From: a virus
Virus record (IMG/VR): IMGVR_UViG_3300032224_000782
Span: 1 to 64,000 of that record
Reading direction: 5' to 3' (one strand)
DNA: 64,000 nt
A program made the translations under genes and the position numbers. The notes under the pieces are model-generated. The model was not told the DNA's origin. It saw nothing but the letters and a program-made list of their open reading frames with translations, and searched no databases. This document shows, piece by piece, positions 1 through 64,000 of this stretch. Numbering within the stretch: position 1 is the first letter of the stretch; each line of letters opens with the position of its first letter.

Positions 1-1137
1 AAATGTGCAGACATGCTGGAAAAAGGCGAATACGATCCAGTGGAAAAGATCATCAAAGATGCAGTACAAATTAGTTTGACCAAAGACATGGGCACAGACT
101 ATTTTGAAGATCCTAGAGCACGTTTAATGAAAATTAAAAGCAACAACGGGCAAGTCAGCACAGGTTGGCCTACCATGGACAAGAGATTGTTTGGTGGTAT
201 GAACAGAGGTGAGCTGAATATTTTTGCAGGCGGGTCTGGTACAGGTAAAAGTTTGTTTATGCAGAACATTGCACTAAACTGGATCATACAAGGACTTAAC
301 GGTGTGTTCTTAAGTTTGGAGTTGAGTGAAGAATTGTGTGCCATGCGTATTGACAGTATGGCAGCAAACCTCAGCACCAAAGATGTGTTTAAAGAAATTG
401 ACACAGTTGAATTAAAAATTAAGATGTTAGGTAAAAAGTCCGGCAACTTACGTATCAAATATATGCCAGCACAAAGCAATGTTAATCAAATCCGTGCTTA
501 CTTGAAAGAACTGGAAGTACAAACAGGGCGTAAAACAGATTTTATCATGGTAGACTATTTGGACTTGGTTATGCCAGTCAGTGCCAAAGTTAGTCCCAGT
601 GACTTGTTTGTTAAAGACAAGTATGTGTCAGAAGAACTGCGTAACTTGGCACGTGAGTTTAATATCTTAATGATTACTGCAAGTCAGTTGAACCGTAGTG
701 CTGTTGAAGAAGTGGAATTTGACCACAGTCATATCAGTGGCGGTATCAGTAAGATTAACACAGCGGATAATGTGTTTGGTATCTTTACAAGTCGTGCTAT
801 GAAAGAACGTGGGCGTTATCAAATACAGTTAATGAAAACACGTAGTAGCAGTGGTGTAGGTACAAAAGTAGATCTTGACTTCGACATGGAAAGCCTGCGT
901 ATCACAGACCCAGGTGAAGAAGCACAAGGAACTCCTGGCAGTTTGAAGCCACAAGTTGGCAGCGTAATGAGCCAAATCAAAGCAAGAAGCACAGCAGATG
1001 GTGCAGAATCCGCTAAGTGGACAAGGCCAGAAAGTCCCCCTGGGCATCTTGACATACCTGTGGGCGGCGGGTCTGGAGAAGTGCAAAGTACAAAGCTCAA
1101 AGCAATGTTAGCTGGATTAAAAACCAAAGTCGAATAA
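1..1137 (+). CDS. 41: Replicative DNA helicase, T4 gp41/DnaB family (5' end cut off)
   Basis: RecA-fold hexameric helicase that unwinds the phage fork 5'-3' and partners with the primase. The reading frame is open to base 1, and the first ATG (13) lies inside the protein, so the N-terminal domain of roughly 100-150 residues is outside the window. Counting from that ATG, the Walker A loop GGSGTGKS is at 73-80. The Walker B strand DFIMVDYLDL and the sensor-like ITASQLNR follow, as in gp41 and DnaB. The C-terminal 70 residues are Pro/Gly/Ser-rich and look like a flexible partner-binding tail. Family call is firm; the T4 gp41 assignment over another DnaB rests on phage context. Confidence 0.88.
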   Translation, partial: KCADMLEKGEYDPVEKIIKDAVQISLTKDMGTDYFEDPRARLMKIKSNNGQVSTGWPTMDKRLFGGMNRGELNIFAGGSGTGKSLFMQNIALNWIIQGLNGVFLSLELSEELCAMRIDSMAANLSTKDVFKEIDTVELKIKMLGKKSGNLRIKYMPAQSNVNQIRAYLKELEVQTGRKTDFIMVDYLDLVMPVSAKVSPSDLFVKDKYVSEELRNLAREFNILMITASQLNRSAVEEVEFDHSHISGGISKINTADNVFGIFTSRAMKERGRYQIQLMKTRSSSGVGTKVDLDFDMESLRITDPGEEAQGTPGSLKPQVGSVMSQIKARSTADGAESAKWTRPESPPGHLDIPVGGGSGEVQSTKLKAMLAGLKTKVE

Positions 1138-1140
1138 ATA
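1134..1140 (+). promoter_or_regulatory. Late-type promoter ATAAATA
   Basis: ATAAATA overlaps the helicase stop codon. A start about 6 nt downstream (near 1146) would give a 16-nt leader holding the GGAG of the next gene. Resembles the T4 late -10 box TATAAATA. Confidence 0.4.
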
Positions 1141-1161
1141 TAGTTAATCTGGAGCATTATT

Positions 1162-1410
1162 TTGCAGAAAAAAACTCGTGGCATACTAGAAGAACTAGAT
1201 ACACTACGTTTACACAAAGACCGTGAGAATCTTGTGGAAAGTCGTGCCAATCACGTAATACAAGGTGCTATTAATCTTATTAACTTTATTCGCGAAAACT
1301 ACGCTCCTGAACAAGCAGAAGAATTAGAGCGCAGACTGCTGAACAGTATTAGAGCACAAGACAGTGCTAAATTCAGCAGAGGTGTAAAAAGGTTAAAAAA
1401 TGAAAATTAA
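1162..1410 (+). CDS. Small helical phage protein, TTG start
   Basis: 82 residues, strongly charged and predicted all-helical, function unknown. The start chosen is TTG at 1162 because GGAG lies at 1151-1154, a good spacing, and no in-frame ATG gives a full product. It sits 24 bases after the helicase and overlaps the next start by 11 bases, so it is probably cotranscribed with the downstream genes. The sequence has an ILEELDTL helix followed by an IRENYxPEQAEELERRLLNSIR segment that could form a coiled coil. Confidence 0.6.
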   Translation: MQKKTRGILEELDTLRLHKDRENLVESRANHVIQGAINLINFIRENYAPEQAEELERRLLNSIRAQDSAKFSRGVKRLKNEN

Positions 1411-2251
1411 TGAAATTACCAATTTTTTAAGGTACGCACTTACTGGAGAAAAGCCAAAAGACGATCCAATGCGACACATTGGTGCAGTTGGTAGTAAAGC
1501 CTATAAAGATTTAATGACGTTATTGCAACAAAATAAAGTGGATCTACGCACAGTCAACGCTCAACAATTTGGCGGCATGCTACGGCAATGGACTGAACAA
1601 TACATGGCCAGTGGAGATCCGGCCAATGAACAACCTTACATTATTTCAGCAATACAACATTTACAATTACCTGGGTTAATTAATAATAACAGCATTAGAG
1701 ACTATTTGACACAGGCTGCAGAAGCAAGGGCTCGAGCCAAAGTTAATGTTGGTAAACAACTACCTGGAGTAGGACAACAAAACACACAAGTAAAATCATC
1801 AGTGCCTGGATTGGCATTAGTCAAAGGTCAACTTGATCCCGACGACGAAGTTATTCTACGTTATAACGGAAAAGATTACATCATTGACGAACAAACAGGT
1901 CAGTGGGTTAATGAACAAGGTCAGGCTGTAAACTCAAAGTTTCAAAGAACATTCTATAAAGAAGCAGGCGCACTTGCTCCTAATAATAATGAATTATTGC
2001 AAGGTTTCCAAATTTATTCAAATATTCAACCGGGCAGCACTGGGCAACAATCTGGATCACAACAATCGCAACAACAAGCTCCGTTAACAGGCACTGGGGT
2101 AACAGTAGTACAAAGTAGTCCATTAGTTCTTCAATACAGAAAACAAGATTTTGCATTGACCAACAGGGGGATTTGGGTCAATGTAATGAATGGTAAACCT
2201 GCAAATCGTGTCCTCTCACAATTCCTACAAGCACAGGCCGATAAACTATGA
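1400..2251 (+). CDS. Unknown virion-associated candidate with capsid-targeting-like N-terminus
   Basis: 283 residues, function not recognised. The N-terminus MKINEI carries an I-x-E tripeptide, matching the (I/L)-x-E cleavage rule of the T4 prohead protease gp21. Residues 1-110 look helical. The middle and end are Gln/Asn/Gly-rich (a Q/S-rich stretch near 205-230) and contain two similar segments, around DEVILRYNGKDYIIDEQTGQWV and LVLQYRKQDFALTNRGIWV, which look like two copies of a small beta motif. Its stop overlaps the next start (ATGA), so it is translationally coupled to the ligase-like gene. Confidence 0.55.
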   Translation: MKINEITNFLRYALTGEKPKDDPMRHIGAVGSKAYKDLMTLLQQNKVDLRTVNAQQFGGMLRQWTEQYMASGDPANEQPYIISAIQHLQLPGLINNNSIRDYLTQAAEARARAKVNVGKQLPGVGQQNTQVKSSVPGLALVKGQLDPDDEVILRYNGKDYIIDEQTGQWVNEQGQAVNSKFQRTFYKEAGALAPNNNELLQGFQIYSNIQPGSTGQQSGSQQSQQQAPLTGTGVTVVQSSPLVLQYRKQDFALTNRGIWVNVMNGKPANRVLSQFLQAQADKL

Positions 2252-3654
2252 AGCTATTTGAAATAAAGAATACGTCACCCAAATGGCAAATCTTCGAAGC
2301 GGCAGAAGGTAAGAACGTTCACCTTGAACATATTGAAGATGAAGTATATAACTTAGGCTATATTGGAGCACAAAAAGCTCTTAACTACTTAGAAGGCCTG
2401 CGTAGAATGTTCGCACAGGGTGAAGGCGAACCCACTAAAGTTACTGTTAAGTGGGATGGCGCCCCTGCTATTATATGTGGCACAGATCCTGCAGACGGCC
2501 AGTTCTTTGTTGGTACTAAGTCTGTGTTTGCCAAAACAGAACCAAAGCTATGTAAGTCAGAACGAGACATTAATAAGTTTTATAGCGAGCAGGAAGGCCT
2601 AGCAACCAAATTAAAAGTAGCACTAAAATGCCTTAGTAAGATAGGCATTGGCGGAGTATTGCAAGGTGACTTGATGTTTACTCCCGGCGATGTAGAAACT
2701 GCTAACATTGAAGGGCAGGACTGCTATGTGTTTACTCCCAACACAATTACCTATGCTGTCCCAGTAGGTAGTACATTGGGTGACAGAATTGCCCAAGCAA
2801 AAATGGGTATCATATTTCACACAGCCTATGAAGGCTCTTCGTTACCTGAAATGACAGCAAGTTTTGGCGCCAGCGTGGCAGGACTAACTCCTACCAAAGA
2901 TGTTTGGTTTGATGATGCCACATACAAAGACTTCACAGGTATTGCTAGTTTAACTCCCGAAGAAGATGCACAAATCAAAGCAGTGTTGTTAGCAGCCGCA
3001 ACGACATTTAGAAAAATCACAGAAGCAGACTTTAATCGTATTGTGTTTACAGGACGTAAAAGAATTTCCGCATCTGGCAAAGAAGAAGATGTAATGACAG
3101 AGTTTGGCACACATATCAAACCCTTTATTAATAACTTGATCCGTGGCGGTGAACAAGTGGGCGACCCCACTACGTTCCTGCAAAACTTCATGACCTACTA
3201 CAGGGGCAAAATGGAGAAAGATATCAGCGATTTGATGGCTGGGCAGGACTTTACGGACGAGCAAACAGAAGCTATTATCAGATACATGGGCACCACCGAC
3301 CCCGCACAAAGAAAAGCAATGGCTCCTGAACTGCAACAGTTAAAAATTAAAACAGCAGTTATTACTAGAGTAGACAAGATTGTTGAAAAAGAGAAATTCA
3401 TAGCAGATAATAGTAACACATTATTAGGTATACTAGCTATCTACAAACGAATAGTAGAAGCAAAACTACTGATTCTGCAGAAGATGCAGAAAATTGAAAG
3501 CATTGGTACATTTATTAAAACAGATGACGGATACAAAGTCACTGCCCCAGAAGGCTTTGTGGCCATTGGGCATGACGGTGGTGCAGTTAAACTAGTAGAT
3601 AGAATTGAGTTCAGTAGACAGAACTTTAACGCTACCAAATCCTGGAAAAAATAA
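2248..3654 (+). CDS. Ligase-like nucleotidyltransferase-fold protein with capsid-targeting-like N-terminus
   Basis: 468 residues. Residues 68-71 read KWDG, the KxDG nucleotide-attachment motif of DNA/RNA ligases and capping enzymes. FFVGTKS (86-92), LQGDLMF (138-144) and KMGIIFH (185-191) fall where ligase motifs III, IIIa and IV would be. The N-terminus MKLFEI contains L-F-E, fitting a gp21-type prohead protease site. The C-terminal 170 residues are helical and charged. Large T4-like marine phages carry related uncharacterised proteins. The ligase fold is inferred from motifs; activity and substrate are unknown. ATGA overlap with the preceding gene. Confidence 0.6.
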   Translation: MKLFEIKNTSPKWQIFEAAEGKNVHLEHIEDEVYNLGYIGAQKALNYLEGLRRMFAQGEGEPTKVTVKWDGAPAIICGTDPADGQFFVGTKSVFAKTEPKLCKSERDINKFYSEQEGLATKLKVALKCLSKIGIGGVLQGDLMFTPGDVETANIEGQDCYVFTPNTITYAVPVGSTLGDRIAQAKMGIIFHTAYEGSSLPEMTASFGASVAGLTPTKDVWFDDATYKDFTGIASLTPEEDAQIKAVLLAAATTFRKITEADFNRIVFTGRKRISASGKEEDVMTEFGTHIKPFINNLIRGGEQVGDPTTFLQNFMTYYRGKMEKDISDLMAGQDFTDEQTEAIIRYMGTTDPAQRKAMAPELQQLKIKTAVITRVDKIVEKEKFIADNSNTLLGILAIYKRIVEAKLLILQKMQKIESIGTFIKTDDGYKVTAPEGFVAIGHDGGAVKLVDRIEFSRQNFNATKSWKK

Positions 3655-3683
3655 GCTATACCAGCTAAAAAAATCTGTTTGGA

Positions 3684-3710
3684 ATAAATAATTACATGCG
3701 TTGATTCGCA
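3684..3710 (+). promoter_or_regulatory. Late-type promoter AATAAATA plus 5' mini-hairpin
   Basis: TAAATA ends at 3690. A start at about 3696 places a TGCG-6 nt-CGCA stem (3697-3700 with 3707-3710) at the very 5' end of the mRNA, followed by AAAAGGA before the gene at 3733. Supported by the same arrangement at three other leaders. Confidence 0.45.
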
Positions 3711-3732
3711 GAACTTTTAAAAGGAAAATAAA

Positions 3733-4146
3733 ATGGCAGTATTTACACGTACAAATGGTACAGCTTCAGCAGTTGTGAGCGTTGGTAACATCGCTCTAAG
3801 CACAGAAGCAACTAGCGCAAACGTATTGATCAGCACAGGTATTGGCAAGCCAGTACAAGCATTTGCTATCAACAGTAACGTTGCAATGACAGCAAACCTA
3901 GGAACAGGCGAAGCAGTAGAAACAATTCTACGTACTATCGGCATTAACAGCACATTGTTGGCTTACCAAGTTGGTACAGCAAACAACGGTTCTGTTACAA
4001 ACGGTCTATTGAGCGTAATGATTGAAGACAGCTCATGGAACACTACAGACCTACAAGCTAACATCCGTGCAGTTGGTACAGACAGCAATGGCTACAACTA
4101 CACAGGTATTGTTGTTACACAACCTGGCTTGCGTCTAGCAGAATAA
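3733..4146 (+). CDS. Probable virion surface or decoration protein
   Basis: 137 residues, rich in Ala, Thr, Ser, Asn and Val with almost no Lys and no Cys. This composition is typical of beta-rich phage structural proteins. It is a single-gene transcription unit, with a late-type promoter and AAAAGGA ribosome site upstream and a strong terminator directly downstream, which suggests a highly made product. No family recognised; a decoration, fibritin-like or tail protein are all possible. Confidence 0.55.
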   Translation: MAVFTRTNGTASAVVSVGNIALSTEATSANVLISTGIGKPVQAFAINSNVAMTANLGTGEAVETILRTIGINSTLLAYQVGTANNGSVTNGLLSVMIEDSSWNTTDLQANIRAVGTDSNGYNYTGIVVTQPGLRLAE

Positions 4147-4169
4147 TTTAGTTTAACTAAGTTAAAGAT

Positions 4170-4197
4170 AAGGCAACTATATGTTGCCTTTCTTTTT
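4170..4197 (+). terminator. Rho-independent terminator
   Basis: Perfect 8-bp stem AAGGCAAC / GTTGCCTT with a 5-nt loop, then TCTTTTT. It ends the transcription unit of the structural gene at 3733. Confidence 0.85.
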
Positions 4198-4201
4198 GAC
4201 C

Positions 4202-4209
4202 TATAAATA
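4202..4209 (+). promoter_or_regulatory. Late promoter TATAAATA, leaderless geometry
   Basis: Exact T4 late consensus. Its last base is 6 nt before the ATG at 4215, so the predicted first transcribed base is the A of the start codon. Confidence 0.65.
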
Positions 4210-4214
4210 TCTAC

Positions 4215-4625
4215 ATGAGTCCCTTGATAACTTGTTTAACATTGATAGATATTACCAACACCGATGTTACTAAAGGCCAAAGCGATGCTAGGGACCAGCA
4301 ACGTAATTGGGAATCTGTGGTACAACTACTGAGCTTAAAAACACAGCCCATAATCATACGCAGTCCAAAATGTTTTGAAAATGAAGAATTAGAATATTTA
4401 AACTTTGGGGAATTTTATCAAGGGCAACATAAAGTATGGGCATTTCAGTTTAGAGGTGAACGGGATGACTTTTATACATTTGAGCAACTAGAGGAAGACT
4501 TCGATCTAATACCAATAATCCTGGGCTTGGATGAAACTGCAAGATTCATGCTACCTATATTCCATACCAGTGGCACATTAAAAAACATATATTTCATTTC
4601 CAGCGATGACATAAATATTAGTTGA
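4215..4625 (+). CDS. Unknown phage protein, predicted leaderless late transcript
   Basis: 136 residues, function not recognised. It begins MSPLITCLTLIDIT and has the central segment RDQQRNWESVVQ; I recall similar proteins from large marine T4-like phages. There is no Shine-Dalgarno sequence. The start is fixed by the TATAAATA box whose expected transcription start coincides with this ATG. The protein is acidic, with a beta-strand-rich C-terminal half. Confidence 0.6.
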   Translation: MSPLITCLTLIDITNTDVTKGQSDARDQQRNWESVVQLLSLKTQPIIIRSPKCFENEELEYLNFGEFYQGQHKVWAFQFRGERDDFYTFEQLEEDFDLIPIILGLDETARFMLPIFHTSGTLKNIYFISSDDINIS

Positions 4626-4709
4626 TGCTACGGCACACCTCAGGGCTTCTCTTTACGGCACACTTTATGGCAGAATATATGCATCGCATTATAAGGCGAA
4701 AATACACCA

Positions 4710-4970
4710 ATGTCATCTACAAATATAGAGAAGAAAAACCTAGAAGCGCACGTAGAATTATGCGCTGAAAGGTATACCGCTTTGGATAATAAATTAACTC
4801 ATTTAGACACTAGGATGACAAAGTTGGAACAACACATTGTCGAAATTAAAGACTCAATCGCTAACAAAACAGGTGGCATTGACAAACAAACAATCACCAT
4901 TGGTACAACAATACTAGGTGTAATGTTCACAGCGATTATTACACTATTGATACACCTAGCATCTAAATAA
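4710..4970 (+). CDS. Coiled-coil membrane protein, XhlA/holin-like
   Basis: 86 residues: a heptad-rich helix (about 10-55, LDTRMTKLEQHIVEIKDSI), then one transmembrane segment at about 63-82 ending in LASK. This layout resembles the XhlA-type haemolysin/holin-associated family and small lysis or tail-membrane proteins of other phages. The next gene starts on the last base of the stop codon (TAATG). A lysis role is possible but the endolysin lies 12 kb away, so it remains a guess. Confidence 0.55.
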   Translation: MSSTNIEKKNLEAHVELCAERYTALDNKLTHLDTRMTKLEQHIVEIKDSIANKTGGIDKQTITIGTTILGVMFTAIITLLIHLASK

Positions 4971-5182
4971 TGAAAATAGTAGAAGTTACCAAGCAGTTAA
5001 ATGTGGCCATCACAAACGAGGAAGCAGAAGTGCTGGATCGATTTGACGAAGACACACCTGTTGTGGCCAAAAGCGAATTCACAGACAGACAACAATTAAT
5101 GGCAAATCAATTAGTCAACAAAGACATATTACTAAGAAAAAATGAAAACGGCCGCATCATCTATAAAAAACGAACTGGGTAA
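4970..5182 (+). CDS. Small winged-helix-like phage protein
   Basis: 70 residues. The pattern of helices followed by LLRKNENGRIIYKKR could be a winged-helix wing, but it is too short to assign. The N-terminus MKIVEV contains I-V-E, fitting the (I/L)-x-E rule seen in other candidates here. It overlaps the preceding stop by one base and the following gene by 41 bases. Confidence 0.5.
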   Translation: MKIVEVTKQLNVAITNEEAEVLDRFDEDTPVVAKSEFTDRQQLMANQLVNKDILLRKNENGRIIYKKRTG

Positions 5183-5666
5183 GTTCATCACGGACCTAGC
5201 CCTACACAAATTAAATCATTGGGCATATAAAGAATTTAAACACATTAGGCACTCGGAAGCGATTCCTGTTTGTATGCCTATGTCAGACACATCATGGATA
5301 TTGGGTCAATTTGAAATAGAACATATAGGACCGAACCGCTGGCAAGTAAGTGTAGACGGTAAACTTATTAACGTATTCTACAGCAAGCAGTCAGCGGTGT
5401 TTTATTCCTTTTTTACCTACATGAAATACTATAAAACAGCAGACAATATTCTGCTACAGGATAGAGATGTTGCTAGGCTCACTGATGAGCTGGACTTTTA
5501 CACTAAAAAATTAAACAAAAAGTCCAATAAACCTGATGCTTTTAAACTGCAATTATGGGATGCAAGATATTATGAGATTAAATCTCAACTAAGAATAGCC
5601 CGAGAAGAATTAGAAAAAAGTTTACAATCGGCTAAATATTGTAAAATCTGGGAAAAGATATTATGA
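5142..5666 (+). CDS. Unknown phage protein with C-terminal coiled coil
   Basis: 174 residues. The first half is mixed alpha/beta with several Trp residues (NHWAYKEF, SWILGQFEIEHIGPNRWQV). The second half (about 105-165) is a charged coiled coil. The start at 5142 gives a 41-base overlap with the upstream gene. The stop overlaps the next ATG by four bases. Function unknown. Confidence 0.55.
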   Translation: MKTAASSIKNELGKFITDLALHKLNHWAYKEFKHIRHSEAIPVCMPMSDTSWILGQFEIEHIGPNRWQVSVDGKLINVFYSKQSAVFYSFFTYMKYYKTADNILLQDRDVARLTDELDFYTKKLNKKSNKPDAFKLQLWDARYYEIKSQLRIAREELEKSLQSAKYCKIWEKIL

Positions 5667-6334
5667 ACTTAAAAGAACTAGCACCACAAAAAACTAAAAG
5701 ACTTAACCGCGTAATGGAAAGCCGCTTTGGTTTTGCTATTGACTATAATAATCTAACTTATGCAAAGGCACAGCGCCTAAACTATGCACTTGCAGAAAAC
5801 TTAGATAAAATTCGTCGTAGCTATGGTATTCATACAGCAGAACGCAATCCTAAGTATATGGAAATGCTTATGGTTCGTGAAGGCCTAAATGCTTGGTTGG
5901 ATCAACACACTCCATTAATGGAAGGTGAGTTAGAAACAGCTGAAGCAGTGTTAGCAGCCAAAGACATGGTTGACAGTGTTCAAGACATGATCACAGACGC
6001 TAGCAAAATGCTTAACGAAGAGCTTCCTCCATTACTAGACACTATCCGTGATCAAGTTGGCACAGCACAAGCTGACAGCTATAAGAACACTGTTACTAGT
6101 GCGTTACAAGGACTAATGGATGCATTGAATGGCGCACGTGATGCACTAGACAATGGAGCCCGAGTACTTGCTGGCGAACAAACTGATCAAGGAATGTCAA
6201 TGGGCGGCGCAATGCCAGGACCTGACTTAGAAACAATGCCTCCAGAAGGCAGCGACTTAGACACAGATGATGGCTTTGGCGCAACAGATGCTGCTGCCGG
6301 CGGCGATGAAGAACTAGGCAGAGAACGTCGTTAA
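5663..6334 (+). CDS. Virion core-like acidic helical protein, capsid-targeting-like N-terminus
   Basis: 223 residues. The N-terminus MNLKEL has L-K-E, a possible prohead protease site. Residues 80-165 form a long helical region (AEAVLAAKDMVDSVQDMITDASKMLNEELPPLLDTI in outline) and the tail from about 175 is a Gly/Met/Asp-rich acidic linker. Related proteins occur in T4-like phages of aquatic bacteria. A scaffold, core or internal head protein fits the composition, but this is inference. Stop and next start overlap (TAATGA). Confidence 0.55.
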   Translation: MNLKELAPQKTKRLNRVMESRFGFAIDYNNLTYAKAQRLNYALAENLDKIRRSYGIHTAERNPKYMEMLMVREGLNAWLDQHTPLMEGELETAEAVLAAKDMVDSVQDMITDASKMLNEELPPLLDTIRDQVGTAQADSYKNTVTSALQGLMDALNGARDALDNGARVLAGEQTDQGMSMGGAMPGPDLETMPPEGSDLDTDDGFGATDAAAGGDEELGRERR

Positions 6335-6759
6335 TGAGAGCCAGTGATTTTATTAAAGAATATAAGATCACTGATCTCGTTAAATCACGACTAAGAGAAA
6401 CTGATGAAGATATGGCAAGGACCGGTGTTACCAATGGTAGCATCGTTACTGCGCTTAACTTAATTCAAAATCGTATTATGCGTGGCGAACTGAAAACAGA
6501 CGTTCCCACAGAACTAGTGATATCTGAAATTCAAAATGCTGGTATAGGTACATTTGGTTACCAAGACTTAATTAGAGTCAATGATATTGAGCCCGCAATT
6601 AAAACAATGGTGAAAAACATTACACCAGAAACGGTTACGTTTGTGTCTAGCATGAGCCAAAATGTAACAAATCCAGAAGACTATACCGCTGCTGCCGGTA
6701 ATCCAGAAGACACTGTCAGTAACATGGCCAAAAGCGCCATGAAGCGTAGACAAAGTTAA
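6334..6759 (+). CDS. Small internal-protein candidate with T4 IPIII-like N-terminus
   Basis: 141 residues, function unknown. MRASDFIKEYK closely resembles the capsid-targeting sequence of T4 internal protein III (MKTYQEFIAEA), with I-K-E as the expected cleavage tripeptide. The body is mainly helical and basic at the C-terminus (MAKSAMKRRQS), fitting a DNA-associated packaged protein. It directly follows the acidic core-like gene. Confidence 0.55.
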   Translation: MRASDFIKEYKITDLVKSRLRETDEDMARTGVTNGSIVTALNLIQNRIMRGELKTDVPTELVISEIQNAGIGTFGYQDLIRVNDIEPAIKTMVKNITPETVTFVSSMSQNVTNPEDYTAAAGNPEDTVSNMAKSAMKRRQS

Positions 6760-6760
6760 T

Positions 6761-6775
6761 TAAATACTGTATAAT
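6761..6775 (+). promoter_or_regulatory. Promoter TAAATACTGTATAAT upstream of iscU
   Basis: Contains both a late-type TAAATA (6761-6766) and a TATAAT (6770-6775), followed by AAAGGAAA and the iscU ATG at 6793. An almost identical TAAATACTGTAAT occurs at 8166-8178 before the fibre-type gene. Confidence 0.45.
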
Positions 6776-6792
6776 CAACAAAAGGAAATAAT

Positions 6793-7176
6793 ATGGCCTA
6801 TTCTCAAAAGGTTGTGGATCACTATGAAAATCCAAGAAACGTTGGTAAGTTCGAAATAGATGACACAATTGGTACAGGTATGGTTGGCGCACCTGCTTGT
6901 GGTGATGTAATGAAACTACAAATAAAGGTTGAAGATGGTATTATCACAGATGCACGTTTTAAAACATACGGCTGTGGATCGGCCATTGCGTCTAGCTCTC
7001 TTGTTACAGAATGGGTCAAAGGTAAAACTCTTGACCAAGCAGGAAGCATTAAGAATAGTCAGATTGCAGAGGAGCTCGCCTTACCTCCGGTCAAAATACA
7101 TTGTAGCATATTGGCAGAAGACGCCATTAAAGCGGCTGTAGAGGATTACAAAAAGAAACATGATATCCTTAACTGA
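6793..7176 (+). CDS. iscU: Fe-S cluster scaffold protein IscU
   Basis: 127 residues, full length for the family. IscU is the platform on which [2Fe-2S] clusters are built before transfer to apoproteins. All ligands are present: Cys36, Asp38, Cys61, His103 and Cys104, plus LPPVK (97-101), the docking motif for the HscA chaperone. Conservation of that motif suggests it works with the host Isc machinery. No IscS desulfurase is visible in the window. It overlaps iscA by 17 bases. The phage NrdA/B system and radical SAM enzyme are possible users of Fe or Fe-S. Confidence 0.95.
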   Translation: MAYSQKVVDHYENPRNVGKFEIDDTIGTGMVGAPACGDVMKLQIKVEDGIITDARFKTYGCGSAIASSSLVTEWVKGKTLDQAGSIKNSQIAEELALPPVKIHCSILAEDAIKAAVEDYKKKHDILN

Positions 7177-7483
7177 AACTGCAAAAACAAAAATACAAAA
7201 ATTAGTGGAAACAAAAGGCTATGCGGGAATACGCCTTGGGGTAAAGACCACTGGATGTAGTGGCCTTGCTTATGTTTTGGAATACGTTAAAGAATATGAA
7301 ACAGATCCCAGTACAATTAACTATGCTCAAGATTCTTTTTGTGTACTAGTAGATAAAAAACACGATGTGTATTTAAAAGGCACTAAAATAGATTATGTGC
7401 GTAACGGCCTTAACGAAGGCTTTGAATTTACCAATCCCAATGAACGCGATCGATGTGGTTGCGGAGAAAGTTTCAGAGTTTAA
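7160..7483 (+). CDS. iscA: A-type Fe-S carrier IscA
   Basis: 107 residues, typical A-type carrier length. The three conserved cysteines are Cys33 (in TTGCSGL), Cys99 and Cys101 (CGCG). A-type carriers accept clusters from IscU and deliver them to enzymes. Its start lies inside iscU, so the pair is translationally coupled. Together they form a minimal phage Fe-S assembly pair. Confidence 0.93.
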   Translation: MISLTETAKTKIQKLVETKGYAGIRLGVKTTGCSGLAYVLEYVKEYETDPSTINYAQDSFCVLVDKKHDVYLKGTKIDYVRNGLNEGFEFTNPNERDRCGCGESFRV

Positions 7484-7484
7484 A

Positions 7485-8168
7485 ATGCTAATCAATAAAT
7501 TTAATTATACCCCCATTAACAGAGAAACAGTTGATGGGAAGAGGCATTATTGTTTGCCTGACGGCACTAAAGTACCCAGTGTCACTACAATCTTAGATAA
7601 AACTTCTCCAGCAGAAAAAAAGCAAGCATTGGCTAATTGGCGTAAGTCAGTAGGCGCACAACGAGCACAGGAAATTACCACAGAAGCTGCTGGGCGAGGA
7701 ACACGTATGCATAAGTGGTTAGAAATTTACGTTAAAGAAGGCGGCATTGGTGCCCCAGGAACTAATCCTTATAGTCAACAAAGTCATACCATGGCCAATG
7801 TTATTATTAACGAAGCTATGCAAAAACACATTACAGAGTTTTGGGGTGTTGAGGTTCCTGTGTTTTATAGTGGATTATATGCTGGAACTACTGATTGTGT
7901 TGGTGTATGGAAAGGGCAACCTGCTATCTTAGACTTCAAACAAACCAACAAACCCAAGAAACGTGAGTGGATTGAAGATTATTTCCTACAACTAGCAGCC
8001 TACAGTCAAGCTCACAATACTACACACGGTACAGACATAAAAACTGGGGTTATATTGATGTGCAGTGCAGACTATCAGTATCAAGAATTTGTAGTTGACG
8101 GCACAGAATTTGAACATTGGACTAATCGGTGGTTTGACAGAGTAGAGCAGTATTATAAGGAAAACTAA
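7485..8168 (+). CDS. PD-(D/E)XK exonuclease, RecB/Cas4-like
   Basis: 227 residues. The nuclease core has GRGTRMHKWLE (RecB-type motif I helix), TDCVG, ILDFKQTNK (the D-x-K catalytic strand) and YFLQLAAY (the QxxxY-type helix). The frame is open upstream inside iscA, but ATG 7485 directly after the iscA stop gives an N-terminus typical of the phage family, including KVPSVTTILD. Probable role: processing of host or phage DNA ends during recombination-dependent replication. Confidence 0.85.
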   Translation: MLINKFNYTPINRETVDGKRHYCLPDGTKVPSVTTILDKTSPAEKKQALANWRKSVGAQRAQEITTEAAGRGTRMHKWLEIYVKEGGIGAPGTNPYSQQSHTMANVIINEAMQKHITEFWGVEVPVFYSGLYAGTTDCVGVWKGQPAILDFKQTNKPKKREWIEDYFLQLAAYSQAHNTTHGTDIKTGVILMCSADYQYQEFVVDGTEFEHWTNRWFDRVEQYYKEN

Positions 8169-8191
8169 ATACTGTAATAGGAAAAGATAAT

Positions 8192-8701
8192 ATGGCAGTT
8201 GTCCAAATAAGTCAAATTAAACATCGCAGGGGAACCAGCGAAAACTTGCCGCAGTTAGCCAGTGCTGAGTTAGGGTGGAGTATTGATTCCCAACAACTTT
8301 ACATTGGTAACGGTACACTAGCTGAAGGTGCGCCACAAGTAGGTAATACTAGGATTCTTACAGTAAATGATTTACCGTTTGCTAATGCTAATGTAATTGT
8401 TGCCCCTACACTGAACAATAACTCAACTGCAAATATCACAGCACTAGTGTTTACCAGTGATACACCCGCTGTTCAAATAAATTATGCAATTCAACGTGGT
8501 ACTAATTTTAGAACCGGCACAATGGAAATAACACAATACGGTAGCAATATGGCCTACACTGACAATTACACAGAGACTGCAAATATCGGTGTAACTCTTA
8601 ATGTTACTCAAGCGGCAAATACAGCTCAAGTTAGTTACACCACTACCAGTACCGGTATTGATGCTAATTTGAAATACAGTTTAAACTCTTTTACTTTTTA
8701 A
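8192..8701 (+). CDS. Tail-fibre/baseplate structural protein, mtd-N-like start
   Basis: 169 residues. The N-terminal 55 residues (QIKHRRGT, AELGWS, QQLYIGNGT) match the trimerisation/attachment module found at the start of many phage tail fibres and tropism determinants. The rest is Thr/Asn/Ala-rich beta sequence. AGGAAAAG precedes the ATG. The short length suggests a baseplate- or collar-attached fibre rather than the main receptor-binding fibre. Confidence 0.7.
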   Translation: MAVVQISQIKHRRGTSENLPQLASAELGWSIDSQQLYIGNGTLAEGAPQVGNTRILTVNDLPFANANVIVAPTLNNNSTANITALVFTSDTPAVQINYAIQRGTNFRTGTMEITQYGSNMAYTDNYTETANIGVTLNVTQAANTAQVSYTTTSTGIDANLKYSLNSFTF

Positions 8702-8720
8702 TCAAACTTTATAGCAAACT

Positions 8721-9167
8721 ATGTGGACTCTATTACCCAGCGAGAGACTTCGCTGTTGGCAAGACTTTCGAAAAGATATTAGCTCAAAAACTTTTGAACA
8801 AGCATTACAAGACACACAACACCTTTGGAGTTATGCTCCATATGTTGCTCATTATTTGACTACTGACCACGTAGAAGAATGGCCTGGCCCTTGGGAATTG
8901 ATTTATGAAAACTACTATTGTGATCTTGCAAAAGCTCTTGGAATAGTGTATACTTTGTATCTATGCGACCATAAGCCCGAATTAGAAATAAGAGTATATA
9001 ATGAACCTTCAACCAAGGAACAATATAATTTAGTATTTGTTGACCGAGGAAAATATGTACTTAATTTGGTTCACGACGAGGTAGTAAATAAACAACAAGT
9101 TAGCAAAGAACTAAAATTAGTCAGGACCCTTTCTGCAGAAGAACTGGGTCTTTATAAATTACAATAA
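8721..9167 (+). CDS. Unknown protein preceding nrdA
   Basis: 148 residues, Trp- and Tyr-rich (WTLLPSERLRCWQDF, WSYAPYVAHYLT). No motif recognised. It lies 10 bases before nrdA with no promoter between, so it is probably expressed with the ribonucleotide reductase genes. I recall related proteins near nrd genes in other T4-like phages, but have no functional evidence. Confidence 0.55.
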   Translation: MWTLLPSERLRCWQDFRKDISSKTFEQALQDTQHLWSYAPYVAHYLTTDHVEEWPGPWELIYENYYCDLAKALGIVYTLYLCDHKPELEIRVYNEPSTKEQYNLVFVDRGKYVLNLVHDEVVNKQQVSKELKLVRTLSAEELGLYKLQ

Positions 9168-9177
9168 GAGAAAATCA

Positions 9178-11475
9178 ATGACAGCGATTCAAGTAACAAA
9201 ACGAGACGGTAGAAAAGAACAATTAGATTTAGAAAAATTACACAAAGTGGTGTTTTGGGCCACTAAAGACATTACAGGTGTCAGTGCTAGTGAATTGGAA
9301 ATTAGAAGCCACATTCAATTCTACAATGGCATTAAGACTGCTGATATTCAAGAGACCATGATTAAAAGTGCCGCTGACCTTATCAGCGAAGAAACTCCTA
9401 ACTATCAATATGTAGCAGGCAGACTAATCAACTATCATTTACGCAAAGAAGTCTATGGTGCTTATGAACCTTGCACATTATTAGAACTAGTCAAGCGTAA
9501 TGTGGAGCGTGGATTTTACGACCCAGGTCTTCTCGCCGATTACACAGAAGAAGAGTGGGCAACGTTAAACACTTACATTGACCACACTAGAGATGAAAAC
9601 TTTACCTATGTGGCCATGGAACAATGGCGCGGTAAGTATCTAGTGCAGAATCGTGTTACCGGAGAAATTTTTGAAACACCACAAATAGCTTATATGTTAA
9701 TTGCGGCTACATTGTTTCAAAATTATACCAAGGAAACAAGATTAAAATGGGTAAAGGATTACTATGACGCAACTAGCCTTCATGATATTAGCCTTCCCAC
9801 TCCTATTATGGCTGGAGTTAGAACTAGTCAAAAACAGTTCTCCAGTTGTGTGCTTATTGAAACTGATGACAGTCTTGATAGTATTAATGCTACTGCAAGT
9901 AGTATTGTTAAGTACGTGAGTCAAAAGGCTGGCATTGGTATTGGTGCAGGACGAATACGTGCCCTAGGATCGCCCATTCGCAATGGCGATGCTTATCACA
10001 CAGGCGTAGTTCCATTTTACAAATATTTCCAAACAGCCACACGTAGTTGTAGCCAAGGTGGAGTGCGTAATGGTGCCGCAACCTTGTACTATCCAATTTG
10101 GCACTATGAAGTAGAAGACCTTCTTGTATTAAAGAATAACAAGGGCACAGAGGATAATCGTGTACGTCACATGGATTATGGCGTTCAATTTAACAAATTA
10201 ATGTACGAAAGACTTATCACCGGTGGCGATATTACCTTGTTTAGTCCCCACGATGTGCCTGAAATGTATGAGGCTTTCTTCAATGATCAGGACCGTTTTA
10301 AAGAATTATATGAACGTGCAGAACGCAATACCAAGTTGCGTAAGAAAACATTTAAAGCAGTTGACTTGTTTGGTCGCTTTATGCAGGAACGTAAGGACAC
10401 AGGTCGTATCTATTTAATGAACGTAGACCATGCCAACACACATAGTCCATTCAAAGAAAAGATTGCTCCAGTTAAGATGAGTAATTTATGTACTGAAATT
10501 GATTTGCCTACTGTACCTCTTAAAGACATTAACGATCCCGACGGACGTATTGCATTGTGTACATTGTCAGCAACCAATTGGGGCAATGTTAAAAAGCCTG
10601 AAGACTTTGAACGTATGTGTACATTGGCAGTGCGTGGATTAGATGCGTTGTTGAGTTATCAAAATTATCCTGTGTTGGCCGCAAGATTAGCCACAGAAGA
10701 ATTCCGCCCATTGGGTATTGGTATTATTAACTTTGCTTACTTCCTAGCCAAGCATGATGTTAGTTATAGTGACCCACGTGCATTGGCACTGGTAGATGAA
10801 TATGCAGAAGCATGGAGTTACTACTTGATCAAAGCCAGCGTTGAACTTGCTAAAGAACAAGGACCTTGCACACGTTGGCAAGATTTAAAATCTGCTGATG
10901 GCATTTTACCTATCGACACACGTAAGTCAGAAGTTGACGAACTAGTAGCATATCAAGAACGTATGCCTTGGGCAGAACTACGTGAGGATGCAAAAAAATA
11001 TGGACAGCGTAATGCTACACTAATGGCACTGATGCCAGCAGAAACATCTGCACAGATTAGTAATAGTACAAACGGCATTGAACCTCCACGTAGCTATGTA
11101 AGTATCAAACAAAGCAAGCACGGAGTATTGAAGCAAGTAGTGCCTGAATATCGCCGTTTAAAGAACAAATATGAGCTATTATGGGACCAAAAGAGCCCAG
11201 AAGGCTACCTAAAACTATGTGCTATTCTACAGAAGTACATTGACCAAGGTATCAGCGTTAATACGTCATATAATCCACATCACTATGATGATGAAAAAAT
11301 TCCAATGAGTGAAATGTTGGGACATCTATTGTTGTGCTATAAGTATGGTACTAAGCAATTATATTATTTTAACACCATGGATGGCCAAGGTGAGGTTGAT
11401 ATTGATAAGTTGGCAGAGACTAAAACTGTTGAACTACCTGTTGACGTAGAAGACTGTGATAGTTGCGTAATTTAA
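9178..11475 (+). CDS. nrdA: Ribonucleotide reductase class Ia, large subunit NrdA
   Basis: 765 residues, full length. It converts ribonucleoside diphosphates to deoxy forms for phage DNA synthesis. The N-terminus ([10 protein letters not shown]-type ATP-cone) is followed by the ten-stranded barrel with MSNLCTEI (catalytic Cys and Glu), [11 protein letters not shown] (second redox Cys), and a C-terminal CDSC pair that shuttles electrons from thioredoxin or glutaredoxin. It is followed after 10 bases by nrdB, then by a glutaredoxin gene. Confidence 0.97.
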
Positions 11476-11485
11476 GGATTTTCAA

Positions 11486-12613
11486 ATGAGCGTATTTAAT
11501 ATTAATAATAAGAGTGATCACACACAAGCATTGGCTTTTTTAGATCCCAGTGGTGCAGTTAACCTGCAACGGTACGAGACGTTAAAGTATAGACAGTTTG
11601 AAAAGTTAACAGACAAACAACTGGGATTCTTTTGGCGTCCTGAAGAAGTTGATTTACTACGTGATGCCAAAGACTTTAAAGAACTAACAGACTTTGAAAA
11701 GCATATCTTTACCAGTAATTTAAAACGTCAGATTTTGCTAGATAGTGTACAAGGTCGTAGTCCCAATCTTGCGTTCTTACCTCTTGCTACAATTCCTGAG
11801 TTAGAGACTTGGATTGAAACTTGGGCATTCAATGAAACTATTCATAGTCGCAGTTATACACACATCATTCGCAATGTTTACAGCAACCCCAGTGAAGTGT
11901 TTGATGAAATATTAAAAATTGAACCTATCATTAACTGTGCCAAAGATATTAGCAAGTATTACGATGACTTGATTGAAGCCAGCTTGTGGTATCAAACATT
12001 GGGAGTAGGCACACATACAGTTAACGGCAAGGAAATTGTAGTTGACATGTATGCCCTTAAGAAAAAACTGTGGATGTGTCTCAACTCAGTAAACGCATTA
12101 GAAGGCATTCGATTCTATGTTTCTTTTGCTTGCTCGTGGGCATTTGCTGAATTAAAGAAAATGGAAGGCAATGCTAAAACTATTAAGTTGATTGCACGTG
12201 ATGAAAATATTCATTTGGGCAGTACACAGACTTTGATCAAATTGTTGCCACAAGACGATGCTGACTATGCTAAGTTAAAAGAAGAAACTAAAGCAGAATG
12301 TGAAGCCATGTTCTTACAAGCAGCACAGCAAGAAAAAGAGTGGGCAGAATACTTGTTTAAAGATGGATCAATGATTGGACTTAACAAGCAATTACTCTGT
12401 GACTATGTGGATTGGCTAACTTGCAAGCGTATGACAGCAGTTGGCCTACACTGCGGTATTAAAACAGGATCAAACCCTTTGCCTTGGACCGCAAAGTGGA
12501 TTGCTGGTGCCGATGTACAAGTTGCTCCACAGGAAACAGAAATATCTAGTTATGTAATCGGTGGCACTAAACAAGACGTTGACAGTTCTACATTTAAAGG
12601 TTTTAGCCTTTGA
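11486..12613 (+). CDS. nrdB: Ribonucleotide reductase class Ia, small subunit NrdB
   Basis: 375 residues. The di-iron site and radical are intact: Asp86, Glu117, His120 and radical Tyr124 ([11 protein letters not shown]), plus the later ARDENIH ligands. Spacing is offset by two residues from E. coli NrdB, which it resembles closely. This suggests a proteobacterial origin or close shared ancestry. The C-terminal tail GFSL is the NrdA-docking peptide. The next gene overlaps its stop by four bases. Confidence 0.97.
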
Positions 12614-13626
12614 TAAAAGTTTTTAATCCGTCGGCTTCGATTGATGTATTTGCTGATTGGTTTGAAGATAACAAATATTTTCAACCTACTACTGAATTAA
12701 AGGAAGTATTGGCACAGCCCATTAAGATAGCGTGTTTGCCTGTATTCTTTAATATTGCAAAAGTCAACAATCTAAAACAACCAGTTCCTGATACTGATCA
12801 ATTTGACTTAATTCTATTAAGCGACATAGAATATTTTACCATGGCTGAAATAGCGCAATGGATCACAAAGTCTAACATTAAAAATTATTGTTTGGCAATG
12901 GGATCATTGAAGAAAATTGTCAACATAGACAACGTTATCTATAGGCCATGGTGGGCGTTCAATTTAATGAACCGTAATCGTTACACCGACACTAACTTGC
13001 CCAATAAACCTTTTTTATTTGATGCATTGTTGGGTCGCATTAAGCCCCATAGATCTTTGGTTATGAATAGGTTTACAGAATCTAACTTGTTGGATAAGTC
13101 CATTGTTACGTATCGGAAAAGTGTATTTGATTATCACAACGACGATTCAAGGGATTATGTATCTCCTAATTTGAATCCTACATGGGAAGTGCAAGAAAAC
13201 ATAGACTATGCAGTCAGCGATCAAATGCCTTGGAAAATTTATGAACAAACATATTATTCTGTTGTAACAGAAACGTTGGGTGCAGACACATTCTTTTGGA
13301 GCGAGAAAACAACGAAACCATTATTATCGCAGCGTGTATTTGTGCATGTGGGATCTGCGGAATTTTTACGTACCTTACATGCCTTTGGCTTCAAAACATT
13401 TGGTTCGATTATAGATGAAAGTTACGATCAAATAACAAACAACAAAGACAGATGGAATGCTGCGTTTGATCAAATTGAATTATTGTCTAAGTTGGATCCT
13501 GAAGAAGTATTAACAAAAACAGCAGACATTAGACTACACAACTACAATAGACTACATGAATTTCGAAAAGAAATCAAAACACAGATGCTAGGAATGGTAT
13601 ATAATAAGATAAAGGAAATAAGATGA
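12610..13626 (+). CDS. Glycosyltransferase-like protein, paralogue 1 of 3
   Basis: 338 residues. The C-terminal half has SVVTET, then [18 protein letters not shown], then [15 protein letters not shown]. This chain is shared with the minus-strand genes at 33435 and 39205. The EKxxKP segment followed by a strand and GFKTF resembles the acceptor/donor domain of GT10 fucosyltransferase-like GT-B enzymes. The glycosyltransferase assignment is by resemblance only. Placed between nrdB and glutaredoxin, overlapping both by four bases. Confidence 0.55.
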
Positions 13627-13877
13627 TCACAGTATATTCTAAAAATAACTGCCCATTTTGTGTACAAGCAAAAAACTTGTTAACACTTAAAGGCATAGAA
13701 TACGAAGAAATTAACATAGAACAAAATCCAGATGCTAGGGCATTTGTATTAGAGCAAGGTCACAGAACTGTGCCTCAAATCTATAAAGATGGAAAACTAC
13801 TAGTTGAAGGTGGATTCCAAGGACTATCAAAATTAACTGAAGAAGAACTCAAGGAACGTGTAAATGCTATTATCTAA
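13623..13877 (+). CDS. Glutaredoxin
   Basis: 84 residues, classic monothiol/dithiol fold with active site Cys10-Pro-Phe-Cys13 and the cis-proline motif TVPQIY, then a GG-containing glutathione-binding turn. It supplies electrons to NrdA. Located just after nrdB (one gene between), which fits. Its 3' end overlaps the next gene by 14 bases. Confidence 0.93.
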   Translation: MITVYSKNNCPFCVQAKNLLTLKGIEYEEINIEQNPDARAFVLEQGHRTVPQIYKDGKLLVEGGFQGLSKLTEEELKERVNAII

Positions 13878-14175
13878 ACCCTATACCAACGGCGACATTG
13901 TTGCTTTTAAACTAGTAAACGGCGACGAAATTGTTGCCAAATTGATAGAACAAACTACCGACGGCTGGATAATTAACAAACCCTGTACAGTTGTGCCCAG
14001 TGAACGTGGATTAGGACTCATGCAAAGCCTGTTTTCTGTGGATATAAATAAGGATGTAGTGCTTAAAAGTGAGCATGTTATGATGCATGCCCCTACATTA
14101 AAAGCATTGGAAGACCATTACATTGAAACCACAACAGGTATCAAAACATTAGGTAAAGGTCCTATAATTACATAA
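13864..14175 (+). CDS. LSm/Hfq-like small beta protein
   Basis: 103 residues. The pattern GDIVAFKLVNGDEIVAKLIEQTTDGWIINKPCTVVP is that of an Sm-like five-strand barrel, followed by a helical tail with HVMMHAP and DHYIETTTGI. Related proteins are common in T4-like phages of aquatic bacteria. RNA binding is an inference from the fold-like pattern; it could equally be a structural adaptor. Confidence 0.55.
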   Translation: MLLSKPYTNGDIVAFKLVNGDEIVAKLIEQTTDGWIINKPCTVVPSERGLGLMQSLFSVDINKDVVLKSEHVMMHAPTLKALEDHYIETTTGIKTLGKGPIIT

Positions 14176-14183
14176 GGATTAGC

Positions 14184-14522
14184 ATGCCAGGTATAGCAAG
14201 ATTAGGAGATATATTAGGTCCAGGTGGGATATTAGTGGGCCCAATTAGTCCTGATGTATTTGTCAATGGACGCCCAGTGGCACTGGAAGGTTGCATATAC
14301 ACTCCCCATCCTTGTTGCGGCGCTATAGGATGTCCTCCCACACATTGTTTCGGTCCAACCTTTGCCATACCAGCAGGCGTAACAGTTAATGGCTTACCGC
14401 CTATTGTAAAAGGTAGCATTGGACTCTGTGGAGACACAGTAAAAACTGCCAGCAGTGATGTAATTATTGCAGGTGGTGGTTTAGGTGGCATTGGTGGATT
14501 GGCAGCAGGAGCATTAAAGTAA
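14184..14522 (+). CDS. PAAR-domain spike tip protein
   Basis: 112 residues, mostly PAAR repeat (MPGIARLGD, DVFVNGRPVALEG, HPCCG, CPPTHCFGP, VTVNGLPPIVKGS). PAAR proteins form the zinc-bound cone at the tip of the T4 gp5 spike (gp5.4-like) and pierce the outer membrane. The His/Cys residues around 42-56 are the metal ligands. The C-terminal GGGLGGIGGLAAG tail is flexible. Ribosome site AAGGA at 14174. Followed by the Hint protein. Confidence 0.9.
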   Translation: MPGIARLGDILGPGGILVGPISPDVFVNGRPVALEGCIYTPHPCCGAIGCPPTHCFGPTFAIPAGVTVNGLPPIVKGSIGLCGDTVKTASSDVIIAGGGLGGIGGLAAGALK

Positions 14523-14525
14523 ACT

Positions 14526-15533
14526 ATGACAACACCAGCAGTATATAAAGGATTAGTTCCTAGTAAAACAAATGGGGGCTTGACTCCCTTGCAATTGGCA
14601 TTGGCCAACGACATGGCCACGGGAAAATTACCTTTTGGCGTTAACATTGATTTTCTTGCCGCCATGCGAATCTATGCACACACCGATCCTTTAGTTCCAA
14701 TTGATTTTGTAAATCAAGGCAATAAACAAAAAGAAGTTAACAAGATTTTCTATGTTGGCGGCAAAAACCCATTACCACAAGATGCTGGAATTTCAGACCG
14801 AGAAGCAAGAGCACCTACTGTGGCACGTAACATTGCTGGTGTGATGTATACTGTATTCGGGGATGATATTTTTATACTTAGAGAATCTCCAGATTGTGGA
14901 CCTGACGAAAGTATCTATGAGCAAACATCTGTTGGTAAAAAATCAACAGTGGCGGTGGGATCGTTTGCGTATTATGGAAGAAAAGTAATATTTGGTGGTC
15001 CTGTGTCGTCTGGATCAAATCCTGGATTTGGCGGATGTTGTTTTATTGCAGGTACAAAAATTACCATGGCTGATGGTTCTACAAAAAATATAGAAGATGT
15101 AGAAATCGGAGAACAAGTCATTGGTAAAGATAATGTTATTAACAATGTTGTGAACTTTATAAGACCCGGACTGGGTGACCGTAAACTAGTGGGATTTAAT
15201 AATGGGACAGCATTTATGACCAGCGATCATCCTGTTTATACTCAAGCTGGGTGGAAATCTTATGATCCCATTGCTACCATGGAAAAATATTCAGTATTTG
15301 AAGATTTACCAGTAACACAGCTAATGCCAGGCGATGTTATTGTAACATTAGACGGGCAAGGATTACTTATTGATTCTATACAAACGGAAGATGGTCCTGC
15401 GGAACTAGAAGTTTATAATTTTGAACTTGACGGCAACAACACCTACATAGCCAACAATCTTGTTGTACACAACAAAGGCATGTCAGCCAGTTGTAGCTCA
15501 CCAGGTGCAACTGGCTGTAGTGCAGGCGGTTAA
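14526..15533 (+). CDS. Hint (intein-like) domain protein of the tail spike region
   Basis: 335 residues. Residues 1-165 are an unknown virion-type domain. From Cys171-Cys172 (CCFIAGTKITMADGS) to about 317 is a Hedgehog/intein (Hint) domain: block A CFIAGT, block B TSDHPVYT (His235), and the C-terminal VVHNKG with His315-Asn316. The residue after Asn is Lys rather than Cys/Ser/Thr, so cleavage rather than full splicing is expected, as in bacterial intein-like domains. The last 18 residues are a Cys/Ser/Gly tail. No homing endonuclease insert is present. Confidence 0.85.
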   Translation: MTTPAVYKGLVPSKTNGGLTPLQLALANDMATGKLPFGVNIDFLAAMRIYAHTDPLVPIDFVNQGNKQKEVNKIFYVGGKNPLPQDAGISDREARAPTVARNIAGVMYTVFGDDIFILRESPDCGPDESIYEQTSVGKKSTVAVGSFAYYGRKVIFGGPVSSGSNPGFGGCCFIAGTKITMADGSTKNIEDVEIGEQVIGKDNVINNVVNFIRPGLGDRKLVGFNNGTAFMTSDHPVYTQAGWKSYDPIATMEKYSVFEDLPVTQLMPGDVIVTLDGQGLLIDSIQTEDGPAELEVYNFELDGNNTYIANNLVVHNKGMSASCSSPGATGCSAGG

Positions 15534-15539
15534 CATACA

Positions 15540-17411
15540 ATGGCAACAACTATACCAACCACAATCTCAACCTCGGATATGCAAAATATCATTGATACTT
15601 TGCAGGCTTCAAGTCAAAGTATTTTAAAAGCTCAATCTGCTGATTTTGCTAAAAATGCTTATGTAGACGAAAGTGAAATTTTGTTTAATCCTGATGGAGA
15701 AGCCACAGCTGAAACTTTTGGTGTTAACAGTGGTGTTTATTTTGGGTCACTTAGCGCCCAAGGCAACATGGTTGCTATGATGCTAAACACTGGTAACATC
15801 AAACTTAATAAAACAGAAACAGGTATAACACCATACCTGTCAGGTTATTTTAGACAATACTATCAAGACCCCACAGAGTGTACATTTGGTTCCAATTCAG
15901 TAATGCCTGCATTAACTGGTGTTATGGCAGACAAGTACACCAATATGCCAGGTAATTTTCTTTACTACGTTGATCTACAATTAACTAGATTAACGGGCAG
16001 TAACTTATTTGATAATTTTTATTTTATCAATTCGTTTAATCAGACTCTGGGATGGATATTAACAGCAAATGATTATATTGCTGGATTGAATAATGCTCAA
16101 GGAAATAATTTAGCCTATTACGGGTCTAAAAATTACGTAGATTTAGTGACTCAAGGGTTTAATACATACCAAAAAGGTCAAGCATTAACCAAAACATTTA
16201 ACAGCATCGGTCGAATGGTACAAAGTGTACCTGATGGGCATTTTGGTACTCCCAATGCAGTTGCTAAAACTCTAATAGATCTAGGGCTGGGTGCAATTGG
16301 TAATCTAACAACAACGTTGGCCAAAGCAGGCGTAAACTTTCAAGACATTTACAATCCTGTATACACTTCAGTTATTTCTCAAACTTTGGGATCTATTACC
16401 AATGGATCCGATCTTGCTACAGTACAATCAGTTGTAGGTAGCAGTATAAGAAACATGAACAGTTTACTAGACTATGCAAGTATTGAAGGTGTTAGTAAAT
16501 TGACCAATGACAGTGCTTTTAAAACGTTGGCAGATGTGGGCAAAGATTTATATCTAAAAGCGCCTAACTTTACATTTACCACTGGTACGGCTGTGGCTAC
16601 TATGATTCAAAACATTCAATCTGAAGTCAGCGCAAATGTAGAAGCAATTAGTACAGCCACAAGTTTGTTAACTCCAGAAATTATTGCTAGTCTACGCACA
16701 TTCTTGCCACAAACCATAGACAATAAGCCTGCTAGTATACTGAATGTAATTGGAATGGCATCAGGATACTTAACTGATTACATAAACAATGTTAATTTGG
16801 GAATAGCAAGACTTTATGCAACCAGTTATGGCCCAACAATAAGACAGTTGCTAACTGATATAACTCAGTATTATGGCGAAGTGGCATTAAGTGATGCAGA
16901 AGCTCGGGCCGCAGACAATTATGTCCCTAGCCCACCTGTAACCAAAGCAACCGGCCAGCAAGGATTCGCAAAAAATATTGGCAGAAGTAATACTCCCATC
17001 CAAGAACCTAACTATAACACTTATTGGAGTACCCAACTTGAAGCTAAGAAAAAAGCGTACTTTGATTTGTTAAACACTATTGTGAATGACAAAACAGGAG
17101 AGATTCCAGATATTGTCAATCAAATCAATAACAATTATGATTACGTGTGTCAGCAGTTATATTATGAATATCAAAATTATAACAAAGCAAATCTTAATAC
17201 AACAGCATTCAGTGACAATAGTCAGCTATTTTCGTTTGTAAGTTCCTTGCCAGAAAACGGTGTTGATCCAATTAACATAGGTACCGACTATTTGTTGTAC
17301 GGCATGTGTCAGCCAAATTCTTCAGGAGATTTGGCAAAATCTATTCTTGGCCAAAGCAAAAATAATCAAATTTTGGCCAATGCTGGAGTTCGAATCAAAG
17401 GCATTGTTTGA
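15540..17411 (+). CDS. Large virion structural protein (baseplate or tail)
   Basis: 623 residues, low in charge, rich in Asn, Thr, Ser, Leu and Ile, with long amphipathic helices. No catalytic motif seen. It lies directly after the PAAR and Hint genes and before the endolysin, so a baseplate or spike-associated role is likely. The C-terminal part (about 470-600) is richer in Tyr and Asn. Confidence 0.55.
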   Translation: MATTIPTTISTSDMQNIIDTLQASSQSILKAQSADFAKNAYVDESEILFNPDGEATAETFGVNSGVYFGSLSAQGNMVAMMLNTGNIKLNKTETGITPYLSGYFRQYYQDPTECTFGSNSVMPALTGVMADKYTNMPGNFLYYVDLQLTRLTGSNLFDNFYFINSFNQTLGWILTANDYIAGLNNAQGNNLAYYGSKNYVDLVTQGFNTYQKGQALTKTFNSIGRMVQSVPDGHFGTPNAVAKTLIDLGLGAIGNLTTTLAKAGVNFQDIYNPVYTSVISQTLGSITNGSDLATVQSVVGSSIRNMNSLLDYASIEGVSKLTNDSAFKTLADVGKDLYLKAPNFTFTTGTAVATMIQNIQSEVSANVEAISTATSLLTPEIIASLRTFLPQTIDNKPASILNVIGMASGYLTDYINNVNLGIARLYATSYGPTIRQLLTDITQYYGEVALSDAEARAADNYVPSPPVTKATGQQGFAKNIGRSNTPIQEPNYNTYWSTQLEAKKKAYFDLLNTIVNDKTGEIPDIVNQINNNYDYVCQQLYYEYQNYNKANLNTTAFSDNSQLFSFVSSLPENGVDPINIGTDYLLYGMCQPNSSGDLAKSILGQSKNNQILANAGVRIKGIV

Positions 17412-17443
17412 TGCTTTTTGTTCAATAAACTGCTATTATATTG

Positions 17444-17472
17444 TTGCTTTCTTTGCTGAAAAGCAGTATAAT
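17444..17472 (+). promoter_or_regulatory. Sigma70-type promoter for the lysis genes
   Basis: TTGCTT (17444-17449), 17-bp spacer, TATAAT (17467-17472). The 80-base leader ends with AAAGGAG before the endolysin ATG. This gives lysis genes a host-polymerase promoter separate from the tail genes. Confidence 0.65.
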
Positions 17473-17558
17473 AGTATCACTTAATGGGTAAACATAGCAT
17501 TTATTACCGATTTTTATCTGGTATATAAAACTACACTCTTTAAAGAAAGGAGAAAAAT

Positions 17559-18134
17559 ATGGCACTAGCTGTATCAAATCGCTATTATGACAGAGTGATT
17601 TTCGCAACCCGCAGTACAATGTTACTAGTGGGCCTGGTTCTGGTGATGATGATGGTCACCGCAGTAACCAAAAATAAATTTGCATCCTTACACCGTGCAA
17701 TTGAAATGCAAGACACCGTTGCCGCAACAGTTGCGGAACGCACCAAACAATTAGATTGTTTGACCAAAAACATTTACTGGGAGGCCGCTAGCGAGCCATT
17801 CGAAGGTAAAGTCGCAGTGGCACAAGTCACTATGAATCGAGTCAAATCCGGACATTACGGATCTGGCGTGTGTGGAGTAGTTTATCAGAAAAACGTATTC
17901 TACGAAAAAGTAATTTGCCAGTTTAGTTGGGCATGTGAAAACACACACAAAATTAAACCTGTGTATCCTAAACAGTACGCAGAAAGTGAAGAAGTGGCTA
18001 AGAAAGTTTTGTTGGAGAATTTTAAATTGTCCACACTAACTGAGGCCATGTACTATCACAACACCAGTGTTCGTCCTGGTTGGAAGAAAACTAAAATCAC
18101 ACAAATCGGCAATCACATTTTTTATAAGGACTAA
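17559..18134 (+). CDS. Endolysin, SleB-type cell-wall hydrolase with N-terminal membrane anchor
   Basis: 191 residues. Residues about 16-37 form one hydrophobic segment (signal anchor). Residues 68-190 match the Hydrolase_2/SleB family: NIYWEAASEPFEG with the catalytic Glu75, VAQVTMNRVKSG, CQFSWACE, AMYYHNTSVRPGW and IGNHIFY. These enzymes cleave the glycan backbone. The anchor suggests SAR-like or sec-dependent export. Strong AAAGGAG ribosome site. Confidence 0.88.
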   Translation: MALAVSNRYYDRVIFATRSTMLLVGLVLVMMMVTAVTKNKFASLHRAIEMQDTVAATVAERTKQLDCLTKNIYWEAASEPFEGKVAVAQVTMNRVKSGHYGSGVCGVVYQKNVFYEKVICQFSWACENTHKIKPVYPKQYAESEEVAKKVLLENFKLSTLTEAMYYHNTSVRPGWKKTKITQIGNHIFYKD

Positions 18135-18136
18135 TT

Positions 18137-18460
18137 GTGGAAATTAAGAACTTTACCCTCTTGGGTGTTATCGTTTTAATACGTAAATTTTTTCTGGACC
18201 ACTTTAAGAATATAACTGCCGAAACACTGGGATGGTTAGCCGCAATCACATTACATTGCTCTACCATTCCCAGTCTACTAGCACTGATGACAGGACTAAG
18301 TGATCGCGCCCCTGGCGTGGACATTATCATGTTTATCTATGCCAGTTTGATCTTGTTGTTTGCAAGAGCAATCGTGTTGAGAGACAGTCTCAACATCATT
18401 ACCATTGGCATTGGCTTTATTGCACAGGCCTTGGCAATGAGTTTCATATTGTTTAGATAA
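18137..18460 (+). CDS. Membrane protein next to endolysin, holin candidate
   Basis: 107 residues with about three hydrophobic segments (near 32-52, 60-77, 83-105). GTG start at 18137, supported by AAGGA at 18126-18130; it begins two bases after the endolysin stop. Size, topology and position fit a holin, although no holin family is recognised. Confidence 0.6.
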   Translation: MEIKNFTLLGVIVLIRKFFLDHFKNITAETLGWLAAITLHCSTIPSLLALMTGLSDRAPGVDIIMFIYASLILLFARAIVLRDSLNIITIGIGFIAQALAMSFILFR

Positions 18461-18480
18461 CAACTACACTAGGAGCTATT

Positions 18481-18690
18481 ATGCCACAAGTTACACAAAT
18501 TGAAGACAACGAAGAAGATTTTATTGACAGCATTGCTGACGGTGATTACATCTTTGTAGTCAGTAGCGATGGTCAATTAAAAAGTGTATTACTTCCACAG
18601 GAATTTGAAGCTGATCCTGCACCAGACTCCGTACAGCAAATTTTGACTGTGTTCGGAATTACTGGATTTGAAAATCAAACTATACATTGA
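18481..18690 (+). CDS. Small acidic protein
   Basis: 69 residues, strongly acidic (QIEDNEEDFIDSIADGD). AGGAG lies just upstream. Function unknown; last gene of the endolysin transcript before a run of short early-type genes. Confidence 0.6.
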   Translation: MPQVTQIEDNEEDFIDSIADGDYIFVVSSDGQLKSVLLPQEFEADPAPDSVQQILTVFGITGFENQTIH

Positions 18691-18692
18691 AC

Positions 18693-18905
18693 ATGCTAAA
18701 AACATTTTTGTTAGTTAGACCACAAGCCGCCTTTGACGCAAACAACGTCGAACATAGGCGTGCCTACTACAAGTTTACTCAAAAGAACAGTTGGAATGAC
18801 TGCCCTTATCAATTTGTAGTAGAAGCTCCTTACACTGACTTGTTGACCTGTATACGTCATAAAATGACAGACTACTACATTAGGCAAGAGTTCCGTAGAA
18901 GGTAA
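18693..18905 (+). CDS. Small basic protein
   Basis: 70 residues from ATG 18693, two bases after the upstream stop; an in-frame TTG at 18687 is the alternative. Contains HRRAYYKFTQKNSW and ends QEFRRR. Function unknown. The stop lies in the hairpin-promoter module that follows. Confidence 0.55.
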   Translation: MLKTFLLVRPQAAFDANNVEHRRAYYKFTQKNSWNDCPYQFVVEAPYTDLLTCIRHKMTDYYIRQEFRRR

Positions 18906-18948
18906 TACCTTTGTAGTACTTGCTCGAAATTACCAATTCTGCTATAAT
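18903..18948 (+). promoter_or_regulatory. Stop-hairpin-promoter module A
   Basis: The TAA of the upstream gene lies in a short stem (AAGGTAATACCTTTGTAGTACTT), then TTGCTC (18920-18925), 17-bp spacer, TATAAT (18943-18948) with an extended TGC. The +7 base is in CATA. The same module is found at 42068 and 61659. Confidence 0.7.
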
Positions 18949-18978
18949 TATGGCATACAAAGCAACAAGGAGTTGGCA

Positions 18979-19197
18979 ATGGGTTACAAGGTTCTCGCAG
19001 ACAAGTTTGAAATGGACCAAATGCGTACCAAGTACGGCCCACGCAAGGGACTAGAAGGGCCTTTTAACTTCTCAGGTCGTGTGTTGTATTATGACAACAA
19101 AGAAGGCGCTTACTACGATCCTACTACGGACTTCTATGTGGAGCAGGTGGAGATGGATGCTATCAACTCCCGCTTGCTCGAAACCCTCCAAAAGTAA
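18979..19197 (+). CDS. Small early-type protein
   Basis: 72 residues starting MGYKVLADKFEMDQM. Start chosen at ATG 18979 because AAGGAG (18968-18972 region) is at ideal spacing; a TTG two codons earlier is less likely. Contains GRVLYYDNKEGAYYDPTTDFYVE, which looks like a beta hairpin. Function unknown. Confidence 0.65.
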   Translation: MGYKVLADKFEMDQMRTKYGPRKGLEGPFNFSGRVLYYDNKEGAYYDPTTDFYVEQVEMDAINSRLLETLQK

Positions 19198-19211
19198 TAC
19201 TAAGGTAGTAC

Positions 19212-19240
19212 TTGCAAAAAATTCATTTTGGTGTTATAAT
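19212..19240 (+). promoter_or_regulatory. Sigma70 promoter, leaderless geometry (GIY-YIG gene)
   Basis: TTGCAA, 17-bp spacer, TATAAT (19235-19240). The ATG at 19247 is 7 nt after the last T, the position where the sister promoters place their conserved start A. No Shine-Dalgarno sequence fits. Confidence 0.7.
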
Positions 19241-19246
19241 ACATAC

Positions 19247-19561
19247 ATGATGCAAAGAAAACGCCGCCAAGATACAAAACACGCTGTCTATATGTTAGTG
19301 AACACTAACACCGCAGAGTCATACATTGGTATTACTGTGTGTGGACAGCAAGTTAAAAAAGCTATCAAAGTTCGTATGCAAAAACACATCCGCAGAGCCC
19401 TTACAGAAGGCAAAGATTGGAACCTGTGCCGTAGCATACGTGAACATGGCGCTGAAGCGTTTGAAGTCGAAGTCATTGAACTTGTACGTGGTCGCAAGCC
19501 TGCACATACACGTGAGCGTGAATTGATTGCAGAATTGTGCCCACAGTTGAACCAATATTGA
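19247..19561 (+). CDS. GIY-YIG endonuclease
   Basis: 104 residues. AVYML and SYIGITV are the two GIY-YIG strands, followed by an Arg-containing helix and an IREHGAEAFEVEVIE segment. The start is ATG 19247; the frame upstream overlaps the preceding gene and a promoter and is not coding. Standalone GIY-YIG proteins in T4-like phages are homing or restriction-type nucleases; here no intron is evident nearby. Predicted leaderless mRNA. Confidence 0.78.
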   Translation: MMQRKRRQDTKHAVYMLVNTNTAESYIGITVCGQQVKKAIKVRMQKHIRRALTEGKDWNLCRSIREHGAEAFEVEVIELVRGRKPAHTRERELIAELCPQLNQY

Positions 19562-19571
19562 GGGGCGAAGT

Positions 19572-19922
19572 TTGAAAGTTACAATTCGAAATCCTTTGTA
19601 TGCTAGACGTGCCGCATACTTTTTCACAGTACCCGAGTTTGTAGAATACGAAGGCGAAGAAGTTGCAGTAAAATGGCTTACGGGCAATCAACTTGCACTT
19701 AGTACTAACATGCCTGGTTTTCCTTTTAGGGTACTGGAACGTGACACTATTGTAAAGATTGACAACAAGGATGTGAACTTTGCACAGGCAATTCGTCGCA
19801 CCATAGTTGTCAAAGGCAGCAAAGGCAACGAGTATGTGGTCACACTGGGCGCTCGACCCAGTTGCAGTTGCCCAGGCTTCCAATTCCGCAAATCTTGTAA
19901 ACACATCACAGAGGCAGTGTAA
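19572..19922 (+). CDS. SWIM zinc-finger protein, TTG start
   Basis: 116 residues. The C-terminus CSCPGFQFRKSCKH is a SWIM zinc finger (CxCx(n)CxH), a nucleic-acid or protein binding module. Start is TTG at 19572 with AGGGG at 19561-19565; no in-frame ATG precedes the conserved region. The N-terminal 90 residues are beta-rich and unrecognised. Confidence 0.7.
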   Translation: MKVTIRNPLYARRAAYFFTVPEFVEYEGEEVAVKWLTGNQLALSTNMPGFPFRVLERDTIVKIDNKDVNFAQAIRRTIVVKGSKGNEYVVTLGARPSCSCPGFQFRKSCKHITEAV

Positions 19923-19923
19923 A

Positions 19924-20097
19924 ATGAACGAACGAATTGAACAAGGCAAAGAACCTTCAATTGAAGATATCAAAAAACGTATGGAAGAAACAAACAACGA
20001 AAGTTTCTACCAGGCACGTGAACAAATGCGTAACGAGGAATATGGTACTTTGCCTCCAGGATATTCTTCTTGGGGAATGTATTGGAAATCACGATGA
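19924..20097 (+). CDS. Small charged protein
   Basis: 57 residues, MNERIEQGKEP, helical with a Tyr/Trp/Gly-rich end (PPGYSSWGMYW). It starts one base after the SWIM stop and its stop overlaps the next ATG. The MNER start is shared with the genes at 20094 and 43073. Confidence 0.6.
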   Translation: MNERIEQGKEPSIEDIKKRMEETNNESFYQAREQMRNEEYGTLPPGYSSWGMYWKSR

Positions 20098-20342
20098 ACG
20101 AACGAATTAAACAACTTGAGAAACAATGCTGGAGCCATCATGTTGATGGTACGCTAGTAGATGGACAGTTACACTTTGATACAAAAAAGTTCGCCGAGTT
20201 GATTGTTCGGGAATGTGTCCAAGTTTGTGAGCCGATACTAGATGAACCTTACGAGGATATGACTGAATTTGGCAAAGGGTTAGTAGAAGGGCAAGATGTT
20301 GCCATCGAAAGAATCAAAGAACATTTCGGAGTTGAACTATGA
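20094..20342 (+). CDS. Small protein, MNER/FAELIV family, copy 1
   Basis: 82 residues. MNERIKQLEKQ, then FAELIVRECVQVC, then IKEHFGVEL. The same three blocks occur in the gene at 43073, so the two are paralogues. Many large phages carry several such short proteins of unknown role. ATGA overlap with the preceding gene. Confidence 0.68.
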   Translation: MNERIKQLEKQCWSHHVDGTLVDGQLHFDTKKFAELIVRECVQVCEPILDEPYEDMTEFGKGLVEGQDVAIERIKEHFGVEL

Positions 20343-20623
20343 TGCAGGATTTCTACTACGAGAAAAAACGACACAGTGTGACCGAGGACTGGCCCGACGG
20401 TGTTACCCTACCGCAGGTTGCTGACCTGCTGGGTGTTGAGCGTGTGAGCTACAGGATCTACTACAGTCGCGACAATCTCACCTGCCGACTGTTTGTGTTT
20501 CGTGCTCATTGTACGCCTACTGAAATAGAAACAATGTCGGGCATGGGGTTTGTGTTTGCTAATGATGGTGATACCGAAAATATTCCTGATAAACCAGTAG
20601 AAGAAGAGGAAGTTGAAGAATGA
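20339..20623 (+). CDS. Small early-type protein
   Basis: 94 residues. A central LPQVADLLGVERVSYRIYY could be a helix-turn-helix-like segment and the tail is very acidic (PVEEEEVEE). ATGATG start; either Met is possible. Overlaps both neighbours by four bases. Function unknown. Confidence 0.6.
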   Translation: MMQDFYYEKKRHSVTEDWPDGVTLPQVADLLGVERVSYRIYYSRDNLTCRLFVFRAHCTPTEIETMSGMGFVFANDGDTENIPDKPVEEEEVEE

Positions 20624-20859
20624 ACTACACTGTTGAATACAATAACGAAACCGAACACTACGAACTTGTGTATTGGATGACACTGGAAGGCGGACATCGC
20701 ATCACAGCCGAATGGTATGAACTCAAAGCCAAGTCTTTAAAATCTGCTGTCGAAGAAGCAGAAGAATTAGATGCTATGATGAACATGCCCGAGAATGCCA
20801 TGCCCACTGATGAGGAGGTTGATGCTATGTTTCGATACTACAGTGAGATCAGTTCATGA
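20620..20859 (+). CDS. Small acidic protein
   Basis: 79 residues, beta-rich start (MNYTVEYNNETEHYELVYWM) and acidic helical end. Translationally coupled on both sides through ATGA-type overlaps. Function unknown. Confidence 0.6.
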   Translation: MNYTVEYNNETEHYELVYWMTLEGGHRITAEWYELKAKSLKSAVEEAEELDAMMNMPENAMPTDEEVDAMFRYYSEISS

Positions 20860-21206
20860 CAACCTTTGTACTAAGTTGGGACAACACAGGTCTGGAAGCC
20901 TGTGTTAATGTCACGGAACTGGACCAACAACAAATGTGGAAAATCTTGAAGGGAGAAAAAGAAAACTCCAATCAAGGCCGTGACCATAACATAAATTCCA
21001 TTTTGAACATGTTGATGCTACGTGCAAGATTTAACACACATAGACATTATGAAATTTATGCCATAGATGTAGACGAAACACTTGACGAACAAGACCTTAG
21101 GGAGATGTTTGACGACAATCCACAAGGTATGGCAGATTTGATTAGAGATCGTGGCCGAGAATTATACAGCGATAGAGCCAACGAAAATCATATCAAAATA
21201 CGCTAA
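20856..21206 (+). CDS. Unknown early-type protein
   Basis: 116 residues, acidic, with a MWKILKGEKE helix and an IDVDETLDEQDLREMF segment. Last gene of the short-gene run that begins at 19572. No family recognised. Confidence 0.58.
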   Translation: MTTFVLSWDNTGLEACVNVTELDQQQMWKILKGEKENSNQGRDHNINSILNMLMLRARFNTHRHYEIYAIDVDETLDEQDLREMFDDNPQGMADLIRDRGRELYSDRANENHIKIR

Positions 21207-21230
21207 ATATTAGATATGGCTAAATTAAAT

Positions 21231-21259
21231 TTGCATTTAGCCATTTATTGTTTTATAAT
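21231..21259 (+). promoter_or_regulatory. Sigma70 promoter, leaderless geometry (membrane protein gene)
   Basis: TTGCAT, 17-bp spacer, TATAAT (21254-21259). ATG 21266 is 7 nt after the -10, so the transcript should begin at the start codon. Confidence 0.7.
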
Positions 21260-21265
21260 AACAAA

Positions 21266-22882
21266 ATGATATTTGGCTATTTTACACTATTTGTGGCACT
21301 GATTATTAGTGCAGTTGCCGCATACTACAGTATTGTAGGTCTCACTGCTATTTTCTCAGCGGCTGTTATTCCTATTATGATCATGGGCGGAGCATTGGAA
21401 GTAGGTAAACTTCTTGCCGCAGTTTGGTTAAAACTAAATTGGCATAGAGCTAGATTAACTTATAAAATGTATTTGGTACCTGCAGTGGCATTTTTAATGT
21501 TACTGACATCAATGGGTATCTTTGGTTTCCTGTCTAAAGCACACAGTGATCAAACACTGGTCAGTGGAGACAGTATGAGCAGGGTTGCTATCTATGATGA
21601 AAAGATTCGAATCTCCAAGGACAATATCGACGCAGACCGTAAAGCACTTAAACAAATGGATGAAGCAGTGGACCAAGTCATGGGCCGAAGCCAAGATGAA
21701 AAAGGTGCGGATAAAGCGGTTGCCCTACGCCGTAGTCAAGCTAAAGAAAGAACAAGACTACTTGCGGACATTGATGCCGAACAGAAAAAAATTAGTGCGT
21801 TATCTGAAGAAAGAGCGCCACTTGCGGCAGAGTTTCGTAAGATCGAAGCAGACGTTGGCCCTATAAAATACATTGCTGCCTTTATATATGGTGATAATCC
21901 TGATGGTAATATTTTAGAACGTGCAGTACGCTGGGTTATTATTTTAATTGTATTAGTATTTGATCCTTTAGCACTTGTGCTAATTCTAGCGGCACAACAA
22001 AGTATTAAGTGGGCACGAGAAGAAAAAGAAGATAAGTGGGCTGACGAACACGAACTAACTGAAGCATTTTATGTTGCCGAAAAAACTGAAGATCAAGAAC
22101 CCAAATATGAAGCAGACGACGGCCCAGTTGACGACAACATCATAGACCAAATAAAGAAAATAGTATCCAAAGATTTGCCCAAAGGCGAAGTTGTTGAAAC
22201 AACTTCACTATTTGATAAAGTTGAAGAAACAGATAGTGAAAAAGAACTTCCACAGGAACCACATAAACCAGGTTGGATGTATGGTGACTTAAAATCTAAT
22301 CCCGTACTAGACGAAAAAGACATAGAAGAAATCATTGAAGAACTTGATTTATCTAAACATGCTTACCTAAACAAACCATTTGCACATTTTGTAGGTTTAA
22401 AACCCATGGTGGCAAGAATTGAGGACTACCACGAAGAAACAGAAACAAAAACTGTTGACTCTACCGAACCGATAGTTGATATAGTAGATACAAAGACACC
22501 CGAAACCAGAAAAAGAGTTAAAGAACAAATGGTTTCCCCTCCAGCTACTATGAACGTTAATAAGTCATTGGGACTACAAGCAGATAATGTAGAAGGGCAA
22601 GCCAGCAAGAGTAGTTTTGGTACTAAATTTCCCGCTAATCCAGAACGCAGTGAATTATTCCTACGGGTAGACTATTTGCCCAATAAATTGTATAAATTTA
22701 ACGGTGCAAACTGGATTGAAGTAGACAAAGCCAAGACTGACAGTTATACCTACGACGAACAATATATACTATTCTTAATAGAAAAATTACAGTCAGGTGA
22801 ATACGAAATCGATCAATTAAGTGCCAGCGAGCAAGAGCTGGTTGAAGAAAAACTCAAAGAAATAGCCAATGACAAAACCTAA
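21266..22882 (+). CDS. Large multi-pass membrane protein with coiled coil
   Basis: 538 residues from ATG 21266. Hydrophobic segments lie near 5-50, 70-90 and 200-230. Between them (about 105-185) is a charged coiled coil, and from 240 on an acidic, probably cytoplasmic tail. The tail ends with LFLRVDYLPNKLYKFNGANWIEVDK and DSYTYDEQYILFLIEKLQSGEY, a block I recall from related aquatic myoviruses. Function unknown; host-takeover or tail-membrane roles are guesses. The next gene overlaps by 14 bases. Confidence 0.7.
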   Translation: MIFGYFTLFVALIISAVAAYYSIVGLTAIFSAAVIPIMIMGGALEVGKLLAAVWLKLNWHRARLTYKMYLVPAVAFLMLLTSMGIFGFLSKAHSDQTLVSGDSMSRVAIYDEKIRISKDNIDADRKALKQMDEAVDQVMGRSQDEKGADKAVALRRSQAKERTRLLADIDAEQKKISALSEERAPLAAEFRKIEADVGPIKYIAAFIYGDNPDGNILERAVRWVIILIVLVFDPLALVLILAAQQSIKWAREEKEDKWADEHELTEAFYVAEKTEDQEPKYEADDGPVDDNIIDQIKKIVSKDLPKGEVVETTSLFDKVEETDSEKELPQEPHKPGWMYGDLKSNPVLDEKDIEEIIEELDLSKHAYLNKPFAHFVGLKPMVARIEDYHEETETKTVDSTEPIVDIVDTKTPETRKRVKEQMVSPPATMNVNKSLGLQADNVEGQASKSSFGTKFPANPERSELFLRVDYLPNKLYKFNGANWIEVDKAKTDSYTYDEQYILFLIEKLQSGEYEIDQLSASEQELVEEKLKEIANDKT

Positions 22883-23591
22883 AATATCTATATTATTACC
22901 TACCAGAAAACGAACAAAAACCTTAGTTAACAGCATTAATAGTTTGTTGGCCAATGCCTCCGATACTAGCCGCATTGAAATATTAATTGCTTACGATGAC
23001 GACGACGATGAAAGCAGAGATTTCTTTGCTAACACCTGGGCAGACTATATCAGTCAATGTAGTGCAACTACTAAAGTATTCGAAACAGAACGTTTTGGAT
23101 ATCTGCGTCTTTACAAGTATGTAAACTTCCTAGCAGAGCAAGCCACAGGAGATTGGATCATGTTTTGGAATGATGATGCAGTCATGCTAACAGAAAATTG
23201 GGATGATGCTATTGTTAACGAAACAGGATACTTTGGATTACTGCGTATGCCTTGTGTAAACATGAACCATCCATTTGCACTATTTCCGATTATTCCTAGA
23301 TCCTGGATTGATTTCTTTGGTAAGGTTAGTCCCGTAAATCACAGTGACTGGTGGATATACAATGTTACTGTGCCTAATGGCTGTGCTAAAAATATTCCTG
23401 TACAGGTTTATCATGACCGTGCAGATGTTACAGGCGGCAACAATGACGAAACATTTGCAGAGCAAAGTTATGCGGCAGACGGCAAGGATCCTACAAATCC
23501 CGAAGATTACTCACACCCAGAACGACAACTAGAGTTGCGTGAATGGATCAAAAAACTTAACGATAGAATAGTAAACAATGGTAACACTTGA
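22869..23591 (+). CDS. Glycosyltransferase, GT2-like GT-A fold
   Basis: 240 residues. KISILLPTRKRTKTLVNSINSLL is the nucleotide-sugar-binding start of family 2 enzymes, with DWIMFWNDDAVM as the metal-binding acidic motif. It probably adds a sugar to DNA, a virion protein or the host surface; the acceptor is unknown. The methyltransferase gene starts 14 bases before its end. Confidence 0.8.
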   Translation: MTKPKISILLPTRKRTKTLVNSINSLLANASDTSRIEILIAYDDDDDESRDFFANTWADYISQCSATTKVFETERFGYLRLYKYVNFLAEQATGDWIMFWNDDAVMLTENWDDAIVNETGYFGLLRMPCVNMNHPFALFPIIPRSWIDFFGKVSPVNHSDWWIYNVTVPNGCAKNIPVQVYHDRADVTGGNNDETFAEQSYAADGKDPTNPEDYSHPERQLELREWIKKLNDRIVNNGNT

Positions 23592-24354
23592 TGAAGTAAG
23601 AGATTACTGGAACAACCGTCCCTGTAATATTAGACACAGTACTAGCCCTATAGGTACAAAAGAGTATTTCGACGAAGTAGAAGCTCGTCGTTACGCCAAT
23701 GAACCACATAACTACACTTTCCCAGAATTTGAACGCTGGCGTGGTCTGCGTGTGTTGGAAATAGGTTGCGGCATTGGTACAGATGCCACAAACTTTGCTC
23801 GTGCTGGTGCAATCTATACTGGTGTTGATCTTAGTGCGGAAAGCATTAAGTTGGCCAAACAACGATTTGAAGTGTTTGGATTAGCTGGTACTTTTATTGA
23901 GTGTAACGCAGAAGAATTGGACACAGTGTTTGCCAATGGTGAACAGTTTGATTTGATTTATAGTTTTGGTGTTATACATCATGCACCTAGGCCTGCTATA
24001 GTAGTAAACAAGTTACCCAGACTATTAGCACCCGGCGGCGAAGTTAAATGTATGTTATACGCTAAAGATAGCTGGAAAAACATGCTGATTGATGCAGGAT
24101 GGGATCAACCTGAAGCACAAGACAACTGTCCGCAAGCAGAGACCTATACAATAAAAGAAGCAGAAAACATGTTCAAGTATTCTGGCTTTAATCATGTCAC
24201 AGTAGAACAGGATTTTATTTTCCCTTGGAAGATTGAAAATTATGTTAAATATGAGTATGTAAAACAGCCCTGGTTTGAAGCAATGCCACCAGAGTTGTTT
24301 AAAATTATGGAACGTGCCTTAGGTTGGCACTTAATGATAACCGCAAAAGTTTAA
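23578..24354 (+). CDS. SAM-dependent methyltransferase, class I
   Basis: 258 residues. VLEIGCGIGTDATNFARAGA is motif I, GVDLSAESI the acidic loop that binds the ribose, and FDLIYSFGVIHHAP motif IV/V. The region resembles UbiE/small-molecule methyltransferases rather than DNA methylases. Coupled to the upstream glycosyltransferase, which suggests both act on the same glycan or metabolite. Confidence 0.85.
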   Translation: MVTLDEVRDYWNNRPCNIRHSTSPIGTKEYFDEVEARRYANEPHNYTFPEFERWRGLRVLEIGCGIGTDATNFARAGAIYTGVDLSAESIKLAKQRFEVFGLAGTFIECNAEELDTVFANGEQFDLIYSFGVIHHAPRPAIVVNKLPRLLAPGGEVKCMLYAKDSWKNMLIDAGWDQPEAQDNCPQAETYTIKEAENMFKYSGFNHVTVEQDFIFPWKIENYVKYEYVKQPWFEAMPPELFKIMERALGWHLMITAKV

Positions 24355-24362
24355 GGAATAAA

Positions 24363-24644
24363 ATGCCACGTTGCTTTATAACACCACCTGATGTAGAATA
24401 CAATAAAGAGATTCCCAAAGTTCTTATTAAGAACTGTGATTGGTCAGGTGAACAAATACAATATCTACTGGAAAATCTGGGCGACAAAGAATACGTTGTT
24501 TATCTATATCACGACAACATTGGAGATGTACAATGGTTCGAAGGAGTTAGAGCCATGGTAAAATCAAATCACATTTATGACTGCAATCATTACAAAGGTG
24601 TTGAGCCTATTGAATGGATGAGGAAAATTGACGATGAGTTTTGA
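24363..24644 (+). CDS. Small unknown protein
   Basis: 93 residues from ATG 24363, with AAGGA upstream. MPRCFITPPDVEYN, then VLIKNC and EYVVYLYHDNIGDVQWFEGV. It overlaps the bS21 gene by 11 bases. Function unknown. Confidence 0.6.
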   Translation: MPRCFITPPDVEYNKEIPKVLIKNCDWSGEQIQYLLENLGDKEYVVYLYHDNIGDVQWFEGVRAMVKSNHIYDCNHYKGVEPIEWMRKIDDEF

Positions 24645-24873
24645 TGCTGTAAAAAAGCAAAAAGGACTAGTTGTATACGTCAAGGATGATAACGTAGAAA
24701 AAGCCTTGCGTAAGTTTAAGAAGAAAATTGCAGACAGCGGCAAACTGCAAGGGCTACGTGAAAAAGAATTTTATGAAAAACCCACTACAGCCCGTAAAAA
24801 GGCTGCTAGTGCCGCAAAGAATCGCTGGCGTAAAAAGTTGTCAGCACAAGAGCTACCTAAAAAATTGTACTGA
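24634..24873 (+). CDS. rpsU: Ribosomal protein bS21 homologue
   Basis: 79 residues. VVYVKDDNVEKALRKFKKKI, GLREKEFYEKPTTARKKAA and a basic NRWRKKL tail match bS21 along its length. bS21 sits on the 30S platform beside the anti-Shine-Dalgarno end of 16S rRNA and affects initiation. Phage bS21 copies are known from large phages and are thought to replace the host protein on ribosomes. Start ATG 24634 overlaps the upstream gene. Its presence fits the leaderless genes described here. Confidence 0.9.
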   Translation: MSFDAVKKQKGLVVYVKDDNVEKALRKFKKKIADSGKLQGLREKEFYEKPTTARKKAASAAKNRWRKKLSAQELPKKLY

Positions 24874-25121
24874 TGTACATAGAATGGCAATTGCCCAAAG
24901 ATGTAGCATTCGCCATGCGAGTTTGGATTCACAAAGAAATCGAAAACTGGTCAGAGAAACATAGTATCCCTTACAAAACCAAATCGATAAAATATACCTA
25001 CAGATTGATTCTCAAGTCCGAAGAAGAGTATACCTTTTTTGCACTAACTTGGAATCCCCAAGGGCAACAATGGTTAAATTACTCAATAAAAGATCCAATG
25101 AATATTGACAGAAACCGATAA
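24873..25121 (+). CDS. Small unknown protein after bS21
   Basis: 82 residues, Trp-rich (MYIEWQLPKD, WIHKEIENW, LTWNPQGQQWLNY). Starts on the last base of the bS21 stop codon, so it is coupled to it. Function unknown. Confidence 0.6.
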   Translation: MYIEWQLPKDVAFAMRVWIHKEIENWSEKHSIPYKTKSIKYTYRLILKSEEEYTFFALTWNPQGQQWLNYSIKDPMNIDRNR

Positions 25122-25127
25122 TTCGTG

Positions 25128-25163
25128 TATAAATAATATTGTAGATGCCCGGGTGGGGTCTAC
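25128..25163 (+). promoter_or_regulatory. Late promoter TATAAATA with 5'-terminal stem-loop
   Basis: TATAAATA (25128-25135). The predicted start near 25141 coincides with the first base of a GTAGA (25141-25145) / TCTAC (25159-25163) stem with inner CCC-GGG pairs. The 60-base leader ends with AGGAGAAAA before hsp20. A 5' stem can protect mRNA from RppH/RNase E. Confidence 0.6.
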
Positions 25164-25199
25164 ATTACAAACGTCATACTTGCTTAATAGGAGAAAAAC

Positions 25200-25646
25200 A
25201 TGACAAACTTTACACTTCATACCTTTGATATTCCTTCACTACACCGCCATGCTATTGGCTTCGACCGCGTGTTTGATGAATTGAACCGTGCGTTTGCTAA
25301 CAGCAAAAGCGATGGAAACTATCCTCCATACAATGTCGTACAACTAAACGACACACAGTATGTGATTGAAGTAGCAGTGGCAGGATTTGCCGAAACCGAA
25401 TTGGATGTTGAACTAAAAGACAGCGTTCTTATGGTCAAAGGCGAAAAAACCAAAGAAGAAGGTTCTGAAATCAATTACCTACACAAAGGTATCAGCAACC
25501 GAAATTTCACACGCAATATCACACTTGCGGAAAATGTGGAAGTTCGCGGTGCTACAGTTAAGAATGGTATTCTTAGCGTTGCCCTTGAATTGGTAATTCC
25601 TGAGGAACAAAAACCGAAAAAGATTGCAATAACATTTGCAAAATAA
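25200..25646 (+). CDS. Small heat-shock protein Hsp20 (IbpA-like)
   Basis: 148 residues. The alpha-crystallin domain runs from about 40 to 135: YNVVQLNDTQYVIEVAVAGF, VLMVKGEKT, then RNFTRNITLAENVEVRGATVKNGILSVALEL. ATP-independent holdase that keeps unfolding proteins soluble, perhaps for capsid assembly. Similar in length to IbpA. Likely strongly expressed from its late promoter and stable leader. Followed by clpS, also a proteostasis gene. Confidence 0.92.
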   Translation: MTNFTLHTFDIPSLHRHAIGFDRVFDELNRAFANSKSDGNYPPYNVVQLNDTQYVIEVAVAGFAETELDVELKDSVLMVKGEKTKEEGSEINYLHKGISNRNFTRNITLAENVEVRGATVKNGILSVALELVIPEEQKPKKIAITFAK

Positions 25647-25664
25647 TCAGGAAGATGTTATAAT
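25636..25664 (+). promoter_or_regulatory. Sigma70 promoter of clpS
   Basis: TTGCAA (25636-25641), 17-bp spacer, TATAAT (25659-25664), overlapping the end of hsp20. Confidence 0.68.
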
Positions 25665-25665
25665 A

Positions 25666-25687
25666 AAGGGTAACCAACATTACCCTT
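25666..25687 (+). repeat. Inverted repeat over the clpS transcription start
   Basis: Perfect AAGGGTAA (25666-25673) and TTACCCTT (25680-25687) separated by 6 bases, spanning the predicted +1 (about 25671). Position and symmetry suggest an operator; a terminator is less likely because only a weak T-run follows. Confidence 0.5.
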
Positions 25688-25696
25688 ATTAAAACT

Positions 25697-26011
25697 ATGA
25701 CAACTACAGCAGAACCCAAAATTGTAAGCAAAATCAAACCCAAGGAAGATATTCCCGAGCCGGTGCGCTACAATGTGATTTATATTAACGACGAAGTGAC
25801 CACGCAAGAATTCGTAACTGAGACGTTGGTCGTGATTTTCAATTATACTCACATGGCCGCAGAGGAAATGACCATGAAAATACATACAGATGGATCTGCC
25901 GTAGTTGCCACGCTGCCATTTGAAATGGCTGAGCAAAAAGGCGTTGAAGTTACGCTACTGTCCCGTAACAACGGATTCCCATTAACAGTTAAATTAGAAC
26001 CAGCGAGCTGA
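25697..26011 (+). CDS. clpS: ClpS adaptor (N-end rule)
   Basis: 104 residues. YNVIYINDEVTTQEFVTETLVVIF contains the Asn31-Asp32 pair that holds the substrate alpha-amino group, and KIHTDGSAVVATLPFEMAEQK contains the conserved His63. ClpS delivers proteins with Leu/Phe/Trp/Tyr N-termini to ClpAP. The phage also carries clpP (47511) but no ClpA in this window, so it probably retunes the host protease. Followed after one base by an exonuclease gene. Confidence 0.93.
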   Translation: MTTTAEPKIVSKIKPKEDIPEPVRYNVIYINDEVTTQEFVTETLVVIFNYTHMAAEEMTMKIHTDGSAVVATLPFEMAEQKGVEVTLLSRNNGFPLTVKLEPAS

Positions 26012-26012
26012 T

Positions 26013-26549
26013 ATGTCTATAGATGTTATGCTAGACATTGAAACTCTAGCCACTGGTCCAGACAGTGTGATACTGACTTTTGGCGCAATCAAATTTAATC
26101 CATTTGACTCTGATAAGGAAATGACTGATGGGTTGTATATGCGAGTCAACGTTGATGAACAAATTAACTTAGGTCGTCGTGTTGATGAAGGCACTATTGC
26201 TTGGTGGGGCACACAAAGTGACGAAGTTAAAGAAGAAGCACTGGGCGAAAGTGATCGTGTTGGTTTAGATGACTTTACTAGACAATTGAATAAATTTGTA
26301 TTAACAGCAGATCGTATTTGGGCACAGGGCCCTGTGTTTGATATTGTAATACTTGAGAACTTGTATAGGCAATTAGGTAAACCTATTCCTTGGCCATACT
26401 ATTCTGTTAGAGATAGTCGTACACTCCTTAAGGCATTGGGAGACGACCGCAAAGGTGGCGCACTGCTACATAATGCCTTGGCTGACTGCGTAAGTCAAGC
26501 AGAAGCTGTACAATCAGCAGTACGCAGATATAACTTAACGGAACTATAA
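26013..26549 (+). CDS. 3'-5' exonuclease, DEDD family (DexA/RNase T-like)
   Basis: 178 residues. Motif Exo I is DIETLATGP (Asp8, Glu10), Exo II WAQGPVFDIVILENLY, Exo III HNALADCVSQAEAV with the catalytic His and Asp. Length and WAQGPVFD are close to T4 DexA and the Rv2179c-type exoribonucleases. Likely role: trimming DNA or RNA 3' ends. Overlaps the next gene start (TAATG). Confidence 0.86.
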   Translation: MSIDVMLDIETLATGPDSVILTFGAIKFNPFDSDKEMTDGLYMRVNVDEQINLGRRVDEGTIAWWGTQSDEVKEEALGESDRVGLDDFTRQLNKFVLTADRIWAQGPVFDIVILENLYRQLGKPIPWPYYSVRDSRTLLKALGDDRKGGALLHNALADCVSQAEAVQSAVRRYNLTEL

Positions 26550-26974
26550 TGTATTACCTTGCTTACGGAATGAACACTAACTTAGAAAGCATGAAGTGGC
26601 GTTGTCCACATGCACAGAGTCTAGGCAAAGTAGTTTTAAAAAATCACAAACTGGCATTCAGGACTTTCTGCGATGTAGTATATCAACCTGGTACTGATAT
26701 GGAATGTGCGTTATGGGAGATAACTGATCATTGTGAGGTGAGTTTGGATGCACTAGAAGGATATCCTAACTTCTATGGCAAAAAAGAAGTCACAGTGGAC
26801 TATAATGGTCGTAAAATTATCGCTATGATTTATTACATGAAGGACCTACATGCCATCGCACCGCCTAGCCAGCAATACTTAGACACAGTTGCAGATGGTT
26901 ATGATGACCACGACATGGATCTTAATCAATTAGTTGATGCACTTGAGGAATTAGCTGAATGTATATCATCTTAG
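26549..26974 (+). CDS. Gamma-glutamylcyclotransferase-like (GGCT/AIG2) protein
   Basis: 141 residues. MYYLAYGMNTNLESM is the YGxxN substrate loop, VSLDALEGYPNFYGKKEVTV contains the catalytic-type Glu, and IIAMIYYMKD is the last strand. Members open or cyclise gamma-glutamyl amines. The target in phage infection is unknown, though glutathione turnover next to a glutaredoxin-using phage is conceivable. Confidence 0.78.
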   Translation: MYYLAYGMNTNLESMKWRCPHAQSLGKVVLKNHKLAFRTFCDVVYQPGTDMECALWEITDHCEVSLDALEGYPNFYGKKEVTVDYNGRKIIAMIYYMKDLHAIAPPSQQYLDTVADGYDDHDMDLNQLVDALEELAECISS

Positions 26975-27258
26975 GACGAGAAGCCGCTGATGCGCTAAAA
27001 GAAAATCATACAGTGTTGGAATTAGAAACACTGGAACGAGAAGGAACAATGGTAACTGCATTCTGTGTAGTTAACAATATTCCATTTGGTGAAATACCTT
27101 TATTAGAAAACTACAAGTCATTGCATGCAGATTTTATTAAAGCATACAACGATGGCAATTATAAATTTTGTATTGATTCTTTCGAACACCTAGTAGGTAA
27201 ATTTGGTGGCGAACTAGATACGTTTTATATAGAGATGCTAAGAAGAATTAATTCTTAA
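26959..27258 (+). CDS. Conserved T4-like phage protein of unknown function
   Basis: 99 residues. MYIILGREAADAL, ENHTVLELETLE, NYKFCIDSFEHLVGKFGGELDTFY; I recall the same layout from many cyanophages, always uncharacterised. Overlaps the GGCT-like gene by 16 bases and converges on the minus-strand small gene, with an 11-base overlap. Confidence 0.65.
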   Translation: MYIILGREAADALKENHTVLELETLEREGTMVTAFCVVNNIPFGEIPLLENYKSLHADFIKAYNDGNYKFCIDSFEHLVGKFGGELDTFYIEMLRRINS

Positions 27259-27391
27259 CTTTTTCTTTTTTCTTAGGATTAGTTGCTTTAGCCTTTTCCA
27301 TCATACGTTCTGCGGCAGGGCTAGTATGATGCGGCGGCGTGTGCGGCTTATACGGTTCGTTTTTTCTTGGACTTCTTTTAAACCAACTCAT
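27248..27391 (-). CDS. 47-residue basic protein on the minus strand
   Basis: Reads MSWFKRSPRKNEP, then a Pro/His-rich stretch (KPHTPPHHTSPAAE) and a Lys-rich tail ending KKEKVKN. The MSWFKR start and PHxTSPxxE block resemble a small protein I recall from other T4-like phages, which supports it over chance. No clear Shine-Dalgarno sequence. It fills an otherwise gene-free interval and overlaps the plus-strand gene end by 11 bases. Confidence 0.65.
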   Translation of the reverse strand: MSWFKRSPRKNEPYKPHTPPHHTSPAAERMMEKAKATNPKKKEKVKN

Positions 27392-27479
27392 ACTAATACT
27401 TATGATTAAAATATATCTATATACAAGGCATTAATTGATATAGTTTTTTAAATAAATATATTTTCAAGTTGATATTATT

Positions 27480-28031
27480 ATGAGAATAAGACCTGTAGAC
27501 TACCAAAATAATTTATTCAAAGTAGAGAATGTAGTATCTGACGAGTTGGTTGAAAAGGTATTAAACACTAATTGGCTTGAACTTGATTGGAATCGACAAG
27601 AAGGGCAAGAACACTGGCCCCGTAGACGCATTAAAGATTCGTCTATACCTTGGATTGATCAATGGAATCAAGAAATAATCAGCCGTTGGCCTGTGATCGA
27701 GACTGCTATTGGTAAAGAACTACAGTATTACAGAGGTACAGCATGGTGGCTAGACGAGCCAGGATTTATTTGCAATATGCATACCGATGGTGCAATGCCT
27801 GGGGCTATGCAGTTAACATGGCGAGGACCAGGCACTACTTTTTATTGGGATAAGGATCCTTCTACTGTACGTTTTCAAACTCCAGAAAAAATAAATGATG
27901 GTTACTTAATGATTAATTTACCTGAAAAAGACGGCACTAGAAAATTACTTTGGCATGCTATGTTAACTCCGTCATCCTCTTATAGATTAACATCATATAC
28001 GTATACTCCGCCTAAAGCAGTTAGTAATTAA
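27480..28031 (+). CDS. 2-oxoglutarate/Fe(II) oxygenase-like protein
   Basis: 183 residues. MHTDGAMPGAMQLTWRGPGTTFYW supplies an H-x-D pair, with a distal His in LLWHAML and an Arg in SYRLTSY. Together they fit the H-x-D...H...R pattern of this superfamily. Hydroxylation of a nucleobase, amino acid or small molecule is possible. Only moderately certain because the double-stranded beta-helix cannot be checked by eye. Confidence 0.55.
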   Translation: MRIRPVDYQNNLFKVENVVSDELVEKVLNTNWLELDWNRQEGQEHWPRRRIKDSSIPWIDQWNQEIISRWPVIETAIGKELQYYRGTAWWLDEPGFICNMHTDGAMPGAMQLTWRGPGTTFYWDKDPSTVRFQTPEKINDGYLMINLPEKDGTRKLLWHAMLTPSSSYRLTSYTYTPPKAVSN

Positions 28032-28051
28032 ATAATTAATCTTAACTTTTA

Positions 28052-28059
28052 CATAAATA
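28052..28059 (+). promoter_or_regulatory. Late-type promoter CATAAATA
   Basis: One mismatch to TATAAATA; predicted start near 28065, then CCAGGAGG and the small gene at 28081. Confidence 0.5.
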
Positions 28060-28080
28060 TTTTTCCAGGAGGATAAGACC

Positions 28081-28239
28081 ATGAAACAAAAGAAATTAGT
28101 TTCTAAATTGTATCAGGCTTGCATCCGACACGACGAGAAAACTATTCAAGAACTCAGATCCATGGAGTTCAAGAAGATTGCTAAACGCCGCGCCGAAGGC
28201 AAGACCTTTGATGCAAAGTGGACATTAGTAAGGATTTAA
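28081..28239 (+). CDS. 52-residue basic protein
   Basis: [20 protein letters not shown], then [24 protein letters not shown]. Very strong ribosome site (CCAGGAGG) and a late-type promoter support expression. Basic and helical; nucleic-acid binding is possible. Function unknown. Confidence 0.72.
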
Positions 28240-28240
28240 T

Positions 28241-28336
28241 ATGTTAATTAATATTGGAACTATACTTGGTGTGGGATTGGTAGTTACCATTGTGTATCTA
28301 CTAGTTGAAGACCTTGTACGTCGACATAAAAAATAA
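28241..28336 (+). CDS. 31-residue single-span membrane peptide
   Basis: MLINIGTILGVGLVVTIVYLL forms one transmembrane helix followed by EDLVRRHKK. Starts one base after the preceding stop, with AAGGA at good spacing. It ends two bases before the Pho box of plcP. Confidence 0.65.
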   Translation: MLINIGTILGVGLVVTIVYLLVEDLVRRHKK

Positions 28337-28337
28337 T

Positions 28338-28372
28338 CTGTAACAAAACTGTAACGGTCTTCTGCGTAAATA
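28338..28372 (+). promoter_or_regulatory. PhoB-type promoter of plcP
   Basis: Two perfect CTGTAAC repeats (28338-28344, 28349-28355) with 4-bp spacing, i.e. 11-bp phase, then 11 bp, then TAAATA (28367-28372) as the -10. This matches the E. coli pho box layout in which the box replaces the -35. The ATG follows 4 bases after the -10, so the mRNA is nearly or fully leaderless. Confidence 0.8.
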
Positions 28373-28376
28373 CTAT

Positions 28377-29261
28377 ATGCAGAAGACCTATCGCAGTATC
28401 TTCATCAGTGATGTTCATCTTGGCACTAAGGATAGCCAAGCTGAAAAACTCAATAACTTCCTTAAACACAATACTTGCGAAACATTGTATCTTGTAGGAG
28501 ATATTATCGATGCTTGGAAAATCAAACAAAACAAATGGCGCTGGAAACAAAGTCACACTAACGTCATTCGCCGTGTGCTGGGTCATAGCAAACGCGGTAC
28601 TCGTGTTGTATATGTGGCTGGTAATCACGACGAGTTTCTAAGACCATTCATGCATTATGATATTGGCTTTGGTATGATCGAAGTCACTAATCAAATCGAA
28701 CACATAGGTGCTGACGGCAAACATTATCTTGTGGTGCATGGAGATATGTTTGATGGTATCACCAGACTGGCGCCATGGCTAACAATGTTGGGAGATAAAG
28801 CCTATGATTTTATACTCAGCCTCAATACTAGAATTAATTGGATTCGTCATCGTATGGGTTTTGGGTACTTTAGCCTTAGCCTGTTTCTTAAGCATCGTGT
28901 TAAAAAAGCTGTAGATTTTATATTTCATTTTGAACGTAATCTATCCGCATATTGTAAAAAGCGTGGGTTTGATGGTGTTATCTGCGGACACATACACCAC
29001 GCAGAAATCAAAGACATAGACGGTGTAGTATATATGAACGACGGTGACTGGGTTGAGTCGTGTACAGCATTAGTAGAGCATCACGATGGGCATTGGGAAA
29101 TCATAACTTGGACACAGGAGAAAGACGATGTGGTTGATGATATTGATAGCGGTACACGTGAACAATCCAAAAGATCAACCCGGAAGAGTGGAACTGCTGT
29201 TCAACGACCAAAGGACCTGCGAACAAGCATTGTCGACAATGAAGTACGAATTAAAATTTAA
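28377..29261 (+). CDS. plcP: PlcP-like metallophosphoesterase (phospholipase C, LpxH-related)
   Basis: 294 residues. Calcineurin-type metal sites: SDVHLG 11-16, GDIID 41-45, GNHDE 82-86, HGD 121-123, GHIHH 204-208. This is the LpxH/UDP-diacylglucosamine hydrolase-like branch that includes PlcP, which removes the phosphate head group of phospholipids to give diacylglycerol during phosphate starvation. A PhoB-type promoter, the adjoining glycosyltransferase and nearby pstS favour PlcP over LpxH. The last 45 residues are a charged, non-conserved tail. Confidence 0.78.
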   Translation: MQKTYRSIFISDVHLGTKDSQAEKLNNFLKHNTCETLYLVGDIIDAWKIKQNKWRWKQSHTNVIRRVLGHSKRGTRVVYVAGNHDEFLRPFMHYDIGFGMIEVTNQIEHIGADGKHYLVVHGDMFDGITRLAPWLTMLGDKAYDFILSLNTRINWIRHRMGFGYFSLSLFLKHRVKKAVDFIFHFERNLSAYCKKRGFDGVICGHIHHAEIKDIDGVVYMNDGDWVESCTALVEHHDGHWEIITWTQEKDDVVDDIDSGTREQSKRSTRKSGTAVQRPKDLRTSIVDNEVRIKI

Positions 29262-29282
29262 AAGTTTTCGAGTAGAGGGAGT

Positions 29283-30287
29283 ATGTCAAAAACAATCCTA
29301 ATCATCACAGATAATTTACCGGATCAAATAAATGGCGTTGTCACAACATATAAAAACATTGAGATTTGTGCGACTCGTGACAATTATAACGTTGTGGTGC
29401 TTCATCCCGGGTGGTTCAGCTACATTGATTGCCCTGGCTACAACGAAGTCAAGATTGCCTATCCCCGGGCGTTGGGCAAGAAGGTTGCGGAGATCAATCC
29501 GGATCATATCCATATCGCCACAGAGGGTCCTCTTGGTCTGTGGGCTAGAAAGTATCTTTCATTATGTGATTATCGCTATAATACCGCTTATCATACTAAG
29601 TTTCCTGAAGGGCTAAACAAACTATTTGGCATACCAGAAGGAATAACATGGAGATTTGTGCGTTGGTTTCATAAACATAGCGGCAAAGTATTGACAACTA
29701 CTGATAGCATGGTATCTGAATTGCAAGCACGTGGATTTGACGGGGAAGTAATTTCATGGACACGTGGTGTTGATCGTGAGATATTTCATCCTATGCATAG
29801 AGTGGAAACGACTAGCAAATATATTCTATGTGTTAGTCGTGTTAGCAAAGAAAAAAATTTAGAAGCATTTTTTGAATTAAACTACCCGGGATATTTAAAA
29901 ATTATGGTTGGGGATGGTCCCATGCTAGAAACTTATAAAAAGCAATACCCAGATGTTCATTTTACAGGATTTAAAACAGGCATAGAATTGGCACAATACT
30001 ATGCTAATGCTGAAGTGTTTGTATTTCCGTCACAGTGGGAGACCTTTGGTATTGTAATGATTGAGGCTATGGCCTGTGGCACTCCTGTGGCAGCATATCC
30101 TTGTCAAGGCCCTGAAGATGTAATCGACGAAGGCATAACTGGTTGTCTAAATACAGATTTAAAACAAGCAGTTACTGACTGTTTATTTTTACCTAGACAT
30201 CGAGTATGGGAAGGTAGTCAACGTTGGAGTTGGGATAGAGCTTGGGAAATATTTAGAGATAATCTTGTTCCTGTAACACTGCCGTAA
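29283..30287 (+). CDS. agt: Agt-like glycosyltransferase, GT4 family
   Basis: 334 residues, GT-B fold. NLPDQINGVVTTYKN at the start and the E-x7-E motif ETFGIVMIEAMACGTPVAAYP near 255-275 are typical of GT4 enzymes of the MgtA/Agt group that glycosylate diacylglycerol. It sits 21 bases after plcP with AGGGAG upstream, the same order as in bacteria that swap phospholipids for glycolipids when phosphate is scarce. The next gene's Pho box lies in its last codons. Confidence 0.78.
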   Translation: MSKTILIITDNLPDQINGVVTTYKNIEICATRDNYNVVVLHPGWFSYIDCPGYNEVKIAYPRALGKKVAEINPDHIHIATEGPLGLWARKYLSLCDYRYNTAYHTKFPEGLNKLFGIPEGITWRFVRWFHKHSGKVLTTTDSMVSELQARGFDGEVISWTRGVDREIFHPMHRVETTSKYILCVSRVSKEKNLEAFFELNYPGYLKIMVGDGPMLETYKKQYPDVHFTGFKTGIELAQYYANAEVFVFPSQWETFGIVMIEAMACGTPVAAYPCQGPEDVIDEGITGCLNTDLKQAVTDCLFLPRHRVWEGSQRWSWDRAWEIFRDNLVPVTLP

Positions 30288-30305
30288 CACTTTTATATCT
30301 AAATA
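30271..30305 (+). promoter_or_regulatory. PhoB-type promoter of the Ala/Val-rich gene
   Basis: CTGTAAC (30271-30277) and CCGTAAC (30282-30288), 11-bp phase, then 11 bp, then TAAATA (30300-30305). It overlaps the end of agt. Confidence 0.75.
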
Positions 30306-30310
30306 CTTAT

Positions 30311-30325
30311 GTACCACAGTGGTAC
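30311..30325 (+). promoter_or_regulatory. 5'-terminal palindromic stem-loop
   Basis: GTACCACAGTGGTAC, a perfect palindrome starting at the predicted +1 (6 nt after TAAATA). It begins the 43-base leader that ends in AAAAGGAG before ATG 30354. Confidence 0.6.
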
Positions 30326-30353
30326 ACACATTCAAACCCAAAAGGAGCATTTC

Positions 30354-31001
30354 ATGAGATTAGAAGACCTAGCCGCAAGATTAGTAGCTGTTGAAGCCAA
30401 GTTAGCAACACTAACTGGAACCGCAGTTAACACAGACAATGCCACAAGCATTGAAGAATTAGATGCAAGACTATCAGTAGTCGAAGTTCAAGTTGATCAA
30501 TTGATTGTTGAAAAAACTCAAAGCCACATCGACGCTATCGTTTATTCACCAGCTGACGAAGCACCAGTAGCAGTTGAAGATGTAGTTTCACTATCACCAA
30601 GCTCCGACATCCCCGAAGCTGCCGCAATCGTTACGGATGTAGTAGCTGACCAACACGAATCAGATGCAATCGGTAATCCTGAAGTTGCTGATATGGTTAC
30701 AGCCGCTGTTGTCGCAGTTGTTACAGCAGAGCCACAAACTGTATTAGATCCAGTAGCATTGACAGCCGCTATTGTAGAAGCAGTTGCTGATATGCCAACT
30801 CCTGCACCTGAAGCTGTAGAACAAGTTGTTGCCGCAGTCGCTGATGTTATCGCTACAGCAACAGGTGTCGATGTAGTTACTCCTGAAGTACAACAACAAA
30901 TTGCAGAAGCGGTTGCTATGCCTGCTGACCCACGTTTAGATGTTATTGAACAACGTTTAGATATTGCAGAAGCAAAGGTTGACAGCCTATTGGGAAAGTA
31001 A
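30354..31001 (+). CDS. Ala/Val/Glu-rich helical protein under Pho control
   Basis: 215 residues from ATG 30354 with AAAAGGAG; an in-frame ATG at 30309 lies upstream of the predicted mRNA start. N-terminal coiled coil (LEDLAARLVAVEAKLATL, LDARLSVVEVQVDQL), a long Ala/Val/Pro/Asp-rich middle with repeats of VVAAVADV / AVVAVVTAE type, then a second coiled coil (RLDVIEQRLDIAEAKVDSL). Acidic, no Cys. Ends with coils matching each other, so a rod or trimer is likely. Function unknown; the Pho box ties it to phosphate stress. Confidence 0.7.
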   Translation: MRLEDLAARLVAVEAKLATLTGTAVNTDNATSIEELDARLSVVEVQVDQLIVEKTQSHIDAIVYSPADEAPVAVEDVVSLSPSSDIPEAAAIVTDVVADQHESDAIGNPEVADMVTAAVVAVVTAEPQTVLDPVALTAAIVEAVADMPTPAPEAVEQVVAAVADVIATATGVDVVTPEVQQQIAEAVAMPADPRLDVIEQRLDIAEAKVDSLLGK

Positions 31002-31044
31002 TATTTGTCTTTCAAAAATGGTTTAGAAAGTTTATCTGATCCAA

Positions 31045-31068
31045 AAAAGCCCTTCGGGGCTTTTCTAT
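31045..31068 (+). terminator. Rho-independent terminator, UUCG loop
   Basis: AAAAGCCC / GGGCTTTT stem closed by TTCG, then TCTAT. Separates the Ala/Val-rich gene from pstS. Confidence 0.85.
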
Positions 31069-31103
31069 ATGTAATATTACTGTAACAGAATTGCAATTAA
31101 ATA
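31069..31103 (+). promoter_or_regulatory. PhoB-type promoter of pstS
   Basis: ATGTAAT (31069-31075) and CTGTAAC (31080-31086), 11-bp phase, then 11 bp, then TAAATA (31098-31103). Same geometry as the two upstream Pho promoters; the first repeat is weaker (5 of 7). Confidence 0.7.
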
Positions 31104-31125
31104 ATTTTATATTCAAGGAGATAAT

Positions 31126-32145
31126 ATGATCAAGAAAATTTTCACATTAATGGCAGCGTCATTATTCTTAATGTCAGTAGATTCAAAAGCAGAAACAATC
31201 ACAGGAGCAGGTGCAACCTTTCCTTTTCCCATTTACAGCAAGTGGAGTGAAGCATATAAAGAAAAAACCAATATAGAATTAAACTACCAAAGTATCGGTA
31301 GTTCGGGTGGTGTAAAACAAATTAAATCAAGTACTGTGGATTTTGGTGCAACTGATGCTCCACTAAAAGGCGAAGAACTAACTGCAAATGGTCTGATACA
31401 GTTTCCTACAGTATTAGGCGGAGTTGTTCCAGTAATCAATGTAGAGGGTATAAAGCCCGGTGAGTTACAATTAACTGGTGAAGTATTGGCTAAGATTTTT
31501 GTTGGTCACATTGTTATGTGGAATGACAAGCGTATTCAGGAACTAAATCCTAAATTAAAATTACCTGACGCTAACATCACCATTGTTCATCGTGCAGATG
31601 GATCTGGTACAACATTTATTTTCACAGACTATCTGACAGAAGTCAGTGCCGTTTGGAAAGAAGAAGTTGGTAAAGGTGCCGCAGTAAAATGGCCTGCTAC
31701 CAGCAGTGTGGGCGGTAAAGGCAACGAAGGTGTTGCTGCCAATGTGAGCCGTGTAAAAAATTCAATTGGTTATGTAGAATATGCGTATGCCAAAAAGAAC
31801 AAAATGACTTATATTAAGATGCAAAATCGTGATGGTAAATATGTAGAACCAGACGATGAAACATTCGCAGCGGCTGCTAAAGGAGCCGATTGGTTTTCAA
31901 CCCCAGGTATGGGGATCAGTCTAGTAAATCAAAAGGGCGCACAGAGTTGGCCCATCACAGGTGCAACATTTATATTGATGTACCGTGAGCCAAAGAATGC
32001 AAAAACTAGCCAAGAAGTAATTAAGTTTTTTGATTGGGCATTTGTAAACGGTGGTAAAATGGCTGCGGATTTGGACTATGTTCCATTACCAAAGTCAGTG
32101 ACTGATCGTATCCGTAGTGATGTTTGGTCTACTATTAAAAAGTAA
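31126..32145 (+). CDS. pstS: Periplasmic phosphate-binding protein PstS
   Basis: 339 residues. Signal peptide of about 22 residues (MIKKIFTLMAASLFLMSVDSKA), then TITGAGATFPFPIYSKW, IGSSGGVKQI, VDFGATDAPL and HRADGSGTTFIFTDYL, all canonical phosphate-binding loops. It feeds the host PstCAB transporter. Strong AAGGAG site. Phage pstS genes are known in cyanophages; here it is linked to plcP-agt and a porin. Confidence 0.96.
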   Translation: MIKKIFTLMAASLFLMSVDSKAETITGAGATFPFPIYSKWSEAYKEKTNIELNYQSIGSSGGVKQIKSSTVDFGATDAPLKGEELTANGLIQFPTVLGGVVPVINVEGIKPGELQLTGEVLAKIFVGHIVMWNDKRIQELNPKLKLPDANITIVHRADGSGTTFIFTDYLTEVSAVWKEEVGKGAAVKWPATSSVGGKGNEGVAANVSRVKNSIGYVEYAYAKKNKMTYIKMQNRDGKYVEPDDETFAAAAKGADWFSTPGMGISLVNQKGAQSWPITGATFILMYREPKNAKTSQEVIKFFDWAFVNGGKMAADLDYVPLPKSVTDRIRSDVWSTIKK

Positions 32146-32154
32146 CCGAATCAC

Positions 32155-32183
32155 TTGAAGTGAGTAAGTAAAGAGTTTATAAT
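32155..32183 (+). promoter_or_regulatory. Sigma70 promoter of the porin gene
   Basis: TTGAAG (32155-32160), 17-bp spacer, TATAAT (32178-32183), then AAAGGAAAA before ATG 32213. No Pho box seen here. Confidence 0.68.
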
Positions 32184-32212
32184 AGAAAAATCATTTTTAT
32201 AAAGGAAAAAAT

Positions 32213-33364
32213 ATGAAATTTACTAAAATTGTCCTAGCTACATTGTTAACTGCTGGCATTACTGCTGGTGTAGCACAAGCGCAGGACGCACCTCGCAATA
32301 CAGAATTGTATGGCGTAATTGGAGTTGGCGCAGTAAGCGGCAGTGGTTTTGGTTCTAGCAACCAAGACTTTGCAGGTGTAGGTGAACAACTGCACAACAG
32401 CAATCGCTTTGGCATCAAAGGTTCACAGGATCTTGGAGATGGTTTCAAAGCTAGTTTCCAACTAGAAGGTAACTTCAGTGCTCGCACTGGCGCTGCTGGT
32501 AAAGACTCTGGTGGTACAGGTTCAGCAGGAACAACATTGTTTGACCGTGAAGCCAATGTAGCATTGAGCAACAAAGATTATGGTCAAGTTCAATTGGGTC
32601 GTGGCAAGAACTTCTTGTACAATGTACTTGATGAATTTGACTCACGCGGTAACTGGAACTTTGGCGGTGCTAAATCAGTAGCTCGATACGCCGGTTTCTA
32701 TTCAGGTTCAGGTGTTAGCAGATTTGACAACATGATTCGTTATACATCACCTAGCTTTGGTGGTTTAAAGTTTGATTACGCATACGCCGCTGGTAATCAA
32801 TTAGGAGACACTAGTTACAAATCTAGCTACAATGCAGGTGTTCGTTATACTGCTGGTCCATTGGACTTGGCATACACACACGAAGAAGCACGTTTGAGCA
32901 CTACAGTGGTCAGCGAAGAAATTGACTTAGTTGCCGCAAAATATGCAGTAACTCCTGCGTTGACTTTAAATGCTGGTTATGCGATTACTCGTAACCCAAC
33001 TACACAGACTACTTTCTACAGTAGCTCAAGCAAAGCAGATGGTAAAACAGATGCTGATACTTGGTTCGTTGGTGCAAAGTACAAAGTATCCGACCGTGTT
33101 AGTTTGAACGGTGGCTACTACAGTGTTACAGACAAAATCACTGCTGGTAAAGACAATGTGCAAATGACTGCTGTTGGTGCTACCTATGCATTTGACAAGC
33201 GTACAGAAATCTTCATTGATTACGTAAGAGCTGATCGTGCTAGCGGTGCAGTGAGCCCATTTACAATCTATGATCGTTGGGTTCCTAATGGTGACGGATC
33301 AACATATTCAGACAGCAAGTATGCTCAACATGCTGTTGCGGTAGGTATGCAATTCCGCTTTTAA
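32213..33364 (+). CDS. Outer-membrane porin, Gram-negative type
   Basis: 383 residues. Signal peptide (MKFTKIVLATLLTAGITAGVAQAQ), then ELYGVIGVGA, NSNRFGIKGSQDLGDGFKASFQLEG, LFDREANVALSNKDYGQVQLGRGKN, repeated amphipathic beta strands and a final QFRF ending in Phe, the BAM recognition signal. Layout matches the 16-strand porins of Burkholderiales. Next to pstS it probably increases outer-membrane flux of phosphate, or changes the host surface to block other phages. Phage-encoded porins are rare. Confidence 0.93.
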   Translation: MKFTKIVLATLLTAGITAGVAQAQDAPRNTELYGVIGVGAVSGSGFGSSNQDFAGVGEQLHNSNRFGIKGSQDLGDGFKASFQLEGNFSARTGAAGKDSGGTGSAGTTLFDREANVALSNKDYGQVQLGRGKNFLYNVLDEFDSRGNWNFGGAKSVARYAGFYSGSGVSRFDNMIRYTSPSFGGLKFDYAYAAGNQLGDTSYKSSYNAGVRYTAGPLDLAYTHEEARLSTTVVSEEIDLVAAKYAVTPALTLNAGYAITRNPTTQTTFYSSSSKADGKTDADTWFVGAKYKVSDRVSLNGGYYSVTDKITAGKDNVQMTAVGATYAFDKRTEIFIDYVRADRASGAVSPFTIYDRWVPNGDGSTYSDSKYAQHAVAVGMQFRF

Positions 33365-33413
33365 TAGTTAAATCGACCACAACGATTGAGTGGCGCTGGA
33401 ACTCGTAACCAGC

Positions 33414-33436
33414 AAAGGACCTTAGGGTCCTTTTTT
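33414..33436 (+). terminator. Rho-independent terminator of the porin gene
   Basis: AAAGGACC / GGTCCTTT stem with TTAG loop and T-run. The stop codon of the convergent minus-strand gene lies in the T-run. Confidence 0.87.
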
Positions 33437-34649
33437 ATTGACTTAATAATCTTTGAACTTGATCAAAGTCAATTTGATTAGTATCAATGGGATATACAGG
33501 ATCGCTTGAGTTCCATTCTAAGACGATGTCTTTAAAATTCGTCACTAACTCGTCAACAATTATATTTTTAAATTTGCTGTAAAAATGATTAAAGTTAAAT
33601 TCTAATATATCTTGCATTTCTTTATACATTTCGGCAAGCTCTGTATCTTTTAATTTACATAGTTTTTCTAGTTCAGCGACCACTAATTCGATTCTACGAT
33701 CCGGATCCAATTCATCATCATAACTTTCATCGATCCACTGATCAAAAGTTTTAAAGCCGTAGCTTTTTAAATATGCCAGATTATGAACAGCACCCAATAA
33801 CATAAAAGGACGTTTGGCTGTAATAGGTTTGAATATTTTTTCTGTTAAGTGCAATTTGTCATAGTAAAACACTGTTTCGGTAACCACATGCCACAGTGCA
33901 GACTTATGCATCATTAATTCAGCATAACCAGAATCTGCGCTGGCTGTTCCTGGGGGATTGTCTTTGTCTATGGTTAGAGAATTTTCCAAAGTTCCAATTT
34001 GATCCTGTATTAGCAGTTTTGCTGGTTCAGATAATAAAGTATCAGGATCTGCTAGTTCTTGTTGCCAAGAGCCCAGTCCATTATCTTTTAATATCAAACT
34101 AACATAACCATGTTCCAATAGATTGTGCTTCATCAATTGGGACACAAAATATAATCTATAACTTCGGCTTTTAGTGACTAGGCGATTGTAGGATATAAAT
34201 ACTCTTGTAAATTGATTTTCTATTTGTGGAGTATACTGATAGTCCCTGTACCAATCTAGAGCAGCAAATCCATGGAAAAAGTAATACCAGTTTTTATAGT
34301 TGGTTTCCTTGCACCATGTATTAATATCATTAGATATTTCCCCCACTGCTACTATCCTGCTAAACGTATTTGATTTAGCGTTGTTTGTGACAGGCACATA
34401 CCCAGTTATATATTGACCCGTACATTTATTGGCTACTTTAATATCGAATGGTTCTTGATCATAGTAAAAACAGTAATGTTGATCTTTGTGCAACTCAGTA
34501 TAGTCTGGAGTATAAAGATGGTCATGCATACCAAACATTAACTGTGTCACATCAGTACTACCGAACGGATAGAAATAACAATCGTATATACTTGCAGGTT
34601 TAAGTAAATTTGCGTATAATATAAAATAAAACTTTTCTAAGGAAAACAT
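33435..34649 (-). CDS. Glycosyltransferase-like protein, paralogue 2 of 3
   Basis: 404 residues. The C-terminal half has HVVTET, LTEKIFKPITAKRPFMLLGA, YGFKTFDQWIDESYD, aligned with the genes at 12610 and 39205; the N-terminal half has YYDQEPFD. The start is uncertain: the ATG at 34649 abuts the ATG of the divergent gene (CATATG), has no Shine-Dalgarno sequence, and overlaps the divergent promoter. Internal Met codons near residues 38-41 are alternatives. Confidence 0.55.
   Translation of the reverse strand: MFSLEKFYFILYANLLKPASIYDCYFYPFGSTDVTQLMFGMHDHLYTPDYTELHKDQHYCFYYDQEPFDIKVANKCTGQYITGYVPVTNNAKSNTFSRIVAVGEISNDINTWCKETNYKNWYYFFHGFAALDWYRDYQYTPQIENQFTRVFISYNRLVTKSRSYRLYFVSQLMKHNLLEHGYVSLILKDNGLGSWQQELADPDTLLSEPAKLLIQDQIGTLENSLTIDKDNPPGTASADSGYAELMMHKSALWHVVTETVFYYDKLHLTEKIFKPITAKRPFMLLGAVHNLAYLKSYGFKTFDQWIDESYDDELDPDRRIELVVAELEKLCKLKDTELAEMYKEMQDILEFNFNHFYSKFKNIIVDELVTNFKDIVLEWNSSDPVYPIDTNQIDFDQVQRLLSQ
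34592..34620 (+). promoter_or_regulatory. Sigma70 promoter of the sugar dehydrogenase gene
   Basis: TTGCAG (34592-34597), 17-bp spacer, TATAAT (34615-34620), followed by AAGGAAAA. It lies inside the 5' part of the opposite-strand gene as drawn. Confidence 0.65.
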
Positions 34650-35891
34650 ATGAAAAAAATTGGATTTATTGGTATCGGTAAACTAGGCCTAGACTGTGCC
34701 GAAGTAATGGCAGAAAAACATGAAGTCAGAGGCTATGATATTTACCCACGCACTAGCGACACGGTAAAGGTTTGTGGTATTGAAGAATTAGTTAATGAAA
34801 GTGAATGGATTTTTATTGCTGTTCCTACACCACACGCAGAAGGTTATGATGGTAGTGTTCCTAGCAGTCACATGGAACCCAAAGACTTTGGTCACGATGC
34901 TGTTATTGATGCACTTAACAAAGTTAATCAATACGCAACTACAAGCAAGAAGGTTGTGTTGATCAGTACAGTATTACCAGGCACAACACGTCGCAAGTTT
35001 ATTACACTACTAGACCCAAAACATCAATTCTTGTACAACCCTTACTTGATTGCCATGGGATCAGTTAAATGGGACATGGCCAATCCTGAGATGGTTATCA
35101 TTGGTACTGAAGATGGTAGCTTAACAGGCGTTGCAGGCGAATTGATTGACTTGTACAAAACAATGATGCAAAACGATCCACGTTACGAAGTTGGCACATG
35201 GGACGAATGTGAAGCCATTAAAATCTTCTACAACACCTACATCAGTGCTAAAGTTGGTATTGTTAACATGATTCAAGACTTTGCAATGAAGATTGGTAAC
35301 ATTAATGTTGACGTTGTTACTAATGCATTGGCACGTAGTACTATGCGACTACAAGGACCCAAGTACATGACAGCTGGTATGGGTGATGCAGGTGCTTGCC
35401 ATCCACGTGACAACATTGCACTGCGTTGGTTAGCAGAACACTATGACATCGGCTATGATTTGTTTGACACTATCATGCATGCTAGAGAAGTACAAGCAAA
35501 AAATCTAGCATTGTTCTTAGTTGAACAAAGTCGTACACATGGTGGACTGCCTATTATCATTCATGGTAAAGCATACAAACCTGATGTTGAATACTGTATT
35601 GGTAGCTACAGTACACTGGTTGGCCACTATGTTAAAGAAGCAGGACACAAAGTCAGCTATGTTGATCCATTGGCAGACAGTCAAGACGAAGTTATTTCAG
35701 AAGTAACTACGCCAGCAATTTTCCTTTGGGCACACAATCGTAAAATTACTTACGAATATACCGGCGAACAATTAGACACAAAACCTTATTGTAATATTAT
35801 GCCAGGCAGCATTATTGTTGATCCATGGCGTAAACTACAATCTGAAAATGGTGTTGAAGTTGTTCACTATGGCAACACAAGACATCAATAA
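34650..35891 (+). CDS. UDP-glucose/GDP-mannose 6-dehydrogenase-like enzyme
   Basis: 413 residues. FIGIGKLG is the NAD-binding GxGxxG start; VPTP, ISTVLPGTTR and YNPYLIAMGS follow the family order. The catalytic Cys250 lies in GDAGACHPRDN, and HGKAYKPDVEYCIGS is the C-terminal nucleotide-sugar domain. It would make a uronic-acid nucleotide sugar from the nucleotide hexose. It leads a four-gene operon (34650-38152) of modification enzymes. Confidence 0.85.
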   Translation: MKKIGFIGIGKLGLDCAEVMAEKHEVRGYDIYPRTSDTVKVCGIEELVNESEWIFIAVPTPHAEGYDGSVPSSHMEPKDFGHDAVIDALNKVNQYATTSKKVVLISTVLPGTTRRKFITLLDPKHQFLYNPYLIAMGSVKWDMANPEMVIIGTEDGSLTGVAGELIDLYKTMMQNDPRYEVGTWDECEAIKIFYNTYISAKVGIVNMIQDFAMKIGNINVDVVTNALARSTMRLQGPKYMTAGMGDAGACHPRDNIALRWLAEHYDIGYDLFDTIMHAREVQAKNLALFLVEQSRTHGGLPIIIHGKAYKPDVEYCIGSYSTLVGHYVKEAGHKVSYVDPLADSQDEVISEVTTPAIFLWAHNRKITYEYTGEQLDTKPYCNIMPGSIIVDPWRKLQSENGVEVVHYGNTRHQ

Positions 35892-36387
35892 GTCGCACAT
35901 TGATAAGTTCTGGGACGATGAGTTTAAGCAATTAGACTACGTCCGAGAACCTTTTAATGATCCTAGATATCTTGCACTATGGGCCACGCAGGGTTACACT
36001 GGTCCTTTTACTGGTGTAATGTGTGACATGAGACGGCCTCAACCCAGTTGGAACAATAAGTTTATTGAATTTTTTGAACAGCGTGGTTGGAAGGACATCG
36101 GCACAAGTTACTATAGAATGGATACGAATGTAATTTTACCTGTACATCGAGACTTGTATGTCAAATACGTAGATTTATTTAAGCTACAAGGACAGGAATT
36201 TTGGATACGTAGAGCTATAGTATTCCTTGAGGATTGGAGTAGTGGACATTACTTTGAAATCAATGGCGAGCCTTGGCTTAATTGGCGAGCAGGCGACTTT
36301 GTTGAATGGCGTTATGATGCTCCACACATGGCTGCAAACATTGGCTTATTGCCTAGATATACCTTGCAAATAACCGGACATATATGA
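35869..36387 (+). CDS. 2OG-Fe(II)/AspH-like oxygenase
   Basis: 172 residues from ATG 35869, overlapping the dehydrogenase stop by 23 bases. LPVHRDLYVKYV supplies H-x-D, PHMAANIG the distal His, and PRYTLQITG the 2OG-binding Arg. Fits a small double-stranded beta-helix oxygenase. Substrate unknown; the setting suggests a sugar or amino-acid side chain. Confidence 0.6.
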   Translation: MATQDINKSHIDKFWDDEFKQLDYVREPFNDPRYLALWATQGYTGPFTGVMCDMRRPQPSWNNKFIEFFEQRGWKDIGTSYYRMDTNVILPVHRDLYVKYVDLFKLQGQEFWIRRAIVFLEDWSSGHYFEINGEPWLNWRAGDFVEWRYDAPHMAANIGLLPRYTLQITGHI

Positions 36388-37403
36388 AAATATCAAGTCG
36401 TAATGAATATGACAAACTAAAGACCTGTGTAGTGGGAGATGCTACTGGTGCTAGGTTTCCTGAGAGAGATGAAATCTTTTTATACAATCACGAAGTTACG
36501 AACTGGAAGGAAACTCCTCATCCACAAGGACGCTTTCCACAGCACGTAATTGATGAAGCTAATGAGGATCTTGAAGAACTTTGCGATACTCTAAGAGCAT
36601 TTGGCACAAGGGTGTTGCGTCCCAAGGACTTGGATCATAGTCACATTGTTAAAACACATGAATGGGAAACAGATGGCATGTACAACTATTGCCCCCGTGA
36701 TGTGTTGTTGGTCATAGACGACTTAGTTATAGAAGCGCCTATGACTTATCGTGCAAGGCAAATGGAGTCTAATGCGTATTGGAAAATCAAACAAGATGCA
36801 TTAGAAGATGATGTTCGTTGGATTGCTGCTCCCAGACCTAGATTGCTAACACATGAAAATTATATTGAAGATAACAATGTAGTGTTGTCGGACAAAGAGC
36901 CTATATTTGATGCGGCTAATATATTAAGACATAACAACGATATTCTATATCTTGTCAGTAACACAGGCAATAGACTGGGCGGACGTTGGTTACAAAACAT
37001 ATTAGGTAAACAATATCGAGTACATGTCTTAGATGACCTCTATGCATATGCACACATAGATAGTACAATAAGCGTGTTACGTGATGGCCTTGTGGTGTTA
37101 AACGCTAGTAGAGTCAATGCTTATAACTGCCCTACAATTTTTAACGGTTGGGAAAAGATTTGGGTTGAAGATGTTGTACCGCAAAATTTTTATCAATACC
37201 CTTATGCCAGTAAATGGATTGCAATGAACATGTTTAGTTTAGATTCAGACACTGTGATAGTGGATAAGAATCAACGTGCGTTAATCAAGCAATTAGAACA
37301 ACATTCTATGACAGTTATCCCCCAAGAACTGCGTCATAGTCGCACTTTAGGCGGTGGTTTTCATTGTGTGACATTAGATTTATTAAGAGAACACAATAAA
37401 TAA
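36384..37403 (+). CDS. Amidinotransferase (glycine/inosamine type)
   Basis: 339 residues, the length of GATM-fold enzymes. N-terminal RNEYDKLKTCVVGD, an acidic-His site in AYAHIDSTISVL, and the C-terminal catalytic Cys328 in GGGFHCVTLD. These enzymes move the amidino group of arginine to an amine. With the dehydrogenase and oxygenase this could build a guanidino-sugar or modify a virion or cell-surface component. Four-base overlap with the preceding gene. Confidence 0.82.
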   Translation: MKISSRNEYDKLKTCVVGDATGARFPERDEIFLYNHEVTNWKETPHPQGRFPQHVIDEANEDLEELCDTLRAFGTRVLRPKDLDHSHIVKTHEWETDGMYNYCPRDVLLVIDDLVIEAPMTYRARQMESNAYWKIKQDALEDDVRWIAAPRPRLLTHENYIEDNNVVLSDKEPIFDAANILRHNNDILYLVSNTGNRLGGRWLQNILGKQYRVHVLDDLYAYAHIDSTISVLRDGLVVLNASRVNAYNCPTIFNGWEKIWVEDVVPQNFYQYPYASKWIAMNMFSLDSDTVIVDKNQRALIKQLEQHSMTVIPQELRHSRTLGGGFHCVTLDLLREHNK

Positions 37404-37429
37404 ACTTACTGGTATAACAATAAGAATAT

Positions 37430-38152
37430 ATGACAGAATTTAGTAAGTACAGCGATGTAATTTTCGATGCATTTTGTTTACATAGCAAGCGTAGAGAGAT
37501 TATAGATCGCAAACACGAAATAATTGACAAAGTAGTTGAATTTTATAATGCCGCTTGTAGCAGTGTGCTATTTGTTGGCTTCAATCCTGCTATCCTTAGT
37601 TTTAAAGCCAAAGAGATTTATGTAACAGAAGTCAGTGACACGGTACTGGCATGGATTAGAGCACAAGGCGTAGATGCCAAAGAATTGAACTACACAGAGC
37701 CTAGAAAATTTGACATGGTTGTGGCATTTGATGAGTATTTGACTTTTGCTCATGATGAACAACAACAAAAAAGTCTAATAGATAATCTTTGCAAATTTAG
37801 CAGTAATCTAATTATTACCACAGTCAAAGACTATAAGAATCAAGACTTCAAAGATAGAGAATACAGTCAACCTGCAATCATCAAAGCTAATAACCAAATG
37901 ACTGCATTTACCGAAATACATGATTGGGACCAAAAAGATAAGAATCTTTGGACCACAGCACTGTACCAATTAACAGGTGCTGACGCCAAATGTTGCGGTG
38001 AATTCCTACGTCGTACACTGTATTTCAAACAGTTAGCCAAATTTACCATGGACATGGGTGCAACCAATTTCCTAATCCATAAGAATTTGATGTACAAGAG
38101 TTTAATCAAAAAGAACTACGAACACGTGATCAGTGTCAGTTTTGAACAGTAA
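37430..38152 (+). CDS. Rossmann-type methyltransferase-like phage protein
   Basis: 240 residues. SVLFVGFNPAIL resembles a SAM motif I strand-loop, KEIYVTEVSD a second strand with acidic end, and KFDMVVAFDEYLTF motif IV. The C-terminal FLRRTLYFKQLAKF and KNLMYKSLIKKNYEHV blocks are familiar from aquatic T4-like phages. The methyltransferase role is inferred. Confidence 0.6.
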   Translation: MTEFSKYSDVIFDAFCLHSKRREIIDRKHEIIDKVVEFYNAACSSVLFVGFNPAILSFKAKEIYVTEVSDTVLAWIRAQGVDAKELNYTEPRKFDMVVAFDEYLTFAHDEQQQKSLIDNLCKFSSNLIITTVKDYKNQDFKDREYSQPAIIKANNQMTAFTEIHDWDQKDKNLWTTALYQLTGADAKCCGEFLRRTLYFKQLAKFTMDMGATNFLIHKNLMYKSLIKKNYEHVISVSFEQ

Positions 38153-38156
38153 ACGG

Positions 38157-38185
38157 TTGACTAAAATATAATATGCTGTTATAAT
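38157..38185 (+). promoter_or_regulatory. Sigma70 promoter, leaderless geometry (uvsE)
   Basis: TTGACT, 17-bp spacer, TATAAT (38180-38185). ATG 38192 is at +7 from the -10 end. The ACGGTTGAC flank matches the early promoters at 42301, 42737, 61950 and 62560. Confidence 0.75.
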
Positions 38186-38191
38186 AATAGC

Positions 38192-39217
38192 ATGAACACT
38201 ATACCACGCATCGGCTTCGCTTGTAAATGGATCGACGGTCCTAGCCAAATTAATGGCGTCAAACAAACGGACACAGCCAAACAATACAATACTGGAACTA
38301 CCACCATTACTTGGCTTAACAACCAAACACGTGATGTAGCAGAGCAACGACTATGGGACCTTATGGTCAATAACATAGAAGCAACCCGCAAACTTGTAGA
38401 AAGAGTAGGTAATTTAGATGAGCATCTCCGTATGGTCCGCCTTAGTAGCGATATTCTTCCTGCCTATACTGAGCCCAATTGGCGTTATTTTTGGCAGCGT
38501 AGCGATGTACAAGCGTATGCCAGTAAATACTTTAACACTGTGGGCGAAATTGCCCGTATACGCAATGTGCGTCTCAGTATGCACCCTGGTCAGTTTTGTG
38601 TGCTTGCGAGTGATAGACCAGATGTTGTGGATCGTAGTATAGAGGAATTTGAATATCATGCAGACATGGCCTGTTATATGGGATACGGTAAAAAGTTCCA
38701 AGACTTCAAAATTAATGTGCATATTGCAGGACGAGCAGGCCCCGACGGTATCCGTGCCGCATACACCCGCCTCAGTCATGAAGCTCGCAACTGTATTACT
38801 ATTGAGAATGAAGAAGTAAGTTATGGACTCGACGACTGTCTTACAATATCTGATCTTGTGCCAATTGTGCTTGACATTCATCACCATTGGGTTAAAACGG
38901 GCGAATATATTGATCCCCGTTCAGATAGGGTTAAGCGTGTTGTTGACAGTTGGTGGGGTGTCCGTCCTACTCTACACTATTCCGTTAGTCGCGAAGATGT
39001 ACTTGTCGGCCATGACACTGTATGTCGCCCAGACATGGAGTCTTTGCTTGTAGCAGGACACAAAAAGGCCAAACTCAGAGCACACAGTAATTTCTTCTGG
39101 AACAAAGAAGTCAGTGATTGGGCTGGTGAGTTTCTTGCCACACATGACATCATGTGCGAAAGCAAAGGTAAGAACCTTGCTAGTTTTGCTTTTGCTGAAC
39201 AAGTTTACAAAAAGTAA
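38192..39217 (+). CDS. uvsE: UV damage endonuclease UvsE/UvdE
   Basis: 341 residues, TIM-barrel metal enzyme. RIGFACKW at the start, VRLSMHPGQFCVL, INVHIAGRAG, ITIENEEVSYG, IVLDIHHHW and MCESKGK supply the metal ligands. It nicks DNA 5' of UV photoproducts in a light-independent repair path. A sun-exposed, surface-water habitat is suggested. Predicted leaderless transcript; no Shine-Dalgarno sequence. Confidence 0.93.
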   Translation: MNTIPRIGFACKWIDGPSQINGVKQTDTAKQYNTGTTTITWLNNQTRDVAEQRLWDLMVNNIEATRKLVERVGNLDEHLRMVRLSSDILPAYTEPNWRYFWQRSDVQAYASKYFNTVGEIARIRNVRLSMHPGQFCVLASDRPDVVDRSIEEFEYHADMACYMGYGKKFQDFKINVHIAGRAGPDGIRAAYTRLSHEARNCITIENEEVSYGLDDCLTISDLVPIVLDIHHHWVKTGEYIDPRSDRVKRVVDSWWGVRPTLHYSVSREDVLVGHDTVCRPDMESLLVAGHKKAKLRAHSNFFWNKEVSDWAGEFLATHDIMCESKGKNLASFAFAEQVYKK

Positions 39218-40215
39218 TTTTTATATTTGTCTAGGAACTGCTGATACCAATCTGTTGACCACATGTGGATGAAATTGTGTTCAGTTATTTCCTGGCATTT
39301 AGATAAGATTGTTGCTTGATCTTGCCTACACAACCATTCTAATTGTGCTAGTGCCGCGTGGTGTCGTTCTATGTCATTTTCTATGTTGTCATAGCTTTCG
39401 TCAATTATACCACCAAAAGTTTTAAAACCTAGTTCTCTTAATTTAGCCAAGGTTTGATAGTGTCCAATCATAATGAATAAACGACGACCTAATATGGGTT
39501 TAACGGTTTTTTCAGTAAAAAATACAAAGTGATTATCGCAATTAGTCTCAGCTACTAAACTATATGCACTTTGTTGATACACTTCAATTGGCACAATGTG
39601 ACTTAGTCTAACAGGGTGACCATAATATTCAACCCACTCTACAGAAAATTTAGGAACTTGTTCCATAACTAATCCTTTGGTTTCCCATATCCAACGTTGA
39701 CTATTATTCTTGTCTATGGCCAAATAATGGTCATTGACATAGGTTGTAATGCCTTGATCCACAAGATGATTCTGGATGTATTGCCAAGCACGATCTCTGT
39801 GTGTTTTCTTTCGACCTAATAGTGCATCAAAATAATATGGTTTGGTGGTGTATGGTGAAATTGCATCTAATACATTTTTATCCGATACTTTATAAAAATG
39901 CAGTGTGGTTGCAAACCAATCTAGGTATATGTGTACGGGGCTGTGTTTTAAATGAAAATTTAAAAACCCGCAAGTAAAATAAGAAATTTTCTCACGGTCA
40001 TATCGCATCATAAACCCTACGGTAGAGTGATGCAGTTCCGACATTATGATCAGTAGGTGATCATAAGAATCGTAGAGTTTGTCTACGAGTTGTTCAAATT
40101 CAGTGTTATAGGGATAAGGGCAATGTAAACAAACAATTCGTTTGTTTGGGTTGATGTGTGTAACTAGTTTGGTGTGTCGGTCAATAATATAGGGATGTTG
40201 ATCCAAGATTTCCAT
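39205..40215 (-). CDS. Glycosyltransferase-like protein, paralogue 3 of 3
   Basis: 336 residues. SLVAETNCDNHFVFFTEKTVKPILGRR, then GFKTFGGIIDESYD; closest to the gene at 12610 in length and in the ALLGRKKTHRD / [11 protein letters not shown] segment. Converges on uvsE with a 13-base overlap. Function inferred as for its paralogues. Confidence 0.57.
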   Translation of the reverse strand: MEILDQHPYIIDRHTKLVTHINPNKRIVCLHCPYPYNTEFEQLVDKLYDSYDHLLIIMSELHHSTVGFMMRYDREKISYFTCGFLNFHLKHSPVHIYLDWFATTLHFYKVSDKNVLDAISPYTTKPYYFDALLGRKKTHRDRAWQYIQNHLVDQGITTYVNDHYLAIDKNNSQRWIWETKGLVMEQVPKFSVEWVEYYGHPVRLSHIVPIEVYQQSAYSLVAETNCDNHFVFFTEKTVKPILGRRLFIMIGHYQTLAKLRELGFKTFGGIIDESYDNIENDIERHHAALAQLEWLCRQDQATILSKCQEITEHNFIHMWSTDWYQQFLDKYKNYFL

Positions 40216-40232
40216 CCCTATATCTGCACAGA

Positions 40233-40532
40233 TTACTTAGAAGTCTTTTTAACAACTGCTTTCTTAGCTGGCGCTTTCTTAGCTGGGGCTTTCTTAGCGG
40301 CAACTTTTTTGGCTGCTGTTTTAGCTTTGGTAGCTGTTTTCTTAACTTCAGCAACTACTTCTTGCTCGGCTTTGACCACTGCTTCTTTGACTTGTTCAGC
40401 AACAGTTTCTGCTTTGGCAACAACATCAGCAACTGATGGTGCAGATGATGCGGTAGTGCTTGGTTTCTTTGAACTTTGAATTAGCAAATAACCAATTACG
40501 GCTACAAATGCTATGGCTAGAATGAATTCCAT
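40233..40532 (-). CDS. Membrane-anchored Lys/Ala-rich (histone H1-like tail) protein
   Basis: 99 residues. One N-terminal transmembrane helix (FILAIAFVAVIGYLLI), then an Ala/Val/Glu/Lys coiled region and a KKAxAKKxPAKK repeat tail like bacterial H1/AlgP proteins. AAGGAG before the ATG. The tail could bind DNA or anionic lipid at the inner membrane. The opposite frame is also open but is a low-complexity mirror. Confidence 0.7.
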   Translation of the reverse strand: MEFILAIAFVAVIGYLLIQSSKKPSTTASSAPSVADVVAKAETVAEQVKEAVVKAEQEVVAEVKKTATKAKTAAKKVAAKKAPAKKAPAKKAVVKKTSK

Positions 40533-40544
40533 TGTTTTTTCTCC

Positions 40545-40558
40545 TTGAATATATTCAA
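40545..40558. repeat. Perfect palindrome TTGAATATATTCAA
   Basis: 14-bp palindrome directly upstream of the ribosome site of the minus-strand H1-like gene. Possible operator; no known binding protein recognised. Confidence 0.45.
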
Positions 40559-40598
40559 TGTATTGTATTTAATTGTAGAGAATCCGGTGGAAAAATAT

Positions 40599-40627
40599 TT
40601 GACTTTTTGTGCAGTGCAACATATAAT
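40599..40627 (+). promoter_or_regulatory. Sigma70 promoter of the phasin-like gene
   Basis: TTGACT (40599-40604), 17-bp spacer, TATAAT (40622-40627). A late-type box follows 3 bases later, so the gene has tandem early and late promoters. Confidence 0.65.
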
Positions 40628-40628
40628 T

Positions 40629-40668
40629 GATAAATAAACAGTAGGACGTTGCACAGGGCGAGTTCTAC
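40629..40668 (+). promoter_or_regulatory. Late-type promoter GATAAATA with 5'-terminal stem-loop
   Basis: TAAATA ends at 40636. The stem GTAGGAC (40641-40647) / GTTCTAC (40662-40668) begins at the predicted +1. Very like the hsp20 leader; the leader ends with AAGGAG. Confidence 0.6.
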
Positions 40669-40695
40669 ATAAACATTTCGTCTAAGGAGAAAACT

Positions 40696-40947
40696 ATGTT
40701 TACAGCAGATACAATCATCGATTCAATTCAAATGGCTAAAAAAGAAGCCGTAAAAACTTTCATTAAAAATGAAGACATTGCCAAAAGCCTAACTGCATAC
40801 GTTGATGCAGAAGCCGCATTTGCCAAACAAACTGCCAAAGTAACCACAGAAGCAGCCGCAAGTTTTGCCAGCGAAACAACTAAAGCAGTTGAAAAAATTG
40901 CCAAGTTTGATTTTACTGATATGTTTAAAACAGCCAGCAAGAAGTAA
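40696..40947 (+). CDS. Phasin-like small helical protein
   Basis: 83 residues, amphipathic helices rich in Ala, Lys and Glu (NEDIAKSLTAYVDAEAAFAKQTAKVTTEAA in outline), resembling phasin-type polyester-granule proteins. Own promoters, stabilised leader and a strong terminator imply high expression. Could be a membrane- or granule-binding protein; assignment by composition only. Confidence 0.6.
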   Translation: MFTADTIIDSIQMAKKEAVKTFIKNEDIAKSLTAYVDAEAAFAKQTAKVTTEAAASFASETTKAVEKIAKFDFTDMFKTASKK

Positions 40948-40964
40948 TTTTTACTTCTTCCAAC

Positions 40965-40987
40965 AAAGGACCTTCGGGTCCTTTTTT
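40965..40987 (+). terminator. Rho-independent terminator, UUCG loop
   Basis: AAAGGACC / GGTCCTTT stem closed by TTCG, then TTT. Almost the same stem as at 33414. Confidence 0.9.
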
Positions 40988-40990
40988 GTT

Positions 40991-40996
40991 TAAATA
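40991..40996 (+). promoter_or_regulatory. Late-type box TAAATA, leaderless geometry
   Basis: Lies 3 bases after the terminator T-run; ATG 41002 begins 6 nt after its last base. Confidence 0.55.
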
Positions 40997-41001
40997 TTAC
41001 T

Positions 41002-41772
41002 ATGATTTCTCGACTAGCAGTTATTCTAATAGGGCAATATAGAACATGGCCTATATGTTCTAAATATTTGTTAAACTTCTTTGAAGATAAAGCCGAACAA
41101 ACAGATTATTTTTTTGTAACTTGGGATAAAACTAATACCTATTCCGATGGGGTATGGTCTGATCTGGTAGTGGATGTAACAGAAGAACAAATTACTAAAT
41201 TTTTTAATAAAGATCAAAAAGTAACTTGTATGGTTTTACCTGACATTCCAGAAGTCCATACTTACTATAGAATGGCATATCTATCTCGTGAAGCAAATAA
41301 ATTAAAAAAAGATTTTGAATCTAAAAATAATTTTGTCTATGATCAAGTAGTAGAAACAAGACCCGACATGTATCTTAGATCTTATCCACGCGGCGGATTA
41401 GAATGCAAGTGGCCTTTATGCAACGACTACGAATATAATGGCGGCGAAATACTAAATGTGAACACCAGAGATCTTTTTATGCCTGACTGCTATTTACGCA
41501 CAAACTCTGCAACACATGACATACTAAGTCAACGCATCAATGACTTTGATATAAAATATGCGTTTCAAAAAAAGATACTTAACCAAACATATAGAAGTGG
41601 CCATCATGCTATGTTGGCAAAATTTTTATTAGATAACAACATAAAAAAAATCAATCACATATATCCAGATTATATATTTGACACTGTGATAAGAAGTACA
41701 GCAATGGTTGACGTAAACTTAGATGACCTTTCCTTGGATGAAATTGTTAGTCTGAATACACGGTTTCACTAA
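41002..41772 (+). CDS. Glycosyltransferase-like protein
   Basis: 256 residues. AVILIGQYRTW at the start and YDQVVETRPDMYLR in the middle resemble GT-A proteins in which R-x-D binds the nucleotide sugar. No Shine-Dalgarno sequence; predicted leaderless from the late-type box. The sugar and acceptor are unknown. Confidence 0.55.
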   Translation: MISRLAVILIGQYRTWPICSKYLLNFFEDKAEQTDYFFVTWDKTNTYSDGVWSDLVVDVTEEQITKFFNKDQKVTCMVLPDIPEVHTYYRMAYLSREANKLKKDFESKNNFVYDQVVETRPDMYLRSYPRGGLECKWPLCNDYEYNGGEILNVNTRDLFMPDCYLRTNSATHDILSQRINDFDIKYAFQKKILNQTYRSGHHAMLAKFLLDNNIKKINHIYPDYIFDTVIRSTAMVDVNLDDLSLDEIVSLNTRFH

Positions 41773-41792
41773 AAGTAATACCTTTGTTGGAC

Positions 41793-41821
41793 TTGCGGAT
41801 AATTCTTTTATTTGCTATAAT
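41793..41821 (+). promoter_or_regulatory. Stop-hairpin-promoter module variant
   Basis: TTGCGG (41793-41798), 17-bp spacer, TATAAT (41816-41821) with extended TGC; preceded by AAAAGTAATACCTTTGTTGG, a diverged copy of the hairpin in module A. Confidence 0.65.
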
Positions 41822-41849
41822 TACGTATATAAACAAAGAAAGGTCTGTT

Positions 41850-42071
41850 ATGAATCTCAAGCTCAAAGCTCTCGCTATTTTAGTAGGTATTATGGGTGCC
41901 GGTGTAGTGGGTGGAATGTTAATGAATACCATTACTGCATTGTTAGGCCCCGAGGCCACAGTCAACGTTTTTATTGGTGGCGTGCTACTGTTCTTGTTCT
42001 ACCAAGTTTACGGTTTGATTTTGTCCAAGTTGGAAATGGACCAAAAAATCGACGAACTCACCAAAAAGTAA
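41850..42071 (+). CDS. Small two-span membrane protein
   Basis: 73 residues from ATG 41850 (AAAGG upstream). Hydrophobic segments at about 7-30 and 38-58, then a charged helix (KLEMDQKIDELTKK). Could act as an antiholin or as an inner-membrane effector; no family recognised. Confidence 0.65.
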   Translation: MNLKLKALAILVGIMGAGVVGGMLMNTITALLGPEATVNVFIGGVLLFLFYQVYGLILSKLEMDQKIDELTKK

Positions 42072-42114
42072 TACTTCGGTAGTACTTGCTCGAAATTCGG
42101 ATATCTGCTATAAT
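42068..42114 (+). promoter_or_regulatory. Stop-hairpin-promoter module B
   Basis: TAA within AAGTAATAC-TTCG-GTAGTACTT (9-bp stem with one A-G mismatch, UUCG loop), then TTGCTC (42086-42091), 17-bp spacer, TATAAT (42109-42114). Confidence 0.72.
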
Positions 42115-42144
42115 AATGGCATATTAAGCAAAAAGGAGTCTGCA

Positions 42145-42300
42145 ATGAAACTAGAAACTGCTATTAAAGTACTACTCAAAGAATGCGAGTTTTTAGGTGA
42201 AAATCTTGCAGAACTTCTGCAGGATATTGCACAACACGGTCGTATGATCTATAGCGAAAAAGTAGTACAAGCCGCAGAAGTGTATAACAGCCGCGGATAA
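42145..42300 (+). CDS. 51-residue helical protein
   Basis: MKLETAIKVLLKECEFLGENLAELLQDIAQHGRM, ending YNSRG. AAAAAGGAG in the shared leader at ideal spacing and its own strong promoter support it. Function unknown. Confidence 0.75.
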   Translation: MKLETAIKVLLKECEFLGENLAELLQDIAQHGRMIYSEKVVQAAEVYNSRG

Positions 42301-42305
42301 AACGG

Positions 42306-42334
42306 TTGACGATAATTCGAATATTTGCTATAAT
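42306..42334 (+). promoter_or_regulatory. Sigma70 promoter with shared early leader
   Basis: TTGACG, 17-bp spacer, TATAAT (42329-42334) with extended TGC. The transcript would start with ATGTTAAGCAAAAAGGAG, whose ATG (42341) is in frame with the gene at 42365. Confidence 0.75.
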
Positions 42335-42364
42335 AATGGCATGTTAAGCAAAAAGGAGTCAGCA

Positions 42365-42736
42365 ATGGAACAGTTCAAAAGTTGGGAAGAAATGTCCGAA
42401 TTAGAGCAAGCCCGTGAGACTTACTGGGATATGTACAAGGATGCCTACGGTGTTCGCCCACGTTGGATTGACACCACTGCTTGGACCCTCGAGGTGTTTG
42501 AAGCAGAATTTGCCAGCCTGGCCACTGCTATTGAGCAGGCTGAGATTGAGCGTAAAGCCGATCAAGCCCACGCTATTGTTAAGTTTGAGGATACTGTTAC
42601 TAACCTCATGCACACTGGTACTAACCGTGAACGAGTGATTGCTTGGTTGATGGATGCTGAACACGCCAATGGCGACTTTGAGTATTTTGCTTTTACCCAA
42701 GGCCTGCCTTACGGTTATTTTCGTAAGGCAGCATAA
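42365..42736 (+). CDS. Unknown early-type protein
   Basis: 123 residues from ATG 42365 (AAAAAGGAG 8 bases upstream). Acidic, helical, Trp-containing (SWEEMSELEQARETYW). An ATG at the predicted +1 (42341) would add MLSKKESA as a leaderless long form. Function unknown. Confidence 0.7.
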   Translation: MEQFKSWEEMSELEQARETYWDMYKDAYGVRPRWIDTTAWTLEVFEAEFASLATAIEQAEIERKADQAHAIVKFEDTVTNLMHTGTNRERVIAWLMDAEHANGDFEYFAFTQGLPYGYFRKAA

Positions 42737-42741
42737 AACGG

Positions 42742-42770
42742 TTGACTGAAAATCCAAAATTTGTTATAAT
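42742..42770 (+). promoter_or_regulatory. Sigma70 promoter with shared early leader
   Basis: TTGACT, 17-bp spacer, TATAAT (42765-42770). +7 is the A of an in-frame ATG (42777). Confidence 0.72.
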
Positions 42771-42800
42771 AATGACATGTTAAGCAAAAAGGAGTTTAAA

Positions 42801-43073
42801 ATGTCTGCACTAGTTGAATACACTTTGGAACTGTACAAGACTGACAAGCGTAAAAAAGAAGGTCGTCGTCTTGTTGCAAAAGAAGAATTTGCTCCTGTAA
42901 CCAGGGCTTATATCAAAGCAGTGATTGAGTCCAAAACTAAGTTGGGTTTTATTGTTGAAGCTCACGAAACTTGGGTCACCAAACGTAATATGATGACTGG
43001 CAAGACTTACAAAGAGCGTTACGACACTCCTTACTTCTGCTCACCCTCCAGCGAAACTTTTTGGAGCATGTAA
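42801..43073 (+). CDS. Unknown early-type protein
   Basis: 90 residues from ATG 42801 (AAAAAGGAG). Basic N-terminal half (LYKTDKRKKEGRRLVAKEEF). As with the preceding gene, an ATG at the predicted +1 (42777) gives an in-frame MLSKKEFK extension. Overlaps the next start (TAATG). Confidence 0.68.
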   Translation: MSALVEYTLELYKTDKRKKEGRRLVAKEEFAPVTRAYIKAVIESKTKLGFIVEAHETWVTKRNMMTGKTYKERYDTPYFCSPSSETFWSM

Positions 43074-43279
43074 TGAACGAACGCACTAAAGTATTATTCG
43101 ACAAAGCCTTGGACCAAGCAGTGCCTGAAACATGGACTACATTGAGCTATGATCAAATTATGAAACTGTCTGGTGCGTTTGCTGAGTTGATTGTGAAAGA
43201 ATGTGCCGAGATTGCTGATACTGCGGAACCATTCCTTTCTTCAGATCTTATTAAACAACAATTTGGAGTTGAAGAATGA
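43073..43279 (+). CDS. Small protein, MNER/FAELIV family, copy 2
   Basis: 68 residues: MNERTKVLFDKA, FAELIVKECAEIA, IKQQFGVEE. Paralogue of the gene at 20094. Coupled to both neighbours. Function unknown. Confidence 0.68.
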   Translation: MNERTKVLFDKALDQAVPETWTTLSYDQIMKLSGAFAELIVKECAEIADTAEPFLSSDLIKQQFGVEE

Positions 43280-43494
43280 ATTTTGGTATGTTCAGTGCTG
43301 AAGGCAACGATGCAGTAGCGGACATTGTAGTAGCCGCAAAGTTTCATAATCACTCATGGGCATGGACCTATTCACAGTTGCGTGAACTTGCTCAACAAGA
43401 TGGATTTGGTGAAGCCACTGACACTGAAGTTCGCGAACGTGTCTATGATGCAATTGGTGCAGGTCAACGTAAAGAGGAATTTTACGTCCGATGA
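43276..43494 (+). CDS. Small unknown protein
   Basis: 72 residues (MNFGMFSAEGNDAVADIVVAA in outline, then WAWTYSQLRELAQQ). ATGA-type overlaps at both ends make it part of a coupled chain 42801-43718. Function unknown. Confidence 0.62.
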   Translation: MNFGMFSAEGNDAVADIVVAAKFHNHSWAWTYSQLRELAQQDGFGEATDTEVRERVYDAIGAGQRKEEFYVR

Positions 43495-43718
43495 GAGTTA
43501 CGCCTGCTGACTATATTCCTGGAATGATTGAACACGCACGTCGTCTTCATGAAATTCGCAAACAAGATATAGAACGTGACGAACGTCGAACAGCAAGGCA
43601 TGTAAAAGAACAGTCGACTAAACATCGACGTGATTTAGAAATGGATAAGGTGTATCTTGAAAAAGGTCTTGTTAAAGCAAGATTAATTAAAGGTATGAAT
43701 GTAGATGTATATGCATAG
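43491..43718 (+). CDS. Small highly charged protein
   Basis: 75 residues, Arg/Lys/Glu-rich helix (HARRLHEIRKQDIERDERRTAR in outline). Likely a single long helix or coiled coil; nucleic-acid binding is possible. Confidence 0.62.
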   Translation: MRVTPADYIPGMIEHARRLHEIRKQDIERDERRTARHVKEQSTKHRRDLEMDKVYLEKGLVKARLIKGMNVDVYA

Positions 43719-43727
43719 GAGATTGAA

Positions 43728-43949
43728 ATGAATGATTGGGATCGTAGTAATTTGCATTTTATTCTTGACAGTGATAAAGAAACACTGGATGATTTTTATT
43801 CTTGGGCCACTGAGGACGATTTGAACTATGCACTTAATTTAGTTCGCACTGCCAAAGCAGAACTGTTGGTACAGGAACTTGAACTAATGGACGAAGTTGA
43901 ACATTGCAACGAAGCCATCAACGCATTGAAACAATTTGCAACAATCTAA
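43728..43949 (+). CDS. Small acidic protein
   Basis: 73 residues, acidic and helical (SDKETLDDFYSWATEDDLNYAL in outline). AGGAG upstream. Function unknown. Confidence 0.62.
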   Translation: MNDWDRSNLHFILDSDKETLDDFYSWATEDDLNYALNLVRTAKAELLVQELELMDEVEHCNEAINALKQFATI

Positions 43950-43958
43950 GAGGTTAAC

Positions 43959-44354
43959 ATGGGATTAGACATGTACGCATACGTGGCCGCTAATAAAGGT
44001 CAGATGAATGAACACTATGAAGGTTATGACTACGACAAGGACTCCAGTCCAGTAGCAAAGCCACGTGAGCTGGCTTACTGGCGCAAACATCCTAACCTGC
44101 ATGGCTGGATGCATCGTTTGTGGGAAAGCAAAGGCAACGTGGGTGACTTTAACGGTGACGAACTTGAGCTGACTTGGGAAGACTTAGAAAAGTTGGAAGA
44201 AGACCTTAAGCGTAAAGTCCTGCCCGACACCACAGGATTCTTTTTTGGTAATCCTGCCGACGACTATTATCTAGAACAGGACCTGGAGTTTGTCAAAAAA
44301 GCCAAAGCAGAAGTATTCTGCGGGCTCAAAGTTTTTTACAACTCAAGCTGGTAA
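43959..44354 (+). CDS. MGLDMYAY-type conserved phage protein
   Basis: 131 residues. The MGLDMYAYVA start and ELAYWRKHPNLHGWM segment belong to a family seen in many phages and some bacteria, uncharacterised. AGAGG upstream. No catalytic motif recognised. Confidence 0.68.
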   Translation: MGLDMYAYVAANKGQMNEHYEGYDYDKDSSPVAKPRELAYWRKHPNLHGWMHRLWESKGNVGDFNGDELELTWEDLEKLEEDLKRKVLPDTTGFFFGNPADDYYLEQDLEFVKKAKAEVFCGLKVFYNSSW

Positions 44355-44390
44355 TACATGTACAACGATTTTTTAACCAAGGAGAACGCT

Positions 44391-44552
44391 ATGAGCGAAA
44401 AAACCCTGAACGTGGCCAATACGGCTATTTTTCATCTGCAACTCAACACCGAGGATGCAATTCGTTTTGTCGCAAGACATGCCAGTGTAGATGTTAAGCT
44501 GGCTGGTTCAGCTATTAAAGAAGTCATGGTTGGCTACAAAACTAGAAAGTAA
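44391..44552 (+). CDS. 53-residue protein
   Basis: MSEKTLNVANTAIF, then AIRFVARHASVDVKLAGSAIKEVMVGYKTRK. Start ATG 44391 chosen over the upstream in-frame ATG because AAGGAG lies at 44379-44384. Function unknown. Confidence 0.62.
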   Translation: MSEKTLNVANTAIFHLQLNTEDAIRFVARHASVDVKLAGSAIKEVMVGYKTRK

Positions 44553-44554
44553 CA

Positions 44555-44869
44555 GTGGACCAATTCATATTTGGCATAGTGTGTAAAGCGTTGACTGCAT
44601 GTCAACCCGCAGTTGCACCTCCTAGGCCTCCCTCTACACCCAATGTCATTGTTTATCAGCAAGTAGGACATCCTGCACTGACGCAGTTAAGCATAGACGA
44701 AGTTTCTAAAATTGGTCTTGATTGTAATCAAAAAGATAAAACAATTCAAATTTTAGAAACTAGGGTTAGTGGATTGGGCGTTGATCCAGAACAGTTGCCA
44801 CAAGATCAACGCAAGTTAAATTCCGTGGCCCGTAGTAAAATTTGGCAATTAAGGACTTACTGTCGATGA
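44555..44869 (+). CDS. Putative small lipoprotein or secreted Pro-rich protein, GTG start
   Basis: 104 residues. A hydrophobic start followed by ALTAC (a lipobox-like L-T-A-C, Cys16) and a Pro-rich linker (QPAVAPPRPPSTP) suggest an outer-membrane lipoprotein. The n-region is acidic, which weakens this. GTG start two bases after the upstream stop, without a clear ribosome site. Next to two exported proteins, so an envelope role fits. Confidence 0.45.
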   Translation: MDQFIFGIVCKALTACQPAVAPPRPPSTPNVIVYQQVGHPALTQLSIDEVSKIGLDCNQKDKTIQILETRVSGLGVDPEQLPQDQRKLNSVARSKIWQLRTYCR

Positions 44870-45231
44870 AAAAAATTGCAGTTATTTTGAGTGTCTATGC
44901 AAGTGTGGTGGCAGCAGAAACTTTGCCCGAAATCGCACAATGCAGATACGAACAGCAAATTGAGCAGTTGCCTAACGGTACTACAAAGACATACCAAAAA
45001 GAGGTATGTATGGAAGAATCCAGTGTTACCATTCAAACGGTAAGGATTGGACAGCTGGTCCGACTGAACCAACTCAGACCACATCCGGTGATCCAAAACG
45101 AATTTGCCTACAAGCAAAGTCGGTGTCGTTGGTTCAGTGAAGCGTCAACAGCCCAAAAAGATTTGGTACAGTTTCAAGGCATTGCTTGTGAAGTTCAACC
45201 AAATGTTTGGCGAGTTGTTGACAAATTTTAA
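44866..45231 (+). CDS. Exported small protein with signal peptide
   Basis: 121 residues from ATG 44866: MKKIAVILSVYASVVAAE is a Sec signal peptide (cut near Ala17). The mature part has four Cys (CRYEQQ, EVC, RCRWF, IAC), probably two disulfides in the periplasm. AAGGAC precedes the start. Family not recognised. Confidence 0.7.
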   Translation: MKKIAVILSVYASVVAAETLPEIAQCRYEQQIEQLPNGTTKTYQKEVCMEESSVTIQTVRIGQLVRLNQLRPHPVIQNEFAYKQSRCRWFSEASTAQKDLVQFQGIACEVQPNVWRVVDKF

Positions 45232-45246
45232 AATTGAGTGTATAAT
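45218..45246 (+). promoter_or_regulatory. Consensus sigma70 promoter of the LPP20-like gene
   Basis: TTGACA (45218-45223), 17-bp spacer, TATAAT (45241-45246): full consensus. Followed by GAGGT before ATG 45277. Confidence 0.8.
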
Positions 45247-45276
45247 ACACTATCTTAAACAACACATGAGGTAATC

Positions 45277-46059
45277 ATGAAACGTAGTATTCTTTCAACA
45301 GCAGTTTTTTCGTTAATCACAGTATCTGCACATGCAGGTTGGTTTGGTAAAGATGAGGAGCCCAAGGCAGCGCCTGCTCCTATACCAGTGGCTGCTCCAG
45401 TAGTGCCAGCTCATCCTTACGCATTGCCTGAAGCTAAAACAGCAACAGCACCTAATGCACCTGAATGGTTTACTAAGATGCCAGCAGACACTGCTGACAT
45501 GGTGTTTGCAGTGGGTGTGGCTAAAAGTGTTAATGAGCAAATGGCTTATACCAAAGCACAGTCGCAGGCCCGTGCTAAAGTGGCTGAATTGTTAGCAAGT
45601 GAAGTTCGCAGTAGCACAAAAAGTTATAGCAATGATACTGGCGACTCAATGGTAGAAAGCAATGAAGTGACCATTCATCAATATGCAGAAGCTGTGACTG
45701 CTGGCGCACAACGTGTTGATAGTCAACGTAGTTTTGATGGCAAAACTTACACCGTATATGTATTGTTGCGTTTTCCTTTAGGCGATAACAATGTTCTGCG
45801 TAAAGAATTTGAAGCTAAGAAACTAAAGCGTGAAGCTGAGTTACGTAGTGCTAGAGCACATCAAGACTTGGAATCCAAGTCCGACAAGCGTAAAGCTGAT
45901 GCAGATGTTGTGGATCAAAAACTTAAGAAAGAGATTGGCCCAAAGCCAGAAGTTAGTGAAATTAAGTTACTGGACGTAGACAACGAAGCATACAAAGCTC
46001 GACGTGATGAAGCATTGTCTAAGCCCAATGCTGTGATTGGACAAACTGTAGTTCGCTAA
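45277..46059 (+). CDS. Periplasmic LPP20-like protein
   Basis: 260 residues. Signal peptide MKRSILSTAVFSLITVSAHA, Pro/Ala linker, then PEWFTKMP, FAVGVAKSVNEQMAYTKAQSQARAKVAELLASEV, the LPP20/LpoB-like fold seen in many bacterial envelope proteins. A charged coiled coil follows (about 175-225). Lacks a lipobox Cys, so it is predicted soluble in the periplasm. Probably host-derived. Own consensus promoter and terminator suggest high, independent expression. Confidence 0.72.
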   Translation: MKRSILSTAVFSLITVSAHAGWFGKDEEPKAAPAPIPVAAPVVPAHPYALPEAKTATAPNAPEWFTKMPADTADMVFAVGVAKSVNEQMAYTKAQSQARAKVAELLASEVRSSTKSYSNDTGDSMVESNEVTIHQYAEAVTAGAQRVDSQRSFDGKTYTVYVLLRFPLGDNNVLRKEFEAKKLKREAELRSARAHQDLESKSDKRKADADVVDQKLKKEIGPKPEVSEIKLLDVDNEAYKARRDEALSKPNAVIGQTVVR

Positions 46060-46079
46060 TTAAGCTAGTAGAATAAACT

Positions 46080-46114
46080 TGCCCCCGGGTTATAAATACC
46101 TTGGGGGCATTTTT
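46080..46114 (+). terminator. Terminator with a late promoter in its loop
   Basis: TGCCCCC (46080-46086) pairs with GGGGGCA (46103-46109), followed by TTTTT. The loop holds TATAAATA (46091-46098), a late promoter whose start would be near 46104, 11 bases before the SprT-like ATG. Confidence 0.75.
46091..46098 (+). promoter_or_regulatory. Late promoter TATAAATA inside the terminator
   Basis: Exact consensus. The leader to ATG 46115 would be about 11 bases (GGGGCATTTTT) without a usual ribosome site. Confidence 0.6.
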
Positions 46115-46609
46115 ATGGCTAGACCGAATCCAATACGTAGGATTATGCAGGACACACTGCCGGGCTTGACCTATCAAAGACGCAAACAATTCCGCCCCAG
46201 TTACGAAGATATTAACTACGCATATAATATCATTAATCGTTACATATTTGATAATAAACTTAGACGTCCAACAATATACCAAGGCATTGCTAGAAAAACA
46301 TGGGGCAGTTGTCAATGGTTAGATACCAAGCAAGTGTCTGGATCGTATTGTCATATTCAGTTAAGTGACAAGTGGTTTTGCCAACAGTGGTTTATGAACA
46401 CACTGGCACATGAAATGGTACACCAATGGCAGTGGGACATATATCGTTGGGAACTACTAGAAGAAGGTAGAAAAATTTATGAAGACTCTGGGGCACATGG
46501 CCCTAGTTTTTTTGCTTGGCGTGATAGATTTGATTATTATGATCTTACACTAAAAACTACTTATGGACAACGTCGCTGGTTTAAATATCAAAACTTCTCT
46601 AAATGCTAA
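46115..46609 (+). CDS. SprT-like zinc metalloprotease
   Basis: 164 residues from ATG 46115. HEMVH at 99-103 is the zinc site with Glu100; GAHGPSFFAWRDRF supplies the third ligand region. SprT/Spartan-type fold, including KTWGSC and the NTLAHEMVHQWQWD helix. Spartan-family proteases cut DNA-protein crosslinks; SprT-like genes are also common in T4-like phages. Confidence 0.83.
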   Translation: MARPNPIRRIMQDTLPGLTYQRRKQFRPSYEDINYAYNIINRYIFDNKLRRPTIYQGIARKTWGSCQWLDTKQVSGSYCHIQLSDKWFCQQWFMNTLAHEMVHQWQWDIYRWELLEEGRKIYEDSGAHGPSFFAWRDRFDYYDLTLKTTYGQRRWFKYQNFSKC

Positions 46610-46621
46610 AATAAGTACAAG

Positions 46622-47503
46622 ATGTACAAATATATCTGCATTGAATACGCAGACCCTGATAACTTAATTGATTCCATTCCGTTAACGTTTCGACTACGCA
46701 ATAATTCTGTAGTCCCAAAATGGACCAATAAAATTATACAAGCCCAGAAACAATACAGTATAGATGATCCTAAACGATTCTACGGATTTGACGATCACCA
46801 AACACAAATAACACAGGCACTGTTAAGGATAAACTCCTGCATTGACATTATCAATAGTCATAATACAATCATTGATCGAAAGTTAACTGACGTTAATGAC
46901 ACTGATACTTTAAATTATTTGCATCACATATTCGAAGTGTATCACGGACTATTGGATCAGCAAACACATGAATTTTATGTAACTGCATCCACAGATGTAC
47001 AACGTGCATTGGCGGATTTGAATATATGTGTGCATCGTTGCGAATCTATTGCACAGGGCGCAGTGCCTAGACATGTAGTAACTTATTACGGGTTGCCAAA
47101 AATAGATGTATTGGATTTAGAGGACTACAACTTGTTTACTGATGTTTATAAGTTTGGGACTGTATACCTAAATTATGTAGAGATTGGTAAAACACTGGAA
47201 GATTTGGCTGTGGACAATGATCAATACATTGCTGACGAAGCATTTAGGCCTTTTAGGCACTACAGTGCAGATTTTGGTGTATTGTTTGCTGACAGTGATT
47301 TTCAACAAGTGTGCCAAAGACGCGATTTGGTGAGGGACTATTACTTGAGCAACAGTGAATTCTTTTTAAAACGGGGATTGCACTCAGAGCATGCTTACTT
47401 AAAGATTGGCAGAATTCCGTTAGCGGATATTGATTCTTCTCCTGGAGATGTGTTACAATTACTGAGAACAAGACAGTATGTAAAATCTGTCACAATTTAT
47501 TAA
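46622..47503 (+). CDS. Unknown conserved phage protein
   Basis: 293 residues. [40 protein letters not shown], a helical middle, and [22 protein letters not shown] at the end. Seven or more Tyr/Phe-Asp pairs and no catalytic motif. A weak TAAAATA box lies 9 bases upstream. Function unknown. Confidence 0.55.
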
Positions 47504-47510
47504 GGAACTT

Positions 47511-48101
47511 ATGCCAAACTTTGTACCAACAGTATTAGAAAAAACCAGTAACGGCGAACGTGCATATGACATTTATAGTCGACTACTAAAAGATAGAATT
47601 GTCATGTTGGACACAGATGTAAATGAACACAGTGCTAGTCTTGTGGTAGCACAGATGTTATTTTTAGAAAGTGAAAATCCAGATGCCGATATCCTATTTT
47701 ATATTAACAGCCCTGGTGGCGTTGTCACTGCTGGTATGGCAATTTATGATACTATGCAGTTTATTAGGCCAGATGTGTCCACTATAGTTATGGGACAGGC
47801 CTGTAGCATGGGGTCACTGTTAGCACAAGCAGGTGCAAAAGGTAAGCGATTACTTCTCCCTAATGCTAGACACATGATTCATCAACCGTCAGGTGGTGCT
47901 CGTGGACAAGCTACAGACATGTTGATCCAAGTTGAGGAAATTCTTGCTATGAAGAAAAACCTTACACAAATTTATGTTGACCATAATTCTGCAGGTAAGA
48001 CATTTGATGAATTATCTAATGACATGGAACGTGATTTCTTTATGTCAGCAGAGCAAGCGGTTGCTTACGGACTTGCAGATTCAATTGTACAAAAGAGATA
48101 A
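47511..48101 (+). CDS. clpP: ClpP protease subunit
   Basis: 196 residues, full length. Catalytic triad Ser99 (GQACSMGS), His124 ([10 protein letters not shown]) and Asp171 (NDMERD). Handle helix and [17 protein letters not shown] are conserved. The peptidase half of ClpAP/ClpXP; with phage clpS it could redirect host proteolysis, or work in prohead maturation. Its stop overlaps the radical SAM start. Confidence 0.96.
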
Positions 48102-49387
48102 TGACTTTTAAAGATAGTTTTTGTCCTAGCCCATGGTTTCACATGCGTGTTACTAACTCGGGCGACTATGACTACTGTAGGTGGCAAACTAAACACAGCG
48201 GGCAGAAAACTGAAAATATAAGAGATACTACGCCAAAAGACTTTTTTCAAAACAGCATGGCAAGTATTCGTATGCAAATGTTAGCGGGAGAAACTCCACT
48301 GGGCTGTGCTGATTGTTACTTGATGGACAAGCATAATAAGGTCAGCGGAAGGCAAAAACAACTCTTAAAGACTGGCGTTAGATTAGAATACTTTGACAAA
48401 AGTATGCTGACCAGTGCTTGGTCCAGTGAGTACAAAAATTCCTATGACCAACAAGGTATAGTTGATTTGCTACCACAGGATTGGCAAATTGACTTAGGAA
48501 ATTTCTGCAATTCAGCGTGTTTGTTTTGTCACAGTAACTATAGTTCAAGTCTAGCAGTGGAATGGAAAAAACTAGGATTACTGCAAACAATGCCTGCTAG
48601 AAATTGGTGTGATGACGATAAAACTCTACAAGTATTTTTAGACACTTTGCTGTGTTCTAAGAAACTCAGCTACTTGCATTTTATTGGCGGAGAAACATTA
48701 ATAACTCCGGCATTTAAGAAAATATTAAAAGAACTGATCAAGGCAGGGCTAGCATCAGACGTTACCATAGGGTTTACTACTTCTTTAATAACATGGGATG
48801 AGTCCATTATAGACTTACTGGGAAATTTCAAACAAGTTAATTTAGGCATGAGTGTTGAGTGCCTACATCCTGTAAACGATTACGTAAGATATCCCAGTAA
48901 AATTGATCAAGTACAAGATACCATCAATCGTTGGATTGATATTGCCAACAGTCGCGGTTGGTTATTGCAAATTAGGACTACTCCTACTATACTAACAATC
49001 AGTCACTTACTAACAATATTTGAATTTGCTTACAGTAAAAATATTTCTGTGGAAAGTTGTAACTTCTTGGATCATCCTGCGTATATGAGACCAACTGTAT
49101 TGCCTCTTGACTATCGAGTAAAAATTATAGAATCTTTAGACAACTGGCTCAAAGATAAAACACAGTCTGTAGACACTGTAGTAAACACACGTGATCCTAA
49201 TAAAGCAAAATTACAAGTAGTACAAGATGCACAAAGCTATGTAAACTATTTAAAAAATCAAGGCGACGAATCGCACATGCTTCCAGAATTAATTAACTAT
49301 CTTAAAATAATGGAAAGCAATAGGAAAAACACAGTATTAGATTACCTACCAGAATATGAACAACTATTTAGAGCTGCTGGATACTGA
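48101..49387 (+). CDS. Twitch-type radical SAM enzyme
   Basis: 428 residues. Cys136-x3-Cys140-x2-Cys143 (CNSACLFC) binds the [4Fe-4S]-SAM cluster; FIGGETL is the second core motif. The N-terminus (CPSPWFHMRVTNSGDYDYCRW) and CADC near 88-91 resemble the auxiliary cluster region of SPASM/Twitch enzymes. Reaction unknown. The phage IscU/IscA could supply its cluster. Overlaps clpP by one base and the next gene by 32. Confidence 0.85.
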   Translation: MTFKDSFCPSPWFHMRVTNSGDYDYCRWQTKHSGQKTENIRDTTPKDFFQNSMASIRMQMLAGETPLGCADCYLMDKHNKVSGRQKQLLKTGVRLEYFDKSMLTSAWSSEYKNSYDQQGIVDLLPQDWQIDLGNFCNSACLFCHSNYSSSLAVEWKKLGLLQTMPARNWCDDDKTLQVFLDTLLCSKKLSYLHFIGGETLITPAFKKILKELIKAGLASDVTIGFTTSLITWDESIIDLLGNFKQVNLGMSVECLHPVNDYVRYPSKIDQVQDTINRWIDIANSRGWLLQIRTTPTILTISHLLTIFEFAYSKNISVESCNFLDHPAYMRPTVLPLDYRVKIIESLDNWLKDKTQSVDTVVNTRDPNKAKLQVVQDAQSYVNYLKNQGDESHMLPELINYLKIMESNRKNTVLDYLPEYEQLFRAAGY

Positions 49388-49814
49388 TCCTAAAATTTTA
49401 ATTAGGTTACAACTAACACCTATCTGCAACAACGGTGCCCCACAATTAGTGGTTACAATTAATGGAACTAGATTACATTCTGGACCTATAGACACAGTGA
49501 CAACGATAACAAAAACCATTGGCTTGATGGACAATGTTATTGTAGAATTAGTGCTTAAAGAAAAGAGATATCACGAGTCATTGGAAACAGCAGTGATCAT
49601 TAACTCTATCCAAATTGATGATTTTGAATTTGTCCCCAATTATACTGGCGGTGATTCAAATTGTATATACTACGACAATGATCACAACATAAATGCAGTA
49701 ACTAACTACTTAGGATTTAACGGTGTGTGGCGATTAGAAATTAATGAACCATTTTATCGTTGGCTCCATAAAAACTCTGGGCAAGGCATGTTGTTGGAAC
49801 CTGCTAATTTTTAA
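49356..49814 (+). CDS. Unknown beta-rich protein after the radical SAM gene
   Basis: 152 residues. IRLQLTPICNNGAPQLVVTINGTRLHSGPID suggests a beta-sandwich or carbohydrate-binding-like fold; the C-terminus is Trp/Tyr-rich. The ATG at 49356 lies inside the radical SAM gene. It may be the partner or substrate of that enzyme; inference only. Confidence 0.5.
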   Translation: MNNYLELLDTDPKILIRLQLTPICNNGAPQLVVTINGTRLHSGPIDTVTTITKTIGLMDNVIVELVLKEKRYHESLETAVIINSIQIDDFEFVPNYTGGDSNCIYYDNDHNINAVTNYLGFNGVWRLEINEPFYRWLHKNSGQGMLLEPANF

Positions 49815-49831
49815 CCTACAAAAACTGCTAA

Positions 49832-49839
49832 TATAAATA
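49832..49839 (+). promoter_or_regulatory. Late promoter TATAAATA of the sugar operon
   Basis: Exact consensus; start near 49845 gives a 17-base A-rich leader before ATG 49862. Confidence 0.6.
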
Positions 49840-49861
49840 TAAAAAACAACTCAACTATCAT

Positions 49862-50329
49862 ATGACAATCAATATTCAAACACTCAACGAAGTTAAAACT
49901 GTGACTAAACCCTGGGGACATGAAAAGTGGATCCAAGTAGGCGAAGGTGATCATACCTATGTACTCAAAGAAATCAAGCTCAATGCAGGATTTAAAACTA
50001 GTTTACAAGTACACAAGTTCAAAGCAGAAACGAATTACATTTTGCAAGGCGAAGGCGAAATTGTTTACAGCAAAGTCAAACTGGACTGTGACAAGTATCT
50101 TGCAGACAAATACAAAGTTCTAGAATTTGACGAAATATTAAACGACCTGCAATTTTCCAAATTTGGCCCAGGCAGTGTAATGACCATTGAACCTGGAACC
50201 ATTCATAGAATGATTGCACACACTGACTTGCTGTTTGTGGAAGCCAGTACATGTCACTTAGACGATGTTATCAGACTACAAGATGATGCTAATCGTCAAC
50301 ACGGTAAAATTGATTCAGAACACAAATAA
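49862..50329 (+). CDS. Cupin, mannose-6-phosphate isomerase-like
   Basis: 155 residues. KPWGHEKWIQV at the start and NAGFKTSLQVHKFKAETNYILQGEGEI (cupin motif 1 with the His/Glu metal site) plus PGSVMTIEPGTIHRMIA (motif 2) match the type II PMI/sugar-epimerase cupins. Probably isomerises or binds a sugar phosphate made or used by the next enzyme. First gene of a tight five-gene operon. Confidence 0.8.
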   Translation: MTINIQTLNEVKTVTKPWGHEKWIQVGEGDHTYVLKEIKLNAGFKTSLQVHKFKAETNYILQGEGEIVYSKVKLDCDKYLADKYKVLEFDEILNDLQFSKFGPGSVMTIEPGTIHRMIAHTDLLFVEASTCHLDDVIRLQDDANRQHGKIDSEHK

Positions 50330-50332
50330 AAT

Positions 50333-51868
50333 ATGCTTACAGTATTAATATTGGCTGCTGGTTACGGCCGCCGCATGGGACCGTTTGCAAGAATGGTCAA
50401 CAAAGGACTTATCCCTTATGACAACAAACCTTTGATCAGTCACATCATTGACAAGTTTGATCCAGATACGAAATTTGTGATTGCTTGTGGGCACATGGGA
50501 CAACAAGTCAAAGACTATGTTAGTGCAGTACACACAGACAAACAGATTTTGTATGTTGACATTCCCGACTATGCAGAAGGCACAACAGGTCCTGCTACCA
50601 CAATACAAAAATGTGCGGCACATATCAACGGCGCATTTATGTGGCTAAGTTGCGATACACTGTTTGACTTTGACTATAAAGACAAACTGGATCATAACTG
50701 GATTGGTGTGCATCCAGTGGACAGCGCAATCGCACAAGACTATTGTTGGGTCAAACGTGATGGCGAAACTATCACAGAGATCAAAAACAAAGAACCCAAC
50801 AAGCAAGCCGTGGACGCTTTTATTGGATTAATGTATTGCAAAGACATGCAGTATGTAGAAAATTTAGAACGTGCATTTGCCAAAGAAGCATATCAAGGAC
50901 TACAAGATAATTTAAATCTTAAAGCTCACACTGTCAGTGATTGGAAAGACTTTGGTACTTACGACAAATGGGTCGAACTCAGTGAAGGTCTTAAGGAAAT
51001 GAGTTTTCCCAAGCCCAATGAATTGTTTTACAAAGATAACAACAAAATCATCAAATTTACTACAGACAGTACGCTCACAGATAAAAAAGCAAATCGTGCA
51101 TTGTTGAATCCAGAATGTATGCCCGCTGGCATTAGACGCAGTGGACAATTTCTTGTCTATGACTATGTGGAAGGCGATATTATTTACAGTCAATTAACAC
51201 CCCAGTTATTCGATAAGTTACTGACTTGGTCCAACGAAACATTATGGAAGCGCAAATGGTTTCCTAGTACTGCTCAAACCTGTAGAGATTTTTACTTTAA
51301 GAAAACACAGGACAGGCTTAATCAATTTCGCGTCAAGTACAGTGACTGGAGTGAGCCCTGTACAGTTAATGGTATACCAGTACAAAGCATTGACTACTAT
51401 CTTAATAAGATAGATTGGGATTGGTTATGCACTACCACTGAGTGGGCGTTTATACACGGTGATTTCCAATTTGAGAATGTTATCTACAACCCCCAAGAGG
51501 ATGAATTCACTTGCATTGACTGGCGCACTGACTTCGGTGGCGACAGTTACGGAGACTTATACTACGACTTGGCTAAGATGTTGGGCGGTATACTATTAGA
51601 CTATCAAGCAGTTAAGGCAGACAAGTTAGAATACTACGAACATGCAGACTCTGCTACATTAAATGATTGTAGTATTGAAGATAGTCGGCATTATGAAATG
51701 CAGTTACAAGAATATTGCAAGACTTTAGGTTTAGATTGGAGCAAAGTTATATTACTTGTACCAATCATTTATTTGAACATGAGTCCATTGCACGATGCAC
51801 CTTTTGACAAGTATTTATTTGCTCTGGCTCAATTTCACTTTGCAAGGGTCTTACATGAAGTTGAGTGA
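50333..51868 (+). CDS. Bifunctional sugar nucleotidyltransferase-kinase fusion
   Basis: 511 residues. Residues 1-230 are a GT-A nucleotidyltransferase (ILAAGYGRRMGP at 6-17, NKGLIPYDNKPLI). Residues 240-511 are an aminoglycoside phosphotransferase/choline-kinase-like domain with HGDFQFENVIYN (His375-Asp377) and CIDWRTDFGGDSYGDLYYDLAKML (Asp396). The joined activities would phosphorylate a substrate and activate it with NTP, comparable in logic to AmgK-MurU or LicA-LicC. Substrate unknown. Confidence 0.85.
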   Translation: MLTVLILAAGYGRRMGPFARMVNKGLIPYDNKPLISHIIDKFDPDTKFVIACGHMGQQVKDYVSAVHTDKQILYVDIPDYAEGTTGPATTIQKCAAHINGAFMWLSCDTLFDFDYKDKLDHNWIGVHPVDSAIAQDYCWVKRDGETITEIKNKEPNKQAVDAFIGLMYCKDMQYVENLERAFAKEAYQGLQDNLNLKAHTVSDWKDFGTYDKWVELSEGLKEMSFPKPNELFYKDNNKIIKFTTDSTLTDKKANRALLNPECMPAGIRRSGQFLVYDYVEGDIIYSQLTPQLFDKLLTWSNETLWKRKWFPSTAQTCRDFYFKKTQDRLNQFRVKYSDWSEPCTVNGIPVQSIDYYLNKIDWDWLCTTTEWAFIHGDFQFENVIYNPQEDEFTCIDWRTDFGGDSYGDLYYDLAKMLGGILLDYQAVKADKLEYYEHADSATLNDCSIEDSRHYEMQLQEYCKTLGLDWSKVILLVPIIYLNMSPLHDAPFDKYLFALAQFHFARVLHEVE

Positions 51869-52589
51869 TGCAATCGCTTGGCGTAAAGCAGATAAGTTGT
51901 TTGTAAGTCTTGCCGCAAAACCTGGCAAGACAGGGGAAACATTTTATAACACATTGTTCAAACATCATAACATTGATGCTGAATATATCGCCTGTGAGTG
52001 CGTGGATTTAAAAGCAGACATGGCATTGGTTCGTGAACACTGTGCTGGTGCTAGTATTACTATGCCTTTTAAAAAGCAAGTAGAGCAATACTTGGACATA
52101 GATAGAGCCAACTACATGCCTATTAACACCGTAGTAAATAGAAGCAAACTTCTACTGGGATTTAATTGTGATTATTTAGGTCTTAAGGAAGTATTAGCAG
52201 ATAAAATTAAAGGTAAAAGCATTGTGCTGTTAGGCAATGGTGCCATGGCGGACAACGTTAAAACATTGTGCAAAGAAAATAACATTTACCAAGTACATAG
52301 AAACAATTGGTACTTGAGGCACAATCCTGGTGATATTCTGATTAATACAACCAGTGTTGGCATGGGCACAGACGAATCACCAGTTGATAACATCAATGCA
52401 GAGTTAGTAGTGGATTGTGTGATAGGTAATACCAAGTTAATCAAAAATGCACAGGCAAAAGGTAAACAAACTATAACTGGCGCAGACATATATCTCTCAC
52501 AGTTTAAATATCAGTTTAGATTGTACACAGATCAGCAAGCTGATGAGGATGTAGTAAAATTAATAGCAAAGAAAGTATTTGATGTTTGA
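51855..52589 (+). CDS. Shikimate dehydrogenase-like (AroE-type) enzyme
   Basis: 244 residues from ATG 51855. SITMPFKK (67-74) includes the catalytic Lys, NTVV (91-94) and GFNCDYLG with Asp106 form the substrate site, GNGAMADN (127-134) the NADP site, and NTTSVGM is conserved. Embedded in a sugar operon, so the substrate may be a cyclitol- or sugar-like compound rather than shikimate. Overlaps the upstream gene by 14 bases. Confidence 0.82.
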   Translation: MKLSDAIAWRKADKLFVSLAAKPGKTGETFYNTLFKHHNIDAEYIACECVDLKADMALVREHCAGASITMPFKKQVEQYLDIDRANYMPINTVVNRSKLLLGFNCDYLGLKEVLADKIKGKSIVLLGNGAMADNVKTLCKENNIYQVHRNNWYLRHNPGDILINTTSVGMGTDESPVDNINAELVVDCVIGNTKLIKNAQAKGKQTITGADIYLSQFKYQFRLYTDQQADEDVVKLIAKKVFDV

Positions 52590-53052
52590 GTATTTTATTA
52601 GTGATGTAGACGGCTGCTTAAACGATGGCAACATCTATTGGGATGCAACTGGACACAAGCCTTTTAAAGCATTTGGTAACTATGATCACGATGGCGTTAA
52701 GTTATTAAAACCCCATATTAAACTTATCTTTATCAGTGCAGACAAACATGGTTGGGATATAATGAAAACACGAATTGTGGATCATATGAAATGTGATTTA
52801 TACTGTGTACCTGAAAGCGAACGCTATCGATTTGTAGAAAGCTATGGGTTTGATAAAGTTGCGTACATGGGAGATGGCATACATGATGCTAAAATTATCC
52901 GTGCTGCTAGGCTAGGTATGGCGCCAGCACAAGCAAGAATCGAAGCTAGGCAGGCCGCAGACTACGTTACACCCAGCAGAGGTGGTGAAGGCGCATATTT
53001 AGATGCGGCCATAGAAGTTATGAAACAGATGGGATTACCTTATGAATTTTAA
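52582..53052 (+). CDS. HAD phosphatase, KdsC/NeuA-C-terminal-like
   Basis: 156 residues from ATG 52582. DVDGCLNDG (Asp8, Asp10) is the HAD nucleophile motif, LIFISA motif II, and YMGDGIHDAKIIRAARLGMAPAQA motif IV. Cap-less C0-type phosphatase like KDO-8-phosphate or acylneuraminate-9-phosphate phosphatases. Fits removal of phosphate from a 3-deoxy sugar acid or similar. Overlaps the next gene by 11 bases. Confidence 0.85.
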   Translation: MFEYFISDVDGCLNDGNIYWDATGHKPFKAFGNYDHDGVKLLKPHIKLIFISADKHGWDIMKTRIVDHMKCDLYCVPESERYRFVESYGFDKVAYMGDGIHDAKIIRAARLGMAPAQARIEARQAADYVTPSRGGEGAYLDAAIEVMKQMGLPYEF

Positions 53053-54019
53053 AATAGGCATGGGACCTATGAGTATAATTGTTAATGATGTATTAGCAAG
53101 ATATGCCAGAGATCGTCAACAGCCATTGATGTTTATTGCTAGCCGTAATCAAGTTGATGCCAGTAGCGGTTACGTAATGACTACAAAAGAACTAGCAGAA
53201 CAGTTAGAATCACTACGTAGCGAATTTATAATGCTGTGCAGAGACCACTGTGGTCCTTATTTTCTTGATGTAGAAAAATCATTGAGTCTACGTGATGCTG
53301 TGGAAGCAACTAAAAAGACTATTGCTGGAGATATTGAAAACGGATTTGACTTAATACACATTGATACCAGCCGTTGCGATGATGCTTACCATATTGCGGA
53401 TGAACTATTTAATTTTTGTTTGAAATTAAATCCCCGCGTTAAGTTTGAGTTTGGCACAGAAGAAAATGTGGGTGTGGCAGCAGGTGTTAAGAAGTATCAA
53501 GAAGATGTTAAGTTTGCTAGTCAGTTTCCCAACATGGAATTTGTGGTAGCACAAACTGGTAGTTTAACCATGGAAGACCGCCAAGTTGGTAGCTTTGATG
53601 TGCCTATGGTTAAGAAACTAGTTAACTTTGCAGAAACTGCTGGAGTTAAACTCAAAGAGCACAATGCAGATTACTTGACAGCAGAACAGATACAGTTGCG
53701 TAAGCAAGCAGGAGTTCATGCTTGTAACATTGCACCACAGTTGGGTGTGATACAAACTAAAACTATACTAAGACTAGCTGAACAATTTGACATCGATAGC
53801 TCCCCATTCAAGCAAGCTGTATTATCCAGCGGCAAGTGGGCTAAATGGATCATTGACGGTGATGACACAGTAAAAATTGCAGTGGCTGGACATTACCTGT
53901 TTAGTCAAGATGTTTATAAAAAATTAGAAGATAAGTTAAGCTGGCGTTGTGATGTTGCCCGCGAAGTAGAACACGAAATTATCAATTGCTTGGACTTGTA
54001 TTACACCAATTTATACTAA
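53042..54019 (+). CDS. GatZ/KbaZ-like aldolase-family TIM-barrel protein
   Basis: 325 residues. FIASRNQVDASSGYVMTTKELA, LCRDHCGPYF, IENGFDLIHIDTSRC, FEFGTEENVG and EHNADYLT match the tagatose-bisphosphate aldolase GatZ/KbaZ-like family (class II type barrel). It probably makes or breaks a carbon-carbon bond in the sugar path of this operon. Last gene of the operon. Confidence 0.75.
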   Translation: MNFKIGMGPMSIIVNDVLARYARDRQQPLMFIASRNQVDASSGYVMTTKELAEQLESLRSEFIMLCRDHCGPYFLDVEKSLSLRDAVEATKKTIAGDIENGFDLIHIDTSRCDDAYHIADELFNFCLKLNPRVKFEFGTEENVGVAAGVKKYQEDVKFASQFPNMEFVVAQTGSLTMEDRQVGSFDVPMVKKLVNFAETAGVKLKEHNADYLTAEQIQLRKQAGVHACNIAPQLGVIQTKTILRLAEQFDIDSSPFKQAVLSSGKWAKWIIDGDDTVKIAVAGHYLFSQDVYKKLEDKLSWRCDVAREVEHEIINCLDLYYTNLY

Positions 54020-54022
54020 ATA
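54017..54022 (+). promoter_or_regulatory. Late-type box TAAATA before the secreted nuclease
   Basis: TAAATA just overlaps the upstream stop codon; the leader of about 20 bases contains AAAAAGGTG before ATG 54048. Confidence 0.4.
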
Positions 54023-54047
54023 ACTTAGTATAAAAAGGTGTAGTTCA

Positions 54048-54863
54048 ATGAAACAAATTTTAGCGGCATTATCTCTATTCTTATCAGTTAACGTATTTGC
54101 CTGGGACCAACGTGCTCCTGCTCCTATAGATGCATGTAAAGCACATAGCCCATATGGATGGGCACAAACACAAAGACAAGCACAACCTATTTGCCGTGAA
54201 GCGTATCTAGTAGCATATGACGCACCTGTAAAAATTCCTGTGTATGTAGCATACACATTACTACCACAGAATGCGTTAGGATGCTGGCCCCGAACAAACG
54301 CCTTTGTTGCAGATCAAAGCGTTAAAGGTGGTGCAAGACCAGAAGATTATGCTGGCACTGGCTACGACAAAGGACACGCAGCTCCAGACGGTGACTTGAG
54401 TTGGAGCCAACAAGTAGAATATGAATCATTTTTAATGACAAATATGTATCCCCAACATGGAAGTTTGAATAGGGGTATTTGGAAATTGTTAGAAACAAGT
54501 GTACGTGGATGGGCAGTTCAGCTTAATCAACCGTTCACTATATACGTTGGTGCATTATATGGACAAGGTGACGAATACATTGCTAATGGCATTATTGTTC
54601 CTCATGGATACTATAAAATCGTAATTAACAATGCTACTGGACAAGTAGCAGGTTGGGTGTTTCCGCATACCAAACCTTATCAAAACTTAGGCAACGATTT
54701 AACTAAATTCCGTGTTGCTATAGCACAGATTCAACAACAAGCAGGAGTAAAATATGCTTTTCCAGCGAATGCCCGCGAACTGCCACCAGGACAAGAATGG
54801 CCCGTAGACTTTGGTGCACTGACCAATGCCAAACGTGCTAAATGTAAAGGTGCAGTAGACTAA
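54048..54863 (+). CDS. Secreted DNA/RNA non-specific endonuclease (NucA/NUC1 family)
   Basis: 271 residues. Sec signal peptide MKQILAALSLFLSVNVFA. Residues 107-110 are DKGH, the DRGH-type ββα-metal site with His110; NMYPQHGSLNRGIWKLLE supplies the metal Asn and conserved helix. Expected in the periplasm, where it would degrade DNA outside the cytoplasm. Own terminator follows, so it is the last gene of its unit. Confidence 0.9.
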   Translation: MKQILAALSLFLSVNVFAWDQRAPAPIDACKAHSPYGWAQTQRQAQPICREAYLVAYDAPVKIPVYVAYTLLPQNALGCWPRTNAFVADQSVKGGARPEDYAGTGYDKGHAAPDGDLSWSQQVEYESFLMTNMYPQHGSLNRGIWKLLETSVRGWAVQLNQPFTIYVGALYGQGDEYIANGIIVPHGYYKIVINNATGQVAGWVFPHTKPYQNLGNDLTKFRVAIAQIQQQAGVKYAFPANARELPPGQEWPVDFGALTNAKRAKCKGAVD

Positions 54864-54893
54864 CATAAAAGCTAGAGGCATAGCAACAGTTAG

Positions 54894-54916
54894 AGGACTC
54901 TTCGGAGTCCTTTTTT
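54894..54916 (+). terminator. Rho-independent terminator, UUCG loop
   Basis: AGGACTC / GAGTCCT stem closed by TTCG, then TTTTT. Confidence 0.9.
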
Positions 54917-54923
54917 ATTGTCA

Positions 54924-54931
54924 CATAAATA
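54924..54931 (+). promoter_or_regulatory. Late-type promoter CATAAATA, leaderless geometry
   Basis: One mismatch to TATAAATA; ATG 54936 starts 5 nt after its last base. Confidence 0.55.
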
Positions 54932-54935
54932 TAAA

Positions 54936-57122
54936 ATGCGCTTTAAACAAATAAAAAAACTTATTGCTGAAGATGAGTTGATGGAAATCAACATGAGTCC
55001 CAGCAGTCTAAAAAAGTTAGCCAGTCAAATTGATGCTCTTGCTGGCATGGAATTTGAAATGGTTGTGCCTAATCTCAGTGGTGTTGATGACAGCGATCAA
55101 GAACCCGACTATGACTATGATGAACGTTGCCGTAGCATTGAAGATGCTGTGCAATTCTTTTACGATGGTGATTGGAACGGTCGTAGAGATGTTGAACGTC
55201 TACGTGAAAAAATGCAGAATGATTTCAGCGAATGGCTGGATGACAAAATCTATCAAGAATGGGAACGCCACGGCGAAGAGTACTTAGAAGAATGGGTGCC
55301 CAACAATGTGGACGAATCTGAGTGGAATCCTGAAGGTTTGGAAGGCGAAGAACGTCAGGAAGCACTAGAAGAATTCATTGCCAACCTGCATAGCAACCCC
55401 GGCAGCAGTGATGCGTTTGATGAGTACAGAGAAGAAAATCAAGAGTCATATGACGAAAGCGACTGGTTGGATGATGAAGACCTAGACCGCATGAGCAGCA
55501 TTGAAAACACATACTCAATGACTTGGCCACATTGGCGTAATGTTGGTAATGGCGAAGCTAGCATTGAAGATGTTGCTAACAGTTTTAGAGACGCAGTGGG
55601 CCGCCCAATACTAGCCAGCACCAGTTATCACAGCAGCCGAGTTGAACGCCCCAGCACCAAAAACTTAGAATACATTGTGGAACCTGACAGCAGTATTAAT
55701 GTCGACGACGAAAGCAATGAAGGCGGATTAGAGTTTGTATCACCACCGTTGCCTATTGCAGATATGATGAGTGATCTTGACAAGGTTAAAAAATGGGCCG
55801 ACCGTAATGGTTGTTATACCAACGACTCAACGGGCCTACACATTAATGTCAGTGTCCCTGGTTTTGATATTAACAAACTCGACTATGTTAAACTAGCATT
55901 GTTGTTAGGCGATAATCACATATTAGAAGTATTTGGTAGAACTGGCAATACTTATTGCAAGAGTGCTATAGAAAAAGTCAAAAGCCGTGTTAAACAAAAT
56001 CCCGACACCGCAGAACATTTATTGAATCAAATGCGTAATCATATGGATCAATTAGCCACTAAAGCTATTCATTCAGGTGTAACAGACAAATATACAAGTA
56101 TCAATACTAAAACTGGACACATTGAATTTAGAAGTCCTGGTGGCGATTGGTTAAAAAAATTAGACGAAGGCGACGAAATTCAACAAACACTATTGCGTTT
56201 TGTTGTGGCTATGGATGCTGCAATGAAACCTGAGTTATATCGTGAAGAATACTTAAAGAAACTTTACAAACTATTAGATGTTACAAGTAATCAAGACCCA
56301 TTATGGTATTTTGTAAAATATTCGGCAGGCGGATTTTCGCCAACGGTTCTAAAGAGTTTTATTCGTCAGACACAATTAGAACGTGATGTTAAACGTGGCA
56401 AAGAAAAAGAAAAATCACAAGATGATTTGACGCCTTTTGAAATTTACAATAGAGACTCTAACGCAGTTGTGTCAACGGTCTTGGCTCGCAATGCTCAAGA
56501 AGCGTTGGCAGAATTGGATCAATTCCGGGCGGAGCAAGTTAGAGCACAAGGCATAACAGTGGATCAGGCCACCGCAACGTACGGTATACGTCATGCTCCT
56601 ATTCCTGGAAGCACTATAGACCTACAGCGTCAGCGAGCAGCCGCCGCATCAAACACAGAACCACACCCCGAAGGTCGTGGTCGTCCCAACGATCCCACAG
56701 GACGCTATGCTATTGTAATGCGTAACGACGAGGCAGTGCATGGTCGTAGCGGGCAAGCACCCAACTATCAGTTTAGATTTAACATGTCAAATCTGGAACA
56801 ACAAGGACATGGACGCTATGTGCTACAGGCTTGGGCTGCAAGAAACAATGTGGATCCTGCCAATTATATGATTGTTGATACTACTCAATATGCTGATGCC
56901 AATCAAATCCCCACCGTTGACATTGACATTGAACCAGCACCACAACAACCAGGCATGGGAGAGTTCAACGGACAATGGCGAGTTGTTGATGGCTTAGGTA
57001 GAGAAGTATATCGGTTCGGCGGTGTAGGCAATAGTCAAGCAGATGCCAACAGAATAGCCGCAACATGGGCAAGGACCACCGGCTTCGACGGTAACATCGA
57101 GGTTTACCCTGTGATGGCGTAA
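54936..57122 (+). CDS. Amidoligase-like protein 1 with capsid-targeting-like N-terminus
   Basis: 728 residues from ATG 54936; six upstream in-frame codons would lie before the predicted mRNA start. MRFKQIKKLIAEDEL contains L-I-A-E, as in the T4 IPIII targeting sequence. GMEFEM (37-42), EPDSS (249-253), GLEFVSPPLP and TGLHINVS (299-306) are the ordered motifs of the amidoligase (ATP-grasp-like COOH-NH2 ligase) family. After 500 the protein is a different domain ending in a WRVVDGLGREVYRF repeat-like module. Substrate unknown. Confidence 0.75.
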   Translation: MRFKQIKKLIAEDELMEINMSPSSLKKLASQIDALAGMEFEMVVPNLSGVDDSDQEPDYDYDERCRSIEDAVQFFYDGDWNGRRDVERLREKMQNDFSEWLDDKIYQEWERHGEEYLEEWVPNNVDESEWNPEGLEGEERQEALEEFIANLHSNPGSSDAFDEYREENQESYDESDWLDDEDLDRMSSIENTYSMTWPHWRNVGNGEASIEDVANSFRDAVGRPILASTSYHSSRVERPSTKNLEYIVEPDSSINVDDESNEGGLEFVSPPLPIADMMSDLDKVKKWADRNGCYTNDSTGLHINVSVPGFDINKLDYVKLALLLGDNHILEVFGRTGNTYCKSAIEKVKSRVKQNPDTAEHLLNQMRNHMDQLATKAIHSGVTDKYTSINTKTGHIEFRSPGGDWLKKLDEGDEIQQTLLRFVVAMDAAMKPELYREEYLKKLYKLLDVTSNQDPLWYFVKYSAGGFSPTVLKSFIRQTQLERDVKRGKEKEKSQDDLTPFEIYNRDSNAVVSTVLARNAQEALAELDQFRAEQVRAQGITVDQATATYGIRHAPIPGSTIDLQRQRAAAASNTEPHPEGRGRPNDPTGRYAIVMRNDEAVHGRSGQAPNYQFRFNMSNLEQQGHGRYVLQAWAARNNVDPANYMIVDTTQYADANQIPTVDIDIEPAPQQPGMGEFNGQWRVVDGLGREVYRFGGVGNSQADANRIAATWARTTGFDGNIEVYPVMA

Positions 57123-57137
57123 TGGATAAGTAATATT

Positions 57138-59117
57138 ATGAAATTATTTGAATTTGATCCCCCTTTAGACGAAGCGCCAATGAATCCCAAGGCCTTTGCA
57201 CAAGCAATGGAAGCAGGCCAAGACAAAGGTGTACTAGTGGGATTTGAATTCGAAGTTGGTATACCACACGAAGTTTTTGCCAGCGCAAGCTCACAGGAAC
57301 AAGAAAAAACCCCCAATAGAATACAAGATATAGTAAACGAATCTGATGTATTGGAGAATTTAAGTTTTAGGGAATGTTCGGTTACTGATTGGGATGAAAC
57401 ATTTAAATTCAAAGTTGATCCACCTACTGGATTCAAATCAATGACTGAAGCGTATGCGGCATTTCGAGATCATCAACTCACTAAATCAAGGGAATTATTT
57501 AATGCAATCCCAGAAAAACTTCGAGCAAAATATCGTGATGAGATGGTAAACGATGCCAAGGCGTGGGCAAAAAGTCATTATAGTCATCTTGACAAAAACG
57601 ACCCCGCACGTCGAGATGAGATGCAACTGCATTTTGCTCAAATGTTAGGCTATAGAGTTTATTTGGTGTCAGGCGCCGCATCTAAAGCTGAAGCAGCCGG
57701 AATGGCACTAAGACAGGCAGGAACTCTAGACTGGGCCGAATTATTAAAATTTGTCTACAATGTGGATCGAGCCTTTGAGGTAGAGCGCAACTTCAATAAT
57801 TATTTTACATATGATGTTGATCAAGCATGGGACACATTAAAATTAGACGATATCGAAGATGATGACGACTATTATGATGATGAAGACGGTGACTACGAAT
57901 CTGCGGCTAATGCACTACAACCTATTGTAGCTCAGACTATGGGTGCCAAAGTAAACGTGTTTCACAATTATCACCAAAGCGCAAAAAATTTAACAGACTG
58001 GTACATAGAACCCGATGGTAGTTTAGAAGCTGATGGAGATGAAGATGCTACAGCAGAGATTGTTAGTCCTCCACTACCAGCCGCACAAGCTGTTGACGCA
58101 CTGAAACGTTTCTATGCCATGGCTGGTCAACTGAACTTGTATACCAACGAATCCACTGGCTTACATATCAATGTCAGCATCCCCGACAAGTTAGACGTAT
58201 TAAAACTAGCAGTGTTTTTAGGTGACCAGCACGTACTCAAACAGTTTGGTAGACAAGACAATGATTATGCACGTAGTTCTGAAAAGACTATTGCAAGTCA
58301 GACTGCACGTGATTCCAACGTTATCGATGTTAAAACTAAAAAGAAACCTGGCGTATTGGGTCAGCCAAAAACACAGTCTAAGATAAACGTAAAAGCACTA
58401 CAACAAATAGCGCAGGATGCAACCAGTAGCCACACTGCAAGTATCAGCAACAACGGCAAGTATATTAGTTTCCGTCATGCAGGTGGCAATTATCTACAAG
58501 ACTATAACAGCATTTTCAATGTTGTGGGACGTTTTATTCGTGCAATGATCATTGCCGCAGATCCTAATGCGTATGCACAAGAGTATCAAACTAAGTTAGC
58601 AAAACTAGCAGGTACTAGTCAAACTTCAGCCAGTCAAGAAACTCCTGCACTGATTAATTATATACGTACAAATGGTCTTCCTGTTATTAAAGTAGATCTA
58701 CTGCGATTCAATAATACCAGAAGTGCAATAAATCTTGCCAAAGATAGTGTACAACACTACATCAATACTTCATCCTTAAACAACCAAAACGTCATAGCCC
58801 AACCCGGTGGTGAAGCAGTCAAACAGGCCATTTCTACTCGGATGCAAAACCCCAAACGTAAGGAGCAAGTTGAAAAAGCACCTGTTGGTAACTTCTTCTC
58901 ATTGACTATCGTCCCTTCCAATGCCCAGGCAATGAAACATTATTTGGGATTAAATCTTAATACTGGGGTAAAACTTATTGACAATCACAACGGTTACCAG
59001 GACACTGGGTATGCTGTATACTCCAAAGCAGTACTACCTATTACTGACCCCATATCCAAAACCTTCCTAAAAACCGCGCTGACCCAGCACTACGGTAAAA
59101 AACTTAAGAAAAAATGA
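57138..59117 (+). CDS. Amidoligase-like protein 2 with capsid-targeting-like N-terminus
   Basis: 659 residues. MKLFEFDPP carries L-F-E. GFEFEV (35-40), EPDGSL (291-296), EIVSPPLP and TGLHINVS (340-347) match the same amidoligase motifs as the preceding gene, so the two are paralogues. An acidic DDDDYYDDEDGD stretch near 245 is inserted before the core. The start has no strong ribosome site. Its stop overlaps the next ATG. Confidence 0.75.
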   Translation: MKLFEFDPPLDEAPMNPKAFAQAMEAGQDKGVLVGFEFEVGIPHEVFASASSQEQEKTPNRIQDIVNESDVLENLSFRECSVTDWDETFKFKVDPPTGFKSMTEAYAAFRDHQLTKSRELFNAIPEKLRAKYRDEMVNDAKAWAKSHYSHLDKNDPARRDEMQLHFAQMLGYRVYLVSGAASKAEAAGMALRQAGTLDWAELLKFVYNVDRAFEVERNFNNYFTYDVDQAWDTLKLDDIEDDDDYYDDEDGDYESAANALQPIVAQTMGAKVNVFHNYHQSAKNLTDWYIEPDGSLEADGDEDATAEIVSPPLPAAQAVDALKRFYAMAGQLNLYTNESTGLHINVSIPDKLDVLKLAVFLGDQHVLKQFGRQDNDYARSSEKTIASQTARDSNVIDVKTKKKPGVLGQPKTQSKINVKALQQIAQDATSSHTASISNNGKYISFRHAGGNYLQDYNSIFNVVGRFIRAMIIAADPNAYAQEYQTKLAKLAGTSQTSASQETPALINYIRTNGLPVIKVDLLRFNNTRSAINLAKDSVQHYINTSSLNNQNVIAQPGGEAVKQAISTRMQNPKRKEQVEKAPVGNFFSLTIVPSNAQAMKHYLGLNLNTGVKLIDNHNGYQDTGYAVYSKAVLPITDPISKTFLKTALTQHYGKKLKKK

Positions 59118-59863
59118 GAGCCCACGAATTTATTGATGAAGCTTTAGGTCCTGCACCTGAAACAGAGTGGCTACCACAACCAGGGTGGGATCCAGCGGCC
59201 CAGGGTAGTGAAGCTCCTATCACAGCCAATTGGACTGACAAAACTGGGTCGCCGGTTCAAACTAAGTTTGTTAAAATTGCGCCCAATGTTGCTACTGTAA
59301 GTTTTACACGCCCGGATGCAGAGGGAAATCCAACATTTAAACGTACAGATGATGCCAGCAAATTTTCTCCTCACATATTCAATGGAGTGGCAAATAATGT
59401 CAAAGATTACTTAAATGATAATCCCGACATTAGTCATATTACATTTGGTTCTCAAAACGACGCTGACCGAACAAGACTATATTCCAAACTAGCCAAACGT
59501 GCCAACGTAATAGGAATGGAGCCCGTAGATTTATCTGATAAATCTTCGCTACCACCAGCACTTGCTCGAATGACATCACAACAAGATAAAAATGTTGCTC
59601 AACAAAATGTACTTAATCAAATACCATCAATATCCAAAACACCCAGTAGTACCCCAACGTTGACCAAAGGTCCGGCTGAAAAATACGATCAGTTTGTTTT
59701 AAGACGTGCGCCCACTTCATCAGTACCGCTTGCAAAAACACCTGCAGGAATGACTTCGGTTCCGGGACTAGATAGATTACCAAACCCCGGCAATGTGATC
59801 AGTGATCCATTGAACATGATGCCTAAACCAATTAAATGGCCAACCAGCAGAACTAATCACTGA
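59114..59863 (+). CDS. Capsid-targeted candidate of unknown function
   Basis: 249 residues. MRAHEFIDEALG is close to the T4 IPIII targeting sequence with I-D-E as cleavage tripeptide. A globular region (about 50-140: ATVSFTRPDAEGNPTF, HIFNGVANNVKDYL, ITFGSQNDADRTRLYSKLA) is followed by a Pro/Ser/Thr-rich disordered tail. Four-base overlap with the amidoligase-like gene. The globular part resembles domains in other packaged phage proteins, but no name can be given. Confidence 0.6.
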   Translation: MRAHEFIDEALGPAPETEWLPQPGWDPAAQGSEAPITANWTDKTGSPVQTKFVKIAPNVATVSFTRPDAEGNPTFKRTDDASKFSPHIFNGVANNVKDYLNDNPDISHITFGSQNDADRTRLYSKLAKRANVIGMEPVDLSDKSSLPPALARMTSQQDKNVAQQNVLNQIPSISKTPSSTPTLTKGPAEKYDQFVLRRAPTSSVPLAKTPAGMTSVPGLDRLPNPGNVISDPLNMMPKPIKWPTSRTNH

Positions 59864-59869
59864 ACTATT

Positions 59870-60403
59870 ATGAGAGCATATGAATTTATTATTGAGGGTA
59901 AACTTCATGGGGTTGAACCAAAAGTTCTACCCATCATACCCGACAATATGCCTTTTGGAGCAAATCAATTCAAAGACCCAACTGGCACATTCAAAGGTGG
60001 TGGTATGTCGGCCCCGGCCGCAAAAACACCATACATTCAAAACAAGATAGCAAGTCCGCCAGAAAAATCCAATATACTCACCGGCAGAGTACCGTCAAAA
60101 CCTGAAGACATAACACATGCTTATAGAAACATGAGTCCAGCTGAGTTGCAACATGCACAGGAAAACGGCGCTTTCCTTCCAAATCCTAATCCGGGACGTA
60201 CACCTGGTTGGAAACCATATGAAAAATGGTGGTCACCGGGTGACACACAAGGTACATTTGATCGTGCTCGAAATCGAATTGGTTCAGACACCAATGTACG
60301 TGTTCCTATAGACAAAGTACCCAGCGATTCACCAGTTAATGCCAGTCATGCAGAAGTATTAAACAAAGAAACCGGTGAATGGTTACCGGTGATCCAACCC
60401 TAA
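59870..60403 (+). CDS. Capsid-targeted candidate, possibly ADP-ribosyltransferase-like
   Basis: 177 residues. MRAYEFIIEGKL mirrors the IPIII targeting sequence (I-I-E). From about 80, HAYRNMSPAELQHAQENGAF, KWWSPGDTQGTFDRA and the final HAEVL block have the look of small ART-fold enzymes (R, S/W-S, E order). T4 Alt, a packaged ADP-ribosyltransferase, is the precedent. The ART call is weak. Confidence 0.5.
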   Translation: MRAYEFIIEGKLHGVEPKVLPIIPDNMPFGANQFKDPTGTFKGGGMSAPAAKTPYIQNKIASPPEKSNILTGRVPSKPEDITHAYRNMSPAELQHAQENGAFLPNPNPGRTPGWKPYEKWWSPGDTQGTFDRARNRIGSDTNVRVPIDKVPSDSPVNASHAEVLNKETGEWLPVIQP

Positions 60404-60419
60404 CCTCCATAAATTTCAA

Positions 60420-60448
60420 TTGACTTTATTTCCAAAACGTGCTACAAT
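60420..60448 (+). promoter_or_regulatory. Sigma70 promoter
   Basis: TTGACT (60420-60425), 17-bp spacer, TACAAT (60443-60448), then GGAGG before ATG 60466. Confidence 0.68.
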
Positions 60449-60465
60449 ATAGTACGGAGGACGTT

Positions 60466-60744
60466 ATGAAATCATTATTTGCATTGGGTATTTTGGTAAC
60501 TTTGTCAGCGCAAGCACAGGTTCAAACACAGGAATATGAGGATCGTGTATTCTATATGCCACGTTATGTGACAATAGATCATCAAGCATATATTCGAAGT
60601 GTGGACGCTAAACGTGCTCCTGAGTTGCCCGTACAAGTTGCCCGTGTACCAAAACCTGTAAATCTGCCCAGCACAAATCAAACTGGCCCACTGCCTGGTC
60701 AAACTGAGGAACAGCGGCGCAGAATGGAAACAATGTCAAGATAA
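60466..60744 (+). CDS. Exported small protein
   Basis: 92 residues from ATG 60466 with GGAGG. MKSLFALGILVTLSAQAQ is a Sec signal peptide. The mature part is basic and Pro/Gln-rich (ARVPKPVNLPSTNQTGPLPGQ in outline) without Cys. Periplasmic; function unknown. Confidence 0.68.
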   Translation: MKSLFALGILVTLSAQAQVQTQEYEDRVFYMPRYVTIDHQAYIRSVDAKRAPELPVQVARVPKPVNLPSTNQTGPLPGQTEEQRRRMETMSR

Positions 60745-60754
60745 TCCAAATGTC

Positions 60755-60783
60755 TTGCTTATTAAATCAAAAACAATTATAAT
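60755..60783 (+). promoter_or_regulatory. Sigma70 promoter, near-leaderless geometry (PRTase-like gene)
   Basis: TTGCTT (60755-60760), 17-bp spacer, TATAAT (60778-60783). ATG 60792 is 9 nt after the -10, leaving a leader of 0-2 bases. Confidence 0.65.
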
Positions 60784-60791
60784 TGACTATA

Positions 60792-61259
60792 ATGAATAAT
60801 TTTCCAGAACAACCGCGTGTAATGTCCGATGAAGAAGGTGAACGTTACTTTCAAACTATGTTGGAACAAATACGCAAGTTCAATCCAGATGAAATTATAG
60901 CAGTTAATCGTAGCGGATTTAGTTACGCAATGTGGGTATCACAAATTTTAAAATTACCACTGGGCGCTTACTTTCCAAAGAAGCAACAACTTGTTTTTTC
61001 TGAGGCGCCCAAGCGTATTGTATTTGTAGATGATAATATTCTACAAGGATCCACGTTTAAGCAAACCAAAGAGTTTATGGCACAGTATCCAGATATTGAA
61101 TGGTGTTGGGCAGTACTGTTCAGTGACTGGCACACTCCTGAAGATGTGCGTAACGAAATTATACAAGGTGTACGTCTGCCTTATTTTGCAGAAGAACCTA
61201 TGTGGGGCAGTATGAAAATTAGTAAAGATTATGGAGTAAGATATCGTGACGAAAGTTAA
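60792..61259 (+). CDS. Phosphoribosyltransferase-like protein
   Basis: 155 residues. RIVFVDDNILQGSTFKQTKEF is the PRPP-binding loop (VDDxxxxGxT) of type I phosphoribosyltransferases; EIIAVNRSGFSYAMWVSQIL is the preceding strand-helix. Possibly nucleobase salvage. Start ATG 60792; no ribosome site. The stop overlaps the next gene by 14 bases. Confidence 0.75.
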   Translation: MNNFPEQPRVMSDEEGERYFQTMLEQIRKFNPDEIIAVNRSGFSYAMWVSQILKLPLGAYFPKKQQLVFSEAPKRIVFVDDNILQGSTFKQTKEFMAQYPDIEWCWAVLFSDWHTPEDVRNEIIQGVRLPYFAEEPMWGSMKISKDYGVRYRDES

Positions 61260-61662
61260 TATTGCATTTGATCTAGATGGGGTATTTTTGCCCGATCACA
61301 AACATATACCTAAGTTGACTCAAAAGAAATTCTTTAAATTAACTTTATATGAGCGTCCCTTGTTCAATCCAACTTATCCTTTTGACATTGTAACAGCAAG
61401 GGTTGAAGCTAGACGTAAAGTTACTGAGAAATGGATTAGTCAATTACAACGTCAGCCTGAAAACATTTTTATGCGAGCAGACGAAAAGGAAACACCTGCG
61501 GAATTTAAATTTAGGATTGCTAGTCAACAGCAGTATAAAATTTATGTGGAAAGTGATCCGCAGATCTGCCAAGATATGGAACAATTATGTGCAACACACA
61601 GCATTGATCTAAAAGTTATACATTTTGATTCTTGGATCTCTGGACATTGGGATCTAAAGTAA
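61246..61662 (+). CDS. HAD-like phosphatase, GTG start
   Basis: 138 residues. IAFDLDGVFLPDH is the HAD nucleophile motif and FDIVTARVEARRK motif II (as in polynucleotide-kinase-type phosphatases). GTG start at 61246 inside the PRTase-like gene; GGAG lies 12 bases upstream. Lys and final Asp motifs (VESDPQICQDM) fit. Probably a nucleotide or nucleic-acid phosphatase. Confidence 0.72.
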   Translation: MTKVNIAFDLDGVFLPDHKHIPKLTQKKFFKLTLYERPLFNPTYPFDIVTARVEARRKVTEKWISQLQRQPENIFMRADEKETPAEFKFRIASQQQYKIYVESDPQICQDMEQLCATHSIDLKVIHFDSWISGHWDLK

Positions 61663-61705
61663 TACTTCGGTAGTACTTGCTCAAAAATCCATAATTTGCT
61701 ATAAT
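61659..61705 (+). promoter_or_regulatory. Stop-hairpin-promoter module C, leaderless geometry
   Basis: TAA in AAGTAATAC-TTCG-GTAGTACTT, then TTGCTC (61677-61682), 17-bp spacer, TATAAT (61700-61705). ATG 61712 is at +7. Confidence 0.72.
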
Positions 61706-61711
61706 TATGGT

Positions 61712-61957
61712 ATGATAAACAAAACACTGAACAAATACTTAGATCATTTGCAATGGGCAGGTGTTGTCTGCATCCTGGCAGGGCACAGTTTGAATGCAAT
61801 GGGTAACGCAGATCCCTACAACATCATAGCATTTTTGATAGGCATGTTTTTCTTTATAACATGGGCTGTGATTGTAAAAAATCCAGCCCAAATTGTTGTA
61901 AACTTTGTTAGTATTTTAATAAGTTTTTTTGGTCTGTATCGTGCATTTTTTGGTTGA
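61712..61957 (+). CDS. Small multi-span membrane protein, leaderless
   Basis: 81 residues with about three hydrophobic segments (13-30, 36-54, 60-79). No Shine-Dalgarno sequence; the ATG sits at the predicted +1. Function unknown. Confidence 0.65.
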   Translation: MINKTLNKYLDHLQWAGVVCILAGHSLNAMGNADPYNIIAFLIGMFFFITWAVIVKNPAQIVVNFVSILISFFGLYRAFFG

Positions 61958-61982
61958 CTAAAATTCGAATATTTGCTATAAT
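61954..61982 (+). promoter_or_regulatory. Sigma70 promoter with shared early leader and micro-ORF
   Basis: TTGACT, 17-bp spacer, TATAAT (61977-61982). The +7 ATG (61989) opens a 9-codon frame (MLNKRSCHV) whose TGA (62016-62018) overlaps the start of the gene at 62011. Confidence 0.7.
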
Positions 61983-62010
61983 AATGGCATGTTAAACAAA
62001 AGGAGCTGTC

Positions 62011-62523
62011 ATGTCTGATTTCCAAAAATACACCCGTGCAATCGAACTGATGAATGCCGTGCCTGGCTATATTTTTCGTCCGCATGGCCAAGGTCCCCAA
62101 CGTGATGCTGACGTTGTAGAAGCCTGTGCTCGTTGGGACGAACTCTACACATTCATCTATGCCAACTTCCCTCGCCCCAATACCTACCGTGAATTTGGAG
62201 AAGTCAAATACAAAACAATGGCTACATGGGCTCACGAAAACCCAGAAGCCTTTCAAGACATTTTGGACGTACACCAGCTCTTGCAAGAGCATAAGAAAGA
62301 CGAAGTCCTGGCACGTTTGACAAAGATCCCGCCCGAATATCGTGATGTAGTGTTTCCTGTGGCCATTGCTCGTTATTTGTTAGCATATAAACGTGTGGCA
62401 ATTGATGTGCGAATGCTGACTACCTTTGAAGAGTTCCATAACCGTTATGGAGTTATGGTCATTGAGTCCGTTAAACTGCAAGATAAAATGAACAGACGTC
62501 AATGGGCAGGTGAAGCCGCATAA
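62011..62523 (+). CDS. Unknown early-type protein
   Basis: 170 residues with AAAAGGAG upstream. Helical, with ACARWDELYTFIYANFP and MATWAHENPEAFQDIL. No motif recognised. Has its own promoter and terminator, so it is a single-gene unit. Confidence 0.68.
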   Translation: MSDFQKYTRAIELMNAVPGYIFRPHGQGPQRDADVVEACARWDELYTFIYANFPRPNTYREFGEVKYKTMATWAHENPEAFQDILDVHQLLQEHKKDEVLARLTKIPPEYRDVVFPVAIARYLLAYKRVAIDVRMLTTFEEFHNRYGVMVIESVKLQDKMNRRQWAGEAA

Positions 62524-62531
62524 ACTAACCA

Positions 62532-62559
62532 AAAGTAGTACTTAGGTACTACTTTTTTT
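62532..62559 (+). terminator. Rho-independent terminator
   Basis: Perfect 10-bp stem AAAGTAGTAC / GTACTACTTT, TTAG loop, T-run to 62559. The next promoter starts 4 bases later. Confidence 0.9.
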
Positions 62560-62562
62560 CGG

Positions 62563-62591
62563 TTGACGATAATTCGAATATTTGCTATAAT
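62563..62591 (+). promoter_or_regulatory. Sigma70 promoter with shared early leader
   Basis: TTGACG, 17-bp spacer, TATAAT (62586-62591); over 30 bases identical to the promoter at 42306. Confidence 0.78.
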
Positions 62592-62621
62592 AATGGCATA
62601 CAAAGCAAAAAGGAGTTGGAA

Positions 62622-62813
62622 ATGGATAAAGTTTATATCGTGCAAGTGCAAGGTTGGGGCGACAACGAAAACGAGTTTTACAACATGGGTGCATTTAGCA
62701 CACAAGCCAAGGCAGAAGCCAATGTAGAAAAACTGTTGGCATTATGGGTACATGACGGTGGCGACAAGGCTGACATGATCCACAAAATTACAGCAATGCT
62801 GATAGACTATTAA
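62622..62813 (+). CDS. Small early-type protein
   Basis: 63 residues from ATG 62622 (AAAAAGGAG). MDKVYIVQVQGWGDNENEFYNMGAFS in outline, then a helix. Ferredoxin-like alpha/beta arrangement is possible. Function unknown. Confidence 0.7.
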   Translation: MDKVYIVQVQGWGDNENEFYNMGAFSTQAKAEANVEKLLALWVHDGGDKADMIHKITAMLIDY

Positions 62814-62820
62814 AAAACGG

Positions 62821-62849
62821 TTGACCGAAATTCGAATATTTGTTATAAT
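62821..62849 (+). promoter_or_regulatory. Sigma70 promoter
   Basis: TTGACC, 17-bp spacer, TATAAT (62844-62849); same ACGG and ATTCGAATATTTG flanks as the other early promoters. Confidence 0.75.
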
Positions 62850-62880
62850 ATAGTCATAGTTTGAAACAAAGGAGCCAGCA

Positions 62881-63153
62881 ATGAGACAAGCATTTGAAGG
62901 TATGTCTACTCGAGAGATCAACGAAGTTCGCATGTATGGTTGCACTGAAGCACAGATGCGTGAAGCAGTGGAGTCCAGCCCCAGTTTCCGTTTTTCAGGT
63001 CCTGCAATGGTTGTGGCTAGCATGATGAGTGATGCACAAGAAATGATGGCTTACGAACAGCCCGATTTCAACACCATCGAAGATCAGCGTCAACTGCTGA
63101 ACCGTGCTAAATTTGTTTTAATGACTTACATCATGGACCGGGAGACAGCATAA
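62881..63153 (+). CDS. Unknown early-type protein
   Basis: 90 residues, AAAGGAG upstream. Met-rich helical protein (VVASMMSDAQEMMAYEQ). Coupled to the next gene by TAATG. Function unknown. Confidence 0.68.
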   Translation: MRQAFEGMSTREINEVRMYGCTEAQMREAVESSPSFRFSGPAMVVASMMSDAQEMMAYEQPDFNTIEDQRQLLNRAKFVLMTYIMDRETA

Positions 63154-63344
63154 TGAGCGAGAAGTTAGAACAGGCTGAAGCCAAGTATGACGAACTGGTC
63201 GATGCTGTTCAAACATTGACCAAGAAAATGACTGAATTTCGTAGGCTTTACGAGCCCGAGTGCGTGGACTTCAATCAGATCAATGAATTGTTGTACGACA
63301 TGTTAGGCAAAATTGACGACCAATTAATTGAGGAGAATCTGTAA
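63153..63344 (+). CDS. Small coiled-coil protein
   Basis: 63 residues, two charged helices (KLEQAEAKYDELVDAVQTLTKK in outline). Coupled on both sides through TAATG overlaps. Confidence 0.66.
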   Translation: MSEKLEQAEAKYDELVDAVQTLTKKMTEFRRLYEPECVDFNQINELLYDMLGKIDDQLIEENL

Positions 63345-63478
63345 TGAGTGACGTCGCAATCGAAATTCAGAACATGCTGGAACAAGGTTTCCGTCCTGCT
63401 ACTATAGCAAGTGTTCTCAATGTACCTTTGGATTGGGTTTATGTTCAAGCCGAATCCATGCAATATACTACCAATTAA
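63344..63478 (+). CDS. 44-residue helix-turn-helix-like protein
   Basis: MSDVAIEIQNMLEQGF, then RPATIASVLNVPLDWVYVQAE, which has the spacing of a helix-turn-helix (short helix, turn after SVLNV, recognition helix). GAGGAG upstream. A small DNA-binding regulator is possible. Confidence 0.65.
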   Translation: MSDVAIEIQNMLEQGFRPATIASVLNVPLDWVYVQAESMQYTTN

Positions 63479-63506
63479 TTTTGGTAAACCGGAATTTAAA
63501 AAGTGG

Positions 63507-63535
63507 TTGACATCAATTCAAAGATCAGCTATAAT
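63507..63535 (+). promoter_or_regulatory. Sigma70 promoter, leaderless geometry
   Basis: TTGACA (63507-63512), 17-bp spacer, TATAAT (63530-63535): full consensus. The +7 base is the A of ATG 63542. Confidence 0.75.
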
Positions 63536-63541
63536 TTGAAT

Positions 63542-63610
63542 ATGTTAGCGATGATGCTAGCAGTTTTTCTTTCAATTAACTTGTTTTTTCTAGGAGTATT
63601 TTATGTTTAA
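63542..63610 (+). CDS. 22-residue hydrophobic leader peptide, leaderless
   Basis: MLAMMLAVFLSINLFFLGVFYV, almost entirely hydrophobic. It starts at the predicted +1 and ends 8 bases inside the next gene, whose GGAG ribosome site lies in its coding sequence. Either a small membrane peptide or a translational-coupling leader. Confidence 0.5.
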   Translation: MLAMMLAVFLSINLFFLGVFYV

Positions 63611-63929
63611 AGTCGCTGGTGTTTCTTCTCTCAAAGGTGAAGTTAAAGTTCGTTTTGCTAATGACATGACACGTGTCAAAGTGTTGACCAAAGGTGGCCA
63701 CACTGATATTGAGCTTCGTGAGTTGCCCCAGGCAATGGACAAGCCCGCAGTGGTCGCTTATTTGAAGACCACAGATCTGTATGCAAATCCTAAATTTGCA
63801 GAGGCCATTGATGCCGCAGACGCCAAGTATAACGGCGCAAAAACTGTTAAGGTCACTAAGGCAAAAGCTACTAAGCCTAGCATGGAAGCTATCAAAGCCC
63901 GTGCTGAAGCCACTAAAGAAACTGCATAA
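63603..63929 (+). CDS. Conserved phage protein, MFKVAGVS family
   Basis: 108 residues. MFKVAGVSSLKGEVKVRFANDMTRVKVL is a beta-rich block I recall from other aquatic T4-like phages, followed by a helical segment and a Lys/Ala/Thr-rich basic tail (KTVKVTKAKATKPS). The tail suggests nucleic-acid binding. Function unknown. Confidence 0.7.
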   Translation: MFKVAGVSSLKGEVKVRFANDMTRVKVLTKGGHTDIELRELPQAMDKPAVVAYLKTTDLYANPKFAEAIDAADAKYNGAKTVKVTKAKATKPSMEAIKARAEATKETA

Positions 63930-63951
63930 TTTTACACAAGTGTGCAGTCAC

Positions 63952-63976
63952 AAGGCTACTTCGGTAGCCTTTTTTA
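63952..63976 (+). terminator. Rho-independent terminator, UUCG loop
   Basis: AAGGCTAC / GTAGCCTT stem closed by TTCG, then TTTT. Confidence 0.9.
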
Positions 63977-64000
63977 TTGACTTAAAACAGTGCTATAAAT

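Follow-up and report, generated by a model that had tools for sequence, protein, structure and literature searches.

In a 64-kb stretch of DNA from a freshwater bacterial virus (the window, taken from a 65,194-base metagenomic virus record), three sites place a putative PhoB box of the host type exactly 11 bp ahead of the hexamer TAAATA (Table 1). We consider it rather probable, judging from sequence and comparison, that these are hybrid promoters in which a host PhoB box at its usual position is combined with a late-type -10 element of the phage. Each box is made of two 7-bp direct repeats in 11-bp phase, with a consensus like CTGTAAC/CTGTCAT, which is the repeat arrangement of the Pho regulon; PhoB binding is putative. 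A preliminary description had placed the repeats at 28338/28349, 30271/30282 and 31069/31080 with 11 bp between the second repeat and TAAATA. These coordinates are exact and the gap holds at all three sites, with the correction that box 2 shares bases with the stop codon of agt, the gene ahead of it.

The sites are the only matches of at least 13/14 to the Pho half-site on either strand of the window, where 0.38 is expected per dinucleotide-matched window. Pairs of the form [TC]GTAA-N6-[TC]GTAA number three against 0.9 expected. The enrichment over shuffled sequence on which the earlier reading depended is clear when TAAATA is included, since all three pairs carry it at the 11-bp gap and none of 200 simulated windows contained even one such composite site.

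Table 1. Predicted features of the phosphate-related block, in window coordinates
Feature	Position	Strand	Basis
Putative Pho box 1, CTGTAAC-AAAA-CTGTAAC	28338..28355	+	sequence; kept upstream of plcP in relatives
Inverted repeat GGTCTTCTGC (28356-28365)/GCAGAAGACC (28379-28388), TAAATA in loop, start codon at edge of 3' arm	28356..28388	+	sequence; cross-locus pairing test
Predicted TAAATA promoter 1, late-type -10 core, 11 bp past box, ATG 4 nt on	28367..28372	+	
plcP-like metallophosphoesterase, 294 aa, predicted near-leaderless	28377..29261	+	Pfam Metallophos
agt-like GT4 glycosyltransferase, 334 aa	29283..30287	+	Pfam Glycos_transf_1
Putative Pho box 2, CTGTAAC-ACTG-CCGTAAC	30271..30288	+	same site in L046, L028
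Predicted TAAATA promoter 2	30300..30305	+	sequence
Palindrome TGTACCACAGTGGTACA at predicted 5' end of transcript 2	30310..30326	+	sequence
Val/Ala-rich ORF (MRLEDLAARL...), SD AAGGAG upstream	30354..31001	+	homologues in L016, L019, L046, L061, L065
Intrinsic terminator AAAAGCCC-TTCG-GGGCTTTT, separating pstS from upstream unit	31044..31065	+	sequence
Putative Pho box 3, ATGTAAT-ATTA-CTGTAAC	31069..31086	+	sequence
Predicted TAAATA promoter 3	31098..31103	+	sequence
pstS, phosphate-binding protein, 339 aa	31126..32145	+	NCBIfam PRK10918, 428 bits (cut-off 339)
Porin (Porin_4), 383 aa	32213..33364	+	Pfam
Structured RNA, 47 nt, after porin stop, 3' end of pstS-porin unit	33366..33412	+	model R1, 70.6 bits, E 2.7e-18; covariation
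Intrinsic terminator past RNA element	33414..33436	+	sequence

The distance between box and hexamer is conserved far beyond the window. A search of IMG/VR for plcP matched at least 600 stretches; relatives are encoded in 598 of the 600 listed, and the best 80 loci were used. When distances of 4 to 30 bp were scanned in these 80 loci, 38 distinct sites had TAAATA at 11 bp, six at 21 bp and three at 22 bp, and no strong box had it at any other distance in that range. Because 11 bp and 21-22 bp lie one helical turn apart, the boxes would be on one face of the helix. The same distances emerged in the best 80 loci when, of the boxes upstream of plcP, the highest-scoring strong one was taken and TAAATA was not required: it was found at 11, 21 or 22 bp in 32 of 32 distinct cases, and behind these boxes a host-type -10 occurred in none.

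A gene-blind DNA-pattern scan of all 2.9 million IMG/VR viral contigs found the box-N11-TAAATA pattern in at least 120 stretches. The matches listed comprise 111 distinct sites, of which 54 precede pstS, 38 plcP, five a PiT-like gene and three the MRLEDL ORF, and about 90% lead into pstS, plcP or other Pho-type genes; these counts are approximate because gene classes were assigned via short sequence motifs. At control spacings the scan gave 18 matches (N12) and 11 matches (N14), and a Pho-type gene followed none of them. Together with plcP, agt and pstS in the window, the scan ties the predicted promoters to genes of phosphate starvation. Pho promoters with N10-TATAAT also occur in the viral collection (44 cases, of which about a dozen classified distinct sites precede pstS, plcP or PiT-like genes), and therefore both promoter designs exist in viral contigs. 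A protein of ~320 aa with the motif ANDSVQTLGT was considered as a PiT transporter, an assignment left unproven by a Pfam PHO4 E value of 0.93.

TAAATA itself appears, by its distribution, to be the phage's own core of the T4 late type. In G001, a 212-kb relative (the contig of L003), 37 of 109 TAAATA occurrences fall in non-coding DNA, which by our ORF calls is 3.4% of the genome, versus 145 of 2217 for other A4T2 hexamers (p 5e-16). Thirty-one of the G001 sites lie upstream of genes, which include virion and tail-fibre genes, and a Pho box accompanies only two; the hexamer thus recurs before virion genes across the genome, as T4 late promoters do. Late promoters read TATAAATA in T4 and NATAAATA in cyanophages (PMC2984593), and those of T4 are read by gp55 (PMC7892883). 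Compared with the T4 octamer, the last six bases are constant at the phage sites and the first two are variable. Upstream of T4 late promoters the sequence is normally not conserved (PMC7892883), whereas the Pho box is kept at the sites described here. The contigs of L013, L023 and L025 encode a gp55-like late sigma. Of 15 contigs sampled from the promoter scan, five do so too, among them each of the four that reach 200 kb or more. Searches of the 65-kb window record, of G001 and of several other large contigs found no such gene. A PF04542 sigma search was uninformative because it missed G525, which carries a gp55-like gene. We take the T4 late register to apply, which places TAAATA at -11 to -6, and the Pho box would then keep the distance to the start that sigma-70 Pho promoters have.

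PstS and the porin point to a single host order, probably Burkholderiales, and the window PstS is up to 68% identical to proteins of this likely order. In the host-order pstS promoters, the same type of box is followed by N10 and TATAGT, TATGAT, TAAACT, TAAAGT and similar hexamers (TANNNT). At that position, 10 bp past the box, the phage sequence is NTAAAT, with TAAATA one base further on, so the sigma-70 -10 of a typical Pho-regulon promoter is missing. Tracing the host through close plcP relatives was unsuccessful, as cellular matches reach only 46-58% identity and are mostly alphaproteobacterial or unplaced.

On the hybrid reading, the host PhoB box would occupy about -40 to -23 and TAAATA -11 to -6, and in a phosphate-starved infected cell PhoB-P would recruit or stabilise RNA polymerase at the sites. 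A phage sigma resembling gp55 would be the reader of TAAATA. Expression of plcP-agt, of the ORF at 30354 and of pstS-porin would be raised; plcP-agt would swap phospholipids for glycolipids and so free phosphate, and pstS-porin would serve phosphate uptake. More tentatively, and with the odds somewhat against it, PhoB may activate the polymerase carrying the gp55-like sigma directly, gating late transcription by the nutrient state of the host, in a regulon that also yields a structured, phage-encoded small RNA, 63-72 nt long, that is driven by PhoB and belongs to no known family. To our knowledge, direct PhoB activation of a gp55-type polymerase has no precedent. The reason lies in that polymerase: gp55 lacks the sigma region normally contacted by PhoB, and gp33 occupies the beta flap (PMC7892883). 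In one cyanophage, some predicted Pho boxes neither bound PhoB nor responded (PMC10976474).

The chief rival is a division of labour in time, to which we give a minor but appreciable chance. Early in infection, host sigma-70 with PhoB would start at the degenerate -10 NTAAAT, and later the phage sigma would use TAAATA without PhoB, so that a late promoter of the ordinary kind would gain, through the box, early expression under starvation. The distance from box to start equals that of sigma-70 Pho promoters, and overlapping early and late promoters have been described in T4-like cyanophages (PMC2984593). However, in NTAAAT the key A at -11 is missing, and in most cases the T at -12 as well, and the phages with host-type Pho promoters show a clean N10-TATAAT, so a better -10 was available yet was not selected.

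Less likely is a plain host Pho promoter in which TAAATA is this host's variant of the sigma-70 -10 and no phage sigma takes part, a reading we regard as improbable. This is close to the preliminary description, which had the PhoB box replacing the -35 and, as a conjecture, the block coming on in starved cells only. The sequence, phase and position of the box and the phosphate-starvation genes behind it bear that out, and the -10 preference of the host species is uncertain; the part that did not hold is TAAATA as an ordinary host -10. The hexamer is concentrated at Pho-free phage gene starts, virion genes included, and the pstS genes of the presumed host order use other -10 hexamers, at 10 bp, which disfavours TAAATA as the usual host -10. 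An account by host polymerase at a plain Pho promoter is therefore incomplete.

Binding of the boxes by another OmpR-family regulator or by a phage protein has little to recommend it: box specificity was judged by similarity, but the identical box type stands ahead of host-order pstS genes and, among the matches listed, the gene-blind search yields almost only phosphate genes. Chance or composition is already refuted, for although the region is rich in A and T and the window phage has many copies of TAAATA, the simulated windows gave no composite site, the fixed spacing is kept in over a hundred contigs, and conservation of the sites in relatives puts chance out of the question.

The genes behind the first predicted hybrid promoter fit a lipid-renovation pair, a PlcP-type metallophosphoesterase of the calcineurin type followed by a GT4 Agt, with activities predicted from sequence. 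The pair was named plcP-agt because, in the bacterial loci with the nearest cellular plcP relatives, a relative of agt lies near plcP in 13 of 17, mostly directly downstream; the window agt is 38-41% identical to the gene adjoining plcP in bacteria. In phosphate-starved bacteria plcP-agt is the lipid-renovation pair, plcP clusters bear Pho boxes and glycolipids are the products of Agt (PMC4796936). An LpxH identity for the first gene was ruled out, as LpxH models scored 37-44 bits against cut-offs of 134-190. Phage plcP sequences are 75-88% identical among the phage loci kept and at most 58% identical to the cellular relatives found, and phage plcP-agt forms a distinct clade in these comparisons. 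Relatives of plcP occur in the annotated phages Pelagibacter phage Mosig and Synechococcus phage S-SRM01, where they are labelled UDP-2,3-diacylglucosamine hydrolase or diphosphatase. In Mosig, a phosphate ABC transporter gene adjoins the plcP relative in divergent orientation. Among the open-licence papers searched, none came up that describes plcP-agt in phages or Pho boxes on promoters of the late type.

Behind the second site, the ORF gave no matches in Pfam, PHROG or NCBIfam; it stands under the same promoter type in L146, L165 and L192. The porin is probably co-transcribed with pstS from the third. The window also encodes a phage replicative helicase and a class I ribonucleotide reductase.

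At distinct plcP sites in the best 80 loci, the ATG lies 4-8 nt past TAAATA, and therefore the plcP message should start at or beside the AUG. The arms flanking the promoter, a perfect 10-bp inverted repeat in the window, vary in sequence between phages while their complementarity persists. Across 55 distinct sites, arms of the same gene pair with a mean of -5.7 kcal/mol versus -4.0 +/- 0.28 kcal/mol with swapped partners (0 of 300 permutations). In T4, long RNAs of I-TevI, soc and e mask the translation start in a hairpin, and late RNAs that start inside the hairpin do not (PMC2988022). By analogy, in read-through RNA the plcP start region would fold into a hairpin with the promoter in its loop, and because the start would then be hidden, plcP would come for the most part from RNA started at its own regulated promoter.

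The block closes with a structured RNA element, found with a model (R1) that includes the window copy. Forty aligned copies share a covarying hairpin with 4/4 pairs changed on both sides; its covariation score is 0.334, versus 0.145 +/- 0.015 after shuffling and no more than 0.098 after sliding. A second hairpin is invariant, and in a pseudoknot the third pair varies while pairing is retained. No Rfam covariance model scored above its gathering threshold against the element. A gene-blind pattern scan gave 65 good copies, with nearest genes pstS in 20 (mostly 27-81 nt upstream), agt in 13 (mostly about 29 nt upstream) and plcP in 10 (24-95 nt downstream), and 20 without such a gene in reach. 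In six loci a box-N11-TAAATA promoter stands directly ahead of the element, in most of them with a terminator after it; folding of four of the loci predicts a small RNA 63-72 nt in length, and L028, L291, L306 and L350 carry predicted stand-alone copies. One of 300 bacterial genomes has a copy, beside tRNA genes. As a guess, the element could be a small RNA or a 3'-end element of the phosphate regulon.

Several known systems share parts of this design. With E. coli-type Pho promoters the sites have in common the two 7-bp repeats, the 11-bp phase and the distance to the predicted start, but those promoters have TANNNT at 10 bp and the phage sites TAAATA at 11 bp. They resemble T4-type late promoters (TATAAATA, gp55) in having the TAAATA core in register, in its occurrence before virion genes and in the gp55-like sigma of many relatives, but differ in that the first two bases are unconserved and a conserved activator box stands where T4 has none. 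As in the hairpin-gated late genes of T4 (PMC2988022), the loop that holds the promoter belongs to a hairpin predicted to mask the start only in longer transcripts, whereas here the message would be near-leaderless and the promoter carries a Pho box. The plcP-agt operon of SAR11 and other bacteria (PMC4796936) matches in its two genes, in their order and in control by Pho (predicted here), but the present genes are phage-borne and of a distinct clade. The PhoBR-controlled genes of cyanophages (pstS of P-SSM2; S-PM2d, PMC10976474) likewise put phosphate-stress genes of a phage under host PhoB, as predicted here, but with cyanobacterial-type boxes at varying positions, and for cyanophage pstS there is "no single regulatory solution" (PMC3037559). 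In contrast, the present phages use one strict geometry, with an enterobacterial-type box and a late-type -10, that recurs with pstS, plcP-agt and other genes.

PhoB control of phage auxiliary genes has so far been a matter of marine cyanophages, in scattered forms. Here it would take the shape of a standard, strictly spaced promoter module, present in many phages, large ones included, joined to the phage's own late-type signal and governing predicted lipid renovation besides phosphate uptake. The linked RNA element may add a small RNA to the regulon. If the hybrid reading is true, the module would provide a sequence tag for mapping phosphate-responsive phages in metagenomes, and would raise the question of how a sigma-70 activator acts on a polymerase whose sigma may lack the usual contact region.

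A covarying RNA element of ~47 nt, represented in the window and in several other loci (see table), is linked to the phage genes pstS, agt and plcP and is often followed on its 3' side by a terminator. At some loci, judging from the sequence, a predicted Pho box-TAAATA promoter would directly drive the element. No Rfam family matched it.

Coordinates of the RNA element and of four genes in the window
Feature	Window	Other loci
Covarying RNA element, ~47 nt	33366-33412	L028:3555-3601; L291, L306, L350 and others
UDP-glucose dehydrogenase-like gene	34650-35891	
Dimethylargininase-like gene	36384-37403	
Radical SAM gene	48101-49387	
Amidoligase-like gene	54918-57122	

A bacterial chromosome (G264, locus L467) carries a copy of the element at 1501-1547 (51 bits), within a tRNA gene cluster. 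Cyanophage S-SRM01 (L101) gave weak matches to the RNA model at 2158-2193 and 3989-4032 (E 0.007 and 0.09), neighboured by split psbA genes and homing endonucleases.

The predicted hairpin-gated layout of the window plcP recurs at 46072-46112 without a Pho box: TATAAATA is flanked by the arms GCCCCC and GGGGGC, with an ATG just downstream. In the cultured Pelagibacter phage Mosig EXVC030M (L100, 4800-5040), a phosphate ABC transporter gene and a plcP-like gene, annotated as UDP-2,3-diacylglucosamine hydrolase, are divergent, and TAAATA lies 5 nt 5' of the plcP ATG.

Host-type Pho promoters (box-N10-TATAAT) are present in L425, L433, L440, L444, L446, L447, L457 and other viral contigs, where the downstream gene is pstS, plcP or PiT-like. 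Downstream of Pho box-TAAATA promoters we also observed genes for a membrane-like protein of about 320 aa with an ANDSVQTLGT motif (L151:2238-3236; similar in L155, L160, L202, L217 and L220). This protein is perhaps a phosphate transporter, its PHO4 match reaching only E 0.93.
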